Assembly (NCBI GenBank): GCA_019359045.1
Contig: JAHHIA010000016.1
Location: 62,001-126,000 of the forward strand
Direction: 5' to 3'
From: Scytolyngbya sp. HA4215-MV1
GTDB taxonomy: Bacteria > Cyanobacteriota > Cyanobacteriia > Leptolyngbyales > Leptolyngbyaceae
DNA: 64,000 nucleotides
The position numbers and the translations under genes are program-made. The notes beneath the pieces are model-generated. The model did not search any database, had not been told where the DNA came from, and saw nothing but the letters and a program-made list of their open reading frames with translations. Of this stretch, positions 1-64,000 are shown piece after piece. Numbering within the stretch: position 1 is the stretch's first letter; each line of letters opens with the position of its first letter.

Positions 1-706
1 AAATCGCGATCGCGGCACTCTGCGGCAACTCATGAAAAATCAGAAACGCTGACACCAGATCAAAAGAAGCATCGGCTAGCCCGGTCGATTCAGCCGCCGC
101 ATGAAGCCAAGTCGGAGCAATTCCAGCTTGTGGAGACACTTCCGCCCCGTCCCCACTCCTCGCTTGAGCCTTGTAACTCGCCACTGCCAAAAAATAAGGT
201 GACAAATCCACCCCAGTAATGTTTGCTTGAGGATACATCGCTTGCAGGGCAAACGTACTCATGCCCACACTACACCCAATATCCAAAATATTTGCAGGTG
301 GAGTTGGCAACGTCGCTTTTAGAATTTCGTGGTAGCTCTGGCGCAACAGCGCATCGCCCTGTGCTCCAGCATCTTGCCAGATACGCGCGTGCACGGCATA
401 AGCTGCCACTTCCACTTCAGTGGCAGGCTCCCAACCCAGGTTGCCTTCTTCGTAGGCATGGAACGATCGCACATAATATGTGGGATAGACCAAATCAGGA
501 TTCTGCACCGATGCCAAATCGGCATCCCAATCGCGGGCACGTAATTTTTCCACTTCGCCCAGCCAATCGACCCCGATCGCAGCCGCCCGCTTAATCATCA
601 TTTGGCGTGCCCGCTGCTTTGCCAAGTTTGCCAGCGGTTTAATTGCCAGCACACCATTGACCAAACGAGACGCCAAACTCGGAGAAGAATTCACAGCAAC
701 AGTCAT
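1..706 (-). CDS. Class I SAM-dependent methyltransferase (3' end beyond window)
   Basis: An open frame runs without a stop from an ATG at 706 to base 1, so the C-terminus is missing (about 235 codons present). The translation has a helical N-terminal part, then a classic SAM-binding motif I (ILDIGCSVGMSTF, about residues 143-155), a following acidic strand (ITGVDLSPYF) and a later FDLVSAFLIFHEL stretch typical of post-I motifs. It therefore most likely transfers a methyl group from S-adenosylmethionine. The substrate cannot be read from the sequence. The gene is divergent from the M1 aminopeptidase gene to its right. Confidence 0.8.
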   Translation of the reverse strand, partial: MTVAVNSSPSLASRLVNGVLAIKPLANLAKQRARQMMIKRAAAIGVDWLGEVEKLRARDWDADLASVQNPDLVYPTYYVRSFHAYEEGNLGWEPATEVEVAAYAVHARIWQDAGAQGDALLRQSYHEILKATLPTPPANILDIGCSVGMSTFALQAMYPQANITGVDLSPYFLAVASYKAQARSGDGAEVSPQAGIAPTWLHAAAESTGLADASFDLVSAFLIFHELPQSAAIAI

Positions 707-1145
707 AAATTGAGAAATTCAAAGATTTTTGCAATCACCCATTTAATTATCTCAAACGAACCGCGCCATACTCGTAATTAAGAACGCGCTAACCTGGAAA
801 AGCAGGAGGTTGAATGAGATTGAAATTTTCAATCCAACCAGAACCGAACTGGCTAGCTGTGCTGAAAGCATGACAGAGCTGCCTTTCCGTCCGGTTTGGA
901 GTCAGCGCATACCGCATATAGACGCTAAAAATAGGTAGCAGTGGAGAAAGACGCGGAGTATTTTTTCCAAAAAACTTTACACACTGCAAAGGGATTCTTT
1001 CAGCTTTCGACTCCCTTCTGCTAGTCTGTCTAGTTCAACCGTCTTTTGATACGTTTCCTGGGTGCATTATCCAAGCTCAGAGTTATGCTCAGAGCAGGAT
1101 GAATACACAGTTACAGTTCCTTGAATAGGGTCACTATCCAAACCT
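707..1145. other. Intergenic region between divergent genes
   Basis: This 439-base gap separates the methyltransferase gene (minus) from the M1 aminopeptidase gene (plus), so it must hold both promoters. I see no convincing reading frame, RNA gene or long hairpin. The short minus-strand frame at 789-989 has no coding character or ribosome-binding site and I treat it as chance. Confidence 0.5.
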
Positions 1146-3737
1146 ATGATGCAGTCTTATTTTGATTCGGAGAATAACGGTCATAAATCCTTTGAATTAC
1201 CCGGTGCTCGTCCTCATTACACGCCCGATCGTCCAGGACAGGTCGAACATATCTTTTTAGATCTGGTGTTAGACATCCCTCGACGGAGCTACAGCGGCAC
1301 CTGTTCCACCCGACTGAACCCCATTCGTCACGGCATCGATCGCCTCATCCTGGATGCAGTCAACCTCACGATTCACTCCGTCAAGATTGGCAAAACCGCT
1401 CAACCCTTCGACTACGACGGTGAACAACTGCACATTTCCCTCAAGCAAGCCACCCAGATCGGCAAACCCATCACCTTCGATATCGCCTATAGTGTCGAAA
1501 ATCCCCAACGGGGCATCTACTTCATTGCACCCGACAAACACTATCCCGACAAACCCGTCCAGGTTTGGACTCAAGGTGAAGACGAAGACTCCCGCTTCTG
1601 GTTCCCCTGTTTTGACTATCCCGGACAATTGGCAACCTCCGAAATCCGCGTGCGGGTGCCCAAACAATATCTGGCAGTCTCCAACGGCGAACTGATTAAG
1701 ACCGAAGCCGTCGGCGACGATAAAATTTATCACTGGTCACAAAAAGAGGTTCATCCCACCTACTTGATGACGTTGGCGGTCGGCGACTTTGCTGAACTGA
1801 GGGACGAGTGGAACCACAAACCTGTCACCTATTACGTTGAGCCAGGGCGCGAAAAAGCAGCCCGCCTCAGCATGGGCAAGACGCCCCAAATGATCGAGTT
1901 TTTCAGTGAAAAATTTGGCTACCCTTACCCCTTTCCTAAGTACGCCCAAGTCTGCGTAGATGATTTCATTTTTGGTGGTATGGAAAACACCTCCACCACG
2001 CTGTTGACCGATCGCTGCCTGTTAGACGAACGCGCTGCCCTCGACAACCGCAACACCGAAAGCCTGGTCGCCCATGAACTGGCACACCAGTGGTTTGGCG
2101 ATCTACTCGTGATTAAGCACTGGTCCCACGCCTGGATCAAAGAAGGCATGGCATCTTATGCCGAAATCATGTGGATGGATCACGAATACGATGCCAACGA
2201 AGCTGCTTACTACCGCCTCGGCGAAGCCCGCAATTATCTAGATGAAGATAGCGCTCGCTATCGCCGCCCGATCGTCACTCATATTTATCGAGAGGCGATC
2301 GAGCTTTACGATCGCCACCTCTATGAAAAAGGGGCATGTGTTTACCACATGATCCGCGCCGAACTGGGAGAAGACCTCTTCTGGAAAGCGGTCGCCACTT
2401 TTGTCAATGAACATGCCCACCAAACTGTCGAAACGGTTGATCTGCTGCGGGCGATCGAAAAAGCCAGCGGACGCAATCTGCTTTACCTGTTCGATCAATA
2501 TGTTTACCGAGGGGGACACCCCGATTACAAAGTTGCCTATACCTGGGATAGTGACAGCAAACTCGCCAAAATCACCGTGACCCAAACCCAAGTCGGCGAT
2601 AAAAATAGTCATAAAGACCTGTTTGACCTGAAGCTACCGATCGGCTTTGGTAATCTCAGCGAGAAACAGAGCACCCCTCCGGAACTCAAGACGCTCACCG
2701 TTCGGATTCACGAACGCGAACAAACTTTCTACTTCCCTCTGGAGAAAAAACCAGATTTTATCAGCTTCGATGTGAGCAATCACACCCTCAAAACTGTCGA
2801 ATTGGAATATCCCCTGACAGAGCTAAAAAATCAGTTGCAGCATGACCCCGATCCCCTGGCACGGATTTGTGCCGCAGAAGCCTTGGGCAAAAAAGGCGGA
2901 CTCGAAGCCGTTAAGGCGTTATCCACCGCGCTCCAGCAAGAAGCCTTTTGGGGAACACGAGTTGAAATCCTGAGAAATTTGGCAAAAATTAAACTTGACC
3001 AGGTTTTTGCCGAACTGGTAGAAGGCTTGAAAGATAGTGATGCCAGGGTGCGTCGAGCTGCGATCGAAGCGCTGGGACAAATCAAAACTCAGGAGAGCTA
3101 TAAAGCGCTTAAACCCATTGCAGAAAAAGGTGATCCCAGCTACTACACTGAAGCCGCCGCACTGCGTGCCCTGGGCAGTATCGTCAGTTCTGGGTTGAAT
3201 GATAAATTAGAAGAAAAAACCCTCAAGTTGCTCAAGTCGGTGCTGAAAGAACGGCAGGGTTGGAATGAAGTGGTCCGGTCAGGGGCGATCGGTGCCCTTA
3301 GCCTGATGAAGACTTCCGAAGATGCGCTCAACCTCATTTTGGAATATACCGAAATTGGCGTGCCCCAACCCTTGCGGTTGGCATCAATTCGCGCACTGGG
3401 TGCCATTTCGTCTGGGCAAACCAATCTAAACCTGGAGCGTATCCTCGATCAGCTCAAAGCGCTTTCGCGAGAAACCTTCTTCCTGACTCAGGTCGCTGTT
3501 GCCAATGCGCTGGGGCAGATGGAAACCGCCAAAGCGATCGGCATTCTGCAATCACTCGCCGACCAAACTCCCGATGGACGCGTCCGTCGGATTGCCGAAG
3601 AAGCCATCCAGCGAGTTCAAAAGAATGCTGGGGCAGACCAGGCAGTAAAACAGTTGCGTGAAGAACTCGATCAACTGAAACAGGAAAATCAAGAGCTAAG
3701 AAGCCGTTTGGAATCGCTCGAAGCCAAGACAAAATAA
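1146..3737 (+). CDS. M1 family zinc aminopeptidase with C-terminal HEAT repeats
   Basis: The 863-residue protein is a gluzincin aminopeptidase that removes N-terminal residues from peptides. The exopeptidase motif GGMEN (about residues 277-281) and the zinc motif HELAH (H310, E311, H314) with a second glutamate in KEGMASY (E333) are all present. The catalytic part ends near residue 530. It is followed by HEAT/PBS-lyase-like helical repeats (LARICAAEALGKKGG, ARVRRAAIEALGQI, LRLASIRALG, VRRIAEEAI) to about residue 825 and a short Glu/Leu/Gln-rich coiled coil at the end. The HEAT part takes the place of the ERAP-like helical domain and may bind partners. Two adjacent ATGs (1146, 1149) could start it; no strong Shine-Dalgarno separates them. 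Confidence 0.93.
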   Translation: MMQSYFDSENNGHKSFELPGARPHYTPDRPGQVEHIFLDLVLDIPRRSYSGTCSTRLNPIRHGIDRLILDAVNLTIHSVKIGKTAQPFDYDGEQLHISLKQATQIGKPITFDIAYSVENPQRGIYFIAPDKHYPDKPVQVWTQGEDEDSRFWFPCFDYPGQLATSEIRVRVPKQYLAVSNGELIKTEAVGDDKIYHWSQKEVHPTYLMTLAVGDFAELRDEWNHKPVTYYVEPGREKAARLSMGKTPQMIEFFSEKFGYPYPFPKYAQVCVDDFIFGGMENTSTTLLTDRCLLDERAALDNRNTESLVAHELAHQWFGDLLVIKHWSHAWIKEGMASYAEIMWMDHEYDANEAAYYRLGEARNYLDEDSARYRRPIVTHIYREAIELYDRHLYEKGACVYHMIRAELGEDLFWKAVATFVNEHAHQTVETVDLLRAIEKASGRNLLYLFDQYVYRGGHPDYKVAYTWDSDSKLAKITVTQTQVGDKNSHKDLFDLKLPIGFGNLSEKQSTPPELKTLTVRIHEREQTFYFPLEKKPDFISFDVSNHTLKTVELEYPLTELKNQLQHDPDPLARICAAEALGKKGGLEAVKALSTALQQEAFWGTRVEILRNLAKIKLDQVFAELVEGLKDSDARVRRAAIEALGQIKTQESYKALKPIAEKGDPSYYTEAAALRALGSIVSSGLNDKLEEKTLKLLKSVLKERQGWNEVVRSGAIGALSLMKTSEDALNLILEYTEIGVPQPLRLASIRALGAISSGQTNLNLERILDQLKALSRETFFLTQVAVANALGQMETAKAIGILQSLADQTPDGRVRRIAEEAIQRVQKNAGADQAVKQLREELDQLKQENQELRSRLESLEAKTK

Positions 3738-3780
3738 GACGTGAGGGTGACAGTTGGTAAGCAACCGCCACCCTCGTCTT
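3736..3780 (+). terminator. Hairpin terminator after the M1 aminopeptidase gene
   Basis: Starting at the stop codon, AAGACG-TG-AGGGTG pairs with CACCCTCGTCTT across a loop of about 19 bases, with a two-base bulge. The downstream run of T is weak, so termination is likely but not certain. Confidence 0.55.
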
Positions 3781-3836
3781 CTCTCCAGTACTTTCTGTTG
3801 TGTATTCAAGATCTCGTCCAGAACATACCCCGTCGA

Positions 3837-4577
3837 TTAATCCTCAGACGAGTCCGTTGCTTCTGAACGGTCAGTTTCTTCAGAAACCGCATGGGCAACT
3901 TCTAAGGGGAGACTCACTTCATCCAAAGGGGTCACCATGCCCGGTGAAGCGGGCATCACATCGCTTTTCACAGGTTGCGGCGCGACCTGCATCGGCGGCA
4001 AAATCCGATTGACGGGTAATCCCAATAGGGTAAAGTCTTGTGCCACCTTTTCAATGGCATAGGGTGCCGTAGCAGCAAATTTTTCTTCACTAGTGAGCAA
4101 CACTCGCACCACACTTAATGGCACTTGAAGAAAAAGATTACAACCAAAAAATGCAATTCCGGCAACTCCCAGGCCAATCAGTCGTCCGTCCGGAGGGAAA
4201 GGGTTTACCGCAGCCGCGATCGGGGCAATGCCATACACCCCCCAGAGAATCGCTATTAATCCTACCGCAGCCAAAATAATCGGGATACGATTCGCCTGCT
4301 GCGCCTTAAATAAGCTGAGCAGTTGACGTTGCTCTGCAGTCAGGTGCTCAGACTTCAGCGTAATGGCAATCAGACTAAAGATGCTAAACGGTCGCTGCCA
4401 CTGCATCCAAAGCACCGGAGTCACCCCTATCAATGCCACCAATGCCACCTCAACCATCGGCGGCAAAAGCGGATCACCGGTTGCTAAACCTAAGAGACAC
4501 AGCTCCAGAAAAACTGGAAGGGCAGCTAACCCAGACAAATGAACCCAAAGGTACGGATCAGACCAAAAGGAGCGCAT
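3837..4577 (-). CDS. Low-complexity tail membrane protein
   Basis: The 246-residue protein has about four hydrophobic segments in its first 165 residues (including WVHLSGLAALPVFLELCLLG, VEVALVALIGVTPVLWMQW and LIGLGVAGIAFFGCNLFLQ). A polar C-terminal tail rich in Ser, Glu, Asp and Pro follows (ends ETDRSEATDSSED). This layout matches a family I know from cyanobacterial genomes as 'low-complexity tail membrane protein'. Its function is not established. It converges with the M1 aminopeptidase gene and stands alone. Confidence 0.75.
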   Translation of the reverse strand: MRSFWSDPYLWVHLSGLAALPVFLELCLLGLATGDPLLPPMVEVALVALIGVTPVLWMQWQRPFSIFSLIAITLKSEHLTAEQRQLLSLFKAQQANRIPIILAAVGLIAILWGVYGIAPIAAAVNPFPPDGRLIGLGVAGIAFFGCNLFLQVPLSVVRVLLTSEEKFAATAPYAIEKVAQDFTLLGLPVNRILPPMQVAPQPVKSDVMPASPGMVTPLDEVSLPLEVAHAVSEETDRSEATDSSED

Positions 4578-4823
4578 AACCCAACCCCAAAAAACTTTGT
4601 CCCTGCTGAGGATGTAAGCACACGCTCATTTCACAGGCAACTGGGATCCACTCGCTCTGAAAAAGCTTGTTCAGGCGGGCGATCCCAATCTTGAGACTTT
4701 AGCGATCGACCCTTGACCGGAAATTTGAAGCAACTCAAGCAATTTCACTGAAGGCTTAAATTGCGAATATTCCACTTTTCCAGGTCGATAGGCCCAGCGA
4801 ACCAGCAGGAACTTTACTTTAAC

Positions 4824-5120
4824 CTACCGCGCTTCGGGTTCGATCTCACAAAAATCCTGAGCTTCTGCCAGTTCCTCGATCGAGCCTAACCGTTGCTGCT
4901 TCAGAGATTGCAATTGCTGCAATAAAGAATCTGCGTCTGCCTGAAGATCCTGAAACTTCTCTTGTTGAGGTTCTTGATAGAGGTTTCTTGCTTTTTCGAG
5001 TAACTGTAGCGAGTTACTAGACTCATCTCTGGACTTCCGGGTTGTCTGAGCGTTGCGGAGAACAGACTGGGAAACCGATGAAGAGATCAAACGATCGGAC
5101 GTAAACATCTTCGTAGTCAT
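4824..5120 (-). CDS. Small hypothetical protein, coiled coil
   Basis: This 98-residue protein is polar and mostly helical. Gln/Glu/Leu heptad-like stretches (SLQLLEKARNLYQEPQQE, DLQADADSLLQQLQSLKQQR) suggest a coiled coil. There is no signal peptide, membrane segment or enzyme motif. Composition and the lack of overlap with any other gene support it as real, but I do not recognise the family. It lies alone between the membrane protein gene at 3837-4577 and thrC. Confidence 0.5.
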   Translation of the reverse strand: MTTKMFTSDRLISSSVSQSVLRNAQTTRKSRDESSNSLQLLEKARNLYQEPQQEKFQDLQADADSLLQQLQSLKQQRLGSIEELAEAQDFCEIEPEAR

Positions 5121-5513
5121 TTTTGCTTACTCACACCACTAAAGTATCTTAACCTGAACTTTACAATAAATTGCATTCCATGGGCCAATTCTGTGGGCGG
5201 CTGGTTGATGGGGAAGTCTCAGCACCTTACAAGTCATCTCCTGAGAAAAATTGTAGAGATTCGTCAACTCGATAGATCCCTTTCTGAGACGTTTTAGCAC
5301 TTGCCAATCTTCTAGAAAACGCTTGAAAAGACCTCTGAAAGGGGAATTTGGCATCTATCTAAGCCCCCTGCTTGAGTTGGCAAGCTGACCTGCCGAGACT
5401 CCCTGGGAGATAGACGAGGGATCGAGGTAAACTGGGTCTACACCAGACATTTCTGGAAACCCTGCCTTAATCCGGATTTGGAAAAAGATTTCTGAATCTC
5501 CCTGTTCACTTTA
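5121..5513. other. Intergenic region upstream of thrC
   Basis: This 393-base gap should contain the thrC promoter and leader. A short palindrome, CTCCCTGGGAG, lies near 5399-5410, but I see no recognisable threonine leader peptide or riboswitch. The minus frame at 5139-5354 (71 codons) has no family resemblance and I regard it as chance. Confidence 0.45.
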
Positions 5514-6644
5514 TTGCCTCTGGTTCTTGTTGTGAGTTCAAGTTTGTTTGCGAAAGATGCCCTGAAGTCTGAAGGTGGATATCGAACTGGACATTGGACT
5601 GGTTTGATTAATGCCTATCGACAATATTTGCCTGTAACTGAATCCACCCCGGTCGTGACGCTTCATGAGGGAAATACACCGCTCATTCCTGCCCCTGCGA
5701 TCGCGTCTCAAATCGGCAGGCAAGTCCAAGTCTTTGTGAAATATGACGGATTGAACCCCACCGGAAGTTTCAAGGATCGGGGCATGACCATGGCAATTTC
5801 CAAAGCAAAAGAAGCAGGAGCAAAGGCAGTCATCTGTGCCAGTACTGGCAATACATCGGCTGCGGCTGCGGCTTTTGCCCGTCGGGCCGGAATGCGCGCT
5901 TTTGTTTTGATCCCGGAGGGGTATGTTGCGCTGGGGAAATTGGCTCAGGCATTGGTATATGGAGCAGAAGTCCTAGCAATTCAAGGCAATTTTGACCAGG
6001 CACTCACGGTAGTGCGGGAGATGGCAGAAAACTATCCCATCACGCTGGTCAATTCCGTAAATCCCTATCGGCTAGAGGGGCAAAAAACGGCTGCGTTTGA
6101 GGTCGTGGATGCGCTGGGGGATGCGCCGGATTGGCTCTGTATTCCGGTTGGGAATGCAGGGAATATCACTGCCTACTGGATGGGTTTTTGTCAATATCAT
6201 CAGGTGGGGCTATGCCACCGGTTGCCCCGGATGATGGGCTTTCAAGCAGCCGGAGCAGCGCCCTTTATCACCGGCAAGCCAGTGGAGCATCCGGAAACCC
6301 TGGCGACCGCGATTCGGATTGGCAACCCTGCCAGTTGGCAGCAGGCGATCGCTGCCCAAGAAGCTAGCCAGGGAAAATTTACTGCAGTAACGGACGAAGA
6401 AATTCTAGATGCCTATCGACTGCTCGCATCGACCGAAGGGATTTTTTGTGAGCCTGCCAGTGCGGCATCGATTGCTGGATTACTTAAGGTCAAAGACGAG
6501 GTGCCGACAGGTGCGACCGTGGTTTGTGTGCTCACGGGAAATGGCTTAAAAGATCCAGACACCGCTATTCTACACAGCGGCAACCCGATGAAGTCAGGTA
6601 TTGCACCTTACACAGAAGCGGTTGCTCAAGCCATGGGATTTTAG
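5514..6644 (+). CDS. thrC: Threonine synthase
   Basis: This pyridoxal-phosphate enzyme converts O-phospho-L-homoserine to threonine, the last step of threonine synthesis. The PLP lysine lies in [11 protein letters not shown] (K87 counted from the first possible start). The substrate motif [10 protein letters not shown], the [15 protein letters not shown] loop and the late [11 protein letters not shown] motif are all present, and the length (about 355-376 residues) fits the bacterial type. No ATG lies in frame upstream of the conserved part. Candidates are TTG at 5514, GTG at 5532 and TTG at 5544, none with a strong ribosome-binding site, so the true N-terminus is uncertain. Confidence 0.95.
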
Positions 6645-6656
6645 AGACTGTCGCCC

Positions 6657-7097
6657 TTATTTTTCTCCTTTAGATAACATATCGACCGCGTCCCCCAGCG
6701 CTGTGGTCAGGCTTTTACGGGTCTGAGCATGTTCCAATCGCTCCGCTTTCAACGCCTGCTGGAGACGATCGCATTCCAGCAGTGCCTCTGTCAATTTTGC
6801 TTGCAAAGCTTCTACCGTGTTCAACTGAGCCACCACTTGCTGAACTTCTGGTAAAGACGTGGTGTCACTCACCTCAGTTTGAGTAATCCCCCGCAATTGC
6901 TGAATTTCTACTTGCAGCGACTCCAGCATTTGACGGGATAGGGTGGTTTCCGTGCGCCGCTGCTGCGCTTCGGTCTCGTAAAGTTTGCGCCAATTGGCAG
7001 CACTGGCATACGCCTCCTCGCGTTCTCGCTGGGTTTCTGCCAACTGCTGCTGGAGAGACTTAATCTCAGCTAACCACTGGGTTACTTCGTGATTCAT
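6657..7097 (-). CDS. Conserved cyanobacterial coiled-coil protein
   Basis: The 146-residue protein is almost entirely helical, with heptads from residue 3 to about 75 (WLAEIKSLQQQLAETQRERE, SRQMLESLQVEIQQLRG) and again from about 95 to the end. The core YASAANWRKLYETEAQQRR looks like a conserved signature I have seen in cyanobacterial hypothetical proteins. No enzyme motif, signal peptide or membrane segment is visible. It converges with thrC, with only 12 bases between the two stops. The function is unknown. Confidence 0.7.
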   Translation of the reverse strand: MNHEVTQWLAEIKSLQQQLAETQREREEAYASAANWRKLYETEAQQRRTETTLSRQMLESLQVEIQQLRGITQTEVSDTTSLPEVQQVVAQLNTVEALQAKLTEALLECDRLQQALKAERLEHAQTRKSLTTALGDAVDMLSKGEK

Positions 7098-7197
7098 AAA
7101 TACCGCAGTTCATCGTCTAAAGTCTAACCTGCAAAGTTCATTCACCTTACCACTTGCCCACAAGTCCTTCACCCCTTCACCCATCCACCCTAACCCC

Positions 7198-7842
7198 TCA
7201 AGGAGACAATCGCTCGACCTGCCAGCTAGCCGCATCCAACCGTCGATAGAGCAGCCGATCGTGCAATCGATTACTCCGTCCCTGCCAAAACTCGATCGTG
7301 CGGGGAAATAAGCGATATCCCCCCCAATGCGATGGACGGGGAATCACCTGGTCGTGATAGTGCAGTGTCAAATCGTGCAATCGTTGCTCCAACACTTCTC
7401 GATTGGGGATCACCTGACTCTGATTTGACACCCAAGCGCCCAAGCGATTCCCGATCGGGCGACTCTGAAAATACGCATCCGACTCTTCAGCCGAAACTTT
7501 CTCTACAGATCCGGCTACCCGTACCTGCCGTTCTAAATCTGCCCACCAAAACACCAGTGCAGCTTCAGGTGTTGCTGCCAACTCTTGCCCCTTGTGACTT
7601 TGGTAATTGGTATAGAAAACAAACCCTTGTTCATCTAACCCCTTCAACAAAACCACTCTGGCAGAAGGCAACCCATCCGGCGTTACCGTTGCCAGGGTCA
7701 TCGCATTGGGTTCACGCAATTGCGCTGTCACCGCTTGATCAAACCAGGTTTGAAATTGCCGAAACGGATCGCGATCGATATGCGTTTCATCCAGGGTTTG
7801 CAAAATATAGTCTTGACGTAAATGTGCAATCTCTGAATTCAT
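7198..7842 (-). CDS. pdxH: Pyridoxamine 5'-phosphate oxidase
   Basis: This FMN enzyme oxidises pyridoxamine or pyridoxine 5'-phosphate to pyridoxal 5'-phosphate in the vitamin B6 salvage pathway. Family motifs are clear: [50 protein letters not shown], the [16 protein letters not shown] block and a C-terminal [10 protein letters not shown]. The length of 214 residues is typical. I chose the ATG at 7842 because family members start with a sequence like [12 protein letters not shown]; a second ATG at 7860 would add six residues. Confidence 0.95.
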
Positions 7843-7870
7843 AACGGTTCCACTACTCATTACCTAATTA

Positions 7871-7902
7871 AAAGCCCCCTGTTGACGGATCAGGAGGCTT
7901 TG
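7871..7902 (-). terminator. Rho-independent terminator after rpsD
   Basis: Read on the minus strand, AAAGCCTCCTG and CAGGGGGCTTTT pair (one mismatch) around a nine-base loop, ending in a short T run. It lies about 50 bases beyond the rpsD stop, between rpsD and pdxH. Confidence 0.75.
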
Positions 7903-7954
7903 CCAAAGTATTTTAATGCCGCGGAAAACTTGTAAAAAATCGATGGTCTGAGGG

Positions 7955-8563
7955 CTATGCCTGGCGAGAGTAGTATTCCACCACCAGCAGTTCGTTAACC
8001 TGTAGAGCGACCCACTCACGCTCTACCACACTATTCACCTTGCCTGTCAGCTTGTTTTTGTCAAATTCAAGATGGCTGGGGAGGTTTGCCAAGCCAGGGT
8101 ATTGGAGGTTTGCCTCTACTATCTTGCGAGAACGATCTTGATCTCGTACCCCAATCACATCACCGGAACGGCACTGGTAGCTGGGAATATCAACCACACG
8201 ACCGTTCACTGTCACGTGACCATGATTGACCAATTGACGAGCACCGGGGATTGTAGGAGCCATCCCCATCCGAAAAACGGTATTATCCAACCGCATTTCC
8301 AACAGTTGCAACAACACTTGCCCAGTGGACCCTGCTGCTCGACGCGCTTTTCGCACGTAGCGTAGCAGTTGCCGCTCGTTCAAGCCGTAGTTGAAGCGAA
8401 GTTTTTGCTTTTCTTCCAGACGAACCGCATATTCCGAACGCTTTTTGCGGTCTTGACCATGCTGTCCGGGTGGATATTGCCGTCTAGGTGATTTACGAGT
8501 TAGACCGGGCAGGTCACCCAGCCGGCGCACAATTCTCAGGCGCGGTCCCCGATATCGCGACAT
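7955..8563 (-). CDS. rpsD: 30S ribosomal protein S4
   Basis: The 202-residue primary rRNA-binding protein of the small subunit body. It starts [16 protein letters not shown] and contains the family signature [13 protein letters not shown], an S4 RNA-binding domain ([26 protein letters not shown] in two overlapping parts) and the C-terminal LLVVEYYSR. Length and motifs match cyanobacterial and plastid S4 proteins. It is a single-gene unit with its own terminator; the neighbouring pdxH lies downstream in the same direction. Confidence 0.98.
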
Positions 8564-8785
8564 TTAGCTTCCTCTATATTCCTCAAAAAACTAGTCAGAA
8601 CTCTCAGTATAAATCTTCTAGGTTCAGAGTTCAAAATTTTCTGGAAAATATCCACAATTCTCATTGTTGGACGATGGGCGATCGCGGCTGGATCATTTCT
8701 CGACCGACATTGCAGCCTTGAAAGCGCAAGCTCAAACAGTCTACAGTCGAGAGTCTAAAGTCTAACGCCATTTCAACCTCAATTC

Positions 8786-9145
8786 ATGATTTGTTCGCAT
8801 CATCTCTTTGCCATCCTGCCTGCTAGAGAGGCTGTTCTGGAGATGACCAGTACGGCGTTGTTAAATCTGATGAAAGCAGCAGTGACTCAGGCGGGACTGA
8901 GAGCCGTGGGAGAAGTCACTACAACCTTTGAGCCACAGGGAGTTTCTGCCATCTTGTTGCTAGAGGAGTCCCATGTGGCTTTGCATGTCTGGACAGAGCA
9001 CCAAAAAGTCACGATCGACATCCATATTTGCGACTATCAACAAAATAATCGTCCTAAAGCAGAAAAACTGGCTACCTTCCTGGAAGCAAAGATTTGCGCA
9101 AAGGGAGATCGGGCACACTGGAACTATTTATCAATCACGGGTTAG
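8786..9145 (+). CDS. S-adenosylmethionine decarboxylase-like (SpeD-like) proenzyme
   Basis: This 119-residue protein aligns in outline with class 1B AdoMet decarboxylase proenzymes, which self-cleave before a serine to make a pyruvoyl group. The key positions are kept: Ser62 in LLEESHVAL (the cleavage and pyruvoyl serine), His67 and Cys82 in DIHICDY, matching S63/H68/C83 of the Thermotoga enzyme. The N-terminal CSHHLFAI resembles the GRHLVAE start. It is diverged overall, so the substrate may not be AdoMet. It opens a five-gene plus-strand cluster with a SpeE-like gene, which supports a polyamine-type reaction. I leave the symbol blank because it need not be the housekeeping SpeD. Confidence 0.78.
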   Translation: MICSHHLFAILPAREAVLEMTSTALLNLMKAAVTQAGLRAVGEVTTTFEPQGVSAILLLEESHVALHVWTEHQKVTIDIHICDYQQNNRPKAEKLATFLEAKICAKGDRAHWNYLSITG

Positions 9146-9255
9146 CGAATCGAAACCTCAACCGACCCTTCAACCCATGCAATAAGAAGTTTTGAGGACT
9201 GCGGGGTAGAGAAACATTTTGGGTTATGACTTGAGAGGACTCCTCATTCTTCCTC

Positions 9256-9960
9256 ATGAGCAGCGTTGAAACCAGTCTCCGCCAACTCCGTGACGGCGAT
9301 CGCGTTCAATATCACGGCATCCAGTGGCAAGTAAAAGACTACAGCACCTATACCGACCACGGATACGAAACCGAAGAATGGCTCCTCACTGCGCAAACAG
9401 GTAAAGAATACTATCTGCTGCGCGAGGTCGATCCGGCACACCAGTTAACCCCGATTCAATGGTATATCGCAGAGGAACTTCAAGATCCCTGCCTTTATGA
9501 CCCCCATTCTGCACGAGATGTCACTCTGGATCTAGCAGATGCCATGCGTCACTACCAAAGCCCTTATCCAGAGTTGCAGCTCTTCAATCGGGTTTATCAA
9601 TTCGAGTCTCAAACTGCAGGGGACTACGAATCAGACGGTAGCACTCTAACCCGTATTACCTGGGATTATTGGGACCCTTCCCACCTCTGGAACCTGGCAC
9701 TCGAAGCCTGGAGCCATGGAAAGCTATGCGTCTACTCTACCCGTACAGTGCAACCGACCGACTTCACTCAGATCGATTACCACTTTGGCAACCAGTCCTC
9801 GGGTAATTTTTCTGCATCGACCCATTTTGGAACCTCTAGCGTTGTGGGTGGGCAGTCGTTCGGTTCTCAAATCAGCAACCTTTCCGCCCGCAATAAGCAA
9901 TTCATTGCTGCCTGGCTTATCACGATCGTTGGCTTTTTATTCTTCATTGCAGGTATTTAG
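9256..9960 (+). CDS. DUF4178 domain protein with C-terminal membrane anchor
   Basis: The 234-residue protein starts with a DUF4178-like beta-rich region (RQLRDGDRVQYHGIQWQVKD, EEWLLTAQTGKEYYLLREVD) and continues with a second beta-rich part to about residue 175. A Ser/Gly/Gln-rich linker (SSGNFSASTHFGTSSVVGGQ) leads to a single C-terminal membrane segment (FIAAWLITIVGFLFFIAGI). The soluble part is thus probably held at a membrane. DUF4178 proteins are known to be encoded near polyamine-type enzymes and DUF350 proteins, as here; the biochemical role is unknown. A 110-base gap separates it from the SpeD-like gene. Confidence 0.75.
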   Translation: MSSVETSLRQLRDGDRVQYHGIQWQVKDYSTYTDHGYETEEWLLTAQTGKEYYLLREVDPAHQLTPIQWYIAEELQDPCLYDPHSARDVTLDLADAMRHYQSPYPELQLFNRVYQFESQTAGDYESDGSTLTRITWDYWDPSHLWNLALEAWSHGKLCVYSTRTVQPTDFTQIDYHFGNQSSGNFSASTHFGTSSVVGGQSFGSQISNLSARNKQFIAAWLITIVGFLFFIAGI

Positions 9961-10093
9961 AAACAAGGGCATGACTGGCGACAGAGCCTCCTAATGGTGT
10001 ACCCCAGCGGAGCGTGGAAGCAAACCTCCGCCGACCCCTAATACCTGACCACCCTCTAAAATCCTAATCCTAGTCCAAGATCCAAAATCCCCC

Positions 10094-11611
10094 ATGCCTG
10101 CTTCCCTCTTCATCGAACAACATGCTCAGGGTCTTGCCTTTTACATCAATGGCAACCTGCAATTTGACACTGCGGATGAAGCGATTTATCACGAATACCT
10201 GGTGGTTCCCGCGATCTCGTTGGCAGTTCGGCGGTTTCCTGGTACGCCTCTGCGGGTCTTGATCTGTGGTGGCGGCGATGGGTTGGCAGCACGGGATGTG
10301 TTGCGCTTTGCGGAAGTGGCAGAAGTGACACTGGTGGACTATAGCCCCGCTGTATTGGAATTAGGCAGAACTGTGTTTAGTCCCTACAACCAGGGCAGTT
10401 TGTTAGAAGACGGTCAAACGGCACTGGGTGCCAGTCGGGTTGCGGTATATACGCAAGAGGCGTTTGAGTTTGTTTCTCGTTTGCCCGATCGGGTGTTCCA
10501 TGTCATCATTTGTGACTTTACATCTCCTACCACGCCTCAAGAAACCCGCATCTATAGCCGCGAGTGGTTTGCTGAGGTGGTGCGGATATTGCATCCGGCT
10601 GGAGTGGTGGCTGAAAATGCCGTCTCTCCTGAGCAAACTCCCACCGCCTTCTGGTGTCTCTACCAAACACTGCTGGCAGCCGGGTTACAGCCCAAACCGA
10701 TGCAAATCCCTATCCCTTCGTTTCGATCGCATGACTATGGAGATTGGGGCTTTTTTCTGGCTTCACCTCAACCCATTCTCCGAACGGAACTGGAAACGCT
10801 CTCTGTACCAGCGGGGTTGCAGGCGTTCCAAGCAGAATCGTGGTTGACAGTATTCCAATTTACTGCGGCGCTCGCGGCGCATCGCCACAGCCTCTGTATC
10901 CATACCCTTGCATGTCCACAGTTGTTCTATTACTTACTCAATCCCCAAATTCCGAGCCAGGAGGCAGGGACACGCTCCTCCTCTCAAGGGGCCGATTGGA
11001 TTGATTTTCTCGACATTCAGGAACCGGGTACGGGCTTAATCGGCACGCTGGATTTGCTCCAGTTAGATTCAATGGCAAAAGTTTGGCTGGAGCGCATGAG
11101 GGCATCAGACAATCCTCTGCATGACCCAGCGGTTTGGGAACCTTTCATTCCGGTGCAACACAGTTATCACAGTCCCAAAATGACGCGAGAATGGCTGGGT
11201 TATTTAAGATCTCTGCTGACAGAAATTGATCTTAATCAACTCCTATCCAGCCTGACCCAACGCGCACAAGAATTACCGCCCAAATTTGCGGCTGAAGTCA
11301 AGCAACTGAACGAAAAAATTCGCACGGGGCAACCGTTGACCTATGTTTCTGAACATATGACTGAGCTAATGGTCGTTTTGTCGGTTACGTTGCTTATGGC
11401 AAACCTGACCCATCCCGATGCCGTCTTCGCGAAAGGCTTTTCAGGGTTTAGCAGCCACCGATCGGGGTACGGCAGCTCATTTGACAACTACAGTAGCAGT
11501 TACGATAACGGAACGAATGCTGGGAACGGGCAGTTTGGTTGGTTTGGTTTTTGGACCATGTTGATTGGAGCTGGATGGCTTGTCAGTTTGTATCGTAATC
11601 GCGACGAGTAA
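10094..11611 (+). CDS. Spermidine synthase-like methyltransferase-fold enzyme with membrane tail
   Basis: The 505-residue protein has a SpeE-like N-terminal part: a beta-hairpin with the IYHEYLVVPA motif, the nucleotide-binding GGGDG (59-63), VDYSPAV where SpeE has its acidic ribose-binding strand, and IICDFTSPTTP with the expected catalytic Asp (D141). This suggests aminopropyl transfer from a decarboxylated AdoMet-type donor. From about residue 225 the protein is unlike SpeE. It ends with a hydrophobic stretch (VVLSVTLLMANL), a Gly/Ser/Tyr-rich segment (GFSGFSSHRSGYGSSFDNY) and a final membrane segment (FWTMLIGAGWLVSLY). It follows the DUF4178 gene and lies 36 bases before the FemAB-like gene. 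Confidence 0.78.
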   Translation: MPASLFIEQHAQGLAFYINGNLQFDTADEAIYHEYLVVPAISLAVRRFPGTPLRVLICGGGDGLAARDVLRFAEVAEVTLVDYSPAVLELGRTVFSPYNQGSLLEDGQTALGASRVAVYTQEAFEFVSRLPDRVFHVIICDFTSPTTPQETRIYSREWFAEVVRILHPAGVVAENAVSPEQTPTAFWCLYQTLLAAGLQPKPMQIPIPSFRSHDYGDWGFFLASPQPILRTELETLSVPAGLQAFQAESWLTVFQFTAALAAHRHSLCIHTLACPQLFYYLLNPQIPSQEAGTRSSSQGADWIDFLDIQEPGTGLIGTLDLLQLDSMAKVWLERMRASDNPLHDPAVWEPFIPVQHSYHSPKMTREWLGYLRSLLTEIDLNQLLSSLTQRAQELPPKFAAEVKQLNEKIRTGQPLTYVSEHMTELMVVLSVTLLMANLTHPDAVFAKGFSGFSSHRSGYGSSFDNYSSSYDNGTNAGNGQFGWFGFWTMLIGAGWLVSLYRNRDE

Positions 11612-11647
11612 GGGATTTTGACTTTCAGATGGAAGGATACGGGTGAG

Positions 11648-12700
11648 ATGAGTGTGCTGATTGAGAAGTGTATGTCTCCATGTGACTCATTGACCGTGCG
11701 ATCTCTGACTGTAGCCGATCGGGATCGCTGGGATTCCTTGCTGCGATCGCTGCCTCAGGGGTGCTTTATGCAGTCCTGGGCGTGGTCTCAGTTCAAGCAG
11801 TTGGAAGGCTACCAAATCTTTCGCTATGGGGTGTTTGAGCAAGACACCCTGGTGGGTGGTTGTATTTTTTATTTCTACGCTCAGGCAGGTGCCTCGCAAG
11901 GACACAGCGCCAGTTTGCTATTGGCACCCGGTGCTCCCTGTTTTTTGCCCAATTTTGCTTCAGTAGGAATGAAATTACTGATGGCGCAAGCCACCCAGTT
12001 AGCACAAGCAGTAGGTGCGATCGCTTGCCGCATGGAACCTCTCCTGCCAGAAAGGGCCGATTATCTCCAGGGGTTTGTGCGCGCGCCTGTAGATCTATTA
12101 CCGACAGAAACGCTGCTGATTGATCTCCGCCCTGCCCTTGACGAAATTTTGCAAGCCATGAAGCCGAAAGGTCGCTACAATGTGCGGCTGAGTCAGAAGC
12201 ACGGAGTTGAAACCCACTTTAATCAAGAGCTCCAGGCAATTCCTAAGCTTTACGATTTGTTTTGGGAAACGGTTGAGCGGCAAAAGTTTTTCGGTGAACC
12301 CTACGGCTTTTTCATTAACCTTTGTCAAAGCCTCTTTGCTGCTGATATGGCAGAAATTGGTTTGGCAACCTGGCAGGGCAATCCCTTAGCTGCCATGCTG
12401 GTTGTCTATTGGGGCGATCGGGCAACTTATCTCTATGGTGGACGCAGCGCCCAACATCCGCAGGTCATGGCAGCCTATGCCCTCCATTGGGCAGCCATGC
12501 AACAAGCTAAAGCTCGCGGTTGCCAGATCTATGATTTCTATGGCTACAGCCAGCAGCCAGAGCATAATTATTTCAAGTTTTCTCAATTTAAGTGCCAGTT
12601 TGGCGGTACACCTGTGACGACGATCGGGGCACAGGATTACTTTTTCTACGATCGCTTAGCCGATACGTTGATTGGTGTATTGAATCGGGTGATGGTATGA
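11648..12700 (+). CDS. FemAB-like peptidyltransferase / aminoacyltransferase (GNAT fold)
   Basis: The roughly 350-residue protein resembles FemAB/MurM-type enzymes, which form peptide bonds on lipid II using aminoacyl-tRNA. Visible hallmarks are the N-terminal FMQSWAWSQFKQLEGY, MKPKGRYNVRLSQKHGVE in the middle, WETVERQKFF, ATYLYGGRSA and a final block YDFYGYSQQPEHNYFKFSQFK. I chose the ATG at 11648; the open frame reaches a TTG at 11618, and an ATG at 11672 is also possible. The stop overlaps the next start (ATGA at 12697-12700), so it is translationally coupled to the DUF350 gene. In this cluster it may join an amino acid to a polyamine-like product rather than act on peptidoglycan; that is inference. 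Confidence 0.8.
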   Translation: MSVLIEKCMSPCDSLTVRSLTVADRDRWDSLLRSLPQGCFMQSWAWSQFKQLEGYQIFRYGVFEQDTLVGGCIFYFYAQAGASQGHSASLLLAPGAPCFLPNFASVGMKLLMAQATQLAQAVGAIACRMEPLLPERADYLQGFVRAPVDLLPTETLLIDLRPALDEILQAMKPKGRYNVRLSQKHGVETHFNQELQAIPKLYDLFWETVERQKFFGEPYGFFINLCQSLFAADMAEIGLATWQGNPLAAMLVVYWGDRATYLYGGRSAQHPQVMAAYALHWAAMQQAKARGCQIYDFYGYSQQPEHNYFKFSQFKCQFGGTPVTTIGAQDYFFYDRLADTLIGVLNRVMV

Positions 12701-13563
12701 ATCCAATCATTTTTGACAAACTCCTACAAATTGCGCTGGTTGCAGCCGAATTAGTCATTGGTTTTTTGGTTTTTTGGCTGGGGCAGTTGGCTTACCAAAA
12801 GCTGTTTCGTCGACTGGATTTGAATGTGGAGTTGTTTGTGCGGGATAATCCAGCGGTGGCGATCGCGCTGGTGGGGTATTACTTGGGCATTGTGACAGCC
12901 CTTTCGGGCGTGTTGAGTCAGGTGGGTCCCACCTGGCAGGATCGGTTGCTTTATCTGGCAAGCGATGGAGCCGGGGTGATTGTACTAATGCTGGTGGGGG
13001 CATGGGTGGGCGATCGCTTCATTTTGCGTCGCTGTGACACCGCTCGCGAAATTCAAGCAGAACAAAACGTCGGAGCCGCTGCCGTCGAAGCAGGAGTCCA
13101 CATCGCCAATGGACTGATTCTCAGCGCCGCACTCGCAGGTGAGAGTGGGGGTTGGCTGGTGGCGCTCAGTTGTTGGGTTCTGGGCATGGGCGTTTTGACC
13201 TTGGTCAGCTACCTGTACCCACGGGTGGCTCGCTACAATGTGTTTGGCGAAATCTGTAAGCGCAACAATCCTGCGGCAGGAGTCGCCATGGCGGGATTGT
13301 TGGTTGGCACAGGCAACGTGATTCGGGTGGCATTTGAGCCAGAATTCCAAAACTGGGGACAAAGCTTTACAGAATATGTCATTCTATTGGGCATCTGCCT
13401 GGCTGCTCTAGTAGCGATTCGCTGGATTGCCGATTTGGTATTGGTACCAGGGGTGAAAATCTCAGATGAGATCGTCCATCAGTCCATTCCCAATTTGGGA
13501 GCCGGACTCATTGAAGCCTTTGCTTATATCGCTGGGTCATTTCTGATTGCCTGGAGTCTTTAG
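12697..13563 (+). CDS. Tandem DUF350 membrane protein
   Basis: The 288-residue integral membrane protein consists of two DUF350-like halves. Related motifs mark the two copies: RDNPAVAIALVGYYLGI (about residues 49-65) and RNNPAAGVAMAGLLVG (about 190-205). Each half has about four hydrophobic segments. The ATG at 12697 overlaps the FemAB-like stop by four bases, pointing to coupled translation. DUF350 is known to be encoded next to ATP-grasp ligases, DUF4178 proteins and polyamine-like enzymes; its biochemical function is unknown. It closes the cluster. Confidence 0.85.
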   Translation: MNPIIFDKLLQIALVAAELVIGFLVFWLGQLAYQKLFRRLDLNVELFVRDNPAVAIALVGYYLGIVTALSGVLSQVGPTWQDRLLYLASDGAGVIVLMLVGAWVGDRFILRRCDTAREIQAEQNVGAAAVEAGVHIANGLILSAALAGESGGWLVALSCWVLGMGVLTLVSYLYPRVARYNVFGEICKRNNPAAGVAMAGLLVGTGNVIRVAFEPEFQNWGQSFTEYVILLGICLAALVAIRWIADLVLVPGVKISDEIVHQSIPNLGAGLIEAFAYIAGSFLIAWSL

Positions 13564-13793
13564 AGAGACAGACAATAGCTAGACTCTAAAACGGACATTA
13601 CAGCCGTTTCCACCTGCGTAAGTCAAGACTCATCTACTCATTCACCCATCTACTCATCCACCTGTAATCAGCTGATTCGTCTGAAAATTACTCTGAAGAC
13701 ATGAGGTTTGGATCGGCTCTGATAGGCACTTTTGAGTCCACAGTCCAAAATCTTTTGTCCAGCTCAAAGTCTATTGCCCACTTCCTTCACCTC

Positions 13794-14087
13794 ATGAAAA
13801 CCCTTGTTCTCTGGCTACTGCGCCTTTACAAAGCGCTGCTATCCCCTTTGCTGCCACCCGCTTGTCGATTCCAGCCAACTTGTTCTGTGTATGCGATCGA
13901 GGCGATCGAGCGTTTTGGGATCTGGCAAGGAGGATGGTTAGCCATTCGTCGCATCTCGCGCTGCCATCCGTTTCATCCCGGTGGATACGATCCCGTTCCG
14001 TCCGCTCGTGAACAGCCCTGTTGCCAAGCCACAGAAGACCATTGCCAGCTATCCAAAGAGAGCCTAACCCCAGAAAAGAAAACTTAG
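13794..14087 (+). CDS. yidD: Membrane protein insertion efficiency factor YidD
   Basis: The 97-residue protein starts [20 protein letters not shown] and carries the family core [19 protein letters not shown], followed by [23 protein letters not shown]. YidD is a small amphipathic protein thought to help YidC insert proteins into the membrane. The open frame extends up to 13701, but the conserved family start is the ATG at 13794. The C-terminal 25 residues are polar and not conserved. Confidence 0.93.
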
Positions 14088-14486
14088 CAAGATATCAAAA
14101 ATCTCATAGAAGCACCCGCTGACCTCTACAGGATTTTTTTCACAAATAAGGGCGGAACAAGGATCGGCGGTTGCGCCAACGATTGTTTCGCCCTATAAGA
14201 GGATTGATTGAGGAAAATTATTAGCAACTTGTCATCAAGATCACTCCAAACAGAGGCTAGTTGAGCTGTAGAAAAAACCAAACTAAAGATAAAACGCTTA
14301 GCTTTTTAAAGAACTCAACCAACAAAAGCCACTGATTGTTTGCTGTTTGACAAGCCGAACCGAACTCTGGTTGATTGACAAAACCCGAGAACTGAAAGCT
14401 GAAATTTCGACAAGGAAATCCGCTTAGCGATCGCACTAATGAAATACATCAGCACGATCGCTGCAAACTTTGTCAACCAATCCAGA
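14088..14486. other. Intergenic region with a structured hairpin
   Basis: The 399-base gap lies between the 3' ends of yidD and psaD. It holds one strong hairpin (listed separately, 14149-14194). The minus frame at 14315-14560 overlaps the psaD end out of frame and I reject it. Confidence 0.5.
14149..14194. repeat. Hairpin with nested stem, possible yidD terminator
   Basis: AGGGCGGAACAA pairs with TTGTTTCGCCCT (one G-T pair) around a 22-base loop that itself contains GGCG-GTTG-CGCC. It lies 60 bases after yidD. There is no T run directly after, so it could be a terminator, a processed-RNA structure or a small palindromic repeat. Confidence 0.45.
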
Positions 14487-14906
14487 CTAAGCGTCGTAAG
14501 GAGCTTTGCCGCTGAACTTGAGTTTAGCTGGCTCTGGGTTTTCGCCAATGCTCCGAGCAATCGTACCTACTGCTACCCGACCTTCATTCACCTTTTCAGG
14601 GAATACGCCATCTTTGGGATGCAGGTACTCAACCTCGCCATTGGGATAAACCCGATAGATTTTGTAATCTGTGATCTTAAATTTGCGGAGCTGCCCACCG
14701 AGAGCAATTCCATATTCCTTACGAGCAAGGTACAGTAGGTTTTCCCCAGATCTCATCACCGCAGCACCACCTGTCGGCATCTCAAACACCTGTTCTTTGG
14801 GGCTAGTCCAGGTAATGGCATACTTCTCTTCAACATCGGCTTTGCTAAGCAAGCCGCCTGTGCTGCCACCAAAGATAGGGGGTTGTCCACTAAGCGTTTC
14901 TGACAT
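14487..14906 (-). CDS. psaD: Photosystem I reaction centre subunit II (PsaD)
   Basis: PsaD is a stromal-side subunit of photosystem I that forms the docking site for ferredoxin. The 139-residue translation begins [20 protein letters not shown] and contains [38 protein letters not shown] and the C-terminal [20 protein letters not shown]. The open frame has an ATG five codons earlier (14921), but the conserved start is the ATG at 14906. It stands as a single-gene unit, as is usual. Confidence 0.98.
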
Positions 14907-15139
14907 GGATTTCTCTCTCAATCTTTTGGAGGAATCCTATCACTCCCCATGTACCCATTTCTCGACTTTTGAGGGAACTGTAACAGTTGTTAGCAATTGG
15001 CAACTAGATGTTAATTTAGGGCGCGGAATCAGTATCACAGATCCTGACTCGATGGTTTAAAGATCGGACGGTTTTGAGAAAAAAGTCAGACAAAATCCGG
15101 CTTTTCTCCTGCATTGCCCTCCCCCTGGACACATTCCCT

Positions 15140-17137
15140 TCACTTCCGCTTTTTACCAGAGGATACCTTTTCTTTCGGCACGACCGGGACCGTGAAATGA
15201 AACTGGCTACCCTGGTCTTTGCCACCCGAATCTGCCCAGATTTGTCCGCCTAGCCCATTGACAATTTGGCGACAAATGGCAAGCCCCAACCCAGTGCCGC
15301 CCGCGGTACGGCGAAGTGCCCCTTCTTCCTGGTAGAAGCGATCGAAAACGACTTCTAGCCGTTTGGGTTCAATCCCCCGTCCCGTATCCGCCACAGTGAC
15401 CTCTAGCATTTGCCCACCATTACGTTCTGCCTTAATCGTCACTTCACCCTGAGATTCTGTGAACTTGCAGGCATTGTCCAGCAGTTTAGAGAGTACTTCT
15501 ACCAGCCATTCGCCATCGGCAAAGATGAGAGGCAGTTCGGCAGGCAGTTGGGTGGTGATGCGAGGTAGAGTCTTTTCGGTGGGACGAGTGCGAATACTAC
15601 TGAGCGCCAGTTCTACACATTCCTCTAAGGGGAGCGCTTCCAATCGCCACTCTACCCGTCCACTTTCTAGACGTGACAGGGTAAGGAAGTCCTGGATCAG
15701 TTTCCGCATCCGCTCGGCATCTTCCATGGCAGAACTGAGCATCACCTGGCGTAGTTCTGGAGGCATATCTGGTTCGCTGGAGAGACTCTCCAGACAGACC
15801 TGGATGGTGGATAGGGGGGTGCGCAACTCGTGCCCGGTGATGGCAATCAGGTTGCTGCGGGTTAGATCCAACGCTTCCAATTGTTGGTTCAGATCTTCCA
15901 GGTTAGCGTAGGCTTCTGCCTGGATCAGAGCAGTACCAATTTGGGTGGCGATCGCGTCTACCAATGCACGCTCATCTTCTGCCCATTCGTGGGGGACAGC
16001 ACCACAATGATGCAGTTCAACAATGCCCAATAAACGTCCCTGATTGAGCACGGGGATCATCAACCAGGAGGTAATGCTCCAACGATTGGTCAGGTCTCGT
16101 AGCGCTTTTGCCTTGCGTGTATGAGCTGTGATGCGGGGATCGCTCTGCGTATCGTTGATAAAAACTCCGCCTTGTTTTTGCACCACTTCCTGAAAGAGGC
16201 AATTGTCCTGAAGCAACCAGGTTTGCCCCACTAGCGAAGGCAGGGCAGTAGCATAGGTTCCCAAAAACTCGTGTTGAATCAGAGCACTGGCATCGTTGGC
16301 TTTGCAGCGATATACCAAACAGCGACAGACACCCAAAGCCTGCCCTAATTCTTGCACTGCCACTTTGAAGATTTCTTCCGAGTTGAGCGATTTACGGATG
16401 GCAACCGTAATCGAGTTGACCAGGCGTTCTTTGCGTTCCTGAGCTGAGATCGAACGATAGGCTTTAAGCAGTTTGTACTGTCCGGCTTGCAGGTAGGTGA
16501 CCAACCGTTCAGCAAAGGGAGCCGGATCGACGTTATAAAAGCTGGCTGCCCGATCGTGGGTCAAAAATTCTGATCGCGCCCGTTCGATCTTCTCTGCCAG
16601 TTCTGGTCGATAGGACAGAATGCGTTGCAATAAGAGATCGGCAGAGACACAAGCCGCTTGACGATCGAAGGTCCAGATGCCTTCAAATCGTCGGGATTGA
16701 TCCATTGCCAGCAGTTCCGGTGGGGCTGCATCCACACCCTGCCGCTCTCGACAAATGAGACAGGTAGCATAGTGATGACCAATCACAATCAGATGCCACT
16801 CCTGGCTCAGCATATCCTCGGGGTCGAAGGCGATCGTCTCGTAGTGATCCGAGCGATGGGTAAACTCCGACTCTGGAGCTGCCAGAACATACACTTGATC
16901 CGTGTGTTGGGAAATTCGCAGATAGCGGTGGGCTTCTTGCCGATAAAATCGTTCTCGCTGAAAATTAGCAATCACCAAGGGTTGATCGGTTCCTGCCAGC
17001 ACCTGATCCTCCATAGCATGGGAAAGCGCCGTCAAAGAGGACTTGAAGTAAAGCTGAGGTCGCACGGATAGACCGCCCGGTGTTTTGTCCAACAGGGCTT
17101 TCAACAAGTCTTCCAAAACGGAAGTGGAATTGCTCAT
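15140..17137 (-). CDS. DICT-GAF sensor histidine kinase
   Basis: The 665-residue soluble kinase has an N-terminal DICT sensory domain (about residues 10-180), a GAF domain (about 250-405), a HisKA domain with phospho-accepting His436 in ITGHELRTPLS, and a HATPase domain with LLDNACKFTE, VADTGRGIEP and GGTGLGLAIC. The C-terminal tail is basic (VSSGKKRK). It has no membrane segment, so it should sense a cytoplasmic cue. DICT domains are found together with GAF and kinase domains mainly in cyanobacteria and are suggested to take part in light-related signalling. No response regulator gene is adjacent. Confidence 0.93.
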   Translation of the reverse strand: MSNSTSVLEDLLKALLDKTPGGLSVRPQLYFKSSLTALSHAMEDQVLAGTDQPLVIANFQRERFYRQEAHRYLRISQHTDQVYVLAAPESEFTHRSDHYETIAFDPEDMLSQEWHLIVIGHHYATCLICRERQGVDAAPPELLAMDQSRRFEGIWTFDRQAACVSADLLLQRILSYRPELAEKIERARSEFLTHDRAASFYNVDPAPFAERLVTYLQAGQYKLLKAYRSISAQERKERLVNSITVAIRKSLNSEEIFKVAVQELGQALGVCRCLVYRCKANDASALIQHEFLGTYATALPSLVGQTWLLQDNCLFQEVVQKQGGVFINDTQSDPRITAHTRKAKALRDLTNRWSITSWLMIPVLNQGRLLGIVELHHCGAVPHEWAEDERALVDAIATQIGTALIQAEAYANLEDLNQQLEALDLTRSNLIAITGHELRTPLSTIQVCLESLSSEPDMPPELRQVMLSSAMEDAERMRKLIQDFLTLSRLESGRVEWRLEALPLEECVELALSSIRTRPTEKTLPRITTQLPAELPLIFADGEWLVEVLSKLLDNACKFTESQGEVTIKAERNGGQMLEVTVADTGRGIEPKRLEVVFDRFYQEEGALRRTAGGTGLGLAICRQIVNGLGGQIWADSGGKDQGSQFHFTVPVVPKEKVSSGKKRK

Positions 17138-17756
17138 CGAGGGTGTTTAGTCCAAGCTGGACGATGCAGGGGCACAGTGGCGATAAAAAACAGTAGCGAG
17201 AAAAAAGAGTGGCGAGAAAAAAGGCATCGCCGTCCGTCTTAGAATTTCCATTTATCCAGATTTTAGTAGGGATACCCAGCCGATTCGCGAAGATATCTCT
17301 CGTTTTTAGCCTACAAAATTAAGGATAGTTAGGAAAAGGCGATGTTCTTAAAACAAAGGTAAAAAATCAAATTTTGCCGATCGTGCTAGAACTCTTTTTA
17401 GGTGAAAGTTTTAGCGTAGAACAACTCTACTCAGCCAGCCAAGTTTTTTAGCAAGGTTACGATCGGCAAAAACGCAACAATCCTGACCTTTTGGCTCGAA
17501 TTCGCCTAAATTGAAGGCGAATCCCTTGAGCTATGGTACTCCTAACTGGGAACAACGCCCGCCAGATTGCTTCTATCTCAATACTGGAATTGGAATTTAG
17601 ACACCGATTTGAGACGAGAGACGGAGCGTCCGGCTCGTTAGCCAAGACTTTGCAGGCTAAAATGCCGATGAGTTGCTGTTGCTGAGTTCAGGGACAACCG
17701 TCTCTTGTCCATTCATTTCTGTCAATCCCCTTCGATTGCAAATTGGAGCATCCCCG
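17138..17756. other. Intergenic region with three 16-bp tandem repeats
   Basis: This 619-base gap separates the divergent histidine kinase and hydrolase genes. Apart from the 16-bp tandem repeats listed separately and a small ATTCGCC/GGCGAAT hairpin near 17501-17523, I see no gene. The open frame that reaches 17673 is better started at 17757. Confidence 0.45.
17177..17224. repeat. Three tandem copies of a 16-bp unit
   Basis: The copies GTGGCGATAAAAAACA, GTAGCGAGAAAAAAGA and GTGGCGAGAAAAAAGG follow one another exactly, 40 bases upstream of the DICT-GAF kinase start. They could be binding sites for a regulator or simple slippage products. Confidence 0.7.
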
Positions 17757-19403
17757 TTGAAATTTCAGAAGACAAGGCGAACCCGATTCAGACCATTGCT
17801 CTGGCCAGGATGGGCAGCGATCGTCCATGCAGTGGGCACCATAGGCATCGTGGTCGGGATCGCAACCCCCAGTGGGGCAGCAGAACGGGTGATTTTGCGC
17901 GCAGGTCCATTTGAGCAAACAGTCAGTGTAGCAGATCTGGAACACTTTGCTGAAACCGGAGAAATTTCACCGTCTTTAAAGTTTTATACTCCTTTGTTGA
18001 AGCCAGAAGTCCGGCGTTTTTTGAACAAGCGCCTCCAGGTCGATGCCGAAGTCGGCGAGAAAGCACTGGGGCAAGTGCTGCAATCACCTTCTGGCAAGAA
18101 ACTCTGGCAATCATTGCAGCGTGTGGCACCGGGATTAACGATCGAGCAATTGCAGGCAGGGCTATGGCTGGCAGCTCGCCAGTTTAATGGGTTGGATGCG
18201 ATCGGGGTGTTGCGATCGATTCCTACCGAAACTGTCACTATCGATGTCACTGAAGCGATCGCGGCAGCCTCTCAGGTCAATGTCCCCTATCTCAAGACCC
18301 AGGCATTGGGTCCTGTGCTGGCGCAGGAATTAGAGGTAGACAGTCCTCCCTTTCAGGCAGCGTTTGATCCCACGGCTCCCGGTGCTCAAAGGGTGCAGCA
18401 GCAAACTTTGGTTTTGCAAGACTCACAGCGGCATCGCAGTTTGCCAGTTGATGTCTACTGGGCAGAAAAATCACAGGGTCCACTGGTGGTGATTTCACCA
18501 GGATTAGAGGCAAATCGTACAGTGTTGGCATACCTGGCACGGCACCTGGCATCTTATGGGTTCACAGTCGCGGCGATCGAACATCCCACCTTTGCCCAAT
18601 ATTCTTCCTTGCCGACCCAACCCGGACAGCTGTTGCCTGCCAGCGAGTTTCTTGATCGTCCTCAAGATGTTCGCTTTTTGCTCGATCAATTCGCCGAGCT
18701 AAACCGTCAACCGGGGGCGTTGCAAGGCAAATTGAACACGGAACAGGTGAGTGTCATTGGACACTCGTTAGGCGGGTATACGGCACTGGCGCTGGCAGGT
18801 GGAGCGTTGGATCTGGACGCACTGCGCCAATTTTGTCAGAAGCCTAATCTGTTGAAGCAGGCTCCGGCAGACTGGTTGCAATGTGCTGCCAAAGACCTAC
18901 CAGGCAAACAGGTAAACTTGCGCGATCGCCGAGTGGTGCAGGCGATCGCCCTGAACCCGATGGTGGGCAGTCTGTTTGGCGAAAATGGTTTGCGTCAGGT
19001 TGCCATACCAACGTTGATCCTGGCAGCGACGGAAGACTCGCTGACGCCTGTGTTGAACCATCAGCTGCAACCTTTTAATCAATTGTCGTCGCACAAGTAT
19101 TTGTTAACAGCGATCGGGGCAACCCATCTGAGTGTGGCTGATCCCAACAGTTCTAGTGGAGTAATGTCGATTGGAAATCTCACTCAGGAACGGCGAGGGA
19201 ACGAGGTCGCAGCGCTGCGTCAGTTGCTCCAGGGAGTTACGCTGGCATGGGTTCAACAACAAACTCCCGCGGCTGAAACCTATCGTCCTTTCCTGTCTTC
19301 AGCCTATGCCCAGTCGTTTTCGACTCCCAATGTGGGACTGCGGTTGAACGATCGCCTGCCTTCCAGTCTGAATCTTTGGTTAGATGTTGCTGCTCGTCTT
19401 TAA
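17757..19403 (+). CDS. Exported alpha/beta hydrolase with DUF1400 domain
   Basis: The protein of about 548 residues has a signal peptide (basic KFQKTRRTRFRP, hydrophobic core, cleavage near PSGAAERV). A DUF1400-like region follows (ERVILRAGPFEQTVSVADLE and the next 100 residues), then an alpha/beta hydrolase domain with nucleophile Ser in GHSLGGYTALAL and a late SPTVL-like strand-Asp (TLILAATEDSLTP) and His (GATHLSV). It probably hydrolyses an ester or lipid in the periplasm. I chose TTG at 17757 because GGAG at 17745-17748 is ideally spaced and the product then starts with a normal signal peptide; an upstream TTG at 17673 would give an odd extension. Confidence 0.85.
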   Translation: MKFQKTRRTRFRPLLWPGWAAIVHAVGTIGIVVGIATPSGAAERVILRAGPFEQTVSVADLEHFAETGEISPSLKFYTPLLKPEVRRFLNKRLQVDAEVGEKALGQVLQSPSGKKLWQSLQRVAPGLTIEQLQAGLWLAARQFNGLDAIGVLRSIPTETVTIDVTEAIAAASQVNVPYLKTQALGPVLAQELEVDSPPFQAAFDPTAPGAQRVQQQTLVLQDSQRHRSLPVDVYWAEKSQGPLVVISPGLEANRTVLAYLARHLASYGFTVAAIEHPTFAQYSSLPTQPGQLLPASEFLDRPQDVRFLLDQFAELNRQPGALQGKLNTEQVSVIGHSLGGYTALALAGGALDLDALRQFCQKPNLLKQAPADWLQCAAKDLPGKQVNLRDRRVVQAIALNPMVGSLFGENGLRQVAIPTLILAATEDSLTPVLNHQLQPFNQLSSHKYLLTAIGATHLSVADPNSSSGVMSIGNLTQERRGNEVAALRQLLQGVTLAWVQQQTPAAETYRPFLSSAYAQSFSTPNVGLRLNDRLPSSLNLWLDVAARL

Positions 19404-19961
19404 AGGGTCAGGGATACATTGCGAATAACCACCCTGGCACGGACGAGCGCCAGTTTTGATCGAGTTCGATCGTCAGGCGAATGACGGCTTTGTGACGCAC
19501 AATCTATTAACCTGGCATACAAGACCTGATATGAGTGCGTAGAGTGCTGTAAAGCCTAACGGCATGGCTACACTAACGCACCGAGATCAACTTGAATCAT
19601 ACGTTACGGTGTTGCCTAACACCTGTTACGCAATCAAGCTGTTATGGTCATACCAATTTGATTTGTGTTTGCGACAGATCTAGATCCCCCCTAGCCCCCG
19701 CGCTAATGCGCCGCTGCGCTAGAAAAAAGGGGGGAAACCCAAGCCAGTCTTGAAGTCCCCCTTTTTAAGGAGGATTTAGGGAGATCTCCTAAGTGTCATA
19801 TTCTCAATTTAAATTGGTATCAGATCTGTATAAACCAAGGTTGCTGGGTGAATAACTAAGAAGATTTATTTTTAGGAAAAAATCTACCCAACGTTCAACC
19901 ACGCGGTAAATCTTCTCTCAGAAATCTCCTAAGGTGTGGATGATCAAGATGGAGCAAAATC
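19404..19961. other. Intergenic region containing a MITE-like repeat
   Basis: This 558-base gap holds a repeat element at 19650-19820 (listed separately). I see no gene in the rest. Confidence 0.5.
19650..19820. mobile_element. MITE-like palindromic repeat element
   Basis: The 171-base element is bounded by a 10-bp perfect terminal inverted repeat, ATACCAATTT and AAATTGGTAT. Inside are C-rich and G-rich arms that roughly pair: GATCCCCCCTAGCCCCC on the left, and AAGTCCCCCTTTTT followed by GGAGGATTTAGGGAGATCT on the right. No reading frame is inside. Sequences of the type CCCCCTAAATCCCCC are common dispersed repeats in cyanobacterial genomes, so this is probably a non-autonomous element. Related fragments lie near 55980 and 32725. 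Confidence 0.65.
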
Positions 19962-20222
19962 ATGGATCACGATGAAAGCAGATCTCAACCGAATGTCTGG
20001 GACTACAAACCCTGGTGGTGTCAGCCCTGGTCAATTTTATTTACAGGAGTCTCGCTGACGGGGGGGAGTTGGTTCTTGTTCAACAATTGGCTACTGACGC
20101 TGATAGTGGGCACGCCTTTGACGTTCTGGATGGGGTTCTTTTTGCTGGTCTATCCTCGGCTTGTGCAGCAAAGTGGTTTACTCGATACGGTGGAGTCATC
20201 TCAAGAACCGTATGACGGTTGA
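19962..20222 (+). CDS. Small two-helix membrane protein, DUF6737-like
   Basis: The 86-residue protein has a polar start, the motif VWDYKPWWCQPWSIL, two hydrophobic segments (about residues 26-44 and 46-67) and a short acidic tail. The KPWWCQPW motif and the two-helix layout match a small cyanobacterial membrane family that I recall as DUF6737; the name is from memory. The function is unknown. Confidence 0.65.
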   Translation: MDHDESRSQPNVWDYKPWWCQPWSILFTGVSLTGGSWFLFNNWLLTLIVGTPLTFWMGFFLLVYPRLVQQSGLLDTVESSQEPYDG

Positions 20223-20400
20223 TTCGTACTCAAATCAGCGATTCTGCTATTTTTGGGAGACGTTGCGGCTCCTTCAGCCTCAGGATGACGTCGTCCAATA
20301 TTCATTGAGCGATCGCACAATGTCATCGTGCTCAAATCAATAGTCTTCGCGATCGGCAATGTGGAGAAGAAAGCTTTACCAGTCTGCTTTAGCCAGGTTA

Positions 20401-20952
20401 TTAGGCAGATTCACCATCTTCACGATTAGAATAAGTCTCATTCTTAATGAGTTCCAAAAACTGTAAAATCTGTCCAATTGACCGAATATGGTGAACCCTT
20501 TTGGCGCTTTGAGCCTGTTCAATATACGAACGATATTTTGGCGTTAAATGCTTGTGGCATAACCAAAGCACCTGGTAGCTCCTCAGCGAACTCTTCAGAA
20601 TGGGACTCTTGTCTGGCCAGCCTTCTGGCAATTTAAAGTGACCTGTAACTAATCGTTTAGTGACTAGCCAGAAATGCACAGATAGCGGTAAATCGACAAA
20701 AACTAACGTATCTGCCTCATTTAGCCGAGCCCAAAGGGTCTCCATGCAACCGAATCCGTCAATAATCCATTGATCAGTGATCAAAATTTTCTCATGAGCG
20801 CGCTTGTAGTCTTCCTGAGAAGCTTCGATACCTTCTGATAGATATTGAAGCTTGTCCAAATTGTAAAGTGGTAATCCAGTAATTTCTGATAGCTTCTTGC
20901 TCAGAGTTGATTTACCACCTCCAGCATTACCAAACACTGCCACTTTTCTCAT
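20401..20952 (-). CDS. P-loop nucleotide kinase, adenylate kinase/FlaR-like
   Basis: The 183-residue protein begins with a P-loop, VFGNAGGGKSTLSKKLS, followed by LPLYNLDKLQY, WIIDGFGCMETLWARLNEAD and LVFVDLPLSVHFWLVTKRL. This is the pattern of small adenylate kinase-related proteins often annotated as 'topology modulation protein' or FlaR. The substrate is unknown. A second member of the same family lies 176 bases upstream on the same strand (21129-21701), suggesting an old duplication or joint gain. Confidence 0.8.
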   Translation of the reverse strand: MRKVAVFGNAGGGKSTLSKKLSEITGLPLYNLDKLQYLSEGIEASQEDYKRAHEKILITDQWIIDGFGCMETLWARLNEADTLVFVDLPLSVHFWLVTKRLVTGHFKLPEGWPDKSPILKSSLRSYQVLWLCHKHLTPKYRSYIEQAQSAKRVHHIRSIGQILQFLELIKNETYSNREDGESA

Positions 20953-21128
20953 TGCGACTTTCCTCTTAGTGCAATTCAGTACGATCGCTCCTTTATTGTT
21001 CAGGGTGCATGACTGATAAGCAAACGTACCTCTCCGTTGGGTATCCTCATTAATATTTGTATTAAAACGATTGTATTAAAGCGATTGTGCATGTCCAATT
21101 ACCGAAGACCTGGAATTATAAGTGGCAC

Positions 21129-21701
21129 CTACTTTATTACCCAGCTCATACGCAACAACGGCACAACCATTTCTCTGCCATTGTGGGGGATTGTAAATGT
21201 ACAACAGATAGGTAGGTGTGCGTACTCCGGTTGCTGAAATAATCGGGGATACTTTTTACGGTTTTGTTGATAAGTTTGTAACATCCATAACAAGATAGAT
21301 TCCTGACTGAAGAACGATTTTTTGATACTTTCACGATTGCCGTTCCAAAGTTCTTCCTGCTTTAGCGATCGCAGCAATGTTCGTCGCAAGAGTCGTCTCA
21401 TAATTAGCCAGAAAGAGTAATCCAGAAACACGACTGTCTCAGCTTGACTCCAAACGATGTCACGAACTGCACTGTAGTTGCCATCCACAACCCAGCAAGC
21501 GCCACTCAAAGCCTCGGTTACGCGATCCCGAAATACTTGAGACGGAGTGGTTGTCCAATTTGGCTCCCAGTGTATGGCGTCTAGCTCGATGTGAGGAATC
21601 TGCAATTGCTGAGCGATTTGTCGCGCTAAGGTTGTTTTCCCAGAGCCTGTACTTCCCACAACAGAAATCTTTTTACCGCAATGCTGGAAAATTTTTTGCA
21701 T
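21129..21701 (-). CDS. P-loop nucleotide kinase, C-terminus frameshifted
   Basis: The 190-residue frame has a P-loop (VVGSTGSGKTTLARQIA), HIELDAIHWEPNW and CWVVDGNYSAVRDIVWSQAETVVFLDY, typical of the same FlaR/adenylate-kinase-like family as its neighbour. After PEYAHL the frame reads into non-family sequence (PICCTFTIPHNGRE). The expected family ending, SVVHLQSPTMAEKWL, is present in another frame. A 4-bp tandem duplication (AGGTAGGT on the plus strand, 21210-21217) accounts for the shift; removing one copy restores the family ending with a stop at 21146-21148. The enzyme core is intact, so activity may survive. Confidence 0.75.
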   Translation of the reverse strand: MQKIFQHCGKKISVVGSTGSGKTTLARQIAQQLQIPHIELDAIHWEPNWTTTPSQVFRDRVTEALSGACWVVDGNYSAVRDIVWSQAETVVFLDYSFWLIMRRLLRRTLLRSLKQEELWNGNRESIKKSFFSQESILLWMLQTYQQNRKKYPRLFQQPEYAHLPICCTFTIPHNGREMVVPLLRMSWVIK

Positions 21702-22009
21702 AGACCCAATTTCTAAATCTCAAGAATGCTGCTGCGCTCATTTGAGCCTAGTGAATCGCCTCACAGATAACCTCAAAGATTTAATTTTTGACACTACCAA
21801 GTTTGCAAAGAACCCTATCCCAGCCGATAGCTGAAAGCAATCTAATGGCTCAAATCAGTGGCGGCAGATAATTTCGGACTCAGCACCAGTAACTCTCAAA
21901 CCTCTGTTGCATTTGAATTGTTAGCCCACTGGCTGTTGCGGATTCTTGCTGCTTCACATTAGGAATTAGAGACTTAACGATAAAATTCTGGAACTTAGGG
22001 CATCATCCG
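21702..22009. other. Intergenic region, nothing recognised
   Basis: This 308-base stretch lies between the frameshifted kinase gene and the 3' end of mdh. I see no reading frame, RNA gene or strong hairpin in it. Confidence 0.4.
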
Positions 22010-22993
22010 CTATACGTTAGCGTTTGTCTCTGCCAGCAATTGCTGTGCCCGATCGATGTTTTGCCTCACCGATCGTGCTGAAGCGTGCAAATCCGCCAAT
22101 TCTGAATCAGAGAGCTGAATTTCCAACACCGTCTCCACACCTCGACAGCCCAACCGACAGGGCACCCCAACAAAAATATCTTTCAAGCCATATTGCCCCT
22201 GAAGATAAGCAGCCACAGGCAACAGGCGCACCTGATTAAACAAAATCGATTCCACCATCAGCGCAACTGAAGAAGCGGGGGCAAAGTAAGCGCTGCCCGT
22301 TTGCATCAGTTCCACAATCTCGGCACCGCCATTGCGGGTTCGCTCCACTAGTCGTTCGATCGTGGTGCGATCCATCAATTCCGTAATCGGGATGCCACTC
22401 ACCGTGGTGTAGCGCGGTAAAGGCACCATCAAATCGCCATGTCCACCCATCACCGTTGCATTGATATCAGCGATCGAAACTCCCAACTCCATTGCCACAA
22501 AGGTTTGGAAGCGGGCAGAGTCCAACACGCCTGCCATGCCCATAACCTGATGAGCGGGCAATCCACTCACCTGCCATGCTAAATAAGTCATCACATCCAG
22601 CGGATTCGTCACCACAATCACTACCGCATGAGGTGAATGGGCGATCGCCTGGCGCATCACATCGGTAACAATTTTGGCATTGATCTTCAGCAGGTCATCG
22701 CGGCTCATACCCGGTTTGCGGGGCACCCCTGCCGTAATCACAATCACATCTGAGTTAATCGTATCCGCATAATTATTGGTGCCAAGAATCTGGCGATTGT
22801 GGCGCTCAACCCCGCGCGCTTCCAGCAAATCTAGCGCCAGACCTTGCGGTCGCCCCGCAATCACATCCAGCAACACCACATCGGCAATATTTTTTTCTGC
22901 CAATCGCTGCGCCAGTGTACTGCCCACATTGCCCGAACCAATTACAGCAACACGGGAAGATGGACAAGAGGGAAGCTTAGAAGGGGAAAGCAT
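22010..22993 (-). CDS. mdh: Malate dehydrogenase
   Basis: This NAD-dependent enzyme interconverts malate and oxaloacetate. The Rossmann motif GSGNVGSTLAQRLAEKN, the substrate loop VPRKPGMSRDDLL (its second arginine favours malate over lactate), VTNPLDVMTYLAW and the catalytic histidine motif MGGHGDLMVPLPRYT are all present. At 327 residues it fits the lactate/malate dehydrogenase family of LDH-like MDHs. The first 13 residues before RVAVIGSG are poorly conserved, so a slightly later start is possible. Confidence 0.95.
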   Translation of the reverse strand: MLSPSKLPSCPSSRVAVIGSGNVGSTLAQRLAEKNIADVVLLDVIAGRPQGLALDLLEARGVERHNRQILGTNNYADTINSDVIVITAGVPRKPGMSRDDLLKINAKIVTDVMRQAIAHSPHAVVIVVTNPLDVMTYLAWQVSGLPAHQVMGMAGVLDSARFQTFVAMELGVSIADINATVMGGHGDLMVPLPRYTTVSGIPITELMDRTTIERLVERTRNGGAEIVELMQTGSAYFAPASSVALMVESILFNQVRLLPVAAYLQGQYGLKDIFVGVPCRLGCRGVETVLEIQLSDSELADLHASARSVRQNIDRAQQLLAETNANV

Positions 22994-23092
22994 ACGCCAC
23001 TCTACACTTAATGATTCGCTGCTCGCGAATTGGCAGTTTGCTTTGGGCGATCGCGGTCAGCCATACGCCCAAAGCAAATTCCGAACAACGGT

Positions 23093-23308
23093 CTACTCAA
23101 ACGGTTCCAATTGATCAATCCGGAGCCAGATATTGGGAGTGGGCACATGACCAAACTTCACGAATGCGTAATCGCCTCGCAAATCGACCACTTCGCCTTT
23201 GGTCTCAAACAGATAGGACGGGAAGCGATCGTCACTGGCTTTGGCTTCCAGGCTATTTTCCAGCTTTGCCCGCACTGCCTTTACAATATCGCCTCGTTTG
23301 ACTGCCAT
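23093..23308 (-). CDS. ndhO: NAD(P)H-quinone oxidoreductase subunit O
   Basis: The 71-residue NdhO is a small peripheral subunit of cyanobacterial NDH-1, which feeds electrons to plastoquinone in cyclic electron flow and respiration. The protein starts [19 protein letters not shown] and contains [20 protein letters not shown] and [15 protein letters not shown], the family's hallmark. An ATG seven codons upstream (23329) is less likely. It lies 99 bases from mdh on the same strand. Confidence 0.95.
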
Positions 23309-23487
23309 AGGTTGCTCCCAACTCCTCACGGTTAAAGTCTCTATCCTGCATTGTAAGACGGGCCAGGGGAGTCAGGGTGAAGTATGAGATAAAGATTATT
23401 CGACAGTTGTGATAGAAACCGTGCTGTAACCAGTGCAGTCCACATGGCACTCAGTAACAAGGTGCTCAAGCTCCTTACCCTTACCTA

Positions 23488-23523
23488 TATATCAATGTCA
23501 ATGGTTATATCAATGTCAATGGT
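23488..23523. repeat. Two tandem copies of an 18-bp unit
   Basis: TATATCAATGTCAATGGT occurs twice without a gap. The unit length is a multiple of three. In the plus frame starting at 23444 it encodes the repeated hexapeptide ISMSMV inside a short hydrophobic stretch. The frame has no ribosome-binding site and runs into the mutM 3' end, so I do not call it a gene. Confidence 0.7.
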
Positions 23524-23603
23524 GGTCATTTTCGCTTTTCTGGGACATGGTCAGGTTTCACGCTCATCCAATATCGCCAATCCAAAAATCCAAAATGGCA
23601 TCA

Positions 23604-24569
23604 CTAGCGCTGACACTGGGGACAAAAGTGGGCAGAACGCCCCGCCAGCTTTAGCCGTTGGATGATAGCGCTGCAAACAGCGCAGGCTTCGCCGTCACGC
23701 CCATAGACCAGTGCTGCGCCACTGTAGTTGCCATTTACCCCACGCACATTCAAAAAAGTGCTGAATGTGGTGCCGCCAACCTCAATACTGGTTTGCAACA
23801 CCTGAATCAGCGACGATCTCAACTGCTCAATTTGCTTGCGGGTGAGATGGGCGCACAAAGTTTCTGGTCTAATGTGGCTGAGAAATAGGGCTTCATCCGC
23901 GTAAATATTTCCTACCCCTGCCACGAGAGCTTGATCGAGTAATGCATTCTTAATGGGACGTTGCCGATCGCGCAACTGCTGAACCAAATACGACACTGAA
24001 AAAGCATCCGAAAAGGGTTCTGGACCCATGGTTTGCAAGCCTGTGATGATGCTTTCAGGCGATCGATCAGGAGGCACCCACCACATCCGCCCAAAGGTGC
24101 GTTGATCCACGTACCGCAATTCCCAATTACCTGGAAAAAACAGGCGCACGCGCGTATGTTTGGTCAAGGCAGTGGTGCGATCGAGCCATCGCAACTGTCC
24201 TGTCATGCGTAAATGTACCCCCAACCAGCCCGCGAAGTCTACGTGACTTGGATTTGGGATAGTGCTCTGCACCGCTTTGCTAGAGGATTTTGGATTGTGG
24301 CTTTTGACAGTTTCCAACACTGAGGTTTTCCCGGCTTCTCGCGCCTGACTCCTGACTCCTGACTCCTGACTCAACTCCGCCAACAAGTACTTCCCTCGCC
24401 GATGCCAGGTCAAAATCTGAGTGTTTTGCAAGCTAGCAAGAAACTCTGCAGGCAAAGCCGGGTAGGCGATCGTCCGGTCTAGCAAGACCTCTCCCCCTAA
24501 GCAGGGTTGATGTAGGGTCAATTGCTCCAGACCCCGTCTCACAGTTTCAACTTCTGGCAGTTCAGGCAC
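23604..24569 (-). CDS. mutM: Formamidopyrimidine-DNA glycosylase with insertion
   Basis: MutM (Fpg) removes oxidised purines such as 8-oxoguanine and cleaves the abasic strand. The catalytic N-terminus PELPEVETVRRGL, the helix-hairpin region ALLDQALVAGVGNIYADEAL and the C-terminal zinc finger (CAVC ... CPQC) are intact. At 321 residues it is about 40 longer than usual. Residues about 67-112 do not match the family and interrupt the strand between RRGKYLLAELS and GWLGVHLRMTG. Four copies of the 7-bp unit CTGACTC (24345-24372, plus strand) lie inside this insert, with further sequence like the organism's intergenic repeats. In frame, it probably forms a surface loop. The gene follows psaE on the same strand. 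Confidence 0.93.
   Translation of the reverse strand: MPELPEVETVRRGLEQLTLHQPCLGGEVLLDRTIAYPALPAEFLASLQNTQILTWHRRGKYLLAELSQESGVRSQAREAGKTSVLETVKSHNPKSSSKAVQSTIPNPSHVDFAGWLGVHLRMTGQLRWLDRTTALTKHTRVRLFFPGNWELRYVDQRTFGRMWWVPPDRSPESIITGLQTMGPEPFSDAFSVSYLVQQLRDRQRPIKNALLDQALVAGVGNIYADEALFLSHIRPETLCAHLTRKQIEQLRSSLIQVLQTSIEVGGTTFSTFLNVRGVNGNYSGAALVYGRDGEACAVCSAIIQRLKLAGRSAHFCPQCQR
24345..24372. repeat. Four copies of heptamer CTGACTC within mutM
   Basis: Perfect tandem heptamers, of the short tandemly repeated type (STRR) common in filamentous cyanobacterial genomes, normally between genes. Four copies equal 28 bases, so the repeat alone is not a multiple of three; the surrounding insert restores the frame. 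Confidence 0.85.
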
Positions 24570-24688
24570 GGAATTGAGGTAAAAAAATTGGGTAAGCTAC
24601 AGAGATCAAATCATCTGTACTTACCCTGATCTTACGTTAGCGAAGATAAGCTTCTTCGCTTGGTTGAGCCGAAAAGAATTCATGAACT

Positions 24689-24737
24689 GAAAAAGCAAAG
24701 AGATTGAGAAAACAGGGTTTTCAATCTCTTTTGCTTA
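24689..24737 (-). terminator. Rho-independent terminator after psaE
   Basis: On the minus strand, AAGCAAAAGAGATTGA pairs with TCAATCTCTTTGCTT (one bulge) over a loop of about 13 bases, and a run of T follows. It begins 11 bases after the psaE stop and separates psaE from mutM. Confidence 0.85.
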
Positions 24738-24747
24738 ACAAATACTT

Positions 24748-24978
24748 TTACTTCTTCTTGGCAGCCGGAGGTGCAACTTCGACGAGTTCACTCTCGGCAA
24801 AATTATTTGTATTGACTCCAGAAGCGTTGCCACTGAAGCCGTTGTAGTTAACCTGATCAAACCGGACAATCACTGGATATTTAATGCCACTCTGGTCAAT
24901 AGAGGCAACAGTGCCGATGTCTTGAAACCAGAAGGATTCTTTACGAAGGATACGGACTTTAGAGCCACGCTGAATCAT
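24748..24978 (-). CDS. psaE: Photosystem I reaction centre subunit IV (PsaE)
   Basis: PsaE is a small SH3-fold subunit on the cytoplasmic side of photosystem I that helps ferredoxin docking and cyclic electron flow. The 76-residue sequence starts [18 protein letters not shown] and continues with [20 protein letters not shown] and [19 protein letters not shown], as in the family. The last residues (PPAAKKK) form a short basic tail. It is followed by its own terminator. Confidence 0.98.
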
Positions 24979-25110
24979 GAGTGTCTTTCCCTTTTGTTAT
25001 CAATCTTCAACTCATACAGCTAATTGCTTTTCACTCTACTACGGACGGTTACCGCATAAATCAGAGTACCCTGGAGTCGCAACAATCTGAAATATCGGGT
25101 AATCAAAGAA

Positions 25111-25560
25111 TTATTGAGTGTTCGATTTGTCACCGTGGTTAAAAATCTGTAGAACTTGTTGACAGAAGTGTTTTAACTGATGGCTGACTTCCGGGGTTGG
25201 TTGAGTGGCGCCCTCAAAGTTCCAATCGCCGATCGTCGATAACCACCACTGTTTGCCCTGATGGTCGAATCCGGCAACCTCCATACCAACTGCTCGATGG
25301 GCGTTGGATAAAGTATCTCGGTGGAATCGGATCAAAATCAGAATACAGCGGCTCTGAAAAAGTCTGCTCCTGCCAGGAAAGTTGAAGCTAATGTCGATCG
25401 AGTTGGGATCGACTAGCTCACGGGTATCGGGATCATTTGCCCATGGCTTCAGATCCACTCTGGCATCCGGAAAGTCTGCCTTGAAGAGGTTCACCACAGT
25501 GGCAATTTTGCTGGCAAGTTCAAGGTTGGTAGCTTGCTCGGCAGCATTCACGCGCAACAC
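25111..25560 (-). CDS. Hypothetical protein
   Basis: The 149-residue protein looks soluble and mixed alpha/beta. Notable stretches are ADFPDARVDLKPWANDPDT, SIDISFNFPGRSRLFQSRC and QWWLSTIGDWNFEG. It has no signal peptide, membrane segment or known catalytic motif. The sequence composition is convincing for a coding region and it sits between psaE and phoH on the same strand. I do not recognise the family or its function. Confidence 0.65.
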   Translation of the reverse strand: MLRVNAAEQATNLELASKIATVVNLFKADFPDARVDLKPWANDPDTRELVDPNSIDISFNFPGRSRLFQSRCILILIRFHRDTLSNAHRAVGMEVAGFDHQGKQWWLSTIGDWNFEGATQPTPEVSHQLKHFCQQVLQIFNHGDKSNTQ

Positions 25561-25675
25561 TCCTCTCTATGATTCTCACTTTACAAAAAACAACTTTTTG
25601 GCAGCAATCTACTGATTAATTGTGACAAAAAAGCAAGAATTGTAAAGGATACGATGATACCGAGCCAAAAATCTT

Positions 25676-26632
25676 CTAGGTTTTTTCGTAATTTTCGTAG
25701 GCAGCAACAATTCGCTGTACCAGAGCATGGCGGACAACATCGGCTTTTGACAGTTGGCAGAAAGCGATGCCCTCCAACGATCTCAGCACTTTTTGCGCCA
25801 TTGCCAGTCCAGAAGATTGATGATCGGGCAGGTCAGTTTGGGTCAAATCGCCCGTAACTACCATGCGCGAGCGAAACCCCAAGCGCGTCAGAATCATTTT
25901 CATCTGGGCAGGAGTCGTATTTTGAGCTTCGTCCAAAATGATAAATGCATGACTGAGGGTGCGTCCACGCATGTAGGCGATCGGTGCCACCTCAATAATG
26001 CCGCGCTCCATCAAGCCGGCAATTTTTTCCGGTTCAATGAATTCGTAAAGCGCATCATAGAGCGGTCTTAGGTAGGGATTGACCTTTTGCTGCAAATCTC
26101 CAGGCAAAAACCCTAGCCTTTCCCCTGCTTCTACGGCAGGACGGGTCAAAATTAATCGTTCATACTGGTTCGCTAAAAGTGCCTGAACTGCTAAGACTGC
26201 GGCTAAAAAAGTCTTGCCGGTGCCAGCGGGTCCAATGCAGAAGGTGAGATCGTGGGTACGAACGGCTTGCACATATTGTCGTTGCCGTAATGTTTTGGCG
26301 CGCACTTCCTCTCCGCGCCGGGTTCGCGCTAGGAGGTCTTCGTGTAGATCCTTGAGTTCGTCCTGCTGTTGTGTATCGATCGCATGACGACTTGCCAGAA
26401 TATCGACCCCTGAAATACTCTTGCCTCGCCCCCAAAGATCTTCCAGCGATCGCACGAGTTGCTCACACAGGGCAATTTGCTGCATTGTGCCAGAAACCAG
26501 AAGCTCTTGCCCTCTCAAGACCAAATGGGCACCAGTCTGCTGCCCCAGTGTTTTGAGATTCTCTTCTTGGTAACCTGCCAGCGCAATAGCACTCTCTACA
26601 CCTGGCAATTGAATGGTCAGTGCTTCAGGCAT
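25676..26632 (-). CDS. phoH: PhoH family ATPase
   Basis: The 318-residue protein has an N-terminal KH-like region (about residues 1-70) and a PhoH ATPase domain with Walker A GPAGTGKTFLAAVLA, LTRPAVEAGERLGFLPGDL, Walker B HAFIILDEAQNTTPAQMK and MVVTGDLTQTDLP. PhoH proteins are P-loop NTPases related to helicases and are linked to RNA metabolism; the exact reaction is not settled. It is the third gene of the operon rpsP-KH-phoH, 33 bases after the KH gene. Confidence 0.95.
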   Translation of the reverse strand: MPEALTIQLPGVESAIALAGYQEENLKTLGQQTGAHLVLRGQELLVSGTMQQIALCEQLVRSLEDLWGRGKSISGVDILASRHAIDTQQQDELKDLHEDLLARTRRGEEVRAKTLRQRQYVQAVRTHDLTFCIGPAGTGKTFLAAVLAVQALLANQYERLILTRPAVEAGERLGFLPGDLQQKVNPYLRPLYDALYEFIEPEKIAGLMERGIIEVAPIAYMRGRTLSHAFIILDEAQNTTPAQMKMILTRLGFRSRMVVTGDLTQTDLPDHQSSGLAMAQKVLRSLEGIAFCQLSKADVVRHALVQRIVAAYENYEKT

Positions 26633-26665
26633 GTATGAATGGAGAAACGGCTCATTAGCTTTATT

Positions 26666-27064
26666 CTAACGAGGGCGAGGCTTAGGAGCTGATTTATTGG
26701 GTAAAGCACGGCGAGAGGGAGGACGATCGGCAGAAGTTTCTCGCTCGCCTCCATCCTCACGCCCTTGCGTATGGCTACCATAAATATCTAGATGAGCAGA
26801 ATAGCCAGCAGCTTGAGCCACCGCTTCTAAAACTGCTCGAATTGCTTGAATATTGCGCCCTCCTCGACCAAATACCCGACCTTTATCTGAACCCTCAAAA
26901 GCGATCCGCACCCAGACCCGCAGTCGTCCTGGAGAGATCTCGCAGTCCACTTTGAGTGATTCTGGCAGTTCTAAAAAAGGTTCGACCAGAAAACGTATCA
27001 GTCCAACGTAATCTGGTGATTCAGGAAATTTCGAAGCGGTAGAAGGAACGGATAATTCAGGCAC
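26666..27064 (-). CDS. KH-domain RNA-binding protein (KhpA-like)
   Basis: The 132-residue protein carries a single KH domain. The core [20 protein letters not shown] contains the GxxG loop (GRGG), preceded by [14 protein letters not shown]. The N-terminal [19 protein letters not shown] also matches KhpA/YlqC proteins, which bind RNA in many bacteria. The C-terminal tail is basic and disordered ([20 protein letters not shown]), longer than in most relatives. It overlaps the end of rpsP by eight bases, showing tight coupling to ribosomal protein synthesis. Confidence 0.92.
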
Positions 27065-27308
27065 GGACCCGTTGTTGTAGGATATTTGCTTTCTCTAGAA
27101 TACGACGCACGGTGTCCGTTGGCTGTGCTCCTTGCTCGAGTCTGCGGTTAATTGCCTCAGCTTCTAACCGAACTTCATCCGTTCTGGGATTGTAGAAACC
27201 TAGCTCTTCGAGAGGACGACCATCCCGACGATCGCGACTATTCATCGCTACAATGCGGTAGCTTGCCTCGCGCTTTTTGCCGTATCGCTTTAATCGCAAT
27301 TTGATCAT
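27057..27308 (-). CDS. rpsP: 30S ribosomal protein S16
   Basis: The 83-residue protein begins [20 protein letters not shown] and carries [19 protein letters not shown] and [16 protein letters not shown], the classic S16 layout. It is needed for 30S assembly. It is the first gene of the minus-strand operon with the KH gene and phoH, so the promoter lies in the gap at 27309-27541. Confidence 0.98.
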
Positions 27309-27541
27309 GCCTGGGAAATATGCTCCTGTGAATTAAAAAACAGATCGACTCCGCTATCAGATGACTTTGCCCAAATTCCTGGGACTAGGACTATCGATTA
27401 TACCATGCAAGCCAGAGATTCCGCCCCCAATGCTGGCAGGAATGAAACCGGATTCGGTGTTGCCAAAGCCCCCCATACTGAAATAATGAAGCTTGGATTC
27501 TTTTTCGTGGGATAGCTCGTGCAGAGCCTCTGAACGTCAAC

Positions 27542-29350
27542 ATGAAGCTGCGATCGTTTTTCTATCTTTTGGGAACGTTTGTTCTGGCAATGGTGATGGT
27601 GGGAGCCGTTGGTTTCTTTTGGCTGACCGCCCAAAACCCGTTGAACCTGTTGCGGGGTGCGAAGTCTACTAGCCCTGCGGCGGCAATGTTTGTCTCCAAG
27701 CAAGCGCCTTTGATGGTGTCGCTGTTGGTTAGTCCCGACCGTTTGCAGGCTTTTCGGCAGCTTGCCGCACCACCCGCCCAACGCAGGCAAGCGAGAGCTG
27801 AATTGGAGCAATTTAAGCAAACTTTGCTGGCAAATACAGGATTAGACTATCAACGCGATATTCAGCCCTGGTTAGGGGAAGAAATTACTCTGGCGCTGAC
27901 CACCCTGGATATTGATCGCGATGAAAAAAATGGGCGACAACCGGGCTATCTAGTGGCTTTTGCCAGTCAAGATGTCGAACGATCGCGTGAGTTTCTGCAA
28001 CTGTTTTGGCAAAAACGAGCACTTACTGGCAGCGATCTGGTGTTTGAGCAATACAAGGGCGTTAAGCTCATTTATACCGATAAGCTGGAGTTGCCTTCAA
28101 AAGCGGCTTCCCGCTTAAACAAAGCCAACCGCCAACCGCTGAATCCTCCGATTTCTGTCTCTTCACTTGCCACGGCGGCAGTCGGCGATCGCTTTATTCT
28201 GTTTGCCAATCATCCCAGAGTTCTGCGAGAAGCGATTAACAACGTCCAGGCAGAAGACTTAAATTTGAATCATTCTCGTCTCTATCAGCGCACGCTACAA
28301 AGCCTGAGTCAGAGAAGCATTGGGGTGACTTTCGTAAATTTGCCGAAGCTGGCAGATTGGTTAGGCAAACCGGCCGTTCTTTCGGTGACGAAGCAACCTG
28401 TTGGCGACACAACGGCTCCGACTTACGAAAGTCTCGCCGTGTCCTTAGGAATTACGCCTCAGGGCTTATTGGCTGAAACCGCTTTTCTAACTGCGTTGGG
28501 GCAGTCAGAGAGTGCGGTGATTCCGCCCCTGACGCAGCCCGTCGAAGCGTTGCAATATTTACCCAGCACAAGTCCATTTTCGGCTTCGGGTAAAAACTTG
28601 GACCAACTCTGGAAGGGTTTGACAGCGAGTTTGTCTGGCTATGATGTGGTGTCGCAACTGGTGAACCAATCGCTAGCCACTCTTCAGGCGGATTGGGGCA
28701 TTCAGTTGACAGAAGATGTTTTTCACTGGGTGAAAGGGGAGTATGCACTCGGGGTATTGCCAGTGGCAGTTGCAAACAAGGCAGATGGCACTGTTCGAGG
28801 GTTAGCAAATGACAGTGATTGGATCTTTGTAGCTGAGAGATCGAACTCCGCTGGTTCTCGTCAAGGCATTGAGCGTCTGGATGAGATTGCCCGCAAACAA
28901 GGACTTAGCATTGGTTCGGTGCAGTTGGGTGACCAGGCGGTTTCTATCTGGACTCGGCTTTCAACTGCGTCCAGTCCAACGCCTAAAGGCAAACCGGCAG
29001 CAGTGACCTTGCAGGCAGAGATTCGCGGGGTTCATGCGTCGGTGGGCAAATACGAAATTTTCACATCCTCTGTCGAAGCGATGGATCAGGCACTCAGCGC
29101 ACCGCAAGCGTCGCTGGTGAAAAATCCGCAGTTTAACCAAGCGCGGGGCGCTTTACTCCAGCCCAACAACGGCTACCTCTATCTGGATTGGTTGAGCAGT
29201 CAGCCGTTGTTAGAACAGCGCTTGCCTCTGCTGAAAGTGGTGGAGTTGGCGGGCAAGCCGCTGTTAAGCCATATGCGATCGCTGACACTCACCAGTTATG
29301 GCAGTCAGGCTGGGGTGCAGCGGGGTGGGATGTTTATCAACTTGAAGTGA
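27542..29350 (+). CDS. DUF3352 domain protein, membrane-anchored
   Basis: The 602-residue protein has one N-terminal membrane anchor or signal (FFYLLGTFVLAMVMVGAVGF) and a long extracytoplasmic part of the DUF3352 type: AAMFVSKQAPLMVSLLVSP, DIQPWLGEEITLALTTLD and DVFHWVKGEYALGVLP. Such proteins are widespread in cyanobacteria; the function is unknown. The start is well supported by the anchor directly after the ATG. It is divergent from rpsP. Confidence 0.85.
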   Translation: MKLRSFFYLLGTFVLAMVMVGAVGFFWLTAQNPLNLLRGAKSTSPAAAMFVSKQAPLMVSLLVSPDRLQAFRQLAAPPAQRRQARAELEQFKQTLLANTGLDYQRDIQPWLGEEITLALTTLDIDRDEKNGRQPGYLVAFASQDVERSREFLQLFWQKRALTGSDLVFEQYKGVKLIYTDKLELPSKAASRLNKANRQPLNPPISVSSLATAAVGDRFILFANHPRVLREAINNVQAEDLNLNHSRLYQRTLQSLSQRSIGVTFVNLPKLADWLGKPAVLSVTKQPVGDTTAPTYESLAVSLGITPQGLLAETAFLTALGQSESAVIPPLTQPVEALQYLPSTSPFSASGKNLDQLWKGLTASLSGYDVVSQLVNQSLATLQADWGIQLTEDVFHWVKGEYALGVLPVAVANKADGTVRGLANDSDWIFVAERSNSAGSRQGIERLDEIARKQGLSIGSVQLGDQAVSIWTRLSTASSPTPKGKPAAVTLQAEIRGVHASVGKYEIFTSSVEAMDQALSAPQASLVKNPQFNQARGALLQPNNGYLYLDWLSSQPLLEQRLPLLKVVELAGKPLLSHMRSLTLTSYGSQAGVQRGGMFINLK

Positions 29351-29388
29351 GGGGAAAGGGGTAGATGGGTAGAGGAGTGAGGAAAAGT

Positions 29389-29429
29389 AAAGAGATGAAA
29401 TGAGCGGGCTGCTTTTTCTTCATCTCCTT
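29389..29429 (+). terminator. Possible terminator after the DUF3352 gene
   Basis: AAAGAGATGAA can pair with TTCATCTCCTTT (one mismatch) across a 19-base loop, and a T-rich tract (CTTTTTC) follows. The long loop lowers confidence. Confidence 0.45.
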
Positions 29430-29455
29430 TCTTTTTCTAATGCATTACCCCTCTT

Positions 29456-30136
29456 TCACTGTTCAGATGGCTCTGCTGTTAGTTTCTGAAGTGCTCTCGT
29501 GGCTGCTTGGGCAACCTGAGGATGGCTATCTTTTGCCAGATATTTCACTGCAGAAATGCTTTTGGGACTGGGTAAGTTGCCGAGTGCTTCCGCCAGCCGT
29601 TGCCGAATCAGCCAATCTTCGGACTGGGCAAAGCGTAAGATATGGTCGATCGCGTCCAAGTCTTTGATTTCGCCCAGGGCGGCGATGGCTGCCTGCTGTA
29701 GAATGACTTCTTGGCTATCCAACGCCTCAATCAACAAATTGTGAGCGCGAGGATCTTTCAAATTGCCGAGAGAAACGGCAGCACTAAACCGCACCAGCCA
29801 ATCCGTGTCCTCATAAAAGGCGCGGACGAGTGGCTCAAAGGCTCTGGGGTCCTCCAGATAGCCTAGGGCACCGGCAGCATCTGCCCGGATGCCATAGTCG
29901 GCTTCTGTCTCTAGGAGCTGGACTAAAAGGGGGTAGGACTCATTGGTTTGCTTGATTCCCAAAGCAAACACAGCCATCGAGCGAATTTGTAAACTCTGAT
30001 CATTCAGCACTTTCTTAATGAGTGGAAATGCTTGCTCAGCAGGCACATTACGCAACGACGCCAATGCCACCATGCGATCGCGGGTGCTTTCGCTCTCAAG
30101 CTGAACTGAAATTTGTTCCAGACTAATTGAATTCAC
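29456..30136 (-). CDS. HEAT-repeat protein, NblB/CpcE-type
   Basis: The 226-residue protein is made almost only of HEAT/PBS-lyase-like repeats of about 31 residues (QIRSMAVFALGIKQ, GIRADAAGALGYLED, LVRFSAAVSLGNLKD, ILQQAAIAALGEIKD, LIRQRLAEALGNL). In cyanobacteria, such proteins include phycobilin lyase subunits and NblB, which acts in phycobilisome breakdown. Assignment to either role is a guess from the fold and size. It converges with the DUF3352 gene. Confidence 0.8.
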   Translation of the reverse strand: MNSISLEQISVQLESESTRDRMVALASLRNVPAEQAFPLIKKVLNDQSLQIRSMAVFALGIKQTNESYPLLVQLLETEADYGIRADAAGALGYLEDPRAFEPLVRAFYEDTDWLVRFSAAVSLGNLKDPRAHNLLIEALDSQEVILQQAAIAALGEIKDLDAIDHILRFAQSEDWLIRQRLAEALGNLPSPKSISAVKYLAKDSHPQVAQAATRALQKLTAEPSEQ

Positions 30137-30508
30137 GTTACAAAACTTTACTTAGGATGTTTAGATTATAGCGATTCTAGCGGCGACAAAAACTGAGGAC
30201 TCGCAGCAGCGTCAAGATACAGCAATTTTCGGAGCAGTAAGCCATAGTTTGGTGGAGGAGTATATGAGTTGGATGGGTCTGAGTGTGGTCATGCAATGAA
30301 AACGGCTGTAAATTGCCAGGATGAACAGAAATAGGGCAATGAGTTGCCTGATCGAGACTGCCATACTCATCGTAGTAAGGAGTATGGGTGGCGCTAGAAC
30401 AAGTTAGTAAAGTGCAGAGGGAGAACAGGGAACCTTCGAGTTGCTGACACCTTATCCCGATGCCCGATGAGTCAAGGGATGGCTTGGTGCTGATATCGGG
30501 CTTGCAAT
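30137..30508. other. Intergenic region with small inverted repeats
   Basis: This 372-base gap holds the inverted pair CCATACTC/GAGTATGG (near 30360-30388) and GCCCGAT/ATCGGGC (near 30460-30507). Neither has a T run. I see no gene. Confidence 0.4.
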
Positions 30509-32011
30509 TTAATTTTCTGAGCTACCAGTTTGTGTGCGAGCCTGTTTCCGTTCCCGCAGCTTCAGCAGAATTTCGGCGTGAACTTCACGGGTAATGGGGT
30601 AGAAGTATGCCAGTACTAAACCCAAAATGAGTGCGATCGTCGGCAATGGACCGATCGCTACCCGAATAGCGGTCAATGCTGATTCAGGTTGTTGGGGTAA
30701 AGGTTGACAGGGGATTCGCTCCTTGAATCCGGCAACCGCCAGCCCTTGCCCTAGCAAAAACAGTCCCACTGCCAATCCCATCTTTTGCAACAACACCATA
30801 AAAGCGTAGAAAACGCCTTCTCGTCGTTGCCCCGTGGTCAATTCATCTAACTCAATGACATCCGGTACCATGGACCATGGAATTAGATAAGCCGTAGAGA
30901 CCCCTACGCCTGCCATGACAGCCAGAACATACATCAGTCCGACCTGACCTGGTTGCAGGAAAAAGAGTCCTGCCTGGGCAATAATCCAAACACCCATGCC
31001 CATAAAGTAAACCGCTTTTTTGCCTACTCGCTCACAAACCCAGTTCCAGACATACAGCATGAGCAGCGCCGTGCCCTGGACTGCCAGTGTCACCTGAATA
31101 AAAGCCCCTTCCCCCAATTTCATCCAGTTGATGACAAAATAGGGAATGATCGATGCCGTAATTTGTACGGCTAACCAGGAACAAAAGTAGATGCCGATAA
31201 CGTACACAAAGGGACGGTTAGAAAAAGCGATCTTTAACTGTTCCGAAAAAGATAAAGTGTCCGAGGGATCGGTATTGTCTAATCGGCGTTGTTCTGATGC
31301 CATGACGCGACGACGTATTCCGTACACGCACCAATAGAGCGGCAGAACCGACACGATCGCACAGACTGCTCCCAGTACTAGATATTGCAACGAATTAGAA
31401 TTGCAGCTTCCGGCAGTTTGTTGGGCGGTATCGGACTTGATCACCGCAAAAATGACCTGGGCGATGATCAACGAGAGAATGCTGCCACCAATCGAGAAGG
31501 TGAAGCGAAAACTGTTGAGGCTGGTGCGTTCGTTGTAATCTTGGGTTAATTCTGGGGTGAGGGCCGTATAAGGCAGATTGACTGCTGTATAGGCGGTATT
31601 GAAAAAGATTGAGATCGCGACGTAATACCAGAACAATCCCCACTGATTTACATTGGGATTATCGCTGAAATGGGGAACCACCCATTGCAAAAAGAAAAAT
31701 ATGCCAAAGGGAATCGCGCCCCACAACATCCAAGGCAGGCGGCGTCCCCAACGGCTTTCAGTGCGATCACTCAACATGCCGACGATCGGGTCGTTCACCG
31801 CATCCCAGATTTTGCTAATCATCAGAATACTTCCTGCCAAGCCTGGGTTGAGTCCTGCCACATTGGTAAAGAAAAATAGCAGGAAAAACGCCAGAATATT
31901 GGCAGTAATTGCAGCTCCGAGATCTCCCGCCCCATAAGCCAGCTTCGTTGTAAAGCTGAGTTTCTGAGATTCTGGTTGAGGGGCATGGTCAGGAGAAGAA
32001 GGATTGTTCAT
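30509..32011 (-). CDS. MFS sugar:cation symporter (GPH type)
   Basis: The 500-residue membrane protein has about 12 hydrophobic segments and the glycoside-pentoside-hexuronide symporter hallmarks: LAYGAGDLGAAITANILAFF near the start, KIWDAVNDPIVGMLSDRTES and RWGRRLPWMLWG in the first cytoplasmic loop, and PYTALTPELTQDYNERTSLN. It probably imports a sugar or glycoside with a cation. The substrate cannot be told. No sugar-metabolism gene is adjacent. Confidence 0.88.
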   Translation of the reverse strand: MNNPSSPDHAPQPESQKLSFTTKLAYGAGDLGAAITANILAFFLLFFFTNVAGLNPGLAGSILMISKIWDAVNDPIVGMLSDRTESRWGRRLPWMLWGAIPFGIFFFLQWVVPHFSDNPNVNQWGLFWYYVAISIFFNTAYTAVNLPYTALTPELTQDYNERTSLNSFRFTFSIGGSILSLIIAQVIFAVIKSDTAQQTAGSCNSNSLQYLVLGAVCAIVSVLPLYWCVYGIRRRVMASEQRRLDNTDPSDTLSFSEQLKIAFSNRPFVYVIGIYFCSWLAVQITASIIPYFVINWMKLGEGAFIQVTLAVQGTALLMLYVWNWVCERVGKKAVYFMGMGVWIIAQAGLFFLQPGQVGLMYVLAVMAGVGVSTAYLIPWSMVPDVIELDELTTGQRREGVFYAFMVLLQKMGLAVGLFLLGQGLAVAGFKERIPCQPLPQQPESALTAIRVAIGPLPTIALILGLVLAYFYPITREVHAEILLKLRERKQARTQTGSSEN

Positions 32012-32157
32012 GGTGATCCGTATGAAACGCAGCGAACGGTTGTATGATTCTCTTCAAATTGCCTCATACAAAGGACTTTTGCTTGTGACAGATTTGTAAT
32101 TCTACTCCGCCATCTTTCGTTTCTTCCCCCTCTCACCTATTTCTTTATCACTAGACC

Positions 32158-32691
32158 ATGTCCGATCTTTACGTTTCCTGGTCAGACTACCATCAGAAAA
32201 TTGAACAACTTGCCGTCCAAGTCTATCAATCGCAATGGAATTTCAACCAAATTATTTGCCTGGCAAAAGGGGGACTGCGTGTCGGGGATATTCTGGCGCG
32301 GATTTATGATTTGCCCCTGGCGATTTTGGCGACTTCTTCTTACGGGGGAATTAATAATCAGGTACGGGGTTCTATCACTTTTGCACAAGACTTGACTATG
32401 ACCACGGCAAATTTGGGGAGTCGTGTGTTGTTAGTTGATGATTTGGTCGATTCGGGGATAACGCTCAAACGCACGTTGGTCTGGCTCGATCGCAAGTACG
32501 GGTTTTATATTGACGAAGTTCGCACTGCGGTTTTGTGGTACAAGGCGTGTTCTGTGATTCAGCCGGATTATTACGTGGACTTTTTACCAGATAATCCTTG
32601 GATTCATCAGCCATTTGAACCTTATGAAAAGACGAATCCAATGGAGTTAGCGGCGACTCATGCCAAGCAGATGAAAACATTTGAGGACTAA
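32158..32691 (+). CDS. Phosphoribosyltransferase family protein
   Basis: The 177-residue protein has the PRPP-binding motif VLLVDDLVDSGITL, an upstream CLAKGGLRVGDILA strand-loop and a WIHQPFE C-terminal region, as in xanthine-guanine-type phosphoribosyltransferases. It probably transfers a phosphoribosyl group to a purine-like base in salvage. The base is not identifiable. The gene stands alone, divergent from the symporter gene. Confidence 0.85.
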   Translation: MSDLYVSWSDYHQKIEQLAVQVYQSQWNFNQIICLAKGGLRVGDILARIYDLPLAILATSSYGGINNQVRGSITFAQDLTMTTANLGSRVLLVDDLVDSGITLKRTLVWLDRKYGFYIDEVRTAVLWYKACSVIQPDYYVDFLPDNPWIHQPFEPYEKTNPMELAATHAKQMKTFED

Positions 32692-33271
32692 GTAGCTGGA
32701 CTAAATTAAATTGAAGATGCTTTTGGGGGTGGAGGGGGTTAAAATCCCCCGCCTGGGAGCGCAGCCCCCAAACCTCCTTCTTCTAATTAATTAGGGCTAC
32801 CTACATTAGAGGGGGCTTGACTTCGGACTTCTCACTTTAGGCTTGAATTCGCTGTTGCAGGACTTGCATTCAGTGATTTAACAAATGAGACGCCCTCTCA
32901 GGAAGTCGTTGTCCAGAGTTTGTAGTACAAGTCCAAGGGGTGTCGATTTGAGCAAGCCAATATTGTAATGCTTTGTTAAGAAAAGTCCGTAGATTTGCGG
33001 TATTTATTCAGCCAAAGTCTATTAATCAGGCATCTCTCAGTAAATGTATTGATATACTGAGGAGATATCCGCTAAAGACTAGTTTTCTATTCGATAAAAA
33101 AAATAATGTCTTGGGTTTGCTCTGGATAAGTATCCAGAGCGGGTTAAAAAGGCTCTTCTGCCCTTGTTCTGTTTGGTCTGTTAATCCTGTGTGTCTCCCG
33201 TTTGTATAGGCATGGCTAGTATGAGGTCGTAGCTGATATTCCCTGTAGATTCGTTCTTTTCGAGATCGACA
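32692..33271. other. Intergenic region with G/C-rich palindrome
   Basis: This 580-base gap has a GGGGG-TTAAAAT-CCCCC hairpin near 32735-32752 within a longer GGAGG...CCTCC inverted repeat (about 32730-32785). It may end the phosphoribosyltransferase transcript or be a copy of the genome's dispersed palindromes. The frames at 32973-33209 and 33026-33277 are opposite-strand shadows of one another and lack any family resemblance. Confidence 0.45.
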
Positions 33272-33697
33272 ATGCAAAATAATAGCGGTGACTTTAAAGC
33301 TCCAACTACCTCTTCCAGTTTCAAGCGTCTGGGTGGCTATTTAGTGGAGGCAGGTCTTTTGACACCAGCCCAGGTTGATGTCGCTTTGAACGATCAAAAG
33401 ATGATGGATGGGATGCGGTTTGGCGAAATCTTGAATGCTCGTGGTTGGGTAAAGCAACAAACCATCGAGTATTTTATGCGGAAAATTATTGAGCCAGAGC
33501 GTCGTTCAGTGGAGCGATCTCAGACGCCACGCTCAACGCCTGAACAGGATCTGTTTCGCCAGTCGGGGCACTCACAAACAGCAGCGCGCTTATCGATGAC
33601 GAGTTCTGAAGGGTCGAAAAATCAGTCGCCCAGCAATGACCGGAAGTCGTTGCCTTCTGTGAGTGGATCGGACGAAGATGTGAGCTGGGTGGGATGA
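33272..33697 (+). CDS. Hypothetical protein with GspE/PilB N-terminal-like domain
   Basis: The first 75 residues (KRLGGYLVEAGLLTPAQVDV, MRFGEILNARGWVKQQTIEY) match the small helical N-terminal domain found at the front of type II secretion and type IV pilus ATPases. No ATPase domain follows. The remaining 65 residues are Ser/Gln/Arg-rich and look disordered. It may bind a pilus or signalling partner; that is inference. Confidence 0.65.
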   Translation: MQNNSGDFKAPTTSSSFKRLGGYLVEAGLLTPAQVDVALNDQKMMDGMRFGEILNARGWVKQQTIEYFMRKIIEPERRSVERSQTPRSTPEQDLFRQSGHSQTAARLSMTSSEGSKNQSPSNDRKSLPSVSGSDEDVSWVG

Positions 33698-33722
33698 AGG
33701 GCGCTTGGGCATCGCTGTTAGC

Positions 33723-34676
33723 TCAGGTGTTGCCAAAGAGCCACAGCCAGAGTGGTAGCGTTGCCAATAACCCTAGGGAGCCGATCGCTAAGGTTGTGAC
33801 TGCTAAATCGCGATCGAGGTCGTAGACTTCTGCTAGAACCAGCGTGGCAAAGGCAGGTGGCATCGCCATTTGAAGCACAATGACCAGATGGGGCGCACCT
33901 TTGACTCCTAGCAAAAGGAGTCCCAGTCCCAGTAGTAGTGGCACTCCAATCATCTTGATGCTGAGGCTAATGACTGAGGGACGCAAATTGCTCCAAGATG
34001 TCAGTTGGCTTAATCTCATGCCAATCAAAACTAAAGAAAGGGCAATCGTGCTCCAGGCAAACCCCTGCAACCCCTGTTCTAGAGGGACAGGCAAAGGCAA
34101 ATTTCGATAAAGCAACCCGATCGCAAAGCTCCACAATGCAGGATTTTTAAGAATTGCCTGCACTAATCGCCATCGACTTTGCTCTCCTGCACCAAATTGT
34201 GCTGCCAGCAAGACTCCCAGCCCATACGCACCTAAGGCGCTACCCAGCAAATCATAGAATAACGCCCAGGCAAAATATTTTTGTCCCACCAATGCCAGTG
34301 TTACGGGATAGCCCAAATAGCCCGTATTGCCCACCATCGCGGATAGTAAGAAACTGCCTTGTCGGGGTTTGGCTTGAAGTGCAGATGAGCCAGGTAGTGA
34401 TGGGAGATGGTTCAAGTAAAGCCATGCCAGCCCTGCCCCTAATAAAATAGCTACCCAGGCGGTCACTGGGGCAATCCAGATAGCGCCTGACAGGTCAGCC
34501 CGTCGCAAAAAAGCAATGATCCCGATCGGAACCCCGAGCCAAAAAAGAAACTGACCCAGGTAGAGAGGTGCGGTTTTGGGGAGCAAAAAACCGCATAGCC
34601 AACCGAACCCAGCCCAACCGATCAGGGGAAGATAAAGTTGGATGAGGTTGGTATGCAAACTGGACATTCGCATCAT
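33723..34676 (-). CDS. AEC family transporter (auxin efflux carrier type)
   Basis: The 317-residue protein has about ten membrane segments. The stretch SFLLSAMVGNTGYLGYPVTL and the late HLVIVLQMAMPPAFATLVLAE are typical of AEC/mem_trans proteins. These export organic anions in bacteria; the substrate is unknown. Two ATGs at 34676 and 34673, and one at 34667, could start it. It converges with the small GspE-N-like gene. Confidence 0.85.
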   Translation of the reverse strand: MMRMSSLHTNLIQLYLPLIGWAGFGWLCGFLLPKTAPLYLGQFLFWLGVPIGIIAFLRRADLSGAIWIAPVTAWVAILLGAGLAWLYLNHLPSLPGSSALQAKPRQGSFLLSAMVGNTGYLGYPVTLALVGQKYFAWALFYDLLGSALGAYGLGVLLAAQFGAGEQSRWRLVQAILKNPALWSFAIGLLYRNLPLPVPLEQGLQGFAWSTIALSLVLIGMRLSQLTSWSNLRPSVISLSIKMIGVPLLLGLGLLLLGVKGAPHLVIVLQMAMPPAFATLVLAEVYDLDRDLAVTTLAIGSLGLLATLPLWLWLFGNT

Positions 34677-34902
34677 GGCAGAGAGGCACTGACTTGGCTT
34701 AGTTTAAACTTTGTAATATATTACTTTTCACTCGGTGGAATCGCGTGTAAGGTTTGCAGTTGTAACAGTAGGATGGTGATAGCAATCCAATTTGGATTGA
34801 GAGAAAGATCCTTCGCCAGAAATTTCTCTGCCCCAACCGTCCTATCTCATTCGTAATTTAGGGCTGTTTCCTGTAGCGCTTGTTGAGGTTTAGGAGTGAG
34901 TC

Positions 34903-35895
34903 TTGGATAACGCGAGTCTGCCCGAACAACCGTCCCAAAAATCTGTTGAAAAAAAACAAGGCGACAAGCAGTCTAATGAAGCTTCTCAGCCCAAGGCTCC
35001 TCAAGAGGTTCCTCATTTAGAGGGTCATAGGCAACCTTCTGCCCAAGGGGTTTCTCAATCGGAGGGGGCTAAACAAAAGAACTCCAAGCTCGATAAAACT
35101 GTTGCTCCACAACCGACTGTTGCTCCGAAACCCATCAAAGCGCCCATATTATTCACAGGGGAAATTCCAGTGGCGGTGCGAGAATCGGTGGAAACCCCTT
35201 CGCGGTTTCCGCCCAAGCGCATAATGCTGTTGCTGGGGTTACTAGGGGTAGGGGCGATCGCGCTCCTTTTGGGTGGATGGGTGGCGCTGCAACTCAGACA
35301 AGCCCAATCTCAAGTTACCAACCCGACAACTAGTCCTACAACGGGCACTCCTATGCCCCAATCGACTGCCACGACAGCGCCGGATGGGACATTGCTGGGA
35401 CATTATCCCTACAACGTGGCGCCGCTGTCTGAACTACAAGCCATTGTTCCGGATGGCAGTATCAAACTACGTAAAGCGGCTGCCAACGCTTATATGACTA
35501 TGTCAGCCGCAGCGCGTGCGGATGGGGTGAATCTGACCCCAATTTCGGGTTTTCGGACTTTGGAAGACCAACAGTCGCTCTTTTTTGATGTCAAGGCTGA
35601 GCGAGGGCAGGTGGCAACCAAGCGGGCAGAGGTCAGTGCTCCGCCAGGATACAGCGAACATCACACGGGCTATGCGATCGATGTCGGCGATGGCAGTGTT
35701 CCGGCGACAAACCTGAGCCAGACGTTTGAAAAAACGGCTGCCTTTAAGTGGCTCCAGGCAAATGCAGCCCATTACAATTTTGAGATTTCCTTTACCAAAG
35801 GTAATAAGCAAGGGGTGAGCTACGAACCCTGGCACTGGCGATTTGTGGGCGATCGCGATAGTCTAGAAACCTTTTATAAGGCACGGGGCAAATAA
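34903..35895 (+). CDS. VanY-type D-alanyl-D-alanine carboxypeptidase (M15)
   Basis: The 330-residue protein has a disordered cytoplasmic N-terminus rich in Gln, Lys and Pro (about residues 1-100), one membrane segment (IMLLLGLLGVGAIALLLGGW) and an M15 peptidase domain. The zinc motif SEHHTGYAIDVGD (251-263, with His254 and Asp260 or neighbours) and the late WHWRFVGD are present, as is GFRTLEDQQSLF. It should trim peptidoglycan stem peptides in the periplasm. The start is a TTG with AGGAG seven bases upstream. Confidence 0.9.
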   Translation: MDNASLPEQPSQKSVEKKQGDKQSNEASQPKAPQEVPHLEGHRQPSAQGVSQSEGAKQKNSKLDKTVAPQPTVAPKPIKAPILFTGEIPVAVRESVETPSRFPPKRIMLLLGLLGVGAIALLLGGWVALQLRQAQSQVTNPTTSPTTGTPMPQSTATTAPDGTLLGHYPYNVAPLSELQAIVPDGSIKLRKAAANAYMTMSAAARADGVNLTPISGFRTLEDQQSLFFDVKAERGQVATKRAEVSAPPGYSEHHTGYAIDVGDGSVPATNLSQTFEKTAAFKWLQANAAHYNFEISFTKGNKQGVSYEPWHWRFVGDRDSLETFYKARGK

Positions 35896-35915
35896 TACAC
35901 AATCAACCCCTTACC

Positions 35916-37448
35916 TTACGGCAGCCAGCGGGGATGCAGACCCGATAGGGGAAGCAACTCTGGCTGGATACTAGCCCCCTTCCCTTCTAGAGAAACCAGG
36001 GGGAGGAGCCACAAGCGACTGCTGGCAATTTCTTTGCCAGTGCTGTCTTGTAAAGGTTTGTGAGTGTCTTGAGAATTGGTCACCGTTTGATCAAATAAAA
36101 TTGCCAAACCATCGGGTGCCAAACTGACCTGAATATCTCGCTGACTAGGCAGTTTTAAGAGTGGAATTAGTTTGCTTGTTTTTAACTGAATGACGCCTAA
36201 GTAGGGTTCTTCTCGGTAAGTGTCGCCGGGGATCAAAGTGGTGAGCAGACAATAAAGCAGTTGTTTCGTGGGATCAAATTGGGCACTCAGAATTGATCCC
36301 GTCGTTCGGAGCAATTCCTTTTGCAGCCCCTGGTTATTCACCAAAAACAGCGATCGCGTATAGTCCGTATTGAATTTGACCATCGCAGCTGTTGAACCGT
36401 CTCGCGAGAAGGTTAAGACCATGCCAAACTTGGGCAAAAAATCTAGGGGTTCGGCATTAGGTTGAAGCGGCAAAATTGCCAAGCCTTGCCCTTGCGAAAT
36501 CGCCAATGAGTTGCTGTCAGGGGTAATTAAGAAATCGCCGCCGGGTTGCCCTTCTAGGGGTTGAGGGGCGACTCCGGCTTTCAGTATCCAGGGACCAAAG
36601 TCGGCGGGGTCTTTCCGGTTGACCCTCTGCACCACGATCGTTTGCCCGTCAGGGGAAAGGTCAAATTTCAAATTTTGGTATCCTTTACTATCGAGCACCA
36701 ACTCTACTCTGCCCGGTTCGACGGGTTTCGGGGCTTGCGAGTGGGGGGGCCAGCCAACAGGTAAGGGTTGCGCATCAGCGGCATCAGGTGGATATACGGC
36801 AATTCCAGTTGTGACCATATACAACTTTTGCTCAAGTAACCCTTGCGCTTGGGTCTGGCGTTCCGTAGCGGCAAATAAGACGCGATCGCTCAGCGGGTAA
36901 GGCTTAAAGTCCAGTACAACCAGGTTCTTCGGGGTCAGAATCTGCTTTTTCTGCTGAGACAGGTTATACAGCACCAATCGTCCTTCTTCTTCCCCGGTGA
37001 CACCAATGTAAACAAAGGCACGATCGCGGCTTTGAAACCGCCCTGTGTAGGGTTGGATAGTGGCACGCCCGTCACCCGATTTGAGAAAACGATCCTGTGC
37101 ACCTTGCAGTTGCAATTGGTAGAGGGTGCCGTAAGGGGCAGGAACCGCCAATGTATAAGCCATTCGCCGTCCTGCCCAACTGATTTTGCCCGGTAGGGGG
37201 GGCGTGATGCGCAGATTATTTTCGACACTGGCATGATCCATCGGACGGCTAAAGTTGAGTAGAAAAGCCGTATCCTCTGCCCCAATCTGCCGATCCTGCC
37301 AATTAAAGCTGCGTACGCGGGGAGCCGAATGGCTGCCACTGATCAGCACCCCTGCAATCATTAAACTCAGGATCAGCATTAACCCGATCGCAATGCGGTC
37401 TAGAGGCTGGAAAAATGGACGATTAAGAGGAGAATTTGACCGCTGCAT
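35916..37448 (-). CDS. Membrane-anchored beta-propeller-like protein
   Basis: The 510-residue protein has one N-terminal membrane anchor (DRIAIGLMLILSLMIAGVLI), an Ig-like region (EDTAFLLNFSRPMDHASVENNL, about residues 55-130) and a long beta-rich region with repeated SPDGQTI- and SRDGSTA-like turns characteristic of beta-propellers. No catalytic motif is visible. Conserved proteins of this architecture occur in cyanobacteria; the role is unknown, perhaps in the periplasm. It converges with the VanY gene. Confidence 0.72.
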   Translation of the reverse strand: MQRSNSPLNRPFFQPLDRIAIGLMLILSLMIAGVLISGSHSAPRVRSFNWQDRQIGAEDTAFLLNFSRPMDHASVENNLRITPPLPGKISWAGRRMAYTLAVPAPYGTLYQLQLQGAQDRFLKSGDGRATIQPYTGRFQSRDRAFVYIGVTGEEEGRLVLYNLSQQKKQILTPKNLVVLDFKPYPLSDRVLFAATERQTQAQGLLEQKLYMVTTGIAVYPPDAADAQPLPVGWPPHSQAPKPVEPGRVELVLDSKGYQNLKFDLSPDGQTIVVQRVNRKDPADFGPWILKAGVAPQPLEGQPGGDFLITPDSNSLAISQGQGLAILPLQPNAEPLDFLPKFGMVLTFSRDGSTAAMVKFNTDYTRSLFLVNNQGLQKELLRTTGSILSAQFDPTKQLLYCLLTTLIPGDTYREEPYLGVIQLKTSKLIPLLKLPSQRDIQVSLAPDGLAILFDQTVTNSQDTHKPLQDSTGKEIASSRLWLLPLVSLEGKGASIQPELLPLSGLHPRWLP

Positions 37449-37566
37449 GAAGGCTTGTCAGGTAAATGAAGCAAAAGCAGAATGAACGCCTTTGCTGCCC
37501 ACCCTACTACAAAATCTGCAATCTAAAATTTACAATCTAAACTCTCCGTCTTCAACGTTTTGTTCC

Positions 37567-37854
37567 TCAGTCCTCAGGCTGATTTTTCGCGTGTAAAAAC
37601 TGCTCAATATCTGCGATCGCCTGCTCAAACAGAGCTGTGTCGAATTCCGCCTCAACATCCACGCCTGAACTTTTGCTCGCTCCGGGCAACTTATCGCGAT
37701 CGCGGCTAGGTCCGTGAGTTGCCCTTCGAGCCGTCGATCGCCCAGTTTGTTCTCTCTGAGACTCGTGCGGTTCCAAGGTTATTTGCAGTTGATCCAAAGA
37801 TTCCATAAAGGCTCTGGCTGCAGCGTGACGTTCTTGCTGACGACTTTGATCCAT
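37567..37854 (-). CDS. Small hypothetical protein
   Basis: The preferred start is the ATG at 37854 (sequence MDQSRQQERHAAARAFMESL), giving 95 residues; the open frame reaches 37953 but that extension looks non-coding. The protein has two helical ends (the second is FDTALFEQAIADIEQFLHA) joined by a polar, Arg-rich linker. I recognise no family. Confidence 0.6.
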   Translation of the reverse strand: MDQSRQQERHAAARAFMESLDQLQITLEPHESQREQTGRSTARRATHGPSRDRDKLPGASKSSGVDVEAEFDTALFEQAIADIEQFLHAKNQPED

Positions 37855-38341
37855 ATTTCGACTCCAGACTAAAAAGATCAACAATCTGCTATCTGCCGAT
37901 TTCGTACGATCGCACCCTGATGGCTCGAAACTGGCAAAATGATTCGATGACAAGCCTTAGACAGATTGTTAATATTTCTCAAGCACTCTCGATCCCACCC
38001 TGCTAAAGGCTCTTTATTTTCTACGAGATAGGTCCTTTTTGGCAAAAGGGGGGTTCTCGCTCCTCACCACCGTCTAATCATGAAAGCGATCTAGAAACAA
38101 ATGTTTGAACATTTCGAAAAGGTCAGCATAACGAATTTTGTTCGAAAATAAGGGTTCCTCTCTATGCATAACTTGCCCAGATTGGTAACCAATCTTGTAA
38201 CCTCAGCAGGAGACAAAATATGAAATCGGCACCCTGTCCAAAGCGTTATGAGAGAATGAACCCCTTTGTTTTGAGATCGCACCTTTTCTGCTGTGTGCGG
38301 ATAGTCGAGAATAGATAAAGATAAGAAACCGGGAGGCACGA
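37855..38341. other. Intergenic region upstream of lpdA
   Basis: This 487-base gap holds the lpdA promoter and leader. I see no gene. The minus frames at 38091-38354 and 38246-38551 overlap the lpdA start and are rejected. Confidence 0.4.
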
Positions 38342-39772
38342 GTGACTGAGGCATTTGATTACGACCTGATCATCATTGGTGCTGGAGTGGGTGGTCATGC
38401 TGCTGCCCTTCATGCAGTCAGTAGTGGCTTGAAAACTGCCATTGTAGAAGCCGGAGAGATGGGGGGCACCTGTGTGAATCGAGGGTGTATCCCTTCCAAG
38501 GCACTGCTCGCAGCAGCGGGGCGGGTGCGGGAATTGCGCAATGCGCATCATCTGAAAACTCTAGGTATCCAGGTTGGGGCAGTAGACTTTGACCGTCAGG
38601 CAATCTCTGACCATGCCACCAATACCGTGACCAAATTGCGCAACGATTTGACGAATAGCCTGAAGCGTATGGGAGTCGTTGTGATCCATGGGTGGGCAAA
38701 AGTTGCAGGGAACCAAAAAATTTCGGTTACCACTGCAGAGGGTGAAAAGACACTTACAGCCCAAGAAATAATCTTGGCTCCCGGTTCGGTGCCCTTTGTG
38801 CCACCGGGGATTGAGATTGATGGCAAAACGGTATTTACCAGTGATGATGGGGTCCGTCTGGAGTCTTTGCCTCCCTGGGTCGCGATTATTGGCAGTGGTT
38901 ACATTGGGTTGGAGTTTTCGGATGTCTACTCGGCGTTGGGGTGTGAAATTACCTTGATCGAGGCGCTGGATCAGTTGATGCCTGGGTTTGATCCCGATAT
39001 TGCTAAACTGGCGCAGCGAGTCCTGATTACTCCTCGTGACATTGAGACCAAGGTGGGTGTGCTGGCACAGAAGGTGATTCCCGGTTCACCTGTGGTGATT
39101 GAGTTGGTGGATGCTAAAACCAAAGAGCCTGTCGAAGTAATGGAAGTGGATGCTTGTCTGGTAGCAACTGGGCGCATTCCTCTGACGAAAGATTTGGGTC
39201 TGGAGTCGGTAGGCATTGAGTTAGATCGGCGGGGTTTTATTCCCGTCAATGAGGATCTGGCGGTGGTATTAGATGGAGAACCGATCCCCCATTTGTGGGC
39301 GATCGGGGACGCAACTGGCAAGATGATGTTGGCTCATGTCGCTTCAGCACAGGGAATTGCAGTGGTAGATACGATCGGTGGCAAGCCTCGACAGGTCGAT
39401 TATCTGAGTATTCCGGCGGCTGCCTTTACCCATCCTGAGATTGCCTTTGTTGGGTTGACAGAACCGGCTGCCCAAGAACGGGGACGGGCAGAAGGGTTTG
39501 AAGTGGCAACCACACGGACTTATTTCAAGGGCAACTCGAAGGCGATCGCCGAAGGAGAAACCGATGGTATTACCAAAGTCATCTATCGGCAAGATACGGG
39601 TGAAGTGTTGGGCGTGCACATTTTTGGCTTGCACGCTTCGGATCTGATTCATGAAGCTGCCAATGCGATCGCTCAGCACCAATCGGTGACTCATCTGGCG
39701 CATCTGGTTCATGCTCACCCCACTTTGTCAGAAGTGCTGGATGAAGCCTACAAACGCGCAGTGACAGTGTAA
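38342..39772 (+). CDS. lpdA: Dihydrolipoyl dehydrogenase
   Basis: This FAD enzyme reoxidises dihydrolipoyl groups in pyruvate dehydrogenase and related complexes. The 476-residue protein has FAD motif [15 protein letters not shown], the redox disulphide [15 protein letters not shown] (C44, C49), a NAD-binding [13 protein letters not shown], the second FAD motif [14 protein letters not shown] and the C-terminal [14 protein letters not shown] with the active-site His. The start is a GTG with GGGAGG just upstream. Confidence 0.97.
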
Positions 39773-39901
39773 TCTTTTGGCTGAGAACGTTAGACTCTAG
39801 ACTATGAACTTGATACAACCGATCTGAGAAACCATGAGGTCTGTTGGGTAAAGTTTGTAGTCTCCTGTCCTTTGCGTATTCACAGGTCGTGAATATTCGT
39901 T

Positions 39902-40768
39902 GTGAAAACACTTTTGCTGGGTCTCAAAGCAGATCACTTCCGTCATCCCCTCGATCTGGAGGCTACGGCTGCCCTCCGGCAATTGCCAGGTCTGGATATG
40001 CTGGTTCGCAACTTGTTAGGTCCACTTGCCGAAAAGTTTCTGTATTTAGAAAATATTGCTGCCAGTGTGCAAATCAGTGAGCAACAGTTGCCGCATTTGC
40101 ATCGTCTGTTAGTGGATGCGTGTCATACCCTGGATCTGGAAGTGCCCCAATTTTACGTACGGCAGCATCCGGTGCCGAATGCCTACACGTTTGCTATGCG
40201 AGGCAAGCAACCGTTTATTGTGCTGCATACATCGCTGATTGATTTATTGACTGAGGCAGAAATTCAGGCGGTAATTGCCCATGAACTAGGTCACCTCAAG
40301 TGCGACCATGGGGTTTATTTAACTTTGGCAAATATTTTAGTGCTGGCAGCCGGGCAATTGCCGACTCTGGGCGGTGCACTGGCACAAAGCTTGCAGGGGC
40401 AGTTATTAGAATGGTTGCGGTGTGCTGAGTTCACCTGCGATCGGGCGGCTCTGTTGGCGACGCAAGATGCCCGTACCGTGAGTTCGGTGCTGATGAAGCT
40501 GGCGGGAGGTTCCCCTACTTTATCCAACCAACTCAACCTGGATGCGTTTTTGGCACAGGCACGCGCCTACGAAGCGATTGGCAATGATGACCTCGGCGCA
40601 TTGCTGAAGCAAGCCCACACGGCACAATTGACTCATCCAGTGCCAGTGTTGCGGGCAAAAGAGATCGATCGCTGGTCTAGCAGTCAGGACTACTATGGCT
40701 TGCTGCGACAGCGATCTCAACCAGAAGCGGAAAAAACGGCTGCGTCTGGAGGCTGGCGCAATTGGTAA
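39902..40768 (+). CDS. M48 family metallopeptidase
   Basis: The 288-residue protein has the zinc motif VIAHELGHLKCDHG (H127, E128, H131) and a downstream CDRAALL segment that supplies the third ligand region, EFTCDRA. The membrane region TLANILVLAAGQL follows the zinc motif. It is like HtpX/CAAX-type M48 peptidases of cyanobacteria, which act in protein quality control. It starts with a GTG. It converges with fusA across a strong shared terminator. Confidence 0.92.
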   Translation: MKTLLLGLKADHFRHPLDLEATAALRQLPGLDMLVRNLLGPLAEKFLYLENIAASVQISEQQLPHLHRLLVDACHTLDLEVPQFYVRQHPVPNAYTFAMRGKQPFIVLHTSLIDLLTEAEIQAVIAHELGHLKCDHGVYLTLANILVLAAGQLPTLGGALAQSLQGQLLEWLRCAEFTCDRAALLATQDARTVSSVLMKLAGGSPTLSNQLNLDAFLAQARAYEAIGNDDLGALLKQAHTAQLTHPVPVLRAKEIDRWSSSQDYYGLLRQRSQPEAEKTAASGGWRNW

Positions 40769-40772
40769 AAAA

Positions 40773-40804
40773 GGGGGTAGCAGGATGTAAATCCTGCTAC
40801 CCCC
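40773..40804. terminator. Bidirectional terminator between the M48 gene and fusA
   Basis: GGGGGTAGCAGGAT and ATCCTGCTACCCCC form a perfect 14-bp stem with a four-base loop. A-rich sequence lies to the left, which reads as a T run for the minus strand, and T-rich sequence (TTTTC) follows on the right, so both converging genes can be ended here. Confidence 0.9.
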
Positions 40805-40856
40805 TGAATTTTCTCAGCTACCCTGCTGAGCCTGCATAGCAGGCAAGCTCAGATAT

Positions 40857-42944
40857 TTAGGCAGCTGCTTGGCGTTCTTTGGCTTCTTTGATGACAGCTT
40901 CTGCCACATTGGCTGGGCAAGGGGCGTAATGCGAGAACTCCATGGAAAATTGCCCCCGACCCGAAGTCATGGTGCGCAGATCTCCGATGTAGCCAAACAT
41001 CTCGCTCAAAGGCACATCTGCCTTAATGCGTGCTCCTGTGGCAGCCGCATCCTGGGATTTGATCATGCCACGACGACGGTTCAGGTCGCCGATGACATCC
41101 CCCACGTAGTCATCGGGGGTGAACACATCGACTTTCATGATCGGCTCTAGCAACTGGGGCCCTGCCTTGGGCAACGATTGCCGATAGGCAGCTCTAGCAG
41201 CAACCTCGAAGGCGATCGCCGATGAGTCTACCGGGTGGTAACCGCCATCCGTCAGGGTAACCTTTAAGTCTACGCAGGGGTAGCCTGCCAGAGGTCCTTT
41301 GACGATGCTGGCTTCAAACCCTTTTTGTACAGCGGGCCAATATTCCCTGGGAACGTTACCGCCAGTCACTTTCGATTCAAACTGGAAGCCGCTACCCGGT
41401 TCGCCTGGCTCAATGACGTAATCGATCTTGCCGTACTGACCGGAACCTCCCGACTGTTTCTTGTGGGTGTAGCTGTCTTCAAGCCGCTTGGTAATGGATT
41501 CCCGATAGGCAACCTGGGGTTTGCCCACTTCCACTTCTACACCATGGGTCCGCTTTAGGATATCGACTTTAATGTCGAGGTGCAGTTCGCCCATACCTTT
41601 GAGAATGGTTTCACCGCTTTCCTTATCGGTTTCTACATGGAAGGAGGGATCTTCTTGAACCATCTTGCTCAGAGCTGCCCCCATCTTCTCATCGGTGCCT
41701 TTCTTCTTGGGAGCAACCGCGATCGAAATCACCGGTTCAGGGAAAACCATTGGTTCCAGTGTTGCCGGGAACTTAGGATCGCAGATAGTATGTCCAGTCT
41801 GGACATTTTTCATACCGACGATCGCCACAATGTCCCCTGCTTGTGCCGAATCCACTTCTTCGCGATCGTTGGCGTGCATTTCCACTAAACGGCTTACCCG
41901 CTCAGTTTTGCCTGTAGCCGTATTGAGAACTGTATCACCCTTCGATAGGGTGCCAGAGTAGATGCGAGTAAAGGTCAAGCTCCCAAAACGATCATCCATA
42001 ATCTTGAACGCCAATGCTCGGAGCGGCTTGTCTGCATCAACGTAGGCAAGCCCACCGGTTGGGTTGCCTTCCAGATCCATTTCCGGCTGGGGAGCGACTT
42101 CGATTGGATTGGGTAAGTAGTCTACCACTGCATCCAGCACAAGTTGCACCCCTTTGTTTTTAAAGGAGGAACCACAATAGGTTGGGAAGAAGGCAAGCTG
42201 GCAAGTTCCTTTATGAATACACCGCTTGATCTCGTCGATGGTGAGTTCTTCCCCTTCCAGGTACTTCTCCATCAATTCATCATCTTGCTCAACTGCCAGT
42301 TCAATCAACTGTTCACGGTAGGTTTCGACATCATCCACCATGTCAGCCGGGACATCTTCAATTTTGTAGTTCATCGGATCACCCGAGTCATCCCAGATCC
42401 AGGCTTTACGAGTCAGCAGATCGACGACACCTCGGAATTCTTCTTCCACCCCGATCGGGAGCACCATGACCAGCGGCTTGGCAGCCAAAATTTGGTCGAT
42501 TTGCTTGACTACCCGGAAGAAATCGGCGCCTGTGCGATCGAGCTTGTTGATGTAGATGATTCGAGCCACCTTGGAGTCGTTGGCATAACGCCAGTTGGTT
42601 TCGGATTGAGGTTCAACCCCACCGGAACCGCAAAACACGCCGACCCCACCGTCCAGCACCTTGAGAGAACGATAGACCTCAATGGTGAAATCGACGTGTC
42701 CGGGAGTGTCGATGATATTTAACTGGTGATCTTTCCAAAAACAAGAGGTGGCAGCCGATTGAATCGTAATGCCTCGCTCTTGCTCCTGCTCCATGAAGTC
42801 CGTGGTTGCCGCACCATCGTGTACCTCACCGATCTTGTGGATTTTGCCGGTGAGTTTCAGAATTCGTTCGGTGGTGGTTGTCTTGCCCGCATCGACGTGA
42901 GCGAAGATACCAATATTTCGATAGCGCGTGATGTCTTTTTTCAT
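40857..42944 (-). CDS. Elongation factor G paralogue
   Basis: This 695-residue GTPase moves tRNA and mRNA through the ribosome or acts in a related ribosome step. G-motifs are intact: [12 protein letters not shown] (15-26), [18 protein letters not shown]; domains II-V follow (for example GEQ-like [12 protein letters not shown] region and [16 protein letters not shown]). The N-terminus ([36 protein letters not shown] and [19 protein letters not shown]) is like the EF-G2-type factors, not the usual cyanobacterial EF-G with its MAR start. It is not beside rpsL, rpsG or tufA, so it is probably a second EF-G. I therefore leave the symbol blank. Confidence 0.9.
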
Positions 42945-43445
42945 ACTCTGCTCTCTAGTTCAGTGCGACAAACCGTGGATGATCACCTGCAAAAGTTATT
43001 GATAGAAAATCGGGGTCGTTTTTTTAGCCAGTGCAAGCTGATCTCAATCACGCAGGACATGATTTGAAGCCTTTTTATGGCTATCGCGACATCGCCAATC
43101 ATAAACAATTGTAAAAGACTCCGACCACAAAGTGGAAGAGAATCTTAAGAGGTGACTCTAGCGTTCCCCAACTCTAGCGGAATCAACCGATCGGGTGGCT
43201 CCAAAACAGCCTCCTGCCACTCCCTTGGCTGCCTGCATCCGCTTTGCTTCTATCAATACTTTAGTTCTATCAATTCTTAACAAAAAAGTGTCCCATTTCA
43301 GGCGTTCGCTCACGACACTTTTCTTTGGTTGGATGCTTAGTGGTACATTTCAAGCTACCCGCTGAACTGATTTCCATGGTGAACCCATATTCCTCCTATT
43401 CTAGCAGGAGAACAGCGAAAACGACTGTGAGGTAGGGCTTTATTC
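42945..43445. other. Intergenic region upstream of the EF-G gene
   Basis: This 501-base gap lies between the 5' end of the EF-G paralogue gene and the 3' end of the ethylene-receptor-like kinase gene. It should hold the EF-G promoter. A short inverted repeat (TCCTCCTATTCTAGCAGGAGA) lies near 43391-43411. I see no gene. Confidence 0.4.
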
Positions 43446-45566
43446 CTAGAATGCTTTCGGTCGTTTGGGCCAGGTGAAGCGAAATATGCTGCCTGCTCCC
43501 AATTGCGAGGTCAGTGTAATGGTTCCCCCTTCAGTTTCGATGATTTTTTTGACGATCGATAAACCGACTCCGGTGTTTTCTTGTTCGTCACGCGGTTTAA
43601 GTGTTTGGAAAATGGTGAAGATTTTGGTGTGGTGTTGGGCATCAATACCGGGACCGTCATCTGCAACAGCAAAGTCGTAGAACTGGGCATGTTCCTGAAC
43701 GGAGATCTGGATCCGTCCCGAAGCACGGTGATGATGTTTGACGGCATTGCTGATCAGATTGGCAAAGACCTGACTCATTAACAAGGGTTTAGTGGTAAGC
43801 GTGGGTAGGTTGGAGGCGATGTCAATGGTAAATGCCGGATTGGGACTCAAGGAATCGACGACCTCCAGTAGGAGTTGGTTGACATCGACGGTTTGGACAG
43901 CGGTTTCCATCCGCCCCACACGCGAATATTCGAGTAATCCATTAATCAAAGATTCCATGCGATAAACGCGACTGCGGAGCAGTTCCATTTGATGACGATT
44001 TTCTGCGGGCAGGAGGTCTGCTAGGTCTTCTTCTAACCAAAGAGAGAGATTGGCGATCGCTCGCAGGGGAGCTTTTAGATCATGAGAAACCACATAAGCA
44101 AACTGATCCAATTCCTGATTGCGTTCCTGGAGTAGGGCGGTGGTTTGCGACAGAATGGTATTCAACCGAGTCAGTTCCTCCGCCCGCTCCGTTAGGAACT
44201 GTTCAGTGCGTTTGAGATCGGTAATTTCGCGTACTGTGATGTTGATGCCCATCACCCCGCCCTGACTGTCGGTGAGTGGATAATAGTTGACCAGCCAATC
44301 TCGCTCAATATCTGGTTCTTTGGGGAGGCAGCCATGTACTTCCTGATTGAGCACAGGCACCCCTTTCTCCATCACTTCCTGAAAAAACTGAGCTTGAATA
44401 TTACCGAGAGCTCCTAGTATTTCCTGGACGGTCTGTCCGATATGCTGTTCGATCGTAAATCCGTTGATTTCTGCCAGATACTCGTTGATGCGAATGTAGC
44501 GTAATTGAGTATCTAGGACGCAGAGACCCACAGGAGCCGTGGCATAGATCGCTTCAATTTCTGCCAGTTGTCGCTTGGTGGTTTCTTCGCTCAGGCGTAG
44601 GGTGGCTTCGGCTTGTTTGCGCTGAGTAATATCCAATACTATGCCTGCCATCCGCACTGGGTTTCCCTGGGCGGTATAGGTTGCGCGTCCAAATCCATCG
44701 ATCCAGCGGATTTGTCCATTTGGCAACAGCACTCGATGTTCAACATCAAAGTCGGTATGGTTTTGGAGTGCTAGTTGCAGTTCCTTTTCCACCCAGGGCA
44801 AATCTTCGGGGTGAACCCGGTTTGACCAATCTGCATAGGTGCGCACAGGCGTGCCTGCTTCGTAGCCAAAGATGGTTTCGTGATATGGCGTCCAAAACAA
44901 CTGATCGGTGGAAAGATCCCATGCCCAGGAACCCATTTTGGCGGCATCTAGTGCCAAGTTGAGTCGTTCGACGTAGATTTGCAGTTCAGCTTTGGTGGTT
45001 TCGGCTTGGCTGCGAGCTTCTTGTTCTCGGAGTAAGGAGGCTTCAACTTGCTGCTTGGAGGTGGCAATTTGAGTCGTTCGTTCTGCCACTAGCTGCTCTA
45101 GATGGATTTGATAATGTTTGAGTTCTTGTTCGGCTTTGATGCGATCGGCAATTTGCAATTGGAGCGCTTCGTTGGCTTGTCGAAGTTGTGCGGGGCTGGG
45201 CAGGGTCAGGGCTTTAGGAACGATCGGAATGAGGACGATCGCCGTAAATACAGACACGATCGCCGTCACTGCCTTCAGTGCACCCGACAGCCAATAGACC
45301 GGGTGCCAGAGGGTCCAAACCGCCATCAAATGAGTGGTGCCACAGGCAACAATGAACGTACTGAAGAGCAAAAAGATCCAATAGAAAGGCAGATCTTGTC
45401 GTCGCCGTACAAAGTAGAGCAGGGTCAGCGGGATGGAATAGTATGCCAGCGCGATGAATGTATCGGACAGGAGATGAAGCCATACCAGACCTGGCTTCCA
45501 GAGATAACAATGTCCATGCGGAATAAATGAGTCTGAACTCAGGAATTGGCTCCAAATATCCAGCAT
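43446..45566 (-). CDS. Ethylene-receptor-like sensor histidine kinase
   Basis: The 706-residue protein starts with three membrane segments that match the ethylene-binding domain of plant ETR1 and the cyanobacterial receptor SynEtr1. Asp35, Tyr42, Cys75 and His79 (in ACGTTHLMAVW) have the same spacing as ETR1 D25, Y32, C65 and H69, the copper and ethylene ligand set. A coiled coil, two PAS domains (about 205-315 and 335-450) and a kinase module follow, with His495 in VVSHDLKAPLR and a HATPase domain (NLISNAVKHH, VADDGPGID, GVGLSIV). It could sense ethylene or light-linked signals. No partner regulator is adjacent. Confidence 0.92.
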   Translation of the reverse strand: MLDIWSQFLSSDSFIPHGHCYLWKPGLVWLHLLSDTFIALAYYSIPLTLLYFVRRRQDLPFYWIFLLFSTFIVACGTTHLMAVWTLWHPVYWLSGALKAVTAIVSVFTAIVLIPIVPKALTLPSPAQLRQANEALQLQIADRIKAEQELKHYQIHLEQLVAERTTQIATSKQQVEASLLREQEARSQAETTKAELQIYVERLNLALDAAKMGSWAWDLSTDQLFWTPYHETIFGYEAGTPVRTYADWSNRVHPEDLPWVEKELQLALQNHTDFDVEHRVLLPNGQIRWIDGFGRATYTAQGNPVRMAGIVLDITQRKQAEATLRLSEETTKRQLAEIEAIYATAPVGLCVLDTQLRYIRINEYLAEINGFTIEQHIGQTVQEILGALGNIQAQFFQEVMEKGVPVLNQEVHGCLPKEPDIERDWLVNYYPLTDSQGGVMGINITVREITDLKRTEQFLTERAEELTRLNTILSQTTALLQERNQELDQFAYVVSHDLKAPLRAIANLSLWLEEDLADLLPAENRHQMELLRSRVYRMESLINGLLEYSRVGRMETAVQTVDVNQLLLEVVDSLSPNPAFTIDIASNLPTLTTKPLLMSQVFANLISNAVKHHHRASGRIQISVQEHAQFYDFAVADDGPGIDAQHHTKIFTIFQTLKPRDEQENTGVGLSIVKKIIETEGGTITLTSQLGAGSIFRFTWPKRPKAF

Positions 45567-45930
45567 GGAGGATCTCCTCTAAGCCTATGGCTTTTTATTT
45601 GACAAAATAGGATGCTTACTGCAACAGAATCTGCCCTGCTAAGGTGGCGATTCACTCACTCTTCAGCAACGTACCTTCTTTTTAACATCTTGCGCTTCGG
45701 CGGTGCCTGCCGATAGCGGTCTTCAATCAATTGTGAAATGAAAAGGCTGTGAAAGCGGTAGTCGGCAGAAACCGCAGTCAGAACCCAGACCAGAGAGGAT
45801 GGCGATATCTTGATGTTGCAATCCTTGCAAGAAAGCAGAAAAAGGATTGGCTTGTCTACTCTCCCCAGGGATAGATATTTTCGATTCTCACAGGAAGATA
45901 TTGGATTTGAATGACCGCGATCGTTGCGGC
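45567..45930. other. Intergenic region with possible decayed coding sequence
   Basis: On the minus strand, this 364-base gap reads as two plausible protein-like stretches without a start codon. Directly after the FkbM stop the same frame gives 24 codons ending IENIYPWGE and a stop. A second frame gives SSLVWVLTAVSADYRFHSLF and a basic ending before a stop near 45660. These may be remnants of a gene or chance; I do not call a gene. Confidence 0.35.
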
Positions 45931-46644
45931 TCAGTCCAAGTTGTAAGCAAAAAAGCTACCGACTTGCTGAGAAAAGAAGGGATCGGGGTGGGGTAACACT
46001 TCAACTTTGAAGCGTAGCTTGGTGAGAAAATCGACTAGGGTGCCAATCGAATAAGTGAGAATTCCGTCTACTTGAGCGATGTCGGAAATTCCTGTCGTCA
46101 GGTGATGATATTCCCCTACGATCGTTCTCACTTGTTTGAGCTTTTGAGACGTCAGCAGAATCGGATACTCACTGCCTTCGCAGTCGATCTTCAGCATGGA
46201 GATGGTGCGGTCGCCAATAATTTTGTCGAGGGCGATGGTTTCGAGAGGTGTGCCGGAGGTTGAAAAGACATTGCCGCCGCCTGTGTTGACCCCGACGGGA
46301 TCGGGTCCCCCTGGCAACATATTGGTATAGCCAGAATGATAGAGCACAGCTTGCGGACGATCCGATCGCCATACCGCCATTTGCTTCAGCACCACAGATG
46401 TATTTTCCAAATTACGCCGAGCGTAGCTTGCATTCTCTGGATCGGCTTCAAAGGCTTCGATCATTCTGGCACCGCGACTCCAACACAACCAAGAAAATGA
46501 GCCAATATGGGCACCAATGTCGATGATGATGTCGGTTTCTGCCAGTAGAGGAGGAATGCGGTATTCGTTGTGTTCAATCACAGCGCGGTAGACCACTTCA
46601 TCGATCGTGCCCGGTCGCAGACTAAATGAACTCATGAAAGGCAT
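45931..46644 (-). CDS. FkbM family methyltransferase
   Basis: The 237-residue SAM-dependent methyltransferase carries motif I as IDIGAHIGSFSWLCWSRGAR, IEAFEADPENASYARRNLE and the FkbM hallmark MLKIDCEGSEYPILL. FkbM enzymes methylate hydroxyl groups of sugars or small molecules. No glycan or secondary-metabolite genes lie next to it, so the substrate is open. The ATG at 46644 or the one three codons later (46635) may start it. Confidence 0.88.
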   Translation of the reverse strand: MPFMSSFSLRPGTIDEVVYRAVIEHNEYRIPPLLAETDIIIDIGAHIGSFSWLCWSRGARMIEAFEADPENASYARRNLENTSVVLKQMAVWRSDRPQAVLYHSGYTNMLPGGPDPVGVNTGGGNVFSTSGTPLETIALDKIIGDRTISMLKIDCEGSEYPILLTSQKLKQVRTIVGEYHHLTTGISDIAQVDGILTYSIGTLVDFLTKLRFKVEVLPHPDPFFSQQVGSFFAYNLD

Positions 46645-46700
46645 CCTTCCTATTGTTTCTAATGTGGGTTGATAGCCCAGAGGATATCGTACACGACCTG

Positions 46701-47771
46701 TTATTCGATATCTTCCTCAATCCGGGCAACTCCGGTGCCAGGATAGTAATTACTCAAAATTTGGTGGTAGGTGTAGCCCTGTTCGGCTAACCCCAGCGCG
46801 CCCAATTGGCTCATCCCTTTGCCCTGAAATGCCTCAGCCACAATATCATCGGACGCAGCATAGAGGGATTCCACAACTCCCCCCCGATAGCTGACAAATT
46901 CTCCGGCGGTTTGATCCACTGCCTGACGAACGCTGTCGGCTTCGCGATCGATGCCGCTATAGACCTGGTAATACTCATCAGAGCCGATGTGGTATAGCCC
47001 ATTCACGGGTTTGAAATAGTAGGTCAGAGCATAAGAACGGGCAGCGATCGCCTGTGCCTTGAGTGCTGCCATGGGCCAACTCGACGAAACCTCGCTTGCC
47101 ACCACACTGTGGAGATACTGACGCAAATTAATGTAGTTGACTGCCCAGAGCCGACCGCCTTCAGCCGCCAGCAACAATTGCCCCCGATAAGTACGATCGC
47201 CCAATCGAAATAGCCGCCCTGGCGGCGGCAGTACCCAAACCATGCCCGATGCCTGGACATCTCCTATCTGAATGGTATCTCCTGTCGCCTGAATGGTATA
47301 AGTTGCCCCTTCTGCTAAAACCTGGAGCGATCGGCCATTTTTGTCTTGGACTTGGGTAGGGGTTGTGGCTCCCAGCGTGAGGCTGGACGCGCCACTGGCG
47401 ATCGCCACTCGCATTTCAACCAACGCATCGACCGAATGACTGCCATTTAATAACTGAGCTTTGGATTCTCGATTGATGTTCTTTTGTTGTGCGGTGAGGT
47501 GATTAGGGTTGACGGGCTGGGGTGAGGGACGAGCAGGGGGCTTTTTTTGTGCGGTGGCGATCGGAGTCGGGGCGGCTGCGATTCCGGGGGAACGCGGTAA
47601 TGCCGGGTTAGGGGAAGAAGAGCTTGTTGGAGTTGGTGGCTCAGAAAGAGGAACGGAAGCTAGCTTTTGTCTACTCAATGCCAACCCCAACAACGAAAGC
47701 ACCCCTAATCCAGGCAGCACGATCCACAACAAGAGACGCTTGAGCCAGTGAGAAGGTGGGGGTGTTGTCAT
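46701..47771 (-). CDS. SpoIID/LytB domain protein
   Basis: The 356-residue protein has an N-terminal membrane anchor (LLLWIVLPGLGVLSLLGLAL), a Pro/Ser-rich linker (about residues 40-90) and a SpoIID/LytB domain: INLRQYLHSVVASEVSSSWP, LKAQAIAARSYALTYY and GKGMSQLGALGLAEQGYTY. SpoIID proteins are lytic transglycosylases acting on peptidoglycan, and cyanobacterial relatives are thought to work in cell-wall turnover. It is next to the FkbM gene (56 bases away), but a link is not evident. Confidence 0.88.
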   Translation of the reverse strand: MTTPPPSHWLKRLLLWIVLPGLGVLSLLGLALSRQKLASVPLSEPPTPTSSSSPNPALPRSPGIAAAPTPIATAQKKPPARPSPQPVNPNHLTAQQKNINRESKAQLLNGSHSVDALVEMRVAIASGASSLTLGATTPTQVQDKNGRSLQVLAEGATYTIQATGDTIQIGDVQASGMVWVLPPPGRLFRLGDRTYRGQLLLAAEGGRLWAVNYINLRQYLHSVVASEVSSSWPMAALKAQAIAARSYALTYYFKPVNGLYHIGSDEYYQVYSGIDREADSVRQAVDQTAGEFVSYRGGVVESLYAASDDIVAEAFQGKGMSQLGALGLAEQGYTYHQILSNYYPGTGVARIEEDIE

Positions 47772-48220
47772 GACCTTAAGAAATTGAAATAGCAGGGCGA
47801 TCGTAAAACTGCCTAAAAAAGTAGGGTTCGTGTCACAAATCTTGAAAATTTTGCAAATTTTGCAAACTTTCCGTCTGTCGAAAATTTAGAGTTTAGACTG
47901 ATGACTTTAGACGCCAGCTTTGAGGCTGGTTCAGCCTTCTGATCGGAAGCTCAAATGCTTTTCCATCCATTGTCTAGCACCAATCCTCTAAGGTGCCATA
48001 GACGATGATGGAAATGGGCTTGTAAACATTTTATCGATCGGGATTAAGAGGTGTGATGTCTCAGTTTTCTAGTCATGCAATGTCGTAACTACAATCTTGA
48101 CAGTTTTTCACGGTTCAGTTGATTTCTTAGATAAATAGGGTGACAAAGCAGTTCCAGAACATCAGTGTTAGGATTGCCACAGGAAACACGAAGAAGAAAG
48201 AGAAAAAGGTAATACGCTAC
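47772..48220. other. Leader and promoter region of pnp
   Basis: The 449-base gap lies between the divergent SpoIID-like gene and pnp. A TTGACA element sits at 48097-48102 and a CCAGC-TTTGAG-GCTGG hairpin near 47911-47927. Bacterial pnp leaders are often structured and subject to self-regulation, but I cannot prove this here. The open frame starting at 48140 is the untranslated extension of pnp. Confidence 0.45.
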
Positions 48221-50374
48221 ATGGAAGAAATTGACAAGTCAATATCCTTTGATGGTCGGGATATTCGCTTGAAGGTTGGTTTGCTTGCTCCCCAGGCTGG
48301 AGGTTCGGTTTTAATCCAATCAGGAGACACCGCTGTTTTGGTGGCAGCAACGCGAGCTGCTGGCAGAGAAGGAATCGACTTTTTGCCCTTGCTGGTGGAC
48401 TACGAAGAGCGGATGTATGCAGCCGGAAGGATTCCAGGTGGTTTTTTGCGTCGGGAAGGTCGTCCGCCTGAGAAGGCAACCCTGACCAGTCGCTTGATTG
48501 ATCGCCCTCTGCGTCCTTTATTTCCGGGTTGGTTACGGGATGATATTCAGGTGGTGGCAACGACCTTGTCAATGGATGAGCGCGTACCGCCCGATGTGCT
48601 GGCAGTGACGGGGGCATCGATCGCAGTTTTATTGGCAAAGATTCCGTTTAATGGACCCATGGCAGCCGTGCGCGTTGGCTTAGTGGGAGACGATTTTGTT
48701 ATCAATCCCACTTACGACGAGATTGAGAAGGGAGATCTGGATTTGGTGGTGGCAGGCTCGCCCGATGGCATCATTATGGTAGAAGCTGGAGCTAATCAGT
48801 TGCCAGAAAGCGATGTGATTGAGGCGATCGATTTTGGCTACGAGGCAGTGCTGGATTTGATCCAGGCACAGCGCGATTTGCTCACTGAGTTAGGCATTGA
48901 AATCGTTCAGGAAGAACCCCCAGAAGTAGACTTGACGCTGGAAACTTTCATTCGCGATCGAGCGACGCAGCCAGTGAAAGAAATCCTGGCACGGTTTGAA
49001 CCGGACAAAAATGTGCGCGATGCTGCGCTAGATGAAGTCAAAGCTGCGATCGAACAGGCAATCTCAGAACTTGCCGATGAAGATCCGGTCAAAGTTGCTG
49101 CAACGGCTGAACCCAAAGCCCTCAGCACCACGTTCAAAGACGTAACCAAGCTGCTGATGCGCCGTCAGGTCGTGGAAGATAATGTGCGAGTAGATGGACG
49201 CAAACTGGATGAAGTGCGTCCCATTTCCTGCCGGGTGGGGGTTTTGCCCCGTCGGGTGCATGGCAGTGGGTTGTTCAACCGGGGGCTGACTCAGGTGATG
49301 TCAGCCGTTACCTTGGGAACACCTGGCGATGCTCAAGAATTGGACGACTTGCATCCCGATGAACAAAAGCGCTATCTGCATCACTACAATTTCCCACCCT
49401 ATTCGGTTGGAGAAACCCGTCCGATGCGATCACCCGGGCGGCGAGAAATTGGGCATGGTGCTCTGGCAGAACGGGCAATGGTGCCCATCCTACCGCCTAA
49501 GGAAGACTTCCCCTATGTGATTCGGGTCGTGTCGGAGGTGCTCTCCTCCAATGGTTCGACGTCGATGGGTTCGGTTTCGGGTTCGACTCTGGCGCTGATG
49601 GATGCTGGTGTGCCGATTACCAAGCCCGTGAGCGGTGCGGCAATGGGTCTGATCAAAGAGGGGGATGAGGTTCGTATCTTGACCGATATTCAAGGAATCG
49701 AAGACTTCCTTGGTGATATGGATTTCAAAGTGGCAGGTACGGATACGGGAATTACGGCGTTGCAGCTGGATATGAAGATTTCGGGTTTGCCGATGACGGT
49801 GATTGCAGAAGCGATTAACCAGGCAAAACCAGCACGATTGCATATTCTCAGCAAAATGCTGGAGGCGATCGATAAACCACGAGTGGAAATGTCTCCTTTT
49901 GCACCTCGCCTGATGACCATTAAGATTGATCCTGATCTGATTGGCATGATCATTGGTCCTGGTGGCAAAACGATTAAGGGCATCACGGAGGAAACAGGAG
50001 CTAAAATCGATATCGAAGACGATGGTACGGTCACCATCTCGGCGATCGAAGGCGAAAAGGCAAAACAAGCCCGCAATATCATCCAAGGCATGACTCGTCG
50101 GCTCAATGCAGGCGATGTTTATGCCGGACGGGTGACTCGGATTATCCCGATCGGTGCCTTTGTGGAACTGCTACCTGGCAAGGAAGGCATGATTCACATC
50201 TCGCAACTGGCAGATTATCGAGTCGGGAAAGTGGAAGACGAAGTTGCGGTCGGCGATGAGGTCATTGTCAAAGTGCGCGAAATTGATGCACGCGGGCGGA
50301 TTAACCTCACACGCCTGGGGATTCACCCGGATGAAGCCGCAGCGGCGCGTGAAGCTGCCGCCCTCAGTAGCTAG
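48221..50374 (+). CDS. pnp: Polynucleotide phosphorylase
   Basis: This 717-residue exoribonuclease degrades RNA 3' to 5' using phosphate. The two RNase PH-like halves (first: [20 protein letters not shown]; second: [20 protein letters not shown]) flank a helical linker, followed by a KH domain ([20 protein letters not shown]) and an S1 domain ([20 protein letters not shown]). The open frame extends to 48140 (GTG), but the family starts like [14 protein letters not shown], at the ATG at 48221. Confidence 0.97.
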
Positions 50375-50428
50375 TTGCAGAGCAAAAACATCTTAGGAGT
50401 GAAAATTAAATCACATCGATCTTTCTCT

Positions 50429-50529
50429 GTCGGGACGCAAAGTATGACGTCCTGAGGATGAATAAGGTCTCGATTTCATTTAATCCACGATCCTGAGGGG
50501 GCAAGTCGGGACGCAAAGATTTGCGTCCC
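50429..50529. repeat. Two copies of GTCGGGACGCAAAG forming hairpins
   Basis: The 14-mer GTCGGGACGCAAAG occurs at 50429-50442 and 50505-50518. The second copy is followed by TTGCGTCCC, making a 9-10 bp perfect hairpin (50508-50529); the first is followed by a weaker CGTCC arm. They lie 55-155 bases after pnp and may include its terminator. Confidence 0.7.
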
Positions 50530-50603
50530 CGCGCTCTGATTAGCTATAGATTTTCTAACCTTTAGGCCTGAAAATAAGGGAGTGAATCGCAACTGGTTGA
50601 GCC

Positions 50604-51143
50604 ATGAAGCCCAAATTTGCGGATGACCAAACCTGGCAACAAGCTGAACTGTTGATGCAGCCTGCTTTCATTCGGCTAGTAGATAACCTGCGTAAGCAGA
50701 TGGAACTATCTGAATGGCAAGGCACGTACGAAACATTTGCAATTTGGGCAGAAGGAATTCCCGATGAGGTCAAACAGACTGTTTTGCAATTGCAATCAGA
50801 ACTTTCCACGGCCTCACCGAGCCAGGTAGATGAAATTGAGCGACAGCTTGCTCAACTTCCGACCTCCCATCCGGGTTACTACTTGTGTCTCCAGCAGCAA
50901 GATCAACAGATCAAGGTGGATTTGTGGCAATTGTGCTACCAGATTTGTTTTGAGGGGTATCAAGCGGTGTCCGATCGTTGCGATCAGTCAGTTGTGATCG
51001 ATGCCCATCTGATTGATGACATGGGAGAAGTCGATTGGCATCAGCTGGAAACTAAGACCCAACAGACAGTGGAGCAATTATTTGCAACGCTGCCCAATCT
51101 GGGGCATGGTGATATGGCAAAGCAGGCGATCTACCATGAATGA
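50604..51143 (+). CDS. Conserved hypothetical protein
   Basis: The 179-residue soluble protein is helical, with a Trp-rich start (DQTWQQAELLMQPAFIRLVD) and QVDEIERQLAQLPTSHPGYY and LWQLCYQICFEGYQAVSD. No catalytic motif is visible. It overlaps the next small gene by eight bases, which suggests a two-gene unit. I recall similar cyanobacterial hypotheticals but know no function. Confidence 0.7.
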   Translation: MKPKFADDQTWQQAELLMQPAFIRLVDNLRKQMELSEWQGTYETFAIWAEGIPDEVKQTVLQLQSELSTASPSQVDEIERQLAQLPTSHPGYYLCLQQQDQQIKVDLWQLCYQICFEGYQAVSDRCDQSVVIDAHLIDDMGEVDWHQLETKTQQTVEQLFATLPNLGHGDMAKQAIYHE

Positions 51144-51336
51144 TCAAGTTGGGTTCGTTTTGAAGGTTGTGTTCCTCTCGACAGTGATTTCGATCCTCAT
51201 CAAGGCTGGGGCACCCTGGCTGGCAATTCCTGCAAGAACCTGGATGGTACTCATCGTGGTTTGTTTGCCGAGCCTGGTTTTGGCAAGTGTCTTGCTCTGG
51301 CGCTGGCAACTGACGCGATCGCCCAAAGCAGAATAA
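51136..51336 (+). CDS. Small two-helix membrane protein
   Basis: The 66-residue protein starts at the ATG at 51136 (MNDQVGFVLKVVFLSTVISIL) and has two hydrophobic segments (about residues 7-24 and 35-56) with a basic tail. The open frame is longer upstream, but those codons overlap the preceding gene in another frame. The eight-base overlap with that gene indicates coupled translation. The family is unknown to me. Confidence 0.7.
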   Translation: MNDQVGFVLKVVFLSTVISILIKAGAPWLAIPARTWMVLIVVCLPSLVLASVLLWRWQLTRSPKAE

Positions 51337-51445
51337 ACTCAAAACTGAATAATTTGGGTTGCAAAGCCGCTGCGATCGCAACAATCGGGTGTACTTTGGA
51401 AACAGCTTTTTGGGGTAGTTTCCTCATGCTTTTTGGGAGTCAATT

Positions 51446-52618
51446 GTGAACCTGGGTCAATGGATAGGGCTGATTGCCCTGATCACCGCCGTTTATATCT
51501 TGTGGCAAATTCGGCAGGTGTTGCTGCTGATATTTGCCGCTGTCGTCCTGGCAACGACTTTGAATATGCTGGTGCGACGGCTGAGAAAGACGGGAATGCA
51601 GCGATCGTCCGCTGTTCTTATCGCATTTAGTCTCCTGGTGCTGTTTATTATTAGCTTCACCTTGCTGATCGTGCCTCCCTTTGTCGATCAGCTAAGAGAA
51701 TTGATTGAACTCGTACCGCGTGGTTTTGCTCGTCTGAGCTACGAAATCGGGCATCTCAAAGCGGTCGTTCCCAGCCAAATTCGTCCCTATGTTCCCGCGT
51801 TTGATCAGCTAATTCCGCAGCTTCAACCCTATATCAACCGTGTGCTGGGTGGATCTTTTGCCTTTTTCTCCAGCTCGCTTGGGGTGTTAGTCAATTGCCT
51901 GCTCGTCATCGTACTGATGATGATGATGCTGATCAATCCTTTGGCTTATCGCAATCTATTTGTCCAACTGTTTCCTTCTTTTTATCGTCGGCGGGCAGAT
52001 GACATCCTATCGATGTGTGAAGTTGCACTGGGACGATGGATCACAGGGGCACTCATCGGGATGAGTGTCATTGCGCTCGTCAGTTGGGCAGGTCTGAGTC
52101 TGATCGGTGTAAAAGCCTCTCTGGCGCAGGGCGTATTAGCTGGGCTGCTGAATTTTATTCCCAATATTGGTCCGACCTTGAGTGTAATTCCGCCAATGGT
52201 CATTGGATTGCTCGATGCGCCCTGGAAATCTGTGGCAGTCTTGGTGCTCTACATTGGCATTCAACAGTTTGAAAGCAACCTACTGACCCCTTATCTGATG
52301 GCTCAACAGGTTGCCTTACTCCCGGCAGCCACTCTGATGGCACAAGTATTCTTTGCTACTGTATTTGGCTTTCTGGGATTGGTTCTAGCCTTGCCACTGA
52401 CTGTCGTGAGCCAGGTCTGGATTCGAGAAGTCTTATTGAGAGATGTTTTGGATCAGTGGGGTAAGTCAGAAAATACAGCTGGCAAGCTTGCCCTAAAGTC
52501 GGATCTGCCACTGCTTGCGGATAGTCATGCTCCAGTTGCATCATCGGACCTAACTGCGGCGCTGCCAATCGACCCATCTGCTCCAACGGATGAGTTGCGT
52601 GATCCATGGGACTCGTGA
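51446..52618 (+). CDS. AI-2E family transporter
   Basis: The 390-residue membrane protein starts with a GTG and has the layout of the AI-2E (PerM/YdiK) family: two N-terminal membrane segments (LIALITAVYILWQIRQVLLL region), a soluble stretch rich in helices, then SMCEVALGRWITGALIGMSV and NFIPNIGPTLSVIPPMVIGL and a final LTPYLMAQQVALLPAATLMA region. Despite the name, most members export small molecules or ions of unknown kind. The C-terminal 45 residues are polar. It may be co-transcribed with the two preceding small genes (109-base gap). Confidence 0.9.
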   Translation: MNLGQWIGLIALITAVYILWQIRQVLLLIFAAVVLATTLNMLVRRLRKTGMQRSSAVLIAFSLLVLFIISFTLLIVPPFVDQLRELIELVPRGFARLSYEIGHLKAVVPSQIRPYVPAFDQLIPQLQPYINRVLGGSFAFFSSSLGVLVNCLLVIVLMMMMLINPLAYRNLFVQLFPSFYRRRADDILSMCEVALGRWITGALIGMSVIALVSWAGLSLIGVKASLAQGVLAGLLNFIPNIGPTLSVIPPMVIGLLDAPWKSVAVLVLYIGIQQFESNLLTPYLMAQQVALLPAATLMAQVFFATVFGFLGLVLALPLTVVSQVWIREVLLRDVLDQWGKSENTAGKLALKSDLPLLADSHAPVASSDLTAALPIDPSAPTDELRDPWDS

Positions 52619-52666
52619 AAGGTCAGAGACCGACTAATACAATTCAAACCTCTTTCCCTTCTCCCT

Positions 52667-53857
52667 ATGCGCACTGTTGCTGAGATTAACGACAAAATCG
52701 ATCGTGGACGGGTGGTTGTTTGGACGGTTGAGGAACTCAAGGCGCGGGTGGCTGAAATTGGGGTGAGTCAGGCAGCCAAGACAGTGGACGTGATTACTAC
52801 TGGCACCTTTGAGCCAATGGAGTCCTCTGGGGCAATCATTAACTTGGGGCATACTGACCCACCGATTAAGATTCGTCAGTGCTGGCTCGATCGGGTGCCG
52901 GCATATTCTGGCTTTGGTGCGGTGGACTTATACCTAGGAGCAACTCAGGCAACTGAGATAGGGGTGGCGGAGGCAGATGAAGACGGGCGAGAACGGGGAG
53001 GAGGACATGTCATTGCAGATTTAATTGCAGGCAAGCCTATCCATCTCAGGGCACTGGGGCAGGTAACAGATTGCTACCCCCGCGCCTCGTTTGAAACCAC
53101 GATTACACGTGATACGATCAACCAGTTTTATCTCTACAATCCACGTAATCTCTATCAAAATTTCATTGTGGGGGTGAATGGGGGCGATCGTCCCCTTTTT
53201 ACTTATCTGGGTCCTCTGCAACCTCGGTTGGGCAATGCAGTTTATTCCAACCCAGGGGCAATTTCTCCGCTCTTTAATGACCCCATGTTGGAGTTGATTG
53301 GTATCGGCACCCGGATCTTTTTGGGGGGTGGGGTGGGCTATGTTGCCTGGGAAGGAACCCAACACTTCCCCTTACAGAAGCGTTTACCCAACCAAACCCC
53401 GATCGGTCCGGCTGCTACCCTGGCGCTGATCGGCGATGCCAAGCAAATGAATCCACGTTGGGTGCGGGGATGCTATTTCAAGAGTTATGGTCCTTCGCTG
53501 ATGTTGGGGGTTGGCGTGCCGTTACCAGTGCTGGACGAAGCGGTCGTGGCACGTTGTGCTGTGCAAGATCAGGATCTGGTCGCTCCAATCGTCGATTTTT
53601 CGATTCCCCGCCGGGTTCGCCCGACCTTTGGCTTGGTCAGCTATGCCCAACTGAAATCAGGTCGGATTACGATCGAAAATCGGTCGGTGCGTGTTGCCCC
53701 CCTTGCCAGCATTTATTTTTCTCGGCAGATTGCGATGGAACTGAAGCAGTGGATTGAAGCGGGAAAATTCCTGCTAACACAACCGATCGCCAAAATTCCC
53801 CACGATCGTAGCTTTCTACCCCAAGATCTGTGGGGTGCCCAAATCACCTTAGAATAA
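52667..53857 (+). CDS. Homocysteine biosynthesis protein, DUF39/HcyBio type
   Basis: The 396-residue protein matches the HcyBio (COG1900) family: AAKTVDVITTGTFEPMESSG, FGAVDLYLGATQATE, GGGHVIADLIAGKPIHLRA and RIFLGGGVGYVAWEGTQH. In methanogens and some bacteria, members take part in making homocysteine from aspartate semialdehyde with sulfide. This copy has only the catalytic part, without the CBS or ferredoxin domains seen in some relatives. It follows the AI-2E transporter gene by 48 bases. Confidence 0.88.
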   Translation: MRTVAEINDKIDRGRVVVWTVEELKARVAEIGVSQAAKTVDVITTGTFEPMESSGAIINLGHTDPPIKIRQCWLDRVPAYSGFGAVDLYLGATQATEIGVAEADEDGRERGGGHVIADLIAGKPIHLRALGQVTDCYPRASFETTITRDTINQFYLYNPRNLYQNFIVGVNGGDRPLFTYLGPLQPRLGNAVYSNPGAISPLFNDPMLELIGIGTRIFLGGGVGYVAWEGTQHFPLQKRLPNQTPIGPAATLALIGDAKQMNPRWVRGCYFKSYGPSLMLGVGVPLPVLDEAVVARCAVQDQDLVAPIVDFSIPRRVRPTFGLVSYAQLKSGRITIENRSVRVAPLASIYFSRQIAMELKQWIEAGKFLLTQPIAKIPHDRSFLPQDLWGAQITLE

Positions 53858-54043
53858 TTGACGGGGCTGCCCGATCGAGTCGCACTCCCTAAAACGGCAA
53901 TCGGAGCAGGGATACCCCACTCCTACTCACCACGCACTACTAACGATTACCAGTAGTATTCAAACTGCAATAATTTTTGAGGTATGAATGATGGCGGCTA
54001 ATGCCGCGCATCACTCCCTCCTCAGGTTTTGCCCCATTACTTA

Positions 54044-55312
54044 CTAGCCTCCATTCCCGGATGGTTCTTGCCGTTTCACGGGTTTTGGCAAAGGTTCACG
54101 TCGGGCTGGAACTGCCGCTGCCGCCCCCTCAGTAGGTCTACCACCTTTCGAAAAAGGACGATCCGGACCCTTTTTAAAGGTGCGTCCGGGTGGTTTGCCG
54201 AATTTATTCTTGCCTCCCTGATTTTTCTTGGGAGGCACCATGCCGATCGACTTGCTTTGGGTAATCACCAATTCGCCCGCTTGTCGCTGGACATGAAAAT
54301 CCCAGAAATAGCCAACAACCTTCCCTTCTAGGGTTCCTAGCAGTTTCAGCTTGAACACTTTGCCCTTATCCCCAGTCTTCCGAGGATTTTGCTGGATTTT
54401 GATCACGACTTCAGAAGCCTCCGGTGCATGGAAAACGACTTCTCCCCGAATGGAGAAGTAATTGTCTTCTACGTCGGCAAATGAAGCGGCGGGGGCAGCG
54501 GTTTCACTGGGAATAGACTTGGGCTGAGCTTTAACCCCCTCTAACTTGGCAGTTGCATCTACGGCTTCTGCATCCTCAGACGTTTCAGATTGAGCGTCTT
54601 GGGCTTCAGATTCTTCAGCCCCTTCAGCCTCTTCGGTTTCAGTCTCTGTCTTGCTGAGATTTTCGGGTTCCCAAATACCCACGATCTGCGCATGGAGGTC
54701 TTCCTGTTTTTCACGCGTGCGTGGGTAAACAACCCAAAGGTGATCGGTCGTCAGGTCGATATGATTTTTAACCAGGCTCATGACCCGACCCAGCAAAACC
54801 GCTTCGATCGAAACGTTATCGCTGGTGATGAGTTCACCCCGAGTGAACTGTTCTTCCGAGGGAGTATAGCGTCCCCGAATCAGCCCGATCGCTCGGTACT
54901 GCATGGGTTCACTGGGCGGTGGAATCGGATGTTGTCGCATAGCAGCAGCGGCGGCTTCAGACAGCAAACTTTCCGACTGATTTTGTTCAGGGGGTGGTGG
55001 CGGACTGTCAACAACCTCAGTGGGGGCAGTGGTTCGAGCAGGCGGCTTCGCGACTTTTTCCACCACTGGAGGCGGTGTCGCAGCGGCTTCCGGTTTTACC
55101 ACAGGGCGCATAGGAGGACGCTTGAGCTGAGGGGGCGCTGCTGAAACAGTTGCCGAAGGGTCGGCGGGGGAAACGGTTTCAGGCAAAGACTCTTTTGCAT
55201 CGACCACAGGTTCGAGTGAGCCTTCAGCCTTTTGGGGCTGGGCATTGGATGCAGAAGACGAACTGGATTTTGAGGAGCGGTTGGACAGGGGACTCATAGG
55301 CTTAGGTTGCAC
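54044..55312 (-). CDS. Conserved cyanobacterial protein with disordered arms
   Basis: The 422-residue protein has a Pro/Ala/Glu-rich N-terminal arm (1-125), a folded middle (MQYRAIGLIRGRYTPSEEQF ... HLWVVYPRTR, about 135-210), an acidic linker, a second folded part (EDNYFSIRGEVVFHAPEASE ... VGYFWDFHVQRQ, about 285-355) and a basic Gly/Lys/Pro-rich tail (FGKPPGRTFKKGPDRPFSKG). The basic tail suggests RNA or nucleic-acid binding, but no known domain is certain. Confidence 0.68.
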   Translation of the reverse strand: MQPKPMSPLSNRSSKSSSSSASNAQPQKAEGSLEPVVDAKESLPETVSPADPSATVSAAPPQLKRPPMRPVVKPEAAATPPPVVEKVAKPPARTTAPTEVVDSPPPPPEQNQSESLLSEAAAAAMRQHPIPPPSEPMQYRAIGLIRGRYTPSEEQFTRGELITSDNVSIEAVLLGRVMSLVKNHIDLTTDHLWVVYPRTREKQEDLHAQIVGIWEPENLSKTETETEEAEGAEESEAQDAQSETSEDAEAVDATAKLEGVKAQPKSIPSETAAPAASFADVEDNYFSIRGEVVFHAPEASEVVIKIQQNPRKTGDKGKVFKLKLLGTLEGKVVGYFWDFHVQRQAGELVITQSKSIGMVPPKKNQGGKNKFGKPPGRTFKKGPDRPFSKGGRPTEGAAAAVPARREPLPKPVKRQEPSGNGG

Positions 55313-56216
55313 GCTGAAAGCAAAACTGCATCAGTCTGCTTATTGTACTAAATGCATTTGGACTAGGGATTCATCCGTAGAGTTTGTGCAATTTTCACAA
55401 AAAGAATTTTTGATCTTCTTTTTGTTTCATTGCGGTACTAAATCTTGGCACCTTATATAGACATTGGACCCTACGCTGTTGGCTTGCACCGTTCATCAAA
55501 CTCATTCTTAGCATTTGAAGTTGGCAAGCGACAATGAGGTAAAGCCTGTAATCTTCGATTTTCAAAGATTTTTCAAATAAATCTTGCTCATTGTTTTCGG
55601 AAAATTGATCCGTTGCTTGCTTGCCACCAATTCCTTGTGGTTGCTGCACTGTAAGCCCGATGTGACCTTTTTTAAGGTCGCCCTGACAGCTTTAAGATAT
55701 GTTAAGCTTGAACCAAGGGTGGCTTAAAACGGTAATCAAAATATTTGTTTCCTTTTTGATAATAAAATCGTCCTTTTAGTAAGAAATGTTGCTGGGATGA
55801 GTGACCTCAATCGGTCTAGTGGGGTTCTGTGTTGACTGGCGATCAACGACAAGCCGCTTCTGTTTCTTCAGAGAAAGGGGCATCTTGCATGGGGCGTTTG
55901 GAGCAGGTTCAGGAAAAGGATCTGTTTTGGACAAAGGGAGGGTTTGAAAAGGGGCTCGCTGTGATGTTGAGTACTCAGAGATCCCCCCTAAACCCCCTTA
56001 AAAAGGGTGATCAGCTTCAATAAATGGACTGGATGGGGGATGTGCCAGAACTGGTACGATGTCAGGCTGGAGAAAAGCACGTCTATGGATGCGTGGTCCC
56101 TTTGTCTCGTACCCGAGTCTCCACAAAATTTTGAATGATGGTTGAGTCATCGATTGGACGGGTTCAGGTCGTGATGCTTTTTCCCTCTTTAGAGGGGCAA
56201 TTTCAGGAATACAGTC
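55313..56216. other. Long intergenic region with palindromes
   Basis: This 904-base gap holds the promoters of the divergent gene at 54044-55312 and of the exporter operon. GACCTTTTTTAAGGTC lies near 55668-55683, and a C-rich palindrome of the dispersed repeat type (GATCCCCCCTAAACCCCC, then TTAAAAAGGGTGATC) lies near 55979-56012. The frames at 55395-55649 and 55829-56023 show no family resemblance and the second runs over the repeat. Confidence 0.5.
55979..56012. repeat. Dispersed C/G-rich palindromic repeat fragment
   Basis: GATCCCCCCTAAACCCCC followed by TTAAAAAGGGTGATC forms an imperfect palindrome related to the arms of the 19650-19820 element. It lies upstream of the exporter operon. 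Confidence 0.6.
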
Positions 56217-57560
56217 ATGCAACTCCCTTTTGTGAATCGTGTGAAGCAACCGCTGCCCTGGCTAGTGGGGCTGGTGGTCGTTGGGTTAATTGGTACAGGG
56301 ACGATCGCCTACCTGGGTGTGCGTTCAACCCCTGCCAAGACCGATGCTACGGATTTGACAGTGCCTGTTAAGTCTGATCGGCTCACAATACGAATCACTG
56401 CGAGTGGCACCATTCGCCCGGTTCAGACGGTAAACCTGAGTCCCAAAGCGGCGGGTCGGCTGGCAGAACTGTACGTAGAGCAAGGCGATAGCGTGAAGCA
56501 GGGGCAAGTGATTGCTCGAATGGAAAGCGACGATGTGGAAGCGCAGTTGACTCAGGCACGGGCAAATCTGGCACAGACCGAGGCGCGATTGGCAGCGTTG
56601 CGAAATGGTAGCCGCTCCGAGGATATCGCGCAGGCGCAAGCCAGTCTATCGCAAGCAGAAGCGCAGGTGAAGGATGCCCAGGCAAGGCTAGATTTAGCCA
56701 GCGAACGTGCTCGGCGGAACCGTGAGCTAGAGGCGCAAGGGGCGATTAGCCGCGATAGCCTGGATGAGGTTTTGAATACGGAATTGAGTGCCAGAGCAAC
56801 GCTGGAGCAATCGAATGCGCGGGTGCGGGAAGCTCGTCAACGGTTGGCTGAGTTGCAGAATGGTAGCCGTCCTGAAGACATTGCAGCGGCGGTGGCAGAG
56901 CGAGATGCCGCGATCGGGCGGTTGCAAGCTGTGCGAGTCCAACAAGAAGATACGCTGATTCGGGCGCCCTTTAGCGGGGTGATTACTCAGCGGTTTGCCA
57001 CGATCGGTGCGTTTGTTACGCCTACAACCTCGGCGTCCAGCACCACTTCTGCTACCTCGACTTCTGTGGTGGCACTGGCAAATGGTTTAGAAGTGATTGC
57101 TGAAGTGCCGGAAGTGGATGTTAGCCAAATTAAGCTGGGGCAGAAGGTGGAAATTTCTGCTGATGCTTTTCCTGATCAGGTGTTTGAAGGTCGGGTACGC
57201 CTGATTGCTCCCGAAGCGGTGGTGGAGCAAAATGTCACCTCTTTCCAGGTGCGCGTGACGGTATTGACAGGCAAGGATAAACTGCGTTCCGGGATGAATT
57301 CTGATGTAATTTTCTTAGGCAAACAACTGGATAATGCCCTGATTGTGCCAACAGTGGCGATCGTGACTAACAAAGGTCAGACCGGAGTATTGGTGCCTGA
57401 CAACAACAATAAACCCCACTTCCAGCCTGTTACGATTGGCACCACGATTGGGAACCAAACTCAGATTCTAGAAGGGATTCGAGCGGGAGAGCGGGTCTTC
57501 ATTGAACTCCCTGAAGGACAGAAATTGGAAACCGTGATGAAGCAAATGGAGAAGAAGTAG
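56217..57560 (+). CDS. HlyD/MacA-type periplasmic adaptor subunit
   Basis: The 447-residue membrane-fusion protein has an N-terminal membrane anchor (PLPWLVGLVVVGLIGTGTIA), a split lipoyl-like domain (SPKAAGRLAELYVEQGDSVK and IRAPFSGVITQRFA), a long coiled-coil hairpin (about 105-225) and a beta-barrel region (EVIAEVPEVDVSQIKLGQKV). A repeat, NGSRSEDIAQA and NGSRPEDIAAA, marks the two arms. It links the inner-membrane ABC part to an outer-membrane channel. Order adaptor-permease-ATPase resembles devBCA. Confidence 0.93.
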   Translation: MQLPFVNRVKQPLPWLVGLVVVGLIGTGTIAYLGVRSTPAKTDATDLTVPVKSDRLTIRITASGTIRPVQTVNLSPKAAGRLAELYVEQGDSVKQGQVIARMESDDVEAQLTQARANLAQTEARLAALRNGSRSEDIAQAQASLSQAEAQVKDAQARLDLASERARRNRELEAQGAISRDSLDEVLNTELSARATLEQSNARVREARQRLAELQNGSRPEDIAAAVAERDAAIGRLQAVRVQQEDTLIRAPFSGVITQRFATIGAFVTPTTSASSTTSATSTSVVALANGLEVIAEVPEVDVSQIKLGQKVEISADAFPDQVFEGRVRLIAPEAVVEQNVTSFQVRVTVLTGKDKLRSGMNSDVIFLGKQLDNALIVPTVAIVTNKGQTGVLVPDNNNKPHFQPVTIGTTIGNQTQILEGIRAGERVFIELPEGQKLETVMKQMEKK

Positions 57561-57759
57561 AGGTTCTAGGTGATAAGTATTAGGAAAAAGGAGTCAGGCA
57601 ACCCTCTTACTCCCCTGCACCGCTTGGGACTGGCTTTGCCTCTATCTCTCTAATTCTTAACCCCTCCTGCCCTGCATCCTGCTTTGCTTACTTTCCTCTC
57701 TTCTCCTTATTTCTTCGCTGTTTCATATTGCTTTTTCCTCCCTCTTTCCAACTCACGTA

Positions 57760-58977
57760 ATGGATATTTTCGAAAGTTCCAAAATGGCGGTTAAGACGCT
57801 AACTGCGAACAAATTACGCAGTACGCTGACGATGCTGGGCATCATTATTGGCAATGCTTCGGTAATTGCCATGATTGGCATCGGACAAGGAGCACAAAGG
57901 CTGGCTTCAGAACAGTTCGAGTCGTTAGGCCCCAATGTGCTATTTATCACGCCGGGAAAACGGGAAACTCGCAGTCGCACCTTTGACTTACCCAAGACGT
58001 TGGTGATGCAGGATGCGGAGGCGATCGCTACACAAGTTCCCTCTGTGGCGGGAGTTGCAGCCCAACGCCAGACCCAGTTGCCGGTGACTTATCGCAACCG
58101 AAACGTGAGTGCTTTGATTGTAGGGACAACACCCACATTTTTGTCCGTCCGCAGTTTTGATGTTGCCAGTGGGCGCTTTCTGTCAGATCAAGATGTGGAG
58201 CGCAATACACGGGTGGTGGTGCTGGGTCCCGATCTGGTGGATCGGCTATTTGGCACTACGAATCCGATTGGGCAACAAGTTCGCATCAAGGATGTTTCGT
58301 TTCAAGTGATTGGGGTGATGCAGCCGAAGGGAGCTTTTCTGGGCAATAACCAAGATGAGGCGGTATATGTGCCAATTACGACGCTGGCAAACCGTTTGAC
58401 TGGACGCACATCACCCTATGGTTTGGATTTGACCTTTATTTCTGTCTCGGCGAGGGATGAAGCCAGTATTAGTGAGGCGGAGTTTCAGATTGCCAATTTG
58501 TTGAGACTGCGACACAAAATCACGGATGAAGATGATTTTTCGGTGCAAACTCAGAAGGATGTGTTGCAGATTGTGGGGACGATTACCGGGGGCTTAACGG
58601 CGATGTTAGCGGCGATCGCCGGTATTTCGCTTTTAGTTGGTGGTATCGGCATTATGAATATCATGCTGGTATCGGTGACGGAGCGGACCCAGGAGATCGG
58701 TTTACGTAAGGCGATCGGGGCATCTCAACAAGATATCTTGGTGCAATTTATGATCGAAGCAGTGATTCTCTCGGCAGCAGGGGGATTGTTGGGCACCGGG
58801 ATCGGAGTCGGTGGCATTTTGCTGGTGGGTGCCTTGACTCCCTTGCAAGCAGGGATTTCTCCTGTGGCGATCGCCCTAGCCGTGGGTGTTTCTGGTGGAA
58901 TTGGTCTGTTCTTTGGTGTATTTCCGGCGAGACAAGCTGCCAAACTTGACCCGATCGTCGCGCTCCGCAGTGCTTGA
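57760..58977 (+). CDS. MacB-type ABC transporter permease
   Basis: The 405-residue protein has the MacB/FtsX layout: an N-terminal membrane segment (KLRSTLTMLGIIIGNASVIA), a large extracytoplasmic domain (about 45-265) and three C-terminal membrane segments, including ISLLVGGIGIMNIMLVSVTE-RTQEIGLRKAIGA, and a final IGLFFGVFPARQAAKLDPI. It forms the inner-membrane part of an export pump with the adaptor (before) and ATPase (after). The substrate is unknown; DevBCA homologues export heterocyst glycolipids, MacAB exports peptides. Confidence 0.93.
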   Translation: MDIFESSKMAVKTLTANKLRSTLTMLGIIIGNASVIAMIGIGQGAQRLASEQFESLGPNVLFITPGKRETRSRTFDLPKTLVMQDAEAIATQVPSVAGVAAQRQTQLPVTYRNRNVSALIVGTTPTFLSVRSFDVASGRFLSDQDVERNTRVVVLGPDLVDRLFGTTNPIGQQVRIKDVSFQVIGVMQPKGAFLGNNQDEAVYVPITTLANRLTGRTSPYGLDLTFISVSARDEASISEAEFQIANLLRLRHKITDEDDFSVQTQKDVLQIVGTITGGLTAMLAAIAGISLLVGGIGIMNIMLVSVTERTQEIGLRKAIGASQQDILVQFMIEAVILSAAGGLLGTGIGVGGILLVGALTPLQAGISPVAIALAVGVSGGIGLFFGVFPARQAAKLDPIVALRSA

Positions 58978-59064
58978 TAGAGATTTTGGATTTGTGATTG
59001 GTTGAATCCAAAACCCAAACTTGAAAGTCTAAAGAATCTAAAATCCAAAATTTTCCTATTCCTC

Positions 59065-59778
59065 ATGCCCAATGCTGTTATTATCCGATTGGAAGAAATT
59101 ACCAAGCTTTACGGTTCTGGCGATACTGAAATCCATGCCCTGGATGCAGTTGATTTGCTGGTAGAGCAGGGAGAATACTGCGCCATTATGGGGGCTTCCG
59201 GTTCAGGCAAATCGACCATGATGAACATCATCGGTTGTCTAGATCGCCCTTCTTCTGGGCGCTACTACCTGGATGGGGTGGATGTGGCAGGATTGGGAGA
59301 TACACAACTAGCCCATATTCGCAACCGCAAGCTGGGGTTTGTCTTTCAGCAGTTTCATCTGTTGCCGCAACTCAGTGCGTTAGAAAATGTCATGCTGCCA
59401 ATGGTCTATGCCAGTGTTTCGGCGGCAGAACGGCACGATCGGGCGGTGGAAGCGCTTCAGCGGGTTGGATTGGGCAACCGGATGAACAACAAGCCGACGC
59501 AACTTTCGGGCGGGCAACAGCAACGGGTCGCGATCGCCCGGGCGATCGTCAATCGTCCGGTTTTGCTGCTGGCAGATGAACCGACGGGTGCACTCGATTC
59601 GCACACGACGCAAGAGATCCTCGGTATTTTCGGTGAACTCAATACTAGTGGCATTACGGTGGTGATGGTGACCCATGAACCTGAAGTAGCGCGCACGACG
59701 CGGCGGGTGATTTGGTTTAGAGATGGCAAGGTAATTCATCCCCATATGGCTCCGGCTCAGATTGGACAAGTTGCCTAA
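59065..59778 (+). CDS. MacB/LolD-type ABC transporter ATP-binding protein
   Basis: The 237-residue ATPase has Walker A MGASGSGKSTMMNIIGCLD, Q-loop FVFQQFHLLPQLSALENV, signature QLSGGQQQRVAIARAIVNRP and Walker B LLLADEPTGALDS with switch His in VVMVTHEPEVARTT. It powers the exporter encoded by the two preceding genes. The open frame extends to a TTG at 59002, but that extension overlaps A-rich intergenic repeats; the ATG at 59065 is the better start. Confidence 0.95.
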   Translation: MPNAVIIRLEEITKLYGSGDTEIHALDAVDLLVEQGEYCAIMGASGSGKSTMMNIIGCLDRPSSGRYYLDGVDVAGLGDTQLAHIRNRKLGFVFQQFHLLPQLSALENVMLPMVYASVSAAERHDRAVEALQRVGLGNRMNNKPTQLSGGQQQRVAIARAIVNRPVLLLADEPTGALDSHTTQEILGIFGELNTSGITVVMVTHEPEVARTTRRVIWFRDGKVIHPHMAPAQIGQVA

Positions 59779-59835
59779 AATACCTAAAAAATCAGCAGAA
59801 GGTTTTGATTTCAGGCATAAAAATTTAATTAGATT

Positions 59836-59887
59836 ATTAGCTATTCTCTTAATCAGCTCTTATAACTGAATCAGGTATCTAGCTAAT
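59836..59887. promoter_or_regulatory. Inverted repeat upstream of the NACHT gene
   Basis: ATTAGCTA (59836-59843) and TAGCTAAT (59880-59887) are exact inverse copies, 36 bases apart, ending eight bases before the NACHT start codon. It could be an operator or transcript hairpin. The AT-rich context makes chance pairing possible. Confidence 0.35.
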
Positions 59888-59895
59888 ACGATCTC

Positions 59896-62859
59896 ATGAC
59901 TGGATTTGAGCCATTAATTAATGCTGCTGCTATTGGTTTGGGAAATCTCATAACTGAAACTGTTAAGAATAGTGGAGGCAAAGTCCTTGGCTTATTTGAG
60001 ATGGATTTGGGGCAATTAGCTAAACAAGCAATTTTTGATGCTTCTAAGGAATATGTCAGACGCTATGCTGAACGGCATTGTACAATCAGGGTTTTAGGCA
60101 TGAGTAAACCCGTGCTATTGGAATCGATTTATACAAAAGTTCAGATTCTAGATGAAAAAGAAAGTTCTGAATTTGAATCAATATCAGAGTTAGAGAATAA
60201 ATTCCGAAAAAGTAATAAACGTGGATTTCGAGCTTTCTCCATTCATAGACGCGAAGGGGTCGAAGTTGCCAATATAAATCAATATTTAATGGTGCTTGGA
60301 GGACCTGGAACGGGAAAATCTACGTTTCTCCGTAAAATGGGTTTAGAAGCTCTAAAGAGCGGTGAAGAGTTTAAGCATAAATGTATTCCAGTTTTTATTG
60401 AATTAAAAAGATTAACTGAAAGTGATCTTGACCTCAAGAACTATATCATAGAAGAATTTAAAATTTGCGGACTTCCAAACGCAGCGCGATTTACAACTAG
60501 CGCGTTGGAAAAAGGGAAGCTTCTTATCTTATTAGATGGATTAGATGAAGTTCCTGATGCTAACTTAAATCAGGTAGTTCAAAAGATTCAAGACTTTGTT
60601 GATACTTATAAAAAAAATCGCTATATCTCATCCTGTAGGATTGCTGCGCATCGGTACAATTTTAGTCGTTTTACAGATATCAAGATCGCTGAATTTGATG
60701 ATTCTCAAATTCAACAATTTATTCAAAACTGGTTTCAATCTCCAGAAGACCTTGAGGTTAAAACAGCAGAAAATTATTGGGATTTGCTTCAAAATACGGA
60801 AAACGCCTCTGCAAAAGAATTAGCTCATACTCCTTTACTGTTAACATTTCTCTGTTTAGTTTATGAACGTTCACAAAGTCTACCTGTTAATCGTAGTTCC
60901 CTTTATCGACGAGCTTTACGAATTTTGCTGGAAGAATGGGCTGCTGAGAAGAAAATCTATCGAGATCAAGTCGATAAAGGATTAAGCCCAGATCTGACTG
61001 AAGCTCTACTTTTAGAAATTGCCTACAAGGGATTTGAATCAGATCAAAATTTTTTCCATAAAGCTGATCTTATAAATCAGATAGAATCTTTTATATCAAC
61101 TAATCCTAATGCTCCTGTGCTAGGAGGAGAAGATATTCTCAAGACTATAGTTATTCGTCAAGGTATTTTAGTAGAACGTGCTCAAGAAATATATTCTTTT
61201 TCTCATTTGACTTTACAAGAATATTTAACTGCTCAATATATTAATGAAAATAATCAAATCAAGAATTTAACTGAACAACATGTTTTCAATAGAAAGTGGC
61301 AAGAAGTATTTTTATTGGTAGCAGGTTTAATGCGGGCAAAAAATGGTGCTGATGAACTTTTATTGTCAATTCATGAAATAGCGCAAAAAATGATTGCTGG
61401 AAAATTAGAACTATTACTTAAATGGGTTGAACAAGTCACACAAACTTCGGTGGATGTTTCAGAGTCTTTAAAAGAGCGTGCTTCTTCTGTTTACTTTGTA
61501 TTTTTTTTTAATCTTGCTCGATCCCAAAAACAAAAAGGAAATTCTAATTTAGATACTGCAATTACTCGAATCCTTGTTTTTGCACGTGAGCTTTCTAGTT
61601 ATGATGAGCCGATTTCTCATGTTGATATTGCTAACTATATTGCTCAAGCTCTTCTTCTAGCTAGCGCTAGTGATGCTGAGCTTGATCTCGATCATGTCCA
61701 AGAATTAGCTCAAAAATTAGCTCCTGATCATTCTAATAAACTCAAACGAGTTATTACTAAAGCCTACAACTTGGCGGAAAATCATGATATTCATCGTGTA
61801 TTACTCAATGTACGAAAATTTGTGCGAGATATTGCACGGACACAAGAAATATCAAGTGCCCTTTTGAAAAATCTTCTTCGCGGTGATATCCAAAATTTTA
61901 CTCACTATCAAACTACTGCTATTGCTTTGACGAATGTCTTGCTGCGTGCACAGAGTCATTCTCCGCATAGCAGGTTGCATGAAAATATCATGCAAGCATT
62001 TGCCTTAGCTTCCGCACTTGTAAAAGAATTTGCCCATCTTAGTGAATATACAGAGATTTTGAAGTCTTCCTTGGAAGAAGAAACAGATTCTGTGAATCTT
62101 CAGGACAAAATTCAAAAGCATATCCAAAGACTAACTATTCAACAGAAAAATACCCGGGACTCCAATGAATTACGCTACATTTCACAAAATATTTTTATTG
62201 CACAGACATATTTTCAACATTTAAATAATGTTTTAAAAAATTCTCAGGATCTCAACAGGTTGTTGATTGGTATAAGCCAAATGGCCCAGGCTCTTTCAGT
62301 AGAAATTGCTGATTCTCTCAAGGATGCACTTTCATGTGCTCGTGAAACTGCTCGCCATATTGCTTTGGATTTAGCTAGTAGCAGTAATCGTAATCTAGCG
62401 CTGGCACTTGCTATTGATAATGCTTATGTGAGTGCGATTGAGCGTAATTGCGTTTTAGACAAGATGTTTCAAAAATCTTATGTTAGTGAGGATGATAACT
62501 ACGAATCTATGAACCATTTCAGCAGCATAAGATTGTCATTAGATCTTGCTATTAGCATTTCTGAAGATTTATCCTTAACGTCTTTACTAAAAAAATTCCG
62601 TAGTAACATTCCTACTGCAACTGTCTTGCCAGAAATAAGACAAAGTTTTGCTAGAGACCTTCGAATGTCTTTTTTGAGAGCTTTCAAATTAAATGAATCA
62701 CTTCTCCAATTCTCTTTAAGAGATATAGAAAAAATAGAGAATTATTTTTACATAAATCAACTTATTTTTCAATGTAAAAAGTCATCAATAAGAGTATCAG
62801 ATAAAACCTGGGAAGCTATTCAAAAGGAAATGTTGAAACCATGCGTAACAGTTTTATGA
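59896..62859 (+). CDS. NACHT domain STAND ATPase
   Basis: The 987-residue protein has an N-terminal helical segment (about 1-115; includes AKQAIFDASKEYVRRYAERH), a NACHT ATPase with Walker A GGPGTGKST (135-143) and Walker B LILLDGLDEVPD (D214, D217, E218), a winged-helix and NACHT-associated region with SFSHLTLQEYLTAQYI, and a long C-terminal half of helical repeats rich in ALA/LAL patterns. No nuclease, TIR or protease effector motif is visible. Similar cyanobacterial NACHT proteins exist. Bacterial NACHT proteins include anti-phage sensors. Its AT-rich codons differ from its neighbours, pointing to transfer. Confidence 0.9.
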   Translation: MTGFEPLINAAAIGLGNLITETVKNSGGKVLGLFEMDLGQLAKQAIFDASKEYVRRYAERHCTIRVLGMSKPVLLESIYTKVQILDEKESSEFESISELENKFRKSNKRGFRAFSIHRREGVEVANINQYLMVLGGPGTGKSTFLRKMGLEALKSGEEFKHKCIPVFIELKRLTESDLDLKNYIIEEFKICGLPNAARFTTSALEKGKLLILLDGLDEVPDANLNQVVQKIQDFVDTYKKNRYISSCRIAAHRYNFSRFTDIKIAEFDDSQIQQFIQNWFQSPEDLEVKTAENYWDLLQNTENASAKELAHTPLLLTFLCLVYERSQSLPVNRSSLYRRALRILLEEWAAEKKIYRDQVDKGLSPDLTEALLLEIAYKGFESDQNFFHKADLINQIESFISTNPNAPVLGGEDILKTIVIRQGILVERAQEIYSFSHLTLQEYLTAQYINENNQIKNLTEQHVFNRKWQEVFLLVAGLMRAKNGADELLLSIHEIAQKMIAGKLELLLKWVEQVTQTSVDVSESLKERASSVYFVFFFNLARSQKQKGNSNLDTAITRILVFARELSSYDEPISHVDIANYIAQALLLASASDAELDLDHVQELAQKLAPDHSNKLKRVITKAYNLAENHDIHRVLLNVRKFVRDIARTQEISSALLKNLLRGDIQNFTHYQTTAIALTNVLLRAQSHSPHSRLHENIMQAFALASALVKEFAHLSEYTEILKSSLEEETDSVNLQDKIQKHIQRLTIQQKNTRDSNELRYISQNIFIAQTYFQHLNNVLKNSQDLNRLLIGISQMAQALSVEIADSLKDALSCARETARHIALDLASSSNRNLALALAIDNAYVSAIERNCVLDKMFQKSYVSEDDNYESMNHFSSIRLSLDLAISISEDLSLTSLLKKFRSNIPTATVLPEIRQSFARDLRMSFLRAFKLNESLLQFSLRDIEKIENYFYINQLIFQCKKSSIRVSDKTWEAIQKEMLKPCVTVL

Positions 62860-62911
62860 AGTTTTTGGGTTAAGTTTTTAGATTGTCCTACTTCAGCTTG
62901 ACACCTTGTTT

Positions 62912-63139
62912 ATGAAAATTCTATCGGCGCTAGCGACGAAGTTGGACATTAGTGATTATTCAAAGCAGGCTTTATTTGTGAATCGGTTAAGAGAAGCCAC
63001 ACTAAATGGTTACACCCTCTGCTTCCAGGAAAATTGATTCTTTCTGGATAAAGATGGAAGTGATGCTAAGCCTTACCAAGAAAAAGACGTTGACAGTACC
63101 CTAAAGCAATTGGCTGAAATTGAGGAACAAGACTCATGA
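62912..63139 (+). pseudogene. Small gene interrupted by one in-frame TGA
   Basis: A frame starting at ATG 62912 reads 41 codons (MKILSALATKLDISDYSKQA ... GYTLCFQEN), then TGA at 63035-63037, and continues in the same frame for another 33 codons (FFLDKDGSDAKPYQEKDVDS ... LAEIEEQDS) to TGA at 63137-63139. The last stop overlaps the hicB-like ATG by four bases (ATGA), a typical coupling. One base change (TGG to TGA) would explain the break. I do not recognise the family. Confidence 0.6.
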
Positions 63140-63360
63140 ATAGTCATTACACCATCATTATTCAATGGTCATGTGAAGATCAGTGCTATGTTGTGAGTCT
63201 TCCAGAGTGGGGTAAACACTGCCATACTCATGGGGATACCTATGAAAAAGCACTCGAAAATGCTCGTGAGGTTTTGGAACTTTTGACTGAGTCTGCGCTG
63301 GAAGAGGGGCAATCTCTACCCACACCACAATTATTTGGTCAATCTCTACAAGCTGTATAA
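63136..63360 (+). CDS. HicB-like antitoxin family protein
   Basis: The 74-residue protein has the HicB core: YTIIIQWSCEDQCYVVSLPE, GKHCHTHGDTYEKALENARE and a following helix with VLELLTESALEEG. HicB proteins neutralise the HicA RNase in toxin-antitoxin pairs, but no HicA gene (with its GSHHIF motif) is adjacent on either side. It may thus be an orphan. It starts inside the stop region of the broken small gene (ATGA overlap). No DNA-binding domain is attached. Confidence 0.8.
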   Translation: MNSHYTIIIQWSCEDQCYVVSLPEWGKHCHTHGDTYEKALENAREVLELLTESALEEGQSLPTPQLFGQSLQAV

Positions 63361-63442
63361 CTGTTTCAGATGGTTTCTAGACTGGGTGATGTCAGTTTCA
63401 GCGAGCTGAGCGATCGCAAAGTTTGACGCAAGAATTTTCTGT

Positions 63443-64000
63443 TTAATTCGTAACGGCTTGATTGAGCAAAATTCGATCGACAAACTTTGCGATCAGTTGA
63501 TTGGCGATCGTCGTCTCCTGTAAATCCTTCAAAAGTTCAGTTAACTCATCCGCACTGTCCAAATAGCGGTTGTGGTAGCGAGTAATCCGCGCAATTAAAT
63601 CTCCAGTATCGACCTCTGGATGGAACTGAAACGCATAAAATGGTTGGTCTGCCATTTTGAAAGCATGGTACGGGCACTGTTCGGACGACGCTAGCAAAAT
63701 CGCTCCCTCTGGCAAAGATTCTGCTCGTTCTTTGTGACCGCACACTGCCCAAAAGCCATTGGGACTATCGTGGAATAGTCGATCGCTCTTCGCTGCTTCA
63801 GTCAACTGCATTGAGTACGTACCAATTTCCATATTCTGCTTGTCCACAATGACTCGCCCACCCAGCGCTTCCACCACTGCTTGAAAGCCAAAACATGAGG
63901 CAAAAACGGGGATGCTCTGCTGTAAGCAATAGACCAGTAGGCGCTTGGTGTCCTCGACAAAAGGATATTTGTTGGGCTGCGTCACTGACGCATCGCTCGA
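63443..64000 (-). CDS. Class I glutamine amidotransferase (5' end beyond window)
   Basis: The frame runs to the window end without a stop on the upstream side; the codons before GTG 63985 (SSDAS) look like conserved coding sequence, so the true start lies outside. The present part has the nucleophile elbow PVFASCFGFQAVVEALGG (Cys), YSMQLTEAAKSD and FYAFQFHPEVDTGD with the catalytic His and Glu. It belongs to the GMP-synthase-like GATase family that hydrolyses glutamine for a partner or acts on a gamma-glutamyl bond. The partner is not visible. Confidence 0.88.
   Translation of the reverse strand, partial: SSDASVTQPNKYPFVEDTKRLLVYCLQQSIPVFASCFGFQAVVEALGGRVIVDKQNMEIGTYSMQLTEAAKSDRLFHDSPNGFWAVCGHKERAESLPEGAILLASSEQCPYHAFKMADQPFYAFQFHPEVDTGDLIARITRYHNRYLDSADELTELLKDLQETTIANQLIAKFVDRILLNQAVTN

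Follow-up and report, generated by a model that had tools for sequence, protein, structure and literature searches.

A compact cyanobacterial cluster of SpeD-like, DUF4178, SpeE-like, FemAB-like and DUF350 genes and its possible role in amine modification at the membrane

Closest described systems

The nearest relative of the locus analysed here is the polyamine-independent AdoMetDC module of Li et al. 2019, which reportedly combines AdoMetDC, an MFS-SpdSyn fusion and a DUF350 protein. In PMC11237479, which cites Li et al. for the MFS-fused SpdSyn-like family, a PspA/CesT-Tir/DUF4178 operon form of the SpdSyn module is linked to the PspA membrane-stress response; the co-occurrence of DUF350 and DUF4178 with polyamine-like enzymes, stated in the original prediction, is borne out there for SpdSyn-like genes. 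A cyanobacterial locus of the MFS type (L069), from the same phylum as the window (the whole analysed stretch of 64,000 nucleotides from Scytolyngbya sp. HA4215-MV1), has the order CesT/Tir-PspA-DUF4178-DUF350-x-x-MFS/SpeE-SpeD. Neither a FemAB nor an ATP-grasp gene was present in the MFS-type clusters examined. Most often these sister operons also contain a gene for a small membrane protein whose last residue is Lys (in most cases GGK or GGGPxGK), a concrete acceptor candidate that apparently had not been described before.

In E. coli, the genes yjfL-yjfM-yjfC encode a DUF350 protein, a DUF1190 protein (YjfM, with a Ser/Gly-rich C-terminal tail) and an ATP-grasp enzyme (YjfC, annotated as peptide--spermidine ligase and adjoining the DUF350 gene yjfL). 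Like the window cluster, this system brings together DUF350, an amide-forming enzyme and polyamine chemistry, but the enzyme is of the ATP-grasp and not the FemAB type, and the cluster has no SpeE. Judging by the title of Pederick et al. 2023, spermidine is reportedly joined to a peptide. The FemAB-like protein of the window belongs to the same fold family as the lipid II aminoacyltransferases FemA and FemX, and shares with them the sequence profile and, at the C-terminus, the motif F-K...G...DY, but it has no coiled-coil insert, falls below the NCBIfam equivalog cut-offs and adjoins SpeE instead of cell-wall genes.

The window cluster shares with the MFS-SpdSyn module a SpdSyn-like enzyme and linked SpeD, DUF350 and DUF4178 genes. 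It differs in having no MFS domain (the PRK03612 match of the SpeE-like protein starts only at profile position 264 of 522), neither PspA/CesT-Tir nor lipoprotein genes and no small protein ending in Lys, and in possessing a FemAB gene and a C-terminal membrane tail on SpeE, whose diamine-anchoring Asp is lost. The cyanobacterial form is a pared-down, compact version of the SpeD/DUF350/DUF4178 system that includes an aminoacyltransferase but has no transporter domain. The idea that FemAB takes the place of a ligase holds in so far as the sister system of E. coli has an ATP-grasp enzyme, but the immediate relatives had none to replace; among them, FemAB accompanies the loss of the MFS domain and not that of an ATP-grasp gene. 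In the literature searched, no paper dealt with FemAB together with spermidine synthase in cyanobacteria.

Gene set and its conservation

The five plus-strand genes predicted in a row between 8786 and 13563 were confirmed by their coordinates (Table 1), as was the ATGA overlap between the FemAB and DUF350 genes, at 12697-12700. In the profile search all five family assignments lay above the Pfam cut-offs. The FemAB start was taken at the first ATG, 11648, with an in-frame TTG at 11618.

Table 1. Coordinates of the cluster genes and of the conserved tail motif within the window.
Feature	Position	Strand	Profile match or location
SpeD-like AdoMet decarboxylase proenzyme, 119 aa	8786..9145	+	PF02675 (AdoMet_dc) 1.7e-18
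DUF4178 protein, 234 aa, C-terminal hydrophobic anchor 216-234	9256..9960	+	PF13785 3.4e-13
SpeE-like (aminopropyltransferase-fold) protein, 505 aa	10094..11611	+	PF01564 (Spermine_synth) 1.4e-19
NLxxPDxVFAKG motif, SpeE-like residues 437-448	11402..11437	+	between first hydrophobic helix and S/G/Y-rich loop
FemAB-like (GNAT-fold) aminoacyltransferase, 350 aa	11648..12700	+	PF02388 1.6e-27
DUF350 membrane protein with two tandem 4-helix repeats, 288 aa	12697..13563	+	PF03994 twice, 4.6e-43

The DUF4178, SpeE-like and FemAB genes were contiguous and on the same strand in 32 of 32 retrieved cyanobacterial loci, with DUF4178 always directly 5' and FemAB immediately 3' of the SpeE-like gene. The DUF350 gene came next in 25 loci. 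SpeD was linked to this core in 21 and varied in position and strand (upstream on the same strand in 6, downstream and convergent in 15, unlinked in 11). The conserved order on which the original prediction had been made to depend is therefore present in the core trio, the place of SpeD not being fixed. Of the 145 genomes sampled from the class, 12 had the tandem DUF350 protein, and exactly the same 12 had the long SpeE-like protein, recognised by its tail; in four of the 12 the two genes were unlinked, yet their profiles still matched. With the invariant core trio, these identical sets place the conservation of the cluster far beyond chance. No sixth family recurred in more than 6 of the 32 neighbourhoods, apart from shadow ORFs overlapping FemAB; PspA and CesT/Tir genes, which are not part of the window cluster, showed no such recurrence either. 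Promoter and terminator signals were not in excess over shuffles. A split version of the SpeE tail was considered and rejected, the real tail matching only inside SpeE frames of about 500 aa in the class sample.

Two membrane-associated proteins had been predicted, and both stand, with the additions that the DUF350 protein is a tandem repeat and that the SpeE-like tail is hydrophobic too. The hydrophobic C-terminus of DUF4178 is conserved; no relative with a solved structure was found for this protein, and no PDB match for the DUF350 fold. Among 20 DUF350 orthologues the mean column identity was 80%. The FemAB-like protein scored 96.8 bits with PF02388 against a gathering score of 24, with the Fem C-terminal motif present in the alignment to 6snr and F315-K316 and F319-G320 invariant; its profile matches included FemA, FemX, the 6snr glycyltransferase and an aminoacyl-tRNA-dependent peptide synthase.

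Catalytic residues and the proposed reaction

The SpeE-like protein consists of a catalytic domain (1-283), a helical extension (284-415) and a hydrophobic hairpin (420-501) whose loop is rich in Ser, Gly and Tyr, and is related to spermidine synthases in Foldseek (E 3e-15). Those enzymes use an Asp triad, namely the donor-site Asp of GGGDG, the base Asp and the diamine (putrescine)-anchoring Asp of DxxDP (PMC10146546). Its first two members are present here: D62 (of GGGDG), D82 and D141 were invariant in all 32 sequences, and Y32, H33 and E34 are also kept, Pseudanabaena-type sequences included. The third, the second Asp of DxxDP, is replaced by S, Y, C or F in 32/32, whereas MFS-type and canonical relatives retain it. 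The protein also stays below the speE equivalog cut-offs, with 74.7 bits against 249.55 for TIGR00417 and 199 against 472 for NF002956. In the tree, the long SpeE clade (100/100) and the MFS-fused type stood apart from two canonical cyanobacterial SpeE, and the SpeE-like protein groups with the MFS-fused, non-spermidine SpdSyn family. No other spermidine synthase domain passing the PF01564 cut-off was found in 15 genomes carrying the system; the window's genome has instead a gene of the deoxyhypusine/homospermidine synthase family.

In SpeD, the pyruvoyl Ser62 and the catalytic His67 and Cys82 are invariant in 17/17 orthologues and correspond to S63, H68 and C83 of T. maritima, the class 1b residues. 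Ser62 and the Asp141 of SpeE had been named beforehand as residues that should be conserved, and their numbering was right. The Pro of the WPE motif is Thr70 in the window; 11 of the 17 orthologues have Pro, and six T or S. According to PMC10407285, a Pro in this region separates AdoMetDC from arginine decarboxylase derivatives, and we infer it to be the WPE Pro. The window SpeD is the only Ser-bearing one in its genome; a second PF02675 match, without the ESH motif and the cleavage Ser, was rejected as a further SpeD.

Instead of making ordinary polyamines, the cluster probably modifies a target at the membrane, first with a small amine group and then with an amino acid. From the observed gene set, its conservation and co-occurrence, the catalytic residues and the membrane segments, we infer donor, acceptor, order of steps and the roles of DUF350 and DUF4178 as follows. 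Decarboxylated AdoMet would come from SpeD. With it the SpeE-like enzyme, tethered to the membrane through its C-terminal tail, would aminopropylate a primary amine on a non-putrescine acceptor, probably a membrane-bound peptide or a lipid head group. The FemAB-like enzyme would next form an amide at this amine, using an amino acid carried by aminoacyl-tRNA, and DUF4178, with its tail anchor, and the DUF350 protein, with its eight helices, may hold, present or move the product. This membrane-tethered amine-modification system we tentatively give a probability of about 0.45. It agrees with the contiguous core trio, the identical genome sets of DUF350 and the SpeE tail, the conserved SpeD residues and donor- and base-type Asp of SpeE, the lost diamine-anchoring Asp, the single cut-off-passing SpdSyn of 15 genomes and the deoxyhypusine/homospermidine-synthase-family gene of the window's genome, the MFS-type grouping, the FemA/FemX profile and the hydrophobic C-termini. 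Against it count the genomes of the Pseudanabaena family without SpeD (see below), Thr70 if the Pro is the same, the DUF350 protein without a PDB fold match and the many amines on which FemAB-family members act. Polyamine-type chemistry at the membrane, as originally predicted, is supported; a free polyamine-like product is not, given the lost putrescine-anchoring Asp and the MFS-fused SpdSyn-like closest relatives.

No separate acceptor peptide was found among the short ORFs of FemAB-type clusters, and a coding pattern of GPxxGK before a stop was absent from the window's genome and three of five relatives, with single chance-level matches in the other two. The acceptor could lie in the SpeE-like enzyme itself. 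In the tail motif six of 12 residues (N437, P441, D442, F445, K447 and G448) are invariant in 32/32, the rest of the tail being variable, and Lys447 might be aminopropylated in a hypusine-like manner and then aminoacylated by FemAB, though this is doubtful. Cleavage at the signal-peptidase-like VFA|KG would perhaps free the S/G/Y-rich membrane loop. Such a self-modification would parallel the MFS-type operons, in which a separate small Gly-Lys-ended membrane protein would be the acceptor.

If true, amine modification by this cluster would mean that hypusine formation is not the only natural way of placing polyamine-type groups on proteins or envelope components, but one of two. It bears on what the SpdSyn-like enzymes of SpeD/DUF350/DUF4178 operons modify, and the cyanobacterial cluster is amenable to genetics in filamentous cyanobacteria.

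Alternative readings

The product might be an aminopropylated and aminoacylated membrane lipid that changes surface charge, in likeness to MprF-type aminoacyl-lipid synthesis. FemAB and MprF-type transferases share the GNAT fold, DUF4178 and SpeE are membrane-anchored, the DUF350 protein has eight helices, and the sister systems are tied to the PspA membrane-stress response in PMC11237479 and by locus L069. We nevertheless consider a lipid product unlikely, as no lipid-binding feature was found and the sister operons encode peptides and lipoproteins, not lipid enzymes.

The donor could also differ from dcAdoMet and be, for instance, AdoMet itself, giving up a methyl or aminocarboxypropyl group, with SpeD accessory in some lineages only. 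Six genomes of the Pseudanabaena family retain the SpeE-like and DUF350 genes, but the PF02675 search found no SpeD in them, so that dcAdoMet is uncertain as the donor there; a eukaryote-type AdoMetDC was not found in these genomes either, in a search that gave no positive control signal. The unfixed position and strand of SpeD point the same way. On the other hand, the Pseudanabaena-type sequences also keep D62, Y32, H33, E34, D82 and D141, and the nine other genomes tested all have SpeD, which is linked in 21 of the 32 loci and intact in its catalytic residues. A different donor thus has a low probability.

That SpeD and SpeE form spermidine or thermospermine in the ordinary way, with FemAB aminoacylating a free small molecule, would suit the classical enzyme pair; these genomes have no other canonical SpeE, and the SpeE-like protein could therefore be their only spermidine source. 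This is nonetheless quite improbable: the putrescine-anchoring Asp is replaced throughout, the scores are far under the spermidine synthase equivalog cut-offs, and free polyamine synthesis has no place for a membrane tail, DUF350 and DUF4178. Finally, a SpeD that is a pyruvoyl arginine or ornithine decarboxylase, with the cluster starting from agmatine or putrescine and not from dcAdoMet, would agree with Thr or Ser in place of the reportedly diagnostic Pro but is very improbable, since the diagnostic residue is presumably, not certainly, the WPE Pro, Pro is kept in most orthologues of the same clusters, and the gene lies beside one for a SpeE-fold enzyme that has its donor-site Asp.

Gene set and conservation

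All five genes placed at this site by the original prediction were found, FemAB and tandem DUF350 overlapping by ATGA. The placement of Ser62 (SpeD) and Asp141 (SpeE-like) was likewise correct, and these residues were kept in 17/17 and 32/32 homologues, respectively.

The comparison covered 32 loci: 26 cyanobacterial ones found by searching genome contigs for the SpeE-like protein (Leptolyngbya, Pantanalinema, Stenomitos, Nostoc, Calothrix, Anabaena, Hyella, Pseudanabaena and others), five from a phylum search (genomes G076, G195, G072, G022 and G191) and the window. The DUF4178, SpeE-like and FemAB genes were neighbors on one strand in every locus, with DUF350 next in 25, whereas SpeD has no fixed place in the order: six loci have it upstream in the same orientation, 15 have it downstream in convergent orientation (G076 placed by genome coordinates), and in 11 it was beyond the retrieved stretch. 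No sixth family recurred in more than six of the 32 neighborhoods, leaving aside ORFs overlapping FemAB. A FemAB gene likewise comes after the long SpeE at two more distant loci of the same phylum (L059, L060). The DUF350 frame of three Nostocales (Anabaena sp. UHCC 0204, Cuspidothrix and Sphaerospermopsis) is split or cut down to 106-147 aa; it may be decaying or have kept a single repeat.

Among 145 genomes drawn evenly from the class, the SpeE tail within an intact ~500-aa frame occurred in 12, and tandem DUF350 in exactly these and no others (chance of exact coincidence 9e-18, kinship ignored). The window's own family has both genes in four genomes and neither in nine. In G274, G305, G321 and G347 the two genes are distant or on separate contigs, so their pairing cannot be put down to linkage alone. 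Overall, the five genes form a genuine cluster that is conserved and functionally coupled.

Coordinates of the cluster genes (window positions) and of related features at other loci (L) and in the window's own genome (G000)
Feature	Location	Strand	Remark
SpeD	8786-9145	+	above own Pfam cut-off
DUF4178	9256-9960	+	above own Pfam cut-off
SpeE-like	10094-11611	+	above own Pfam cut-off
FemAB	11648-12700	+	above own Pfam cut-off
Tandem DUF350	12697-13563	+	above own Pfam cut-off
Split/shortened DUF350	L046:10525-11101		Nostocales
Split/shortened DUF350	L049:10507-10950		Nostocales
Split/shortened DUF350	L050:10521-10841		Nostocales
Deoxyhypusine-synthase family	G000:C20:40775-41686		~20 kb before window
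Second SpeD-fold protein (L075)	G000:C23:231928-232200		120 aa
YjfM	L077:388-1026		E. coli
Small Lys-ended protein	L016:528-767
Small Lys-ended protein	L018:411-641
Small Lys-ended protein	L021:465-764
Small Lys-ended protein	L023:2915-3172
Small Lys-ended protein	L026:2958-3254
Small Lys-ended protein	L028:338-574
Small Lys-ended protein	L029:374-604
Small Lys-ended protein	L073:5651-5845
Small Lys-ended protein	L083:4765-5001
Small Lys-ended protein	L078:9174-10706

The SpeE-like protein and the proposed activity

The predicted structure of the SpeE-like protein matches spermidine synthases, and D28, E29, Y32, H33, E34, D62 and D82 are kept in 32/32. The second Asp of DxxDP (position 144) is replaced by Y, C, F or S in all 32; this Asp, present in MFS-type relatives and canonical cyanobacterial SpeE, anchors the diamine's far end, and the Asp preceding it has a deprotonation role (PMC10146546). 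In the tree, the long type formed a single clade (100/100), and long plus MFS-type split from two canonical sequences (100/99), to be read with caution given the long branches and midpoint rooting. The tail comprises hydrophobic helices 420-439 and 482-501 with a disordered Ser/Gly/Tyr-rich loop between them. The stretch NLxxPDxVFAKG (437-448) holds six invariant positions in 12 residues, against none in the 21 before and the 33 after; its VFA ahead of KG looks like a putative signal-peptidase site. DUF4178 ends C-terminally in a hydrophobic helix, and FemAB matches S. aureus 6snr, FemA and FemX.

In each of 15 genomes with the cluster, the only spermidine-synthase domain passing the PF01564 cut-off was the cluster's own. 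The window's genome also has a deoxyhypusine-synthase-family gene, probably a homospermidine synthase; this family reportedly makes homospermidine in Anabaena (Burnat et al. 2018), and the SpeD/SpeE pair is therefore not needed for that product. The most likely work of the cluster, at slightly below even odds (about 45%), would be to aminopropylate a non-putrescine amine at the membrane and then aminoacylate it.

The distribution of SpeD is what speaks most strongly against the simple model with SpeD-made dcAdoMet as donor. PF02675 matched in nine of the 15 genomes; the other six, all from the Pseudanabaena family (G191, G274, G305, G321, G328 and G347), gave no hit. These six retain the SpeE-like and tandem DUF350 genes and would have either another dcAdoMet source or a different donor. 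Where SpeD occurs, E61, H63, H67, W69, E71 and C82 are kept in 17/17; position 70, the proline site of WPE, is occupied by P in 11, by T in four and by S in two. A polyamine-independent AdoMetDC role is mentioned in a passage of PMC11237479 citing Li et al. 2019. In the second SpeD-fold protein of the window's genome the pyruvoyl Ser motif is missing, and its function may differ.

Relation to MFS-type operons

Operons that combine DUF350 and DUF4178 with a fusion of SpdSyn-like and 7TM transporter-like domains, and in many cases include PspA and CesT/Tir, have been described, and polyamine genes have been tied to membrane stress (PMC11237479); locus L069 is such an operon from the same phylum. 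The window's cluster shares four components with the MFS-type operons but has no fusion and adds FemAB, for which profile searches of the retrieved MFS-type loci were negative. The papers searched contained no description of this combination, which would therefore be a new form of a known type of system.

At MFS-type loci, MFS-SpeE is usually preceded directly by a gene for a small membrane protein that has a single hydrophobic segment, is rich in Gly, Ser, Tyr and His along its body and ends in Lys, mostly within GGK or GGGPxGK (e.g., GGGPGxGK, GLSGGK); the table lists ten among others. Similar ends occur in Ensifer (GGGPESGK), Novosphingobium (GPSHK), Tritonibacter (RVK) and an Alteromonas lipoprotein (GPSSGK). 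All 19 listed tails end in Lys, 16 of them in Gly-Lys, a count that is no test of the pattern because the tails were selected for such ends. No Lys-ended small protein was seen at L012, L013, L015, L019, L025 or L079, and none of six lineage examples passed any Pfam or NCBIfam cut-off. The terminal Lys of the small proteins is a candidate aminopropyl acceptor. In E. coli, YjfM, which partners the peptide--spermidine ligase YjfC, has a Ser/Gly-rich tail ending in GHWGG and resembling these small proteins in composition.
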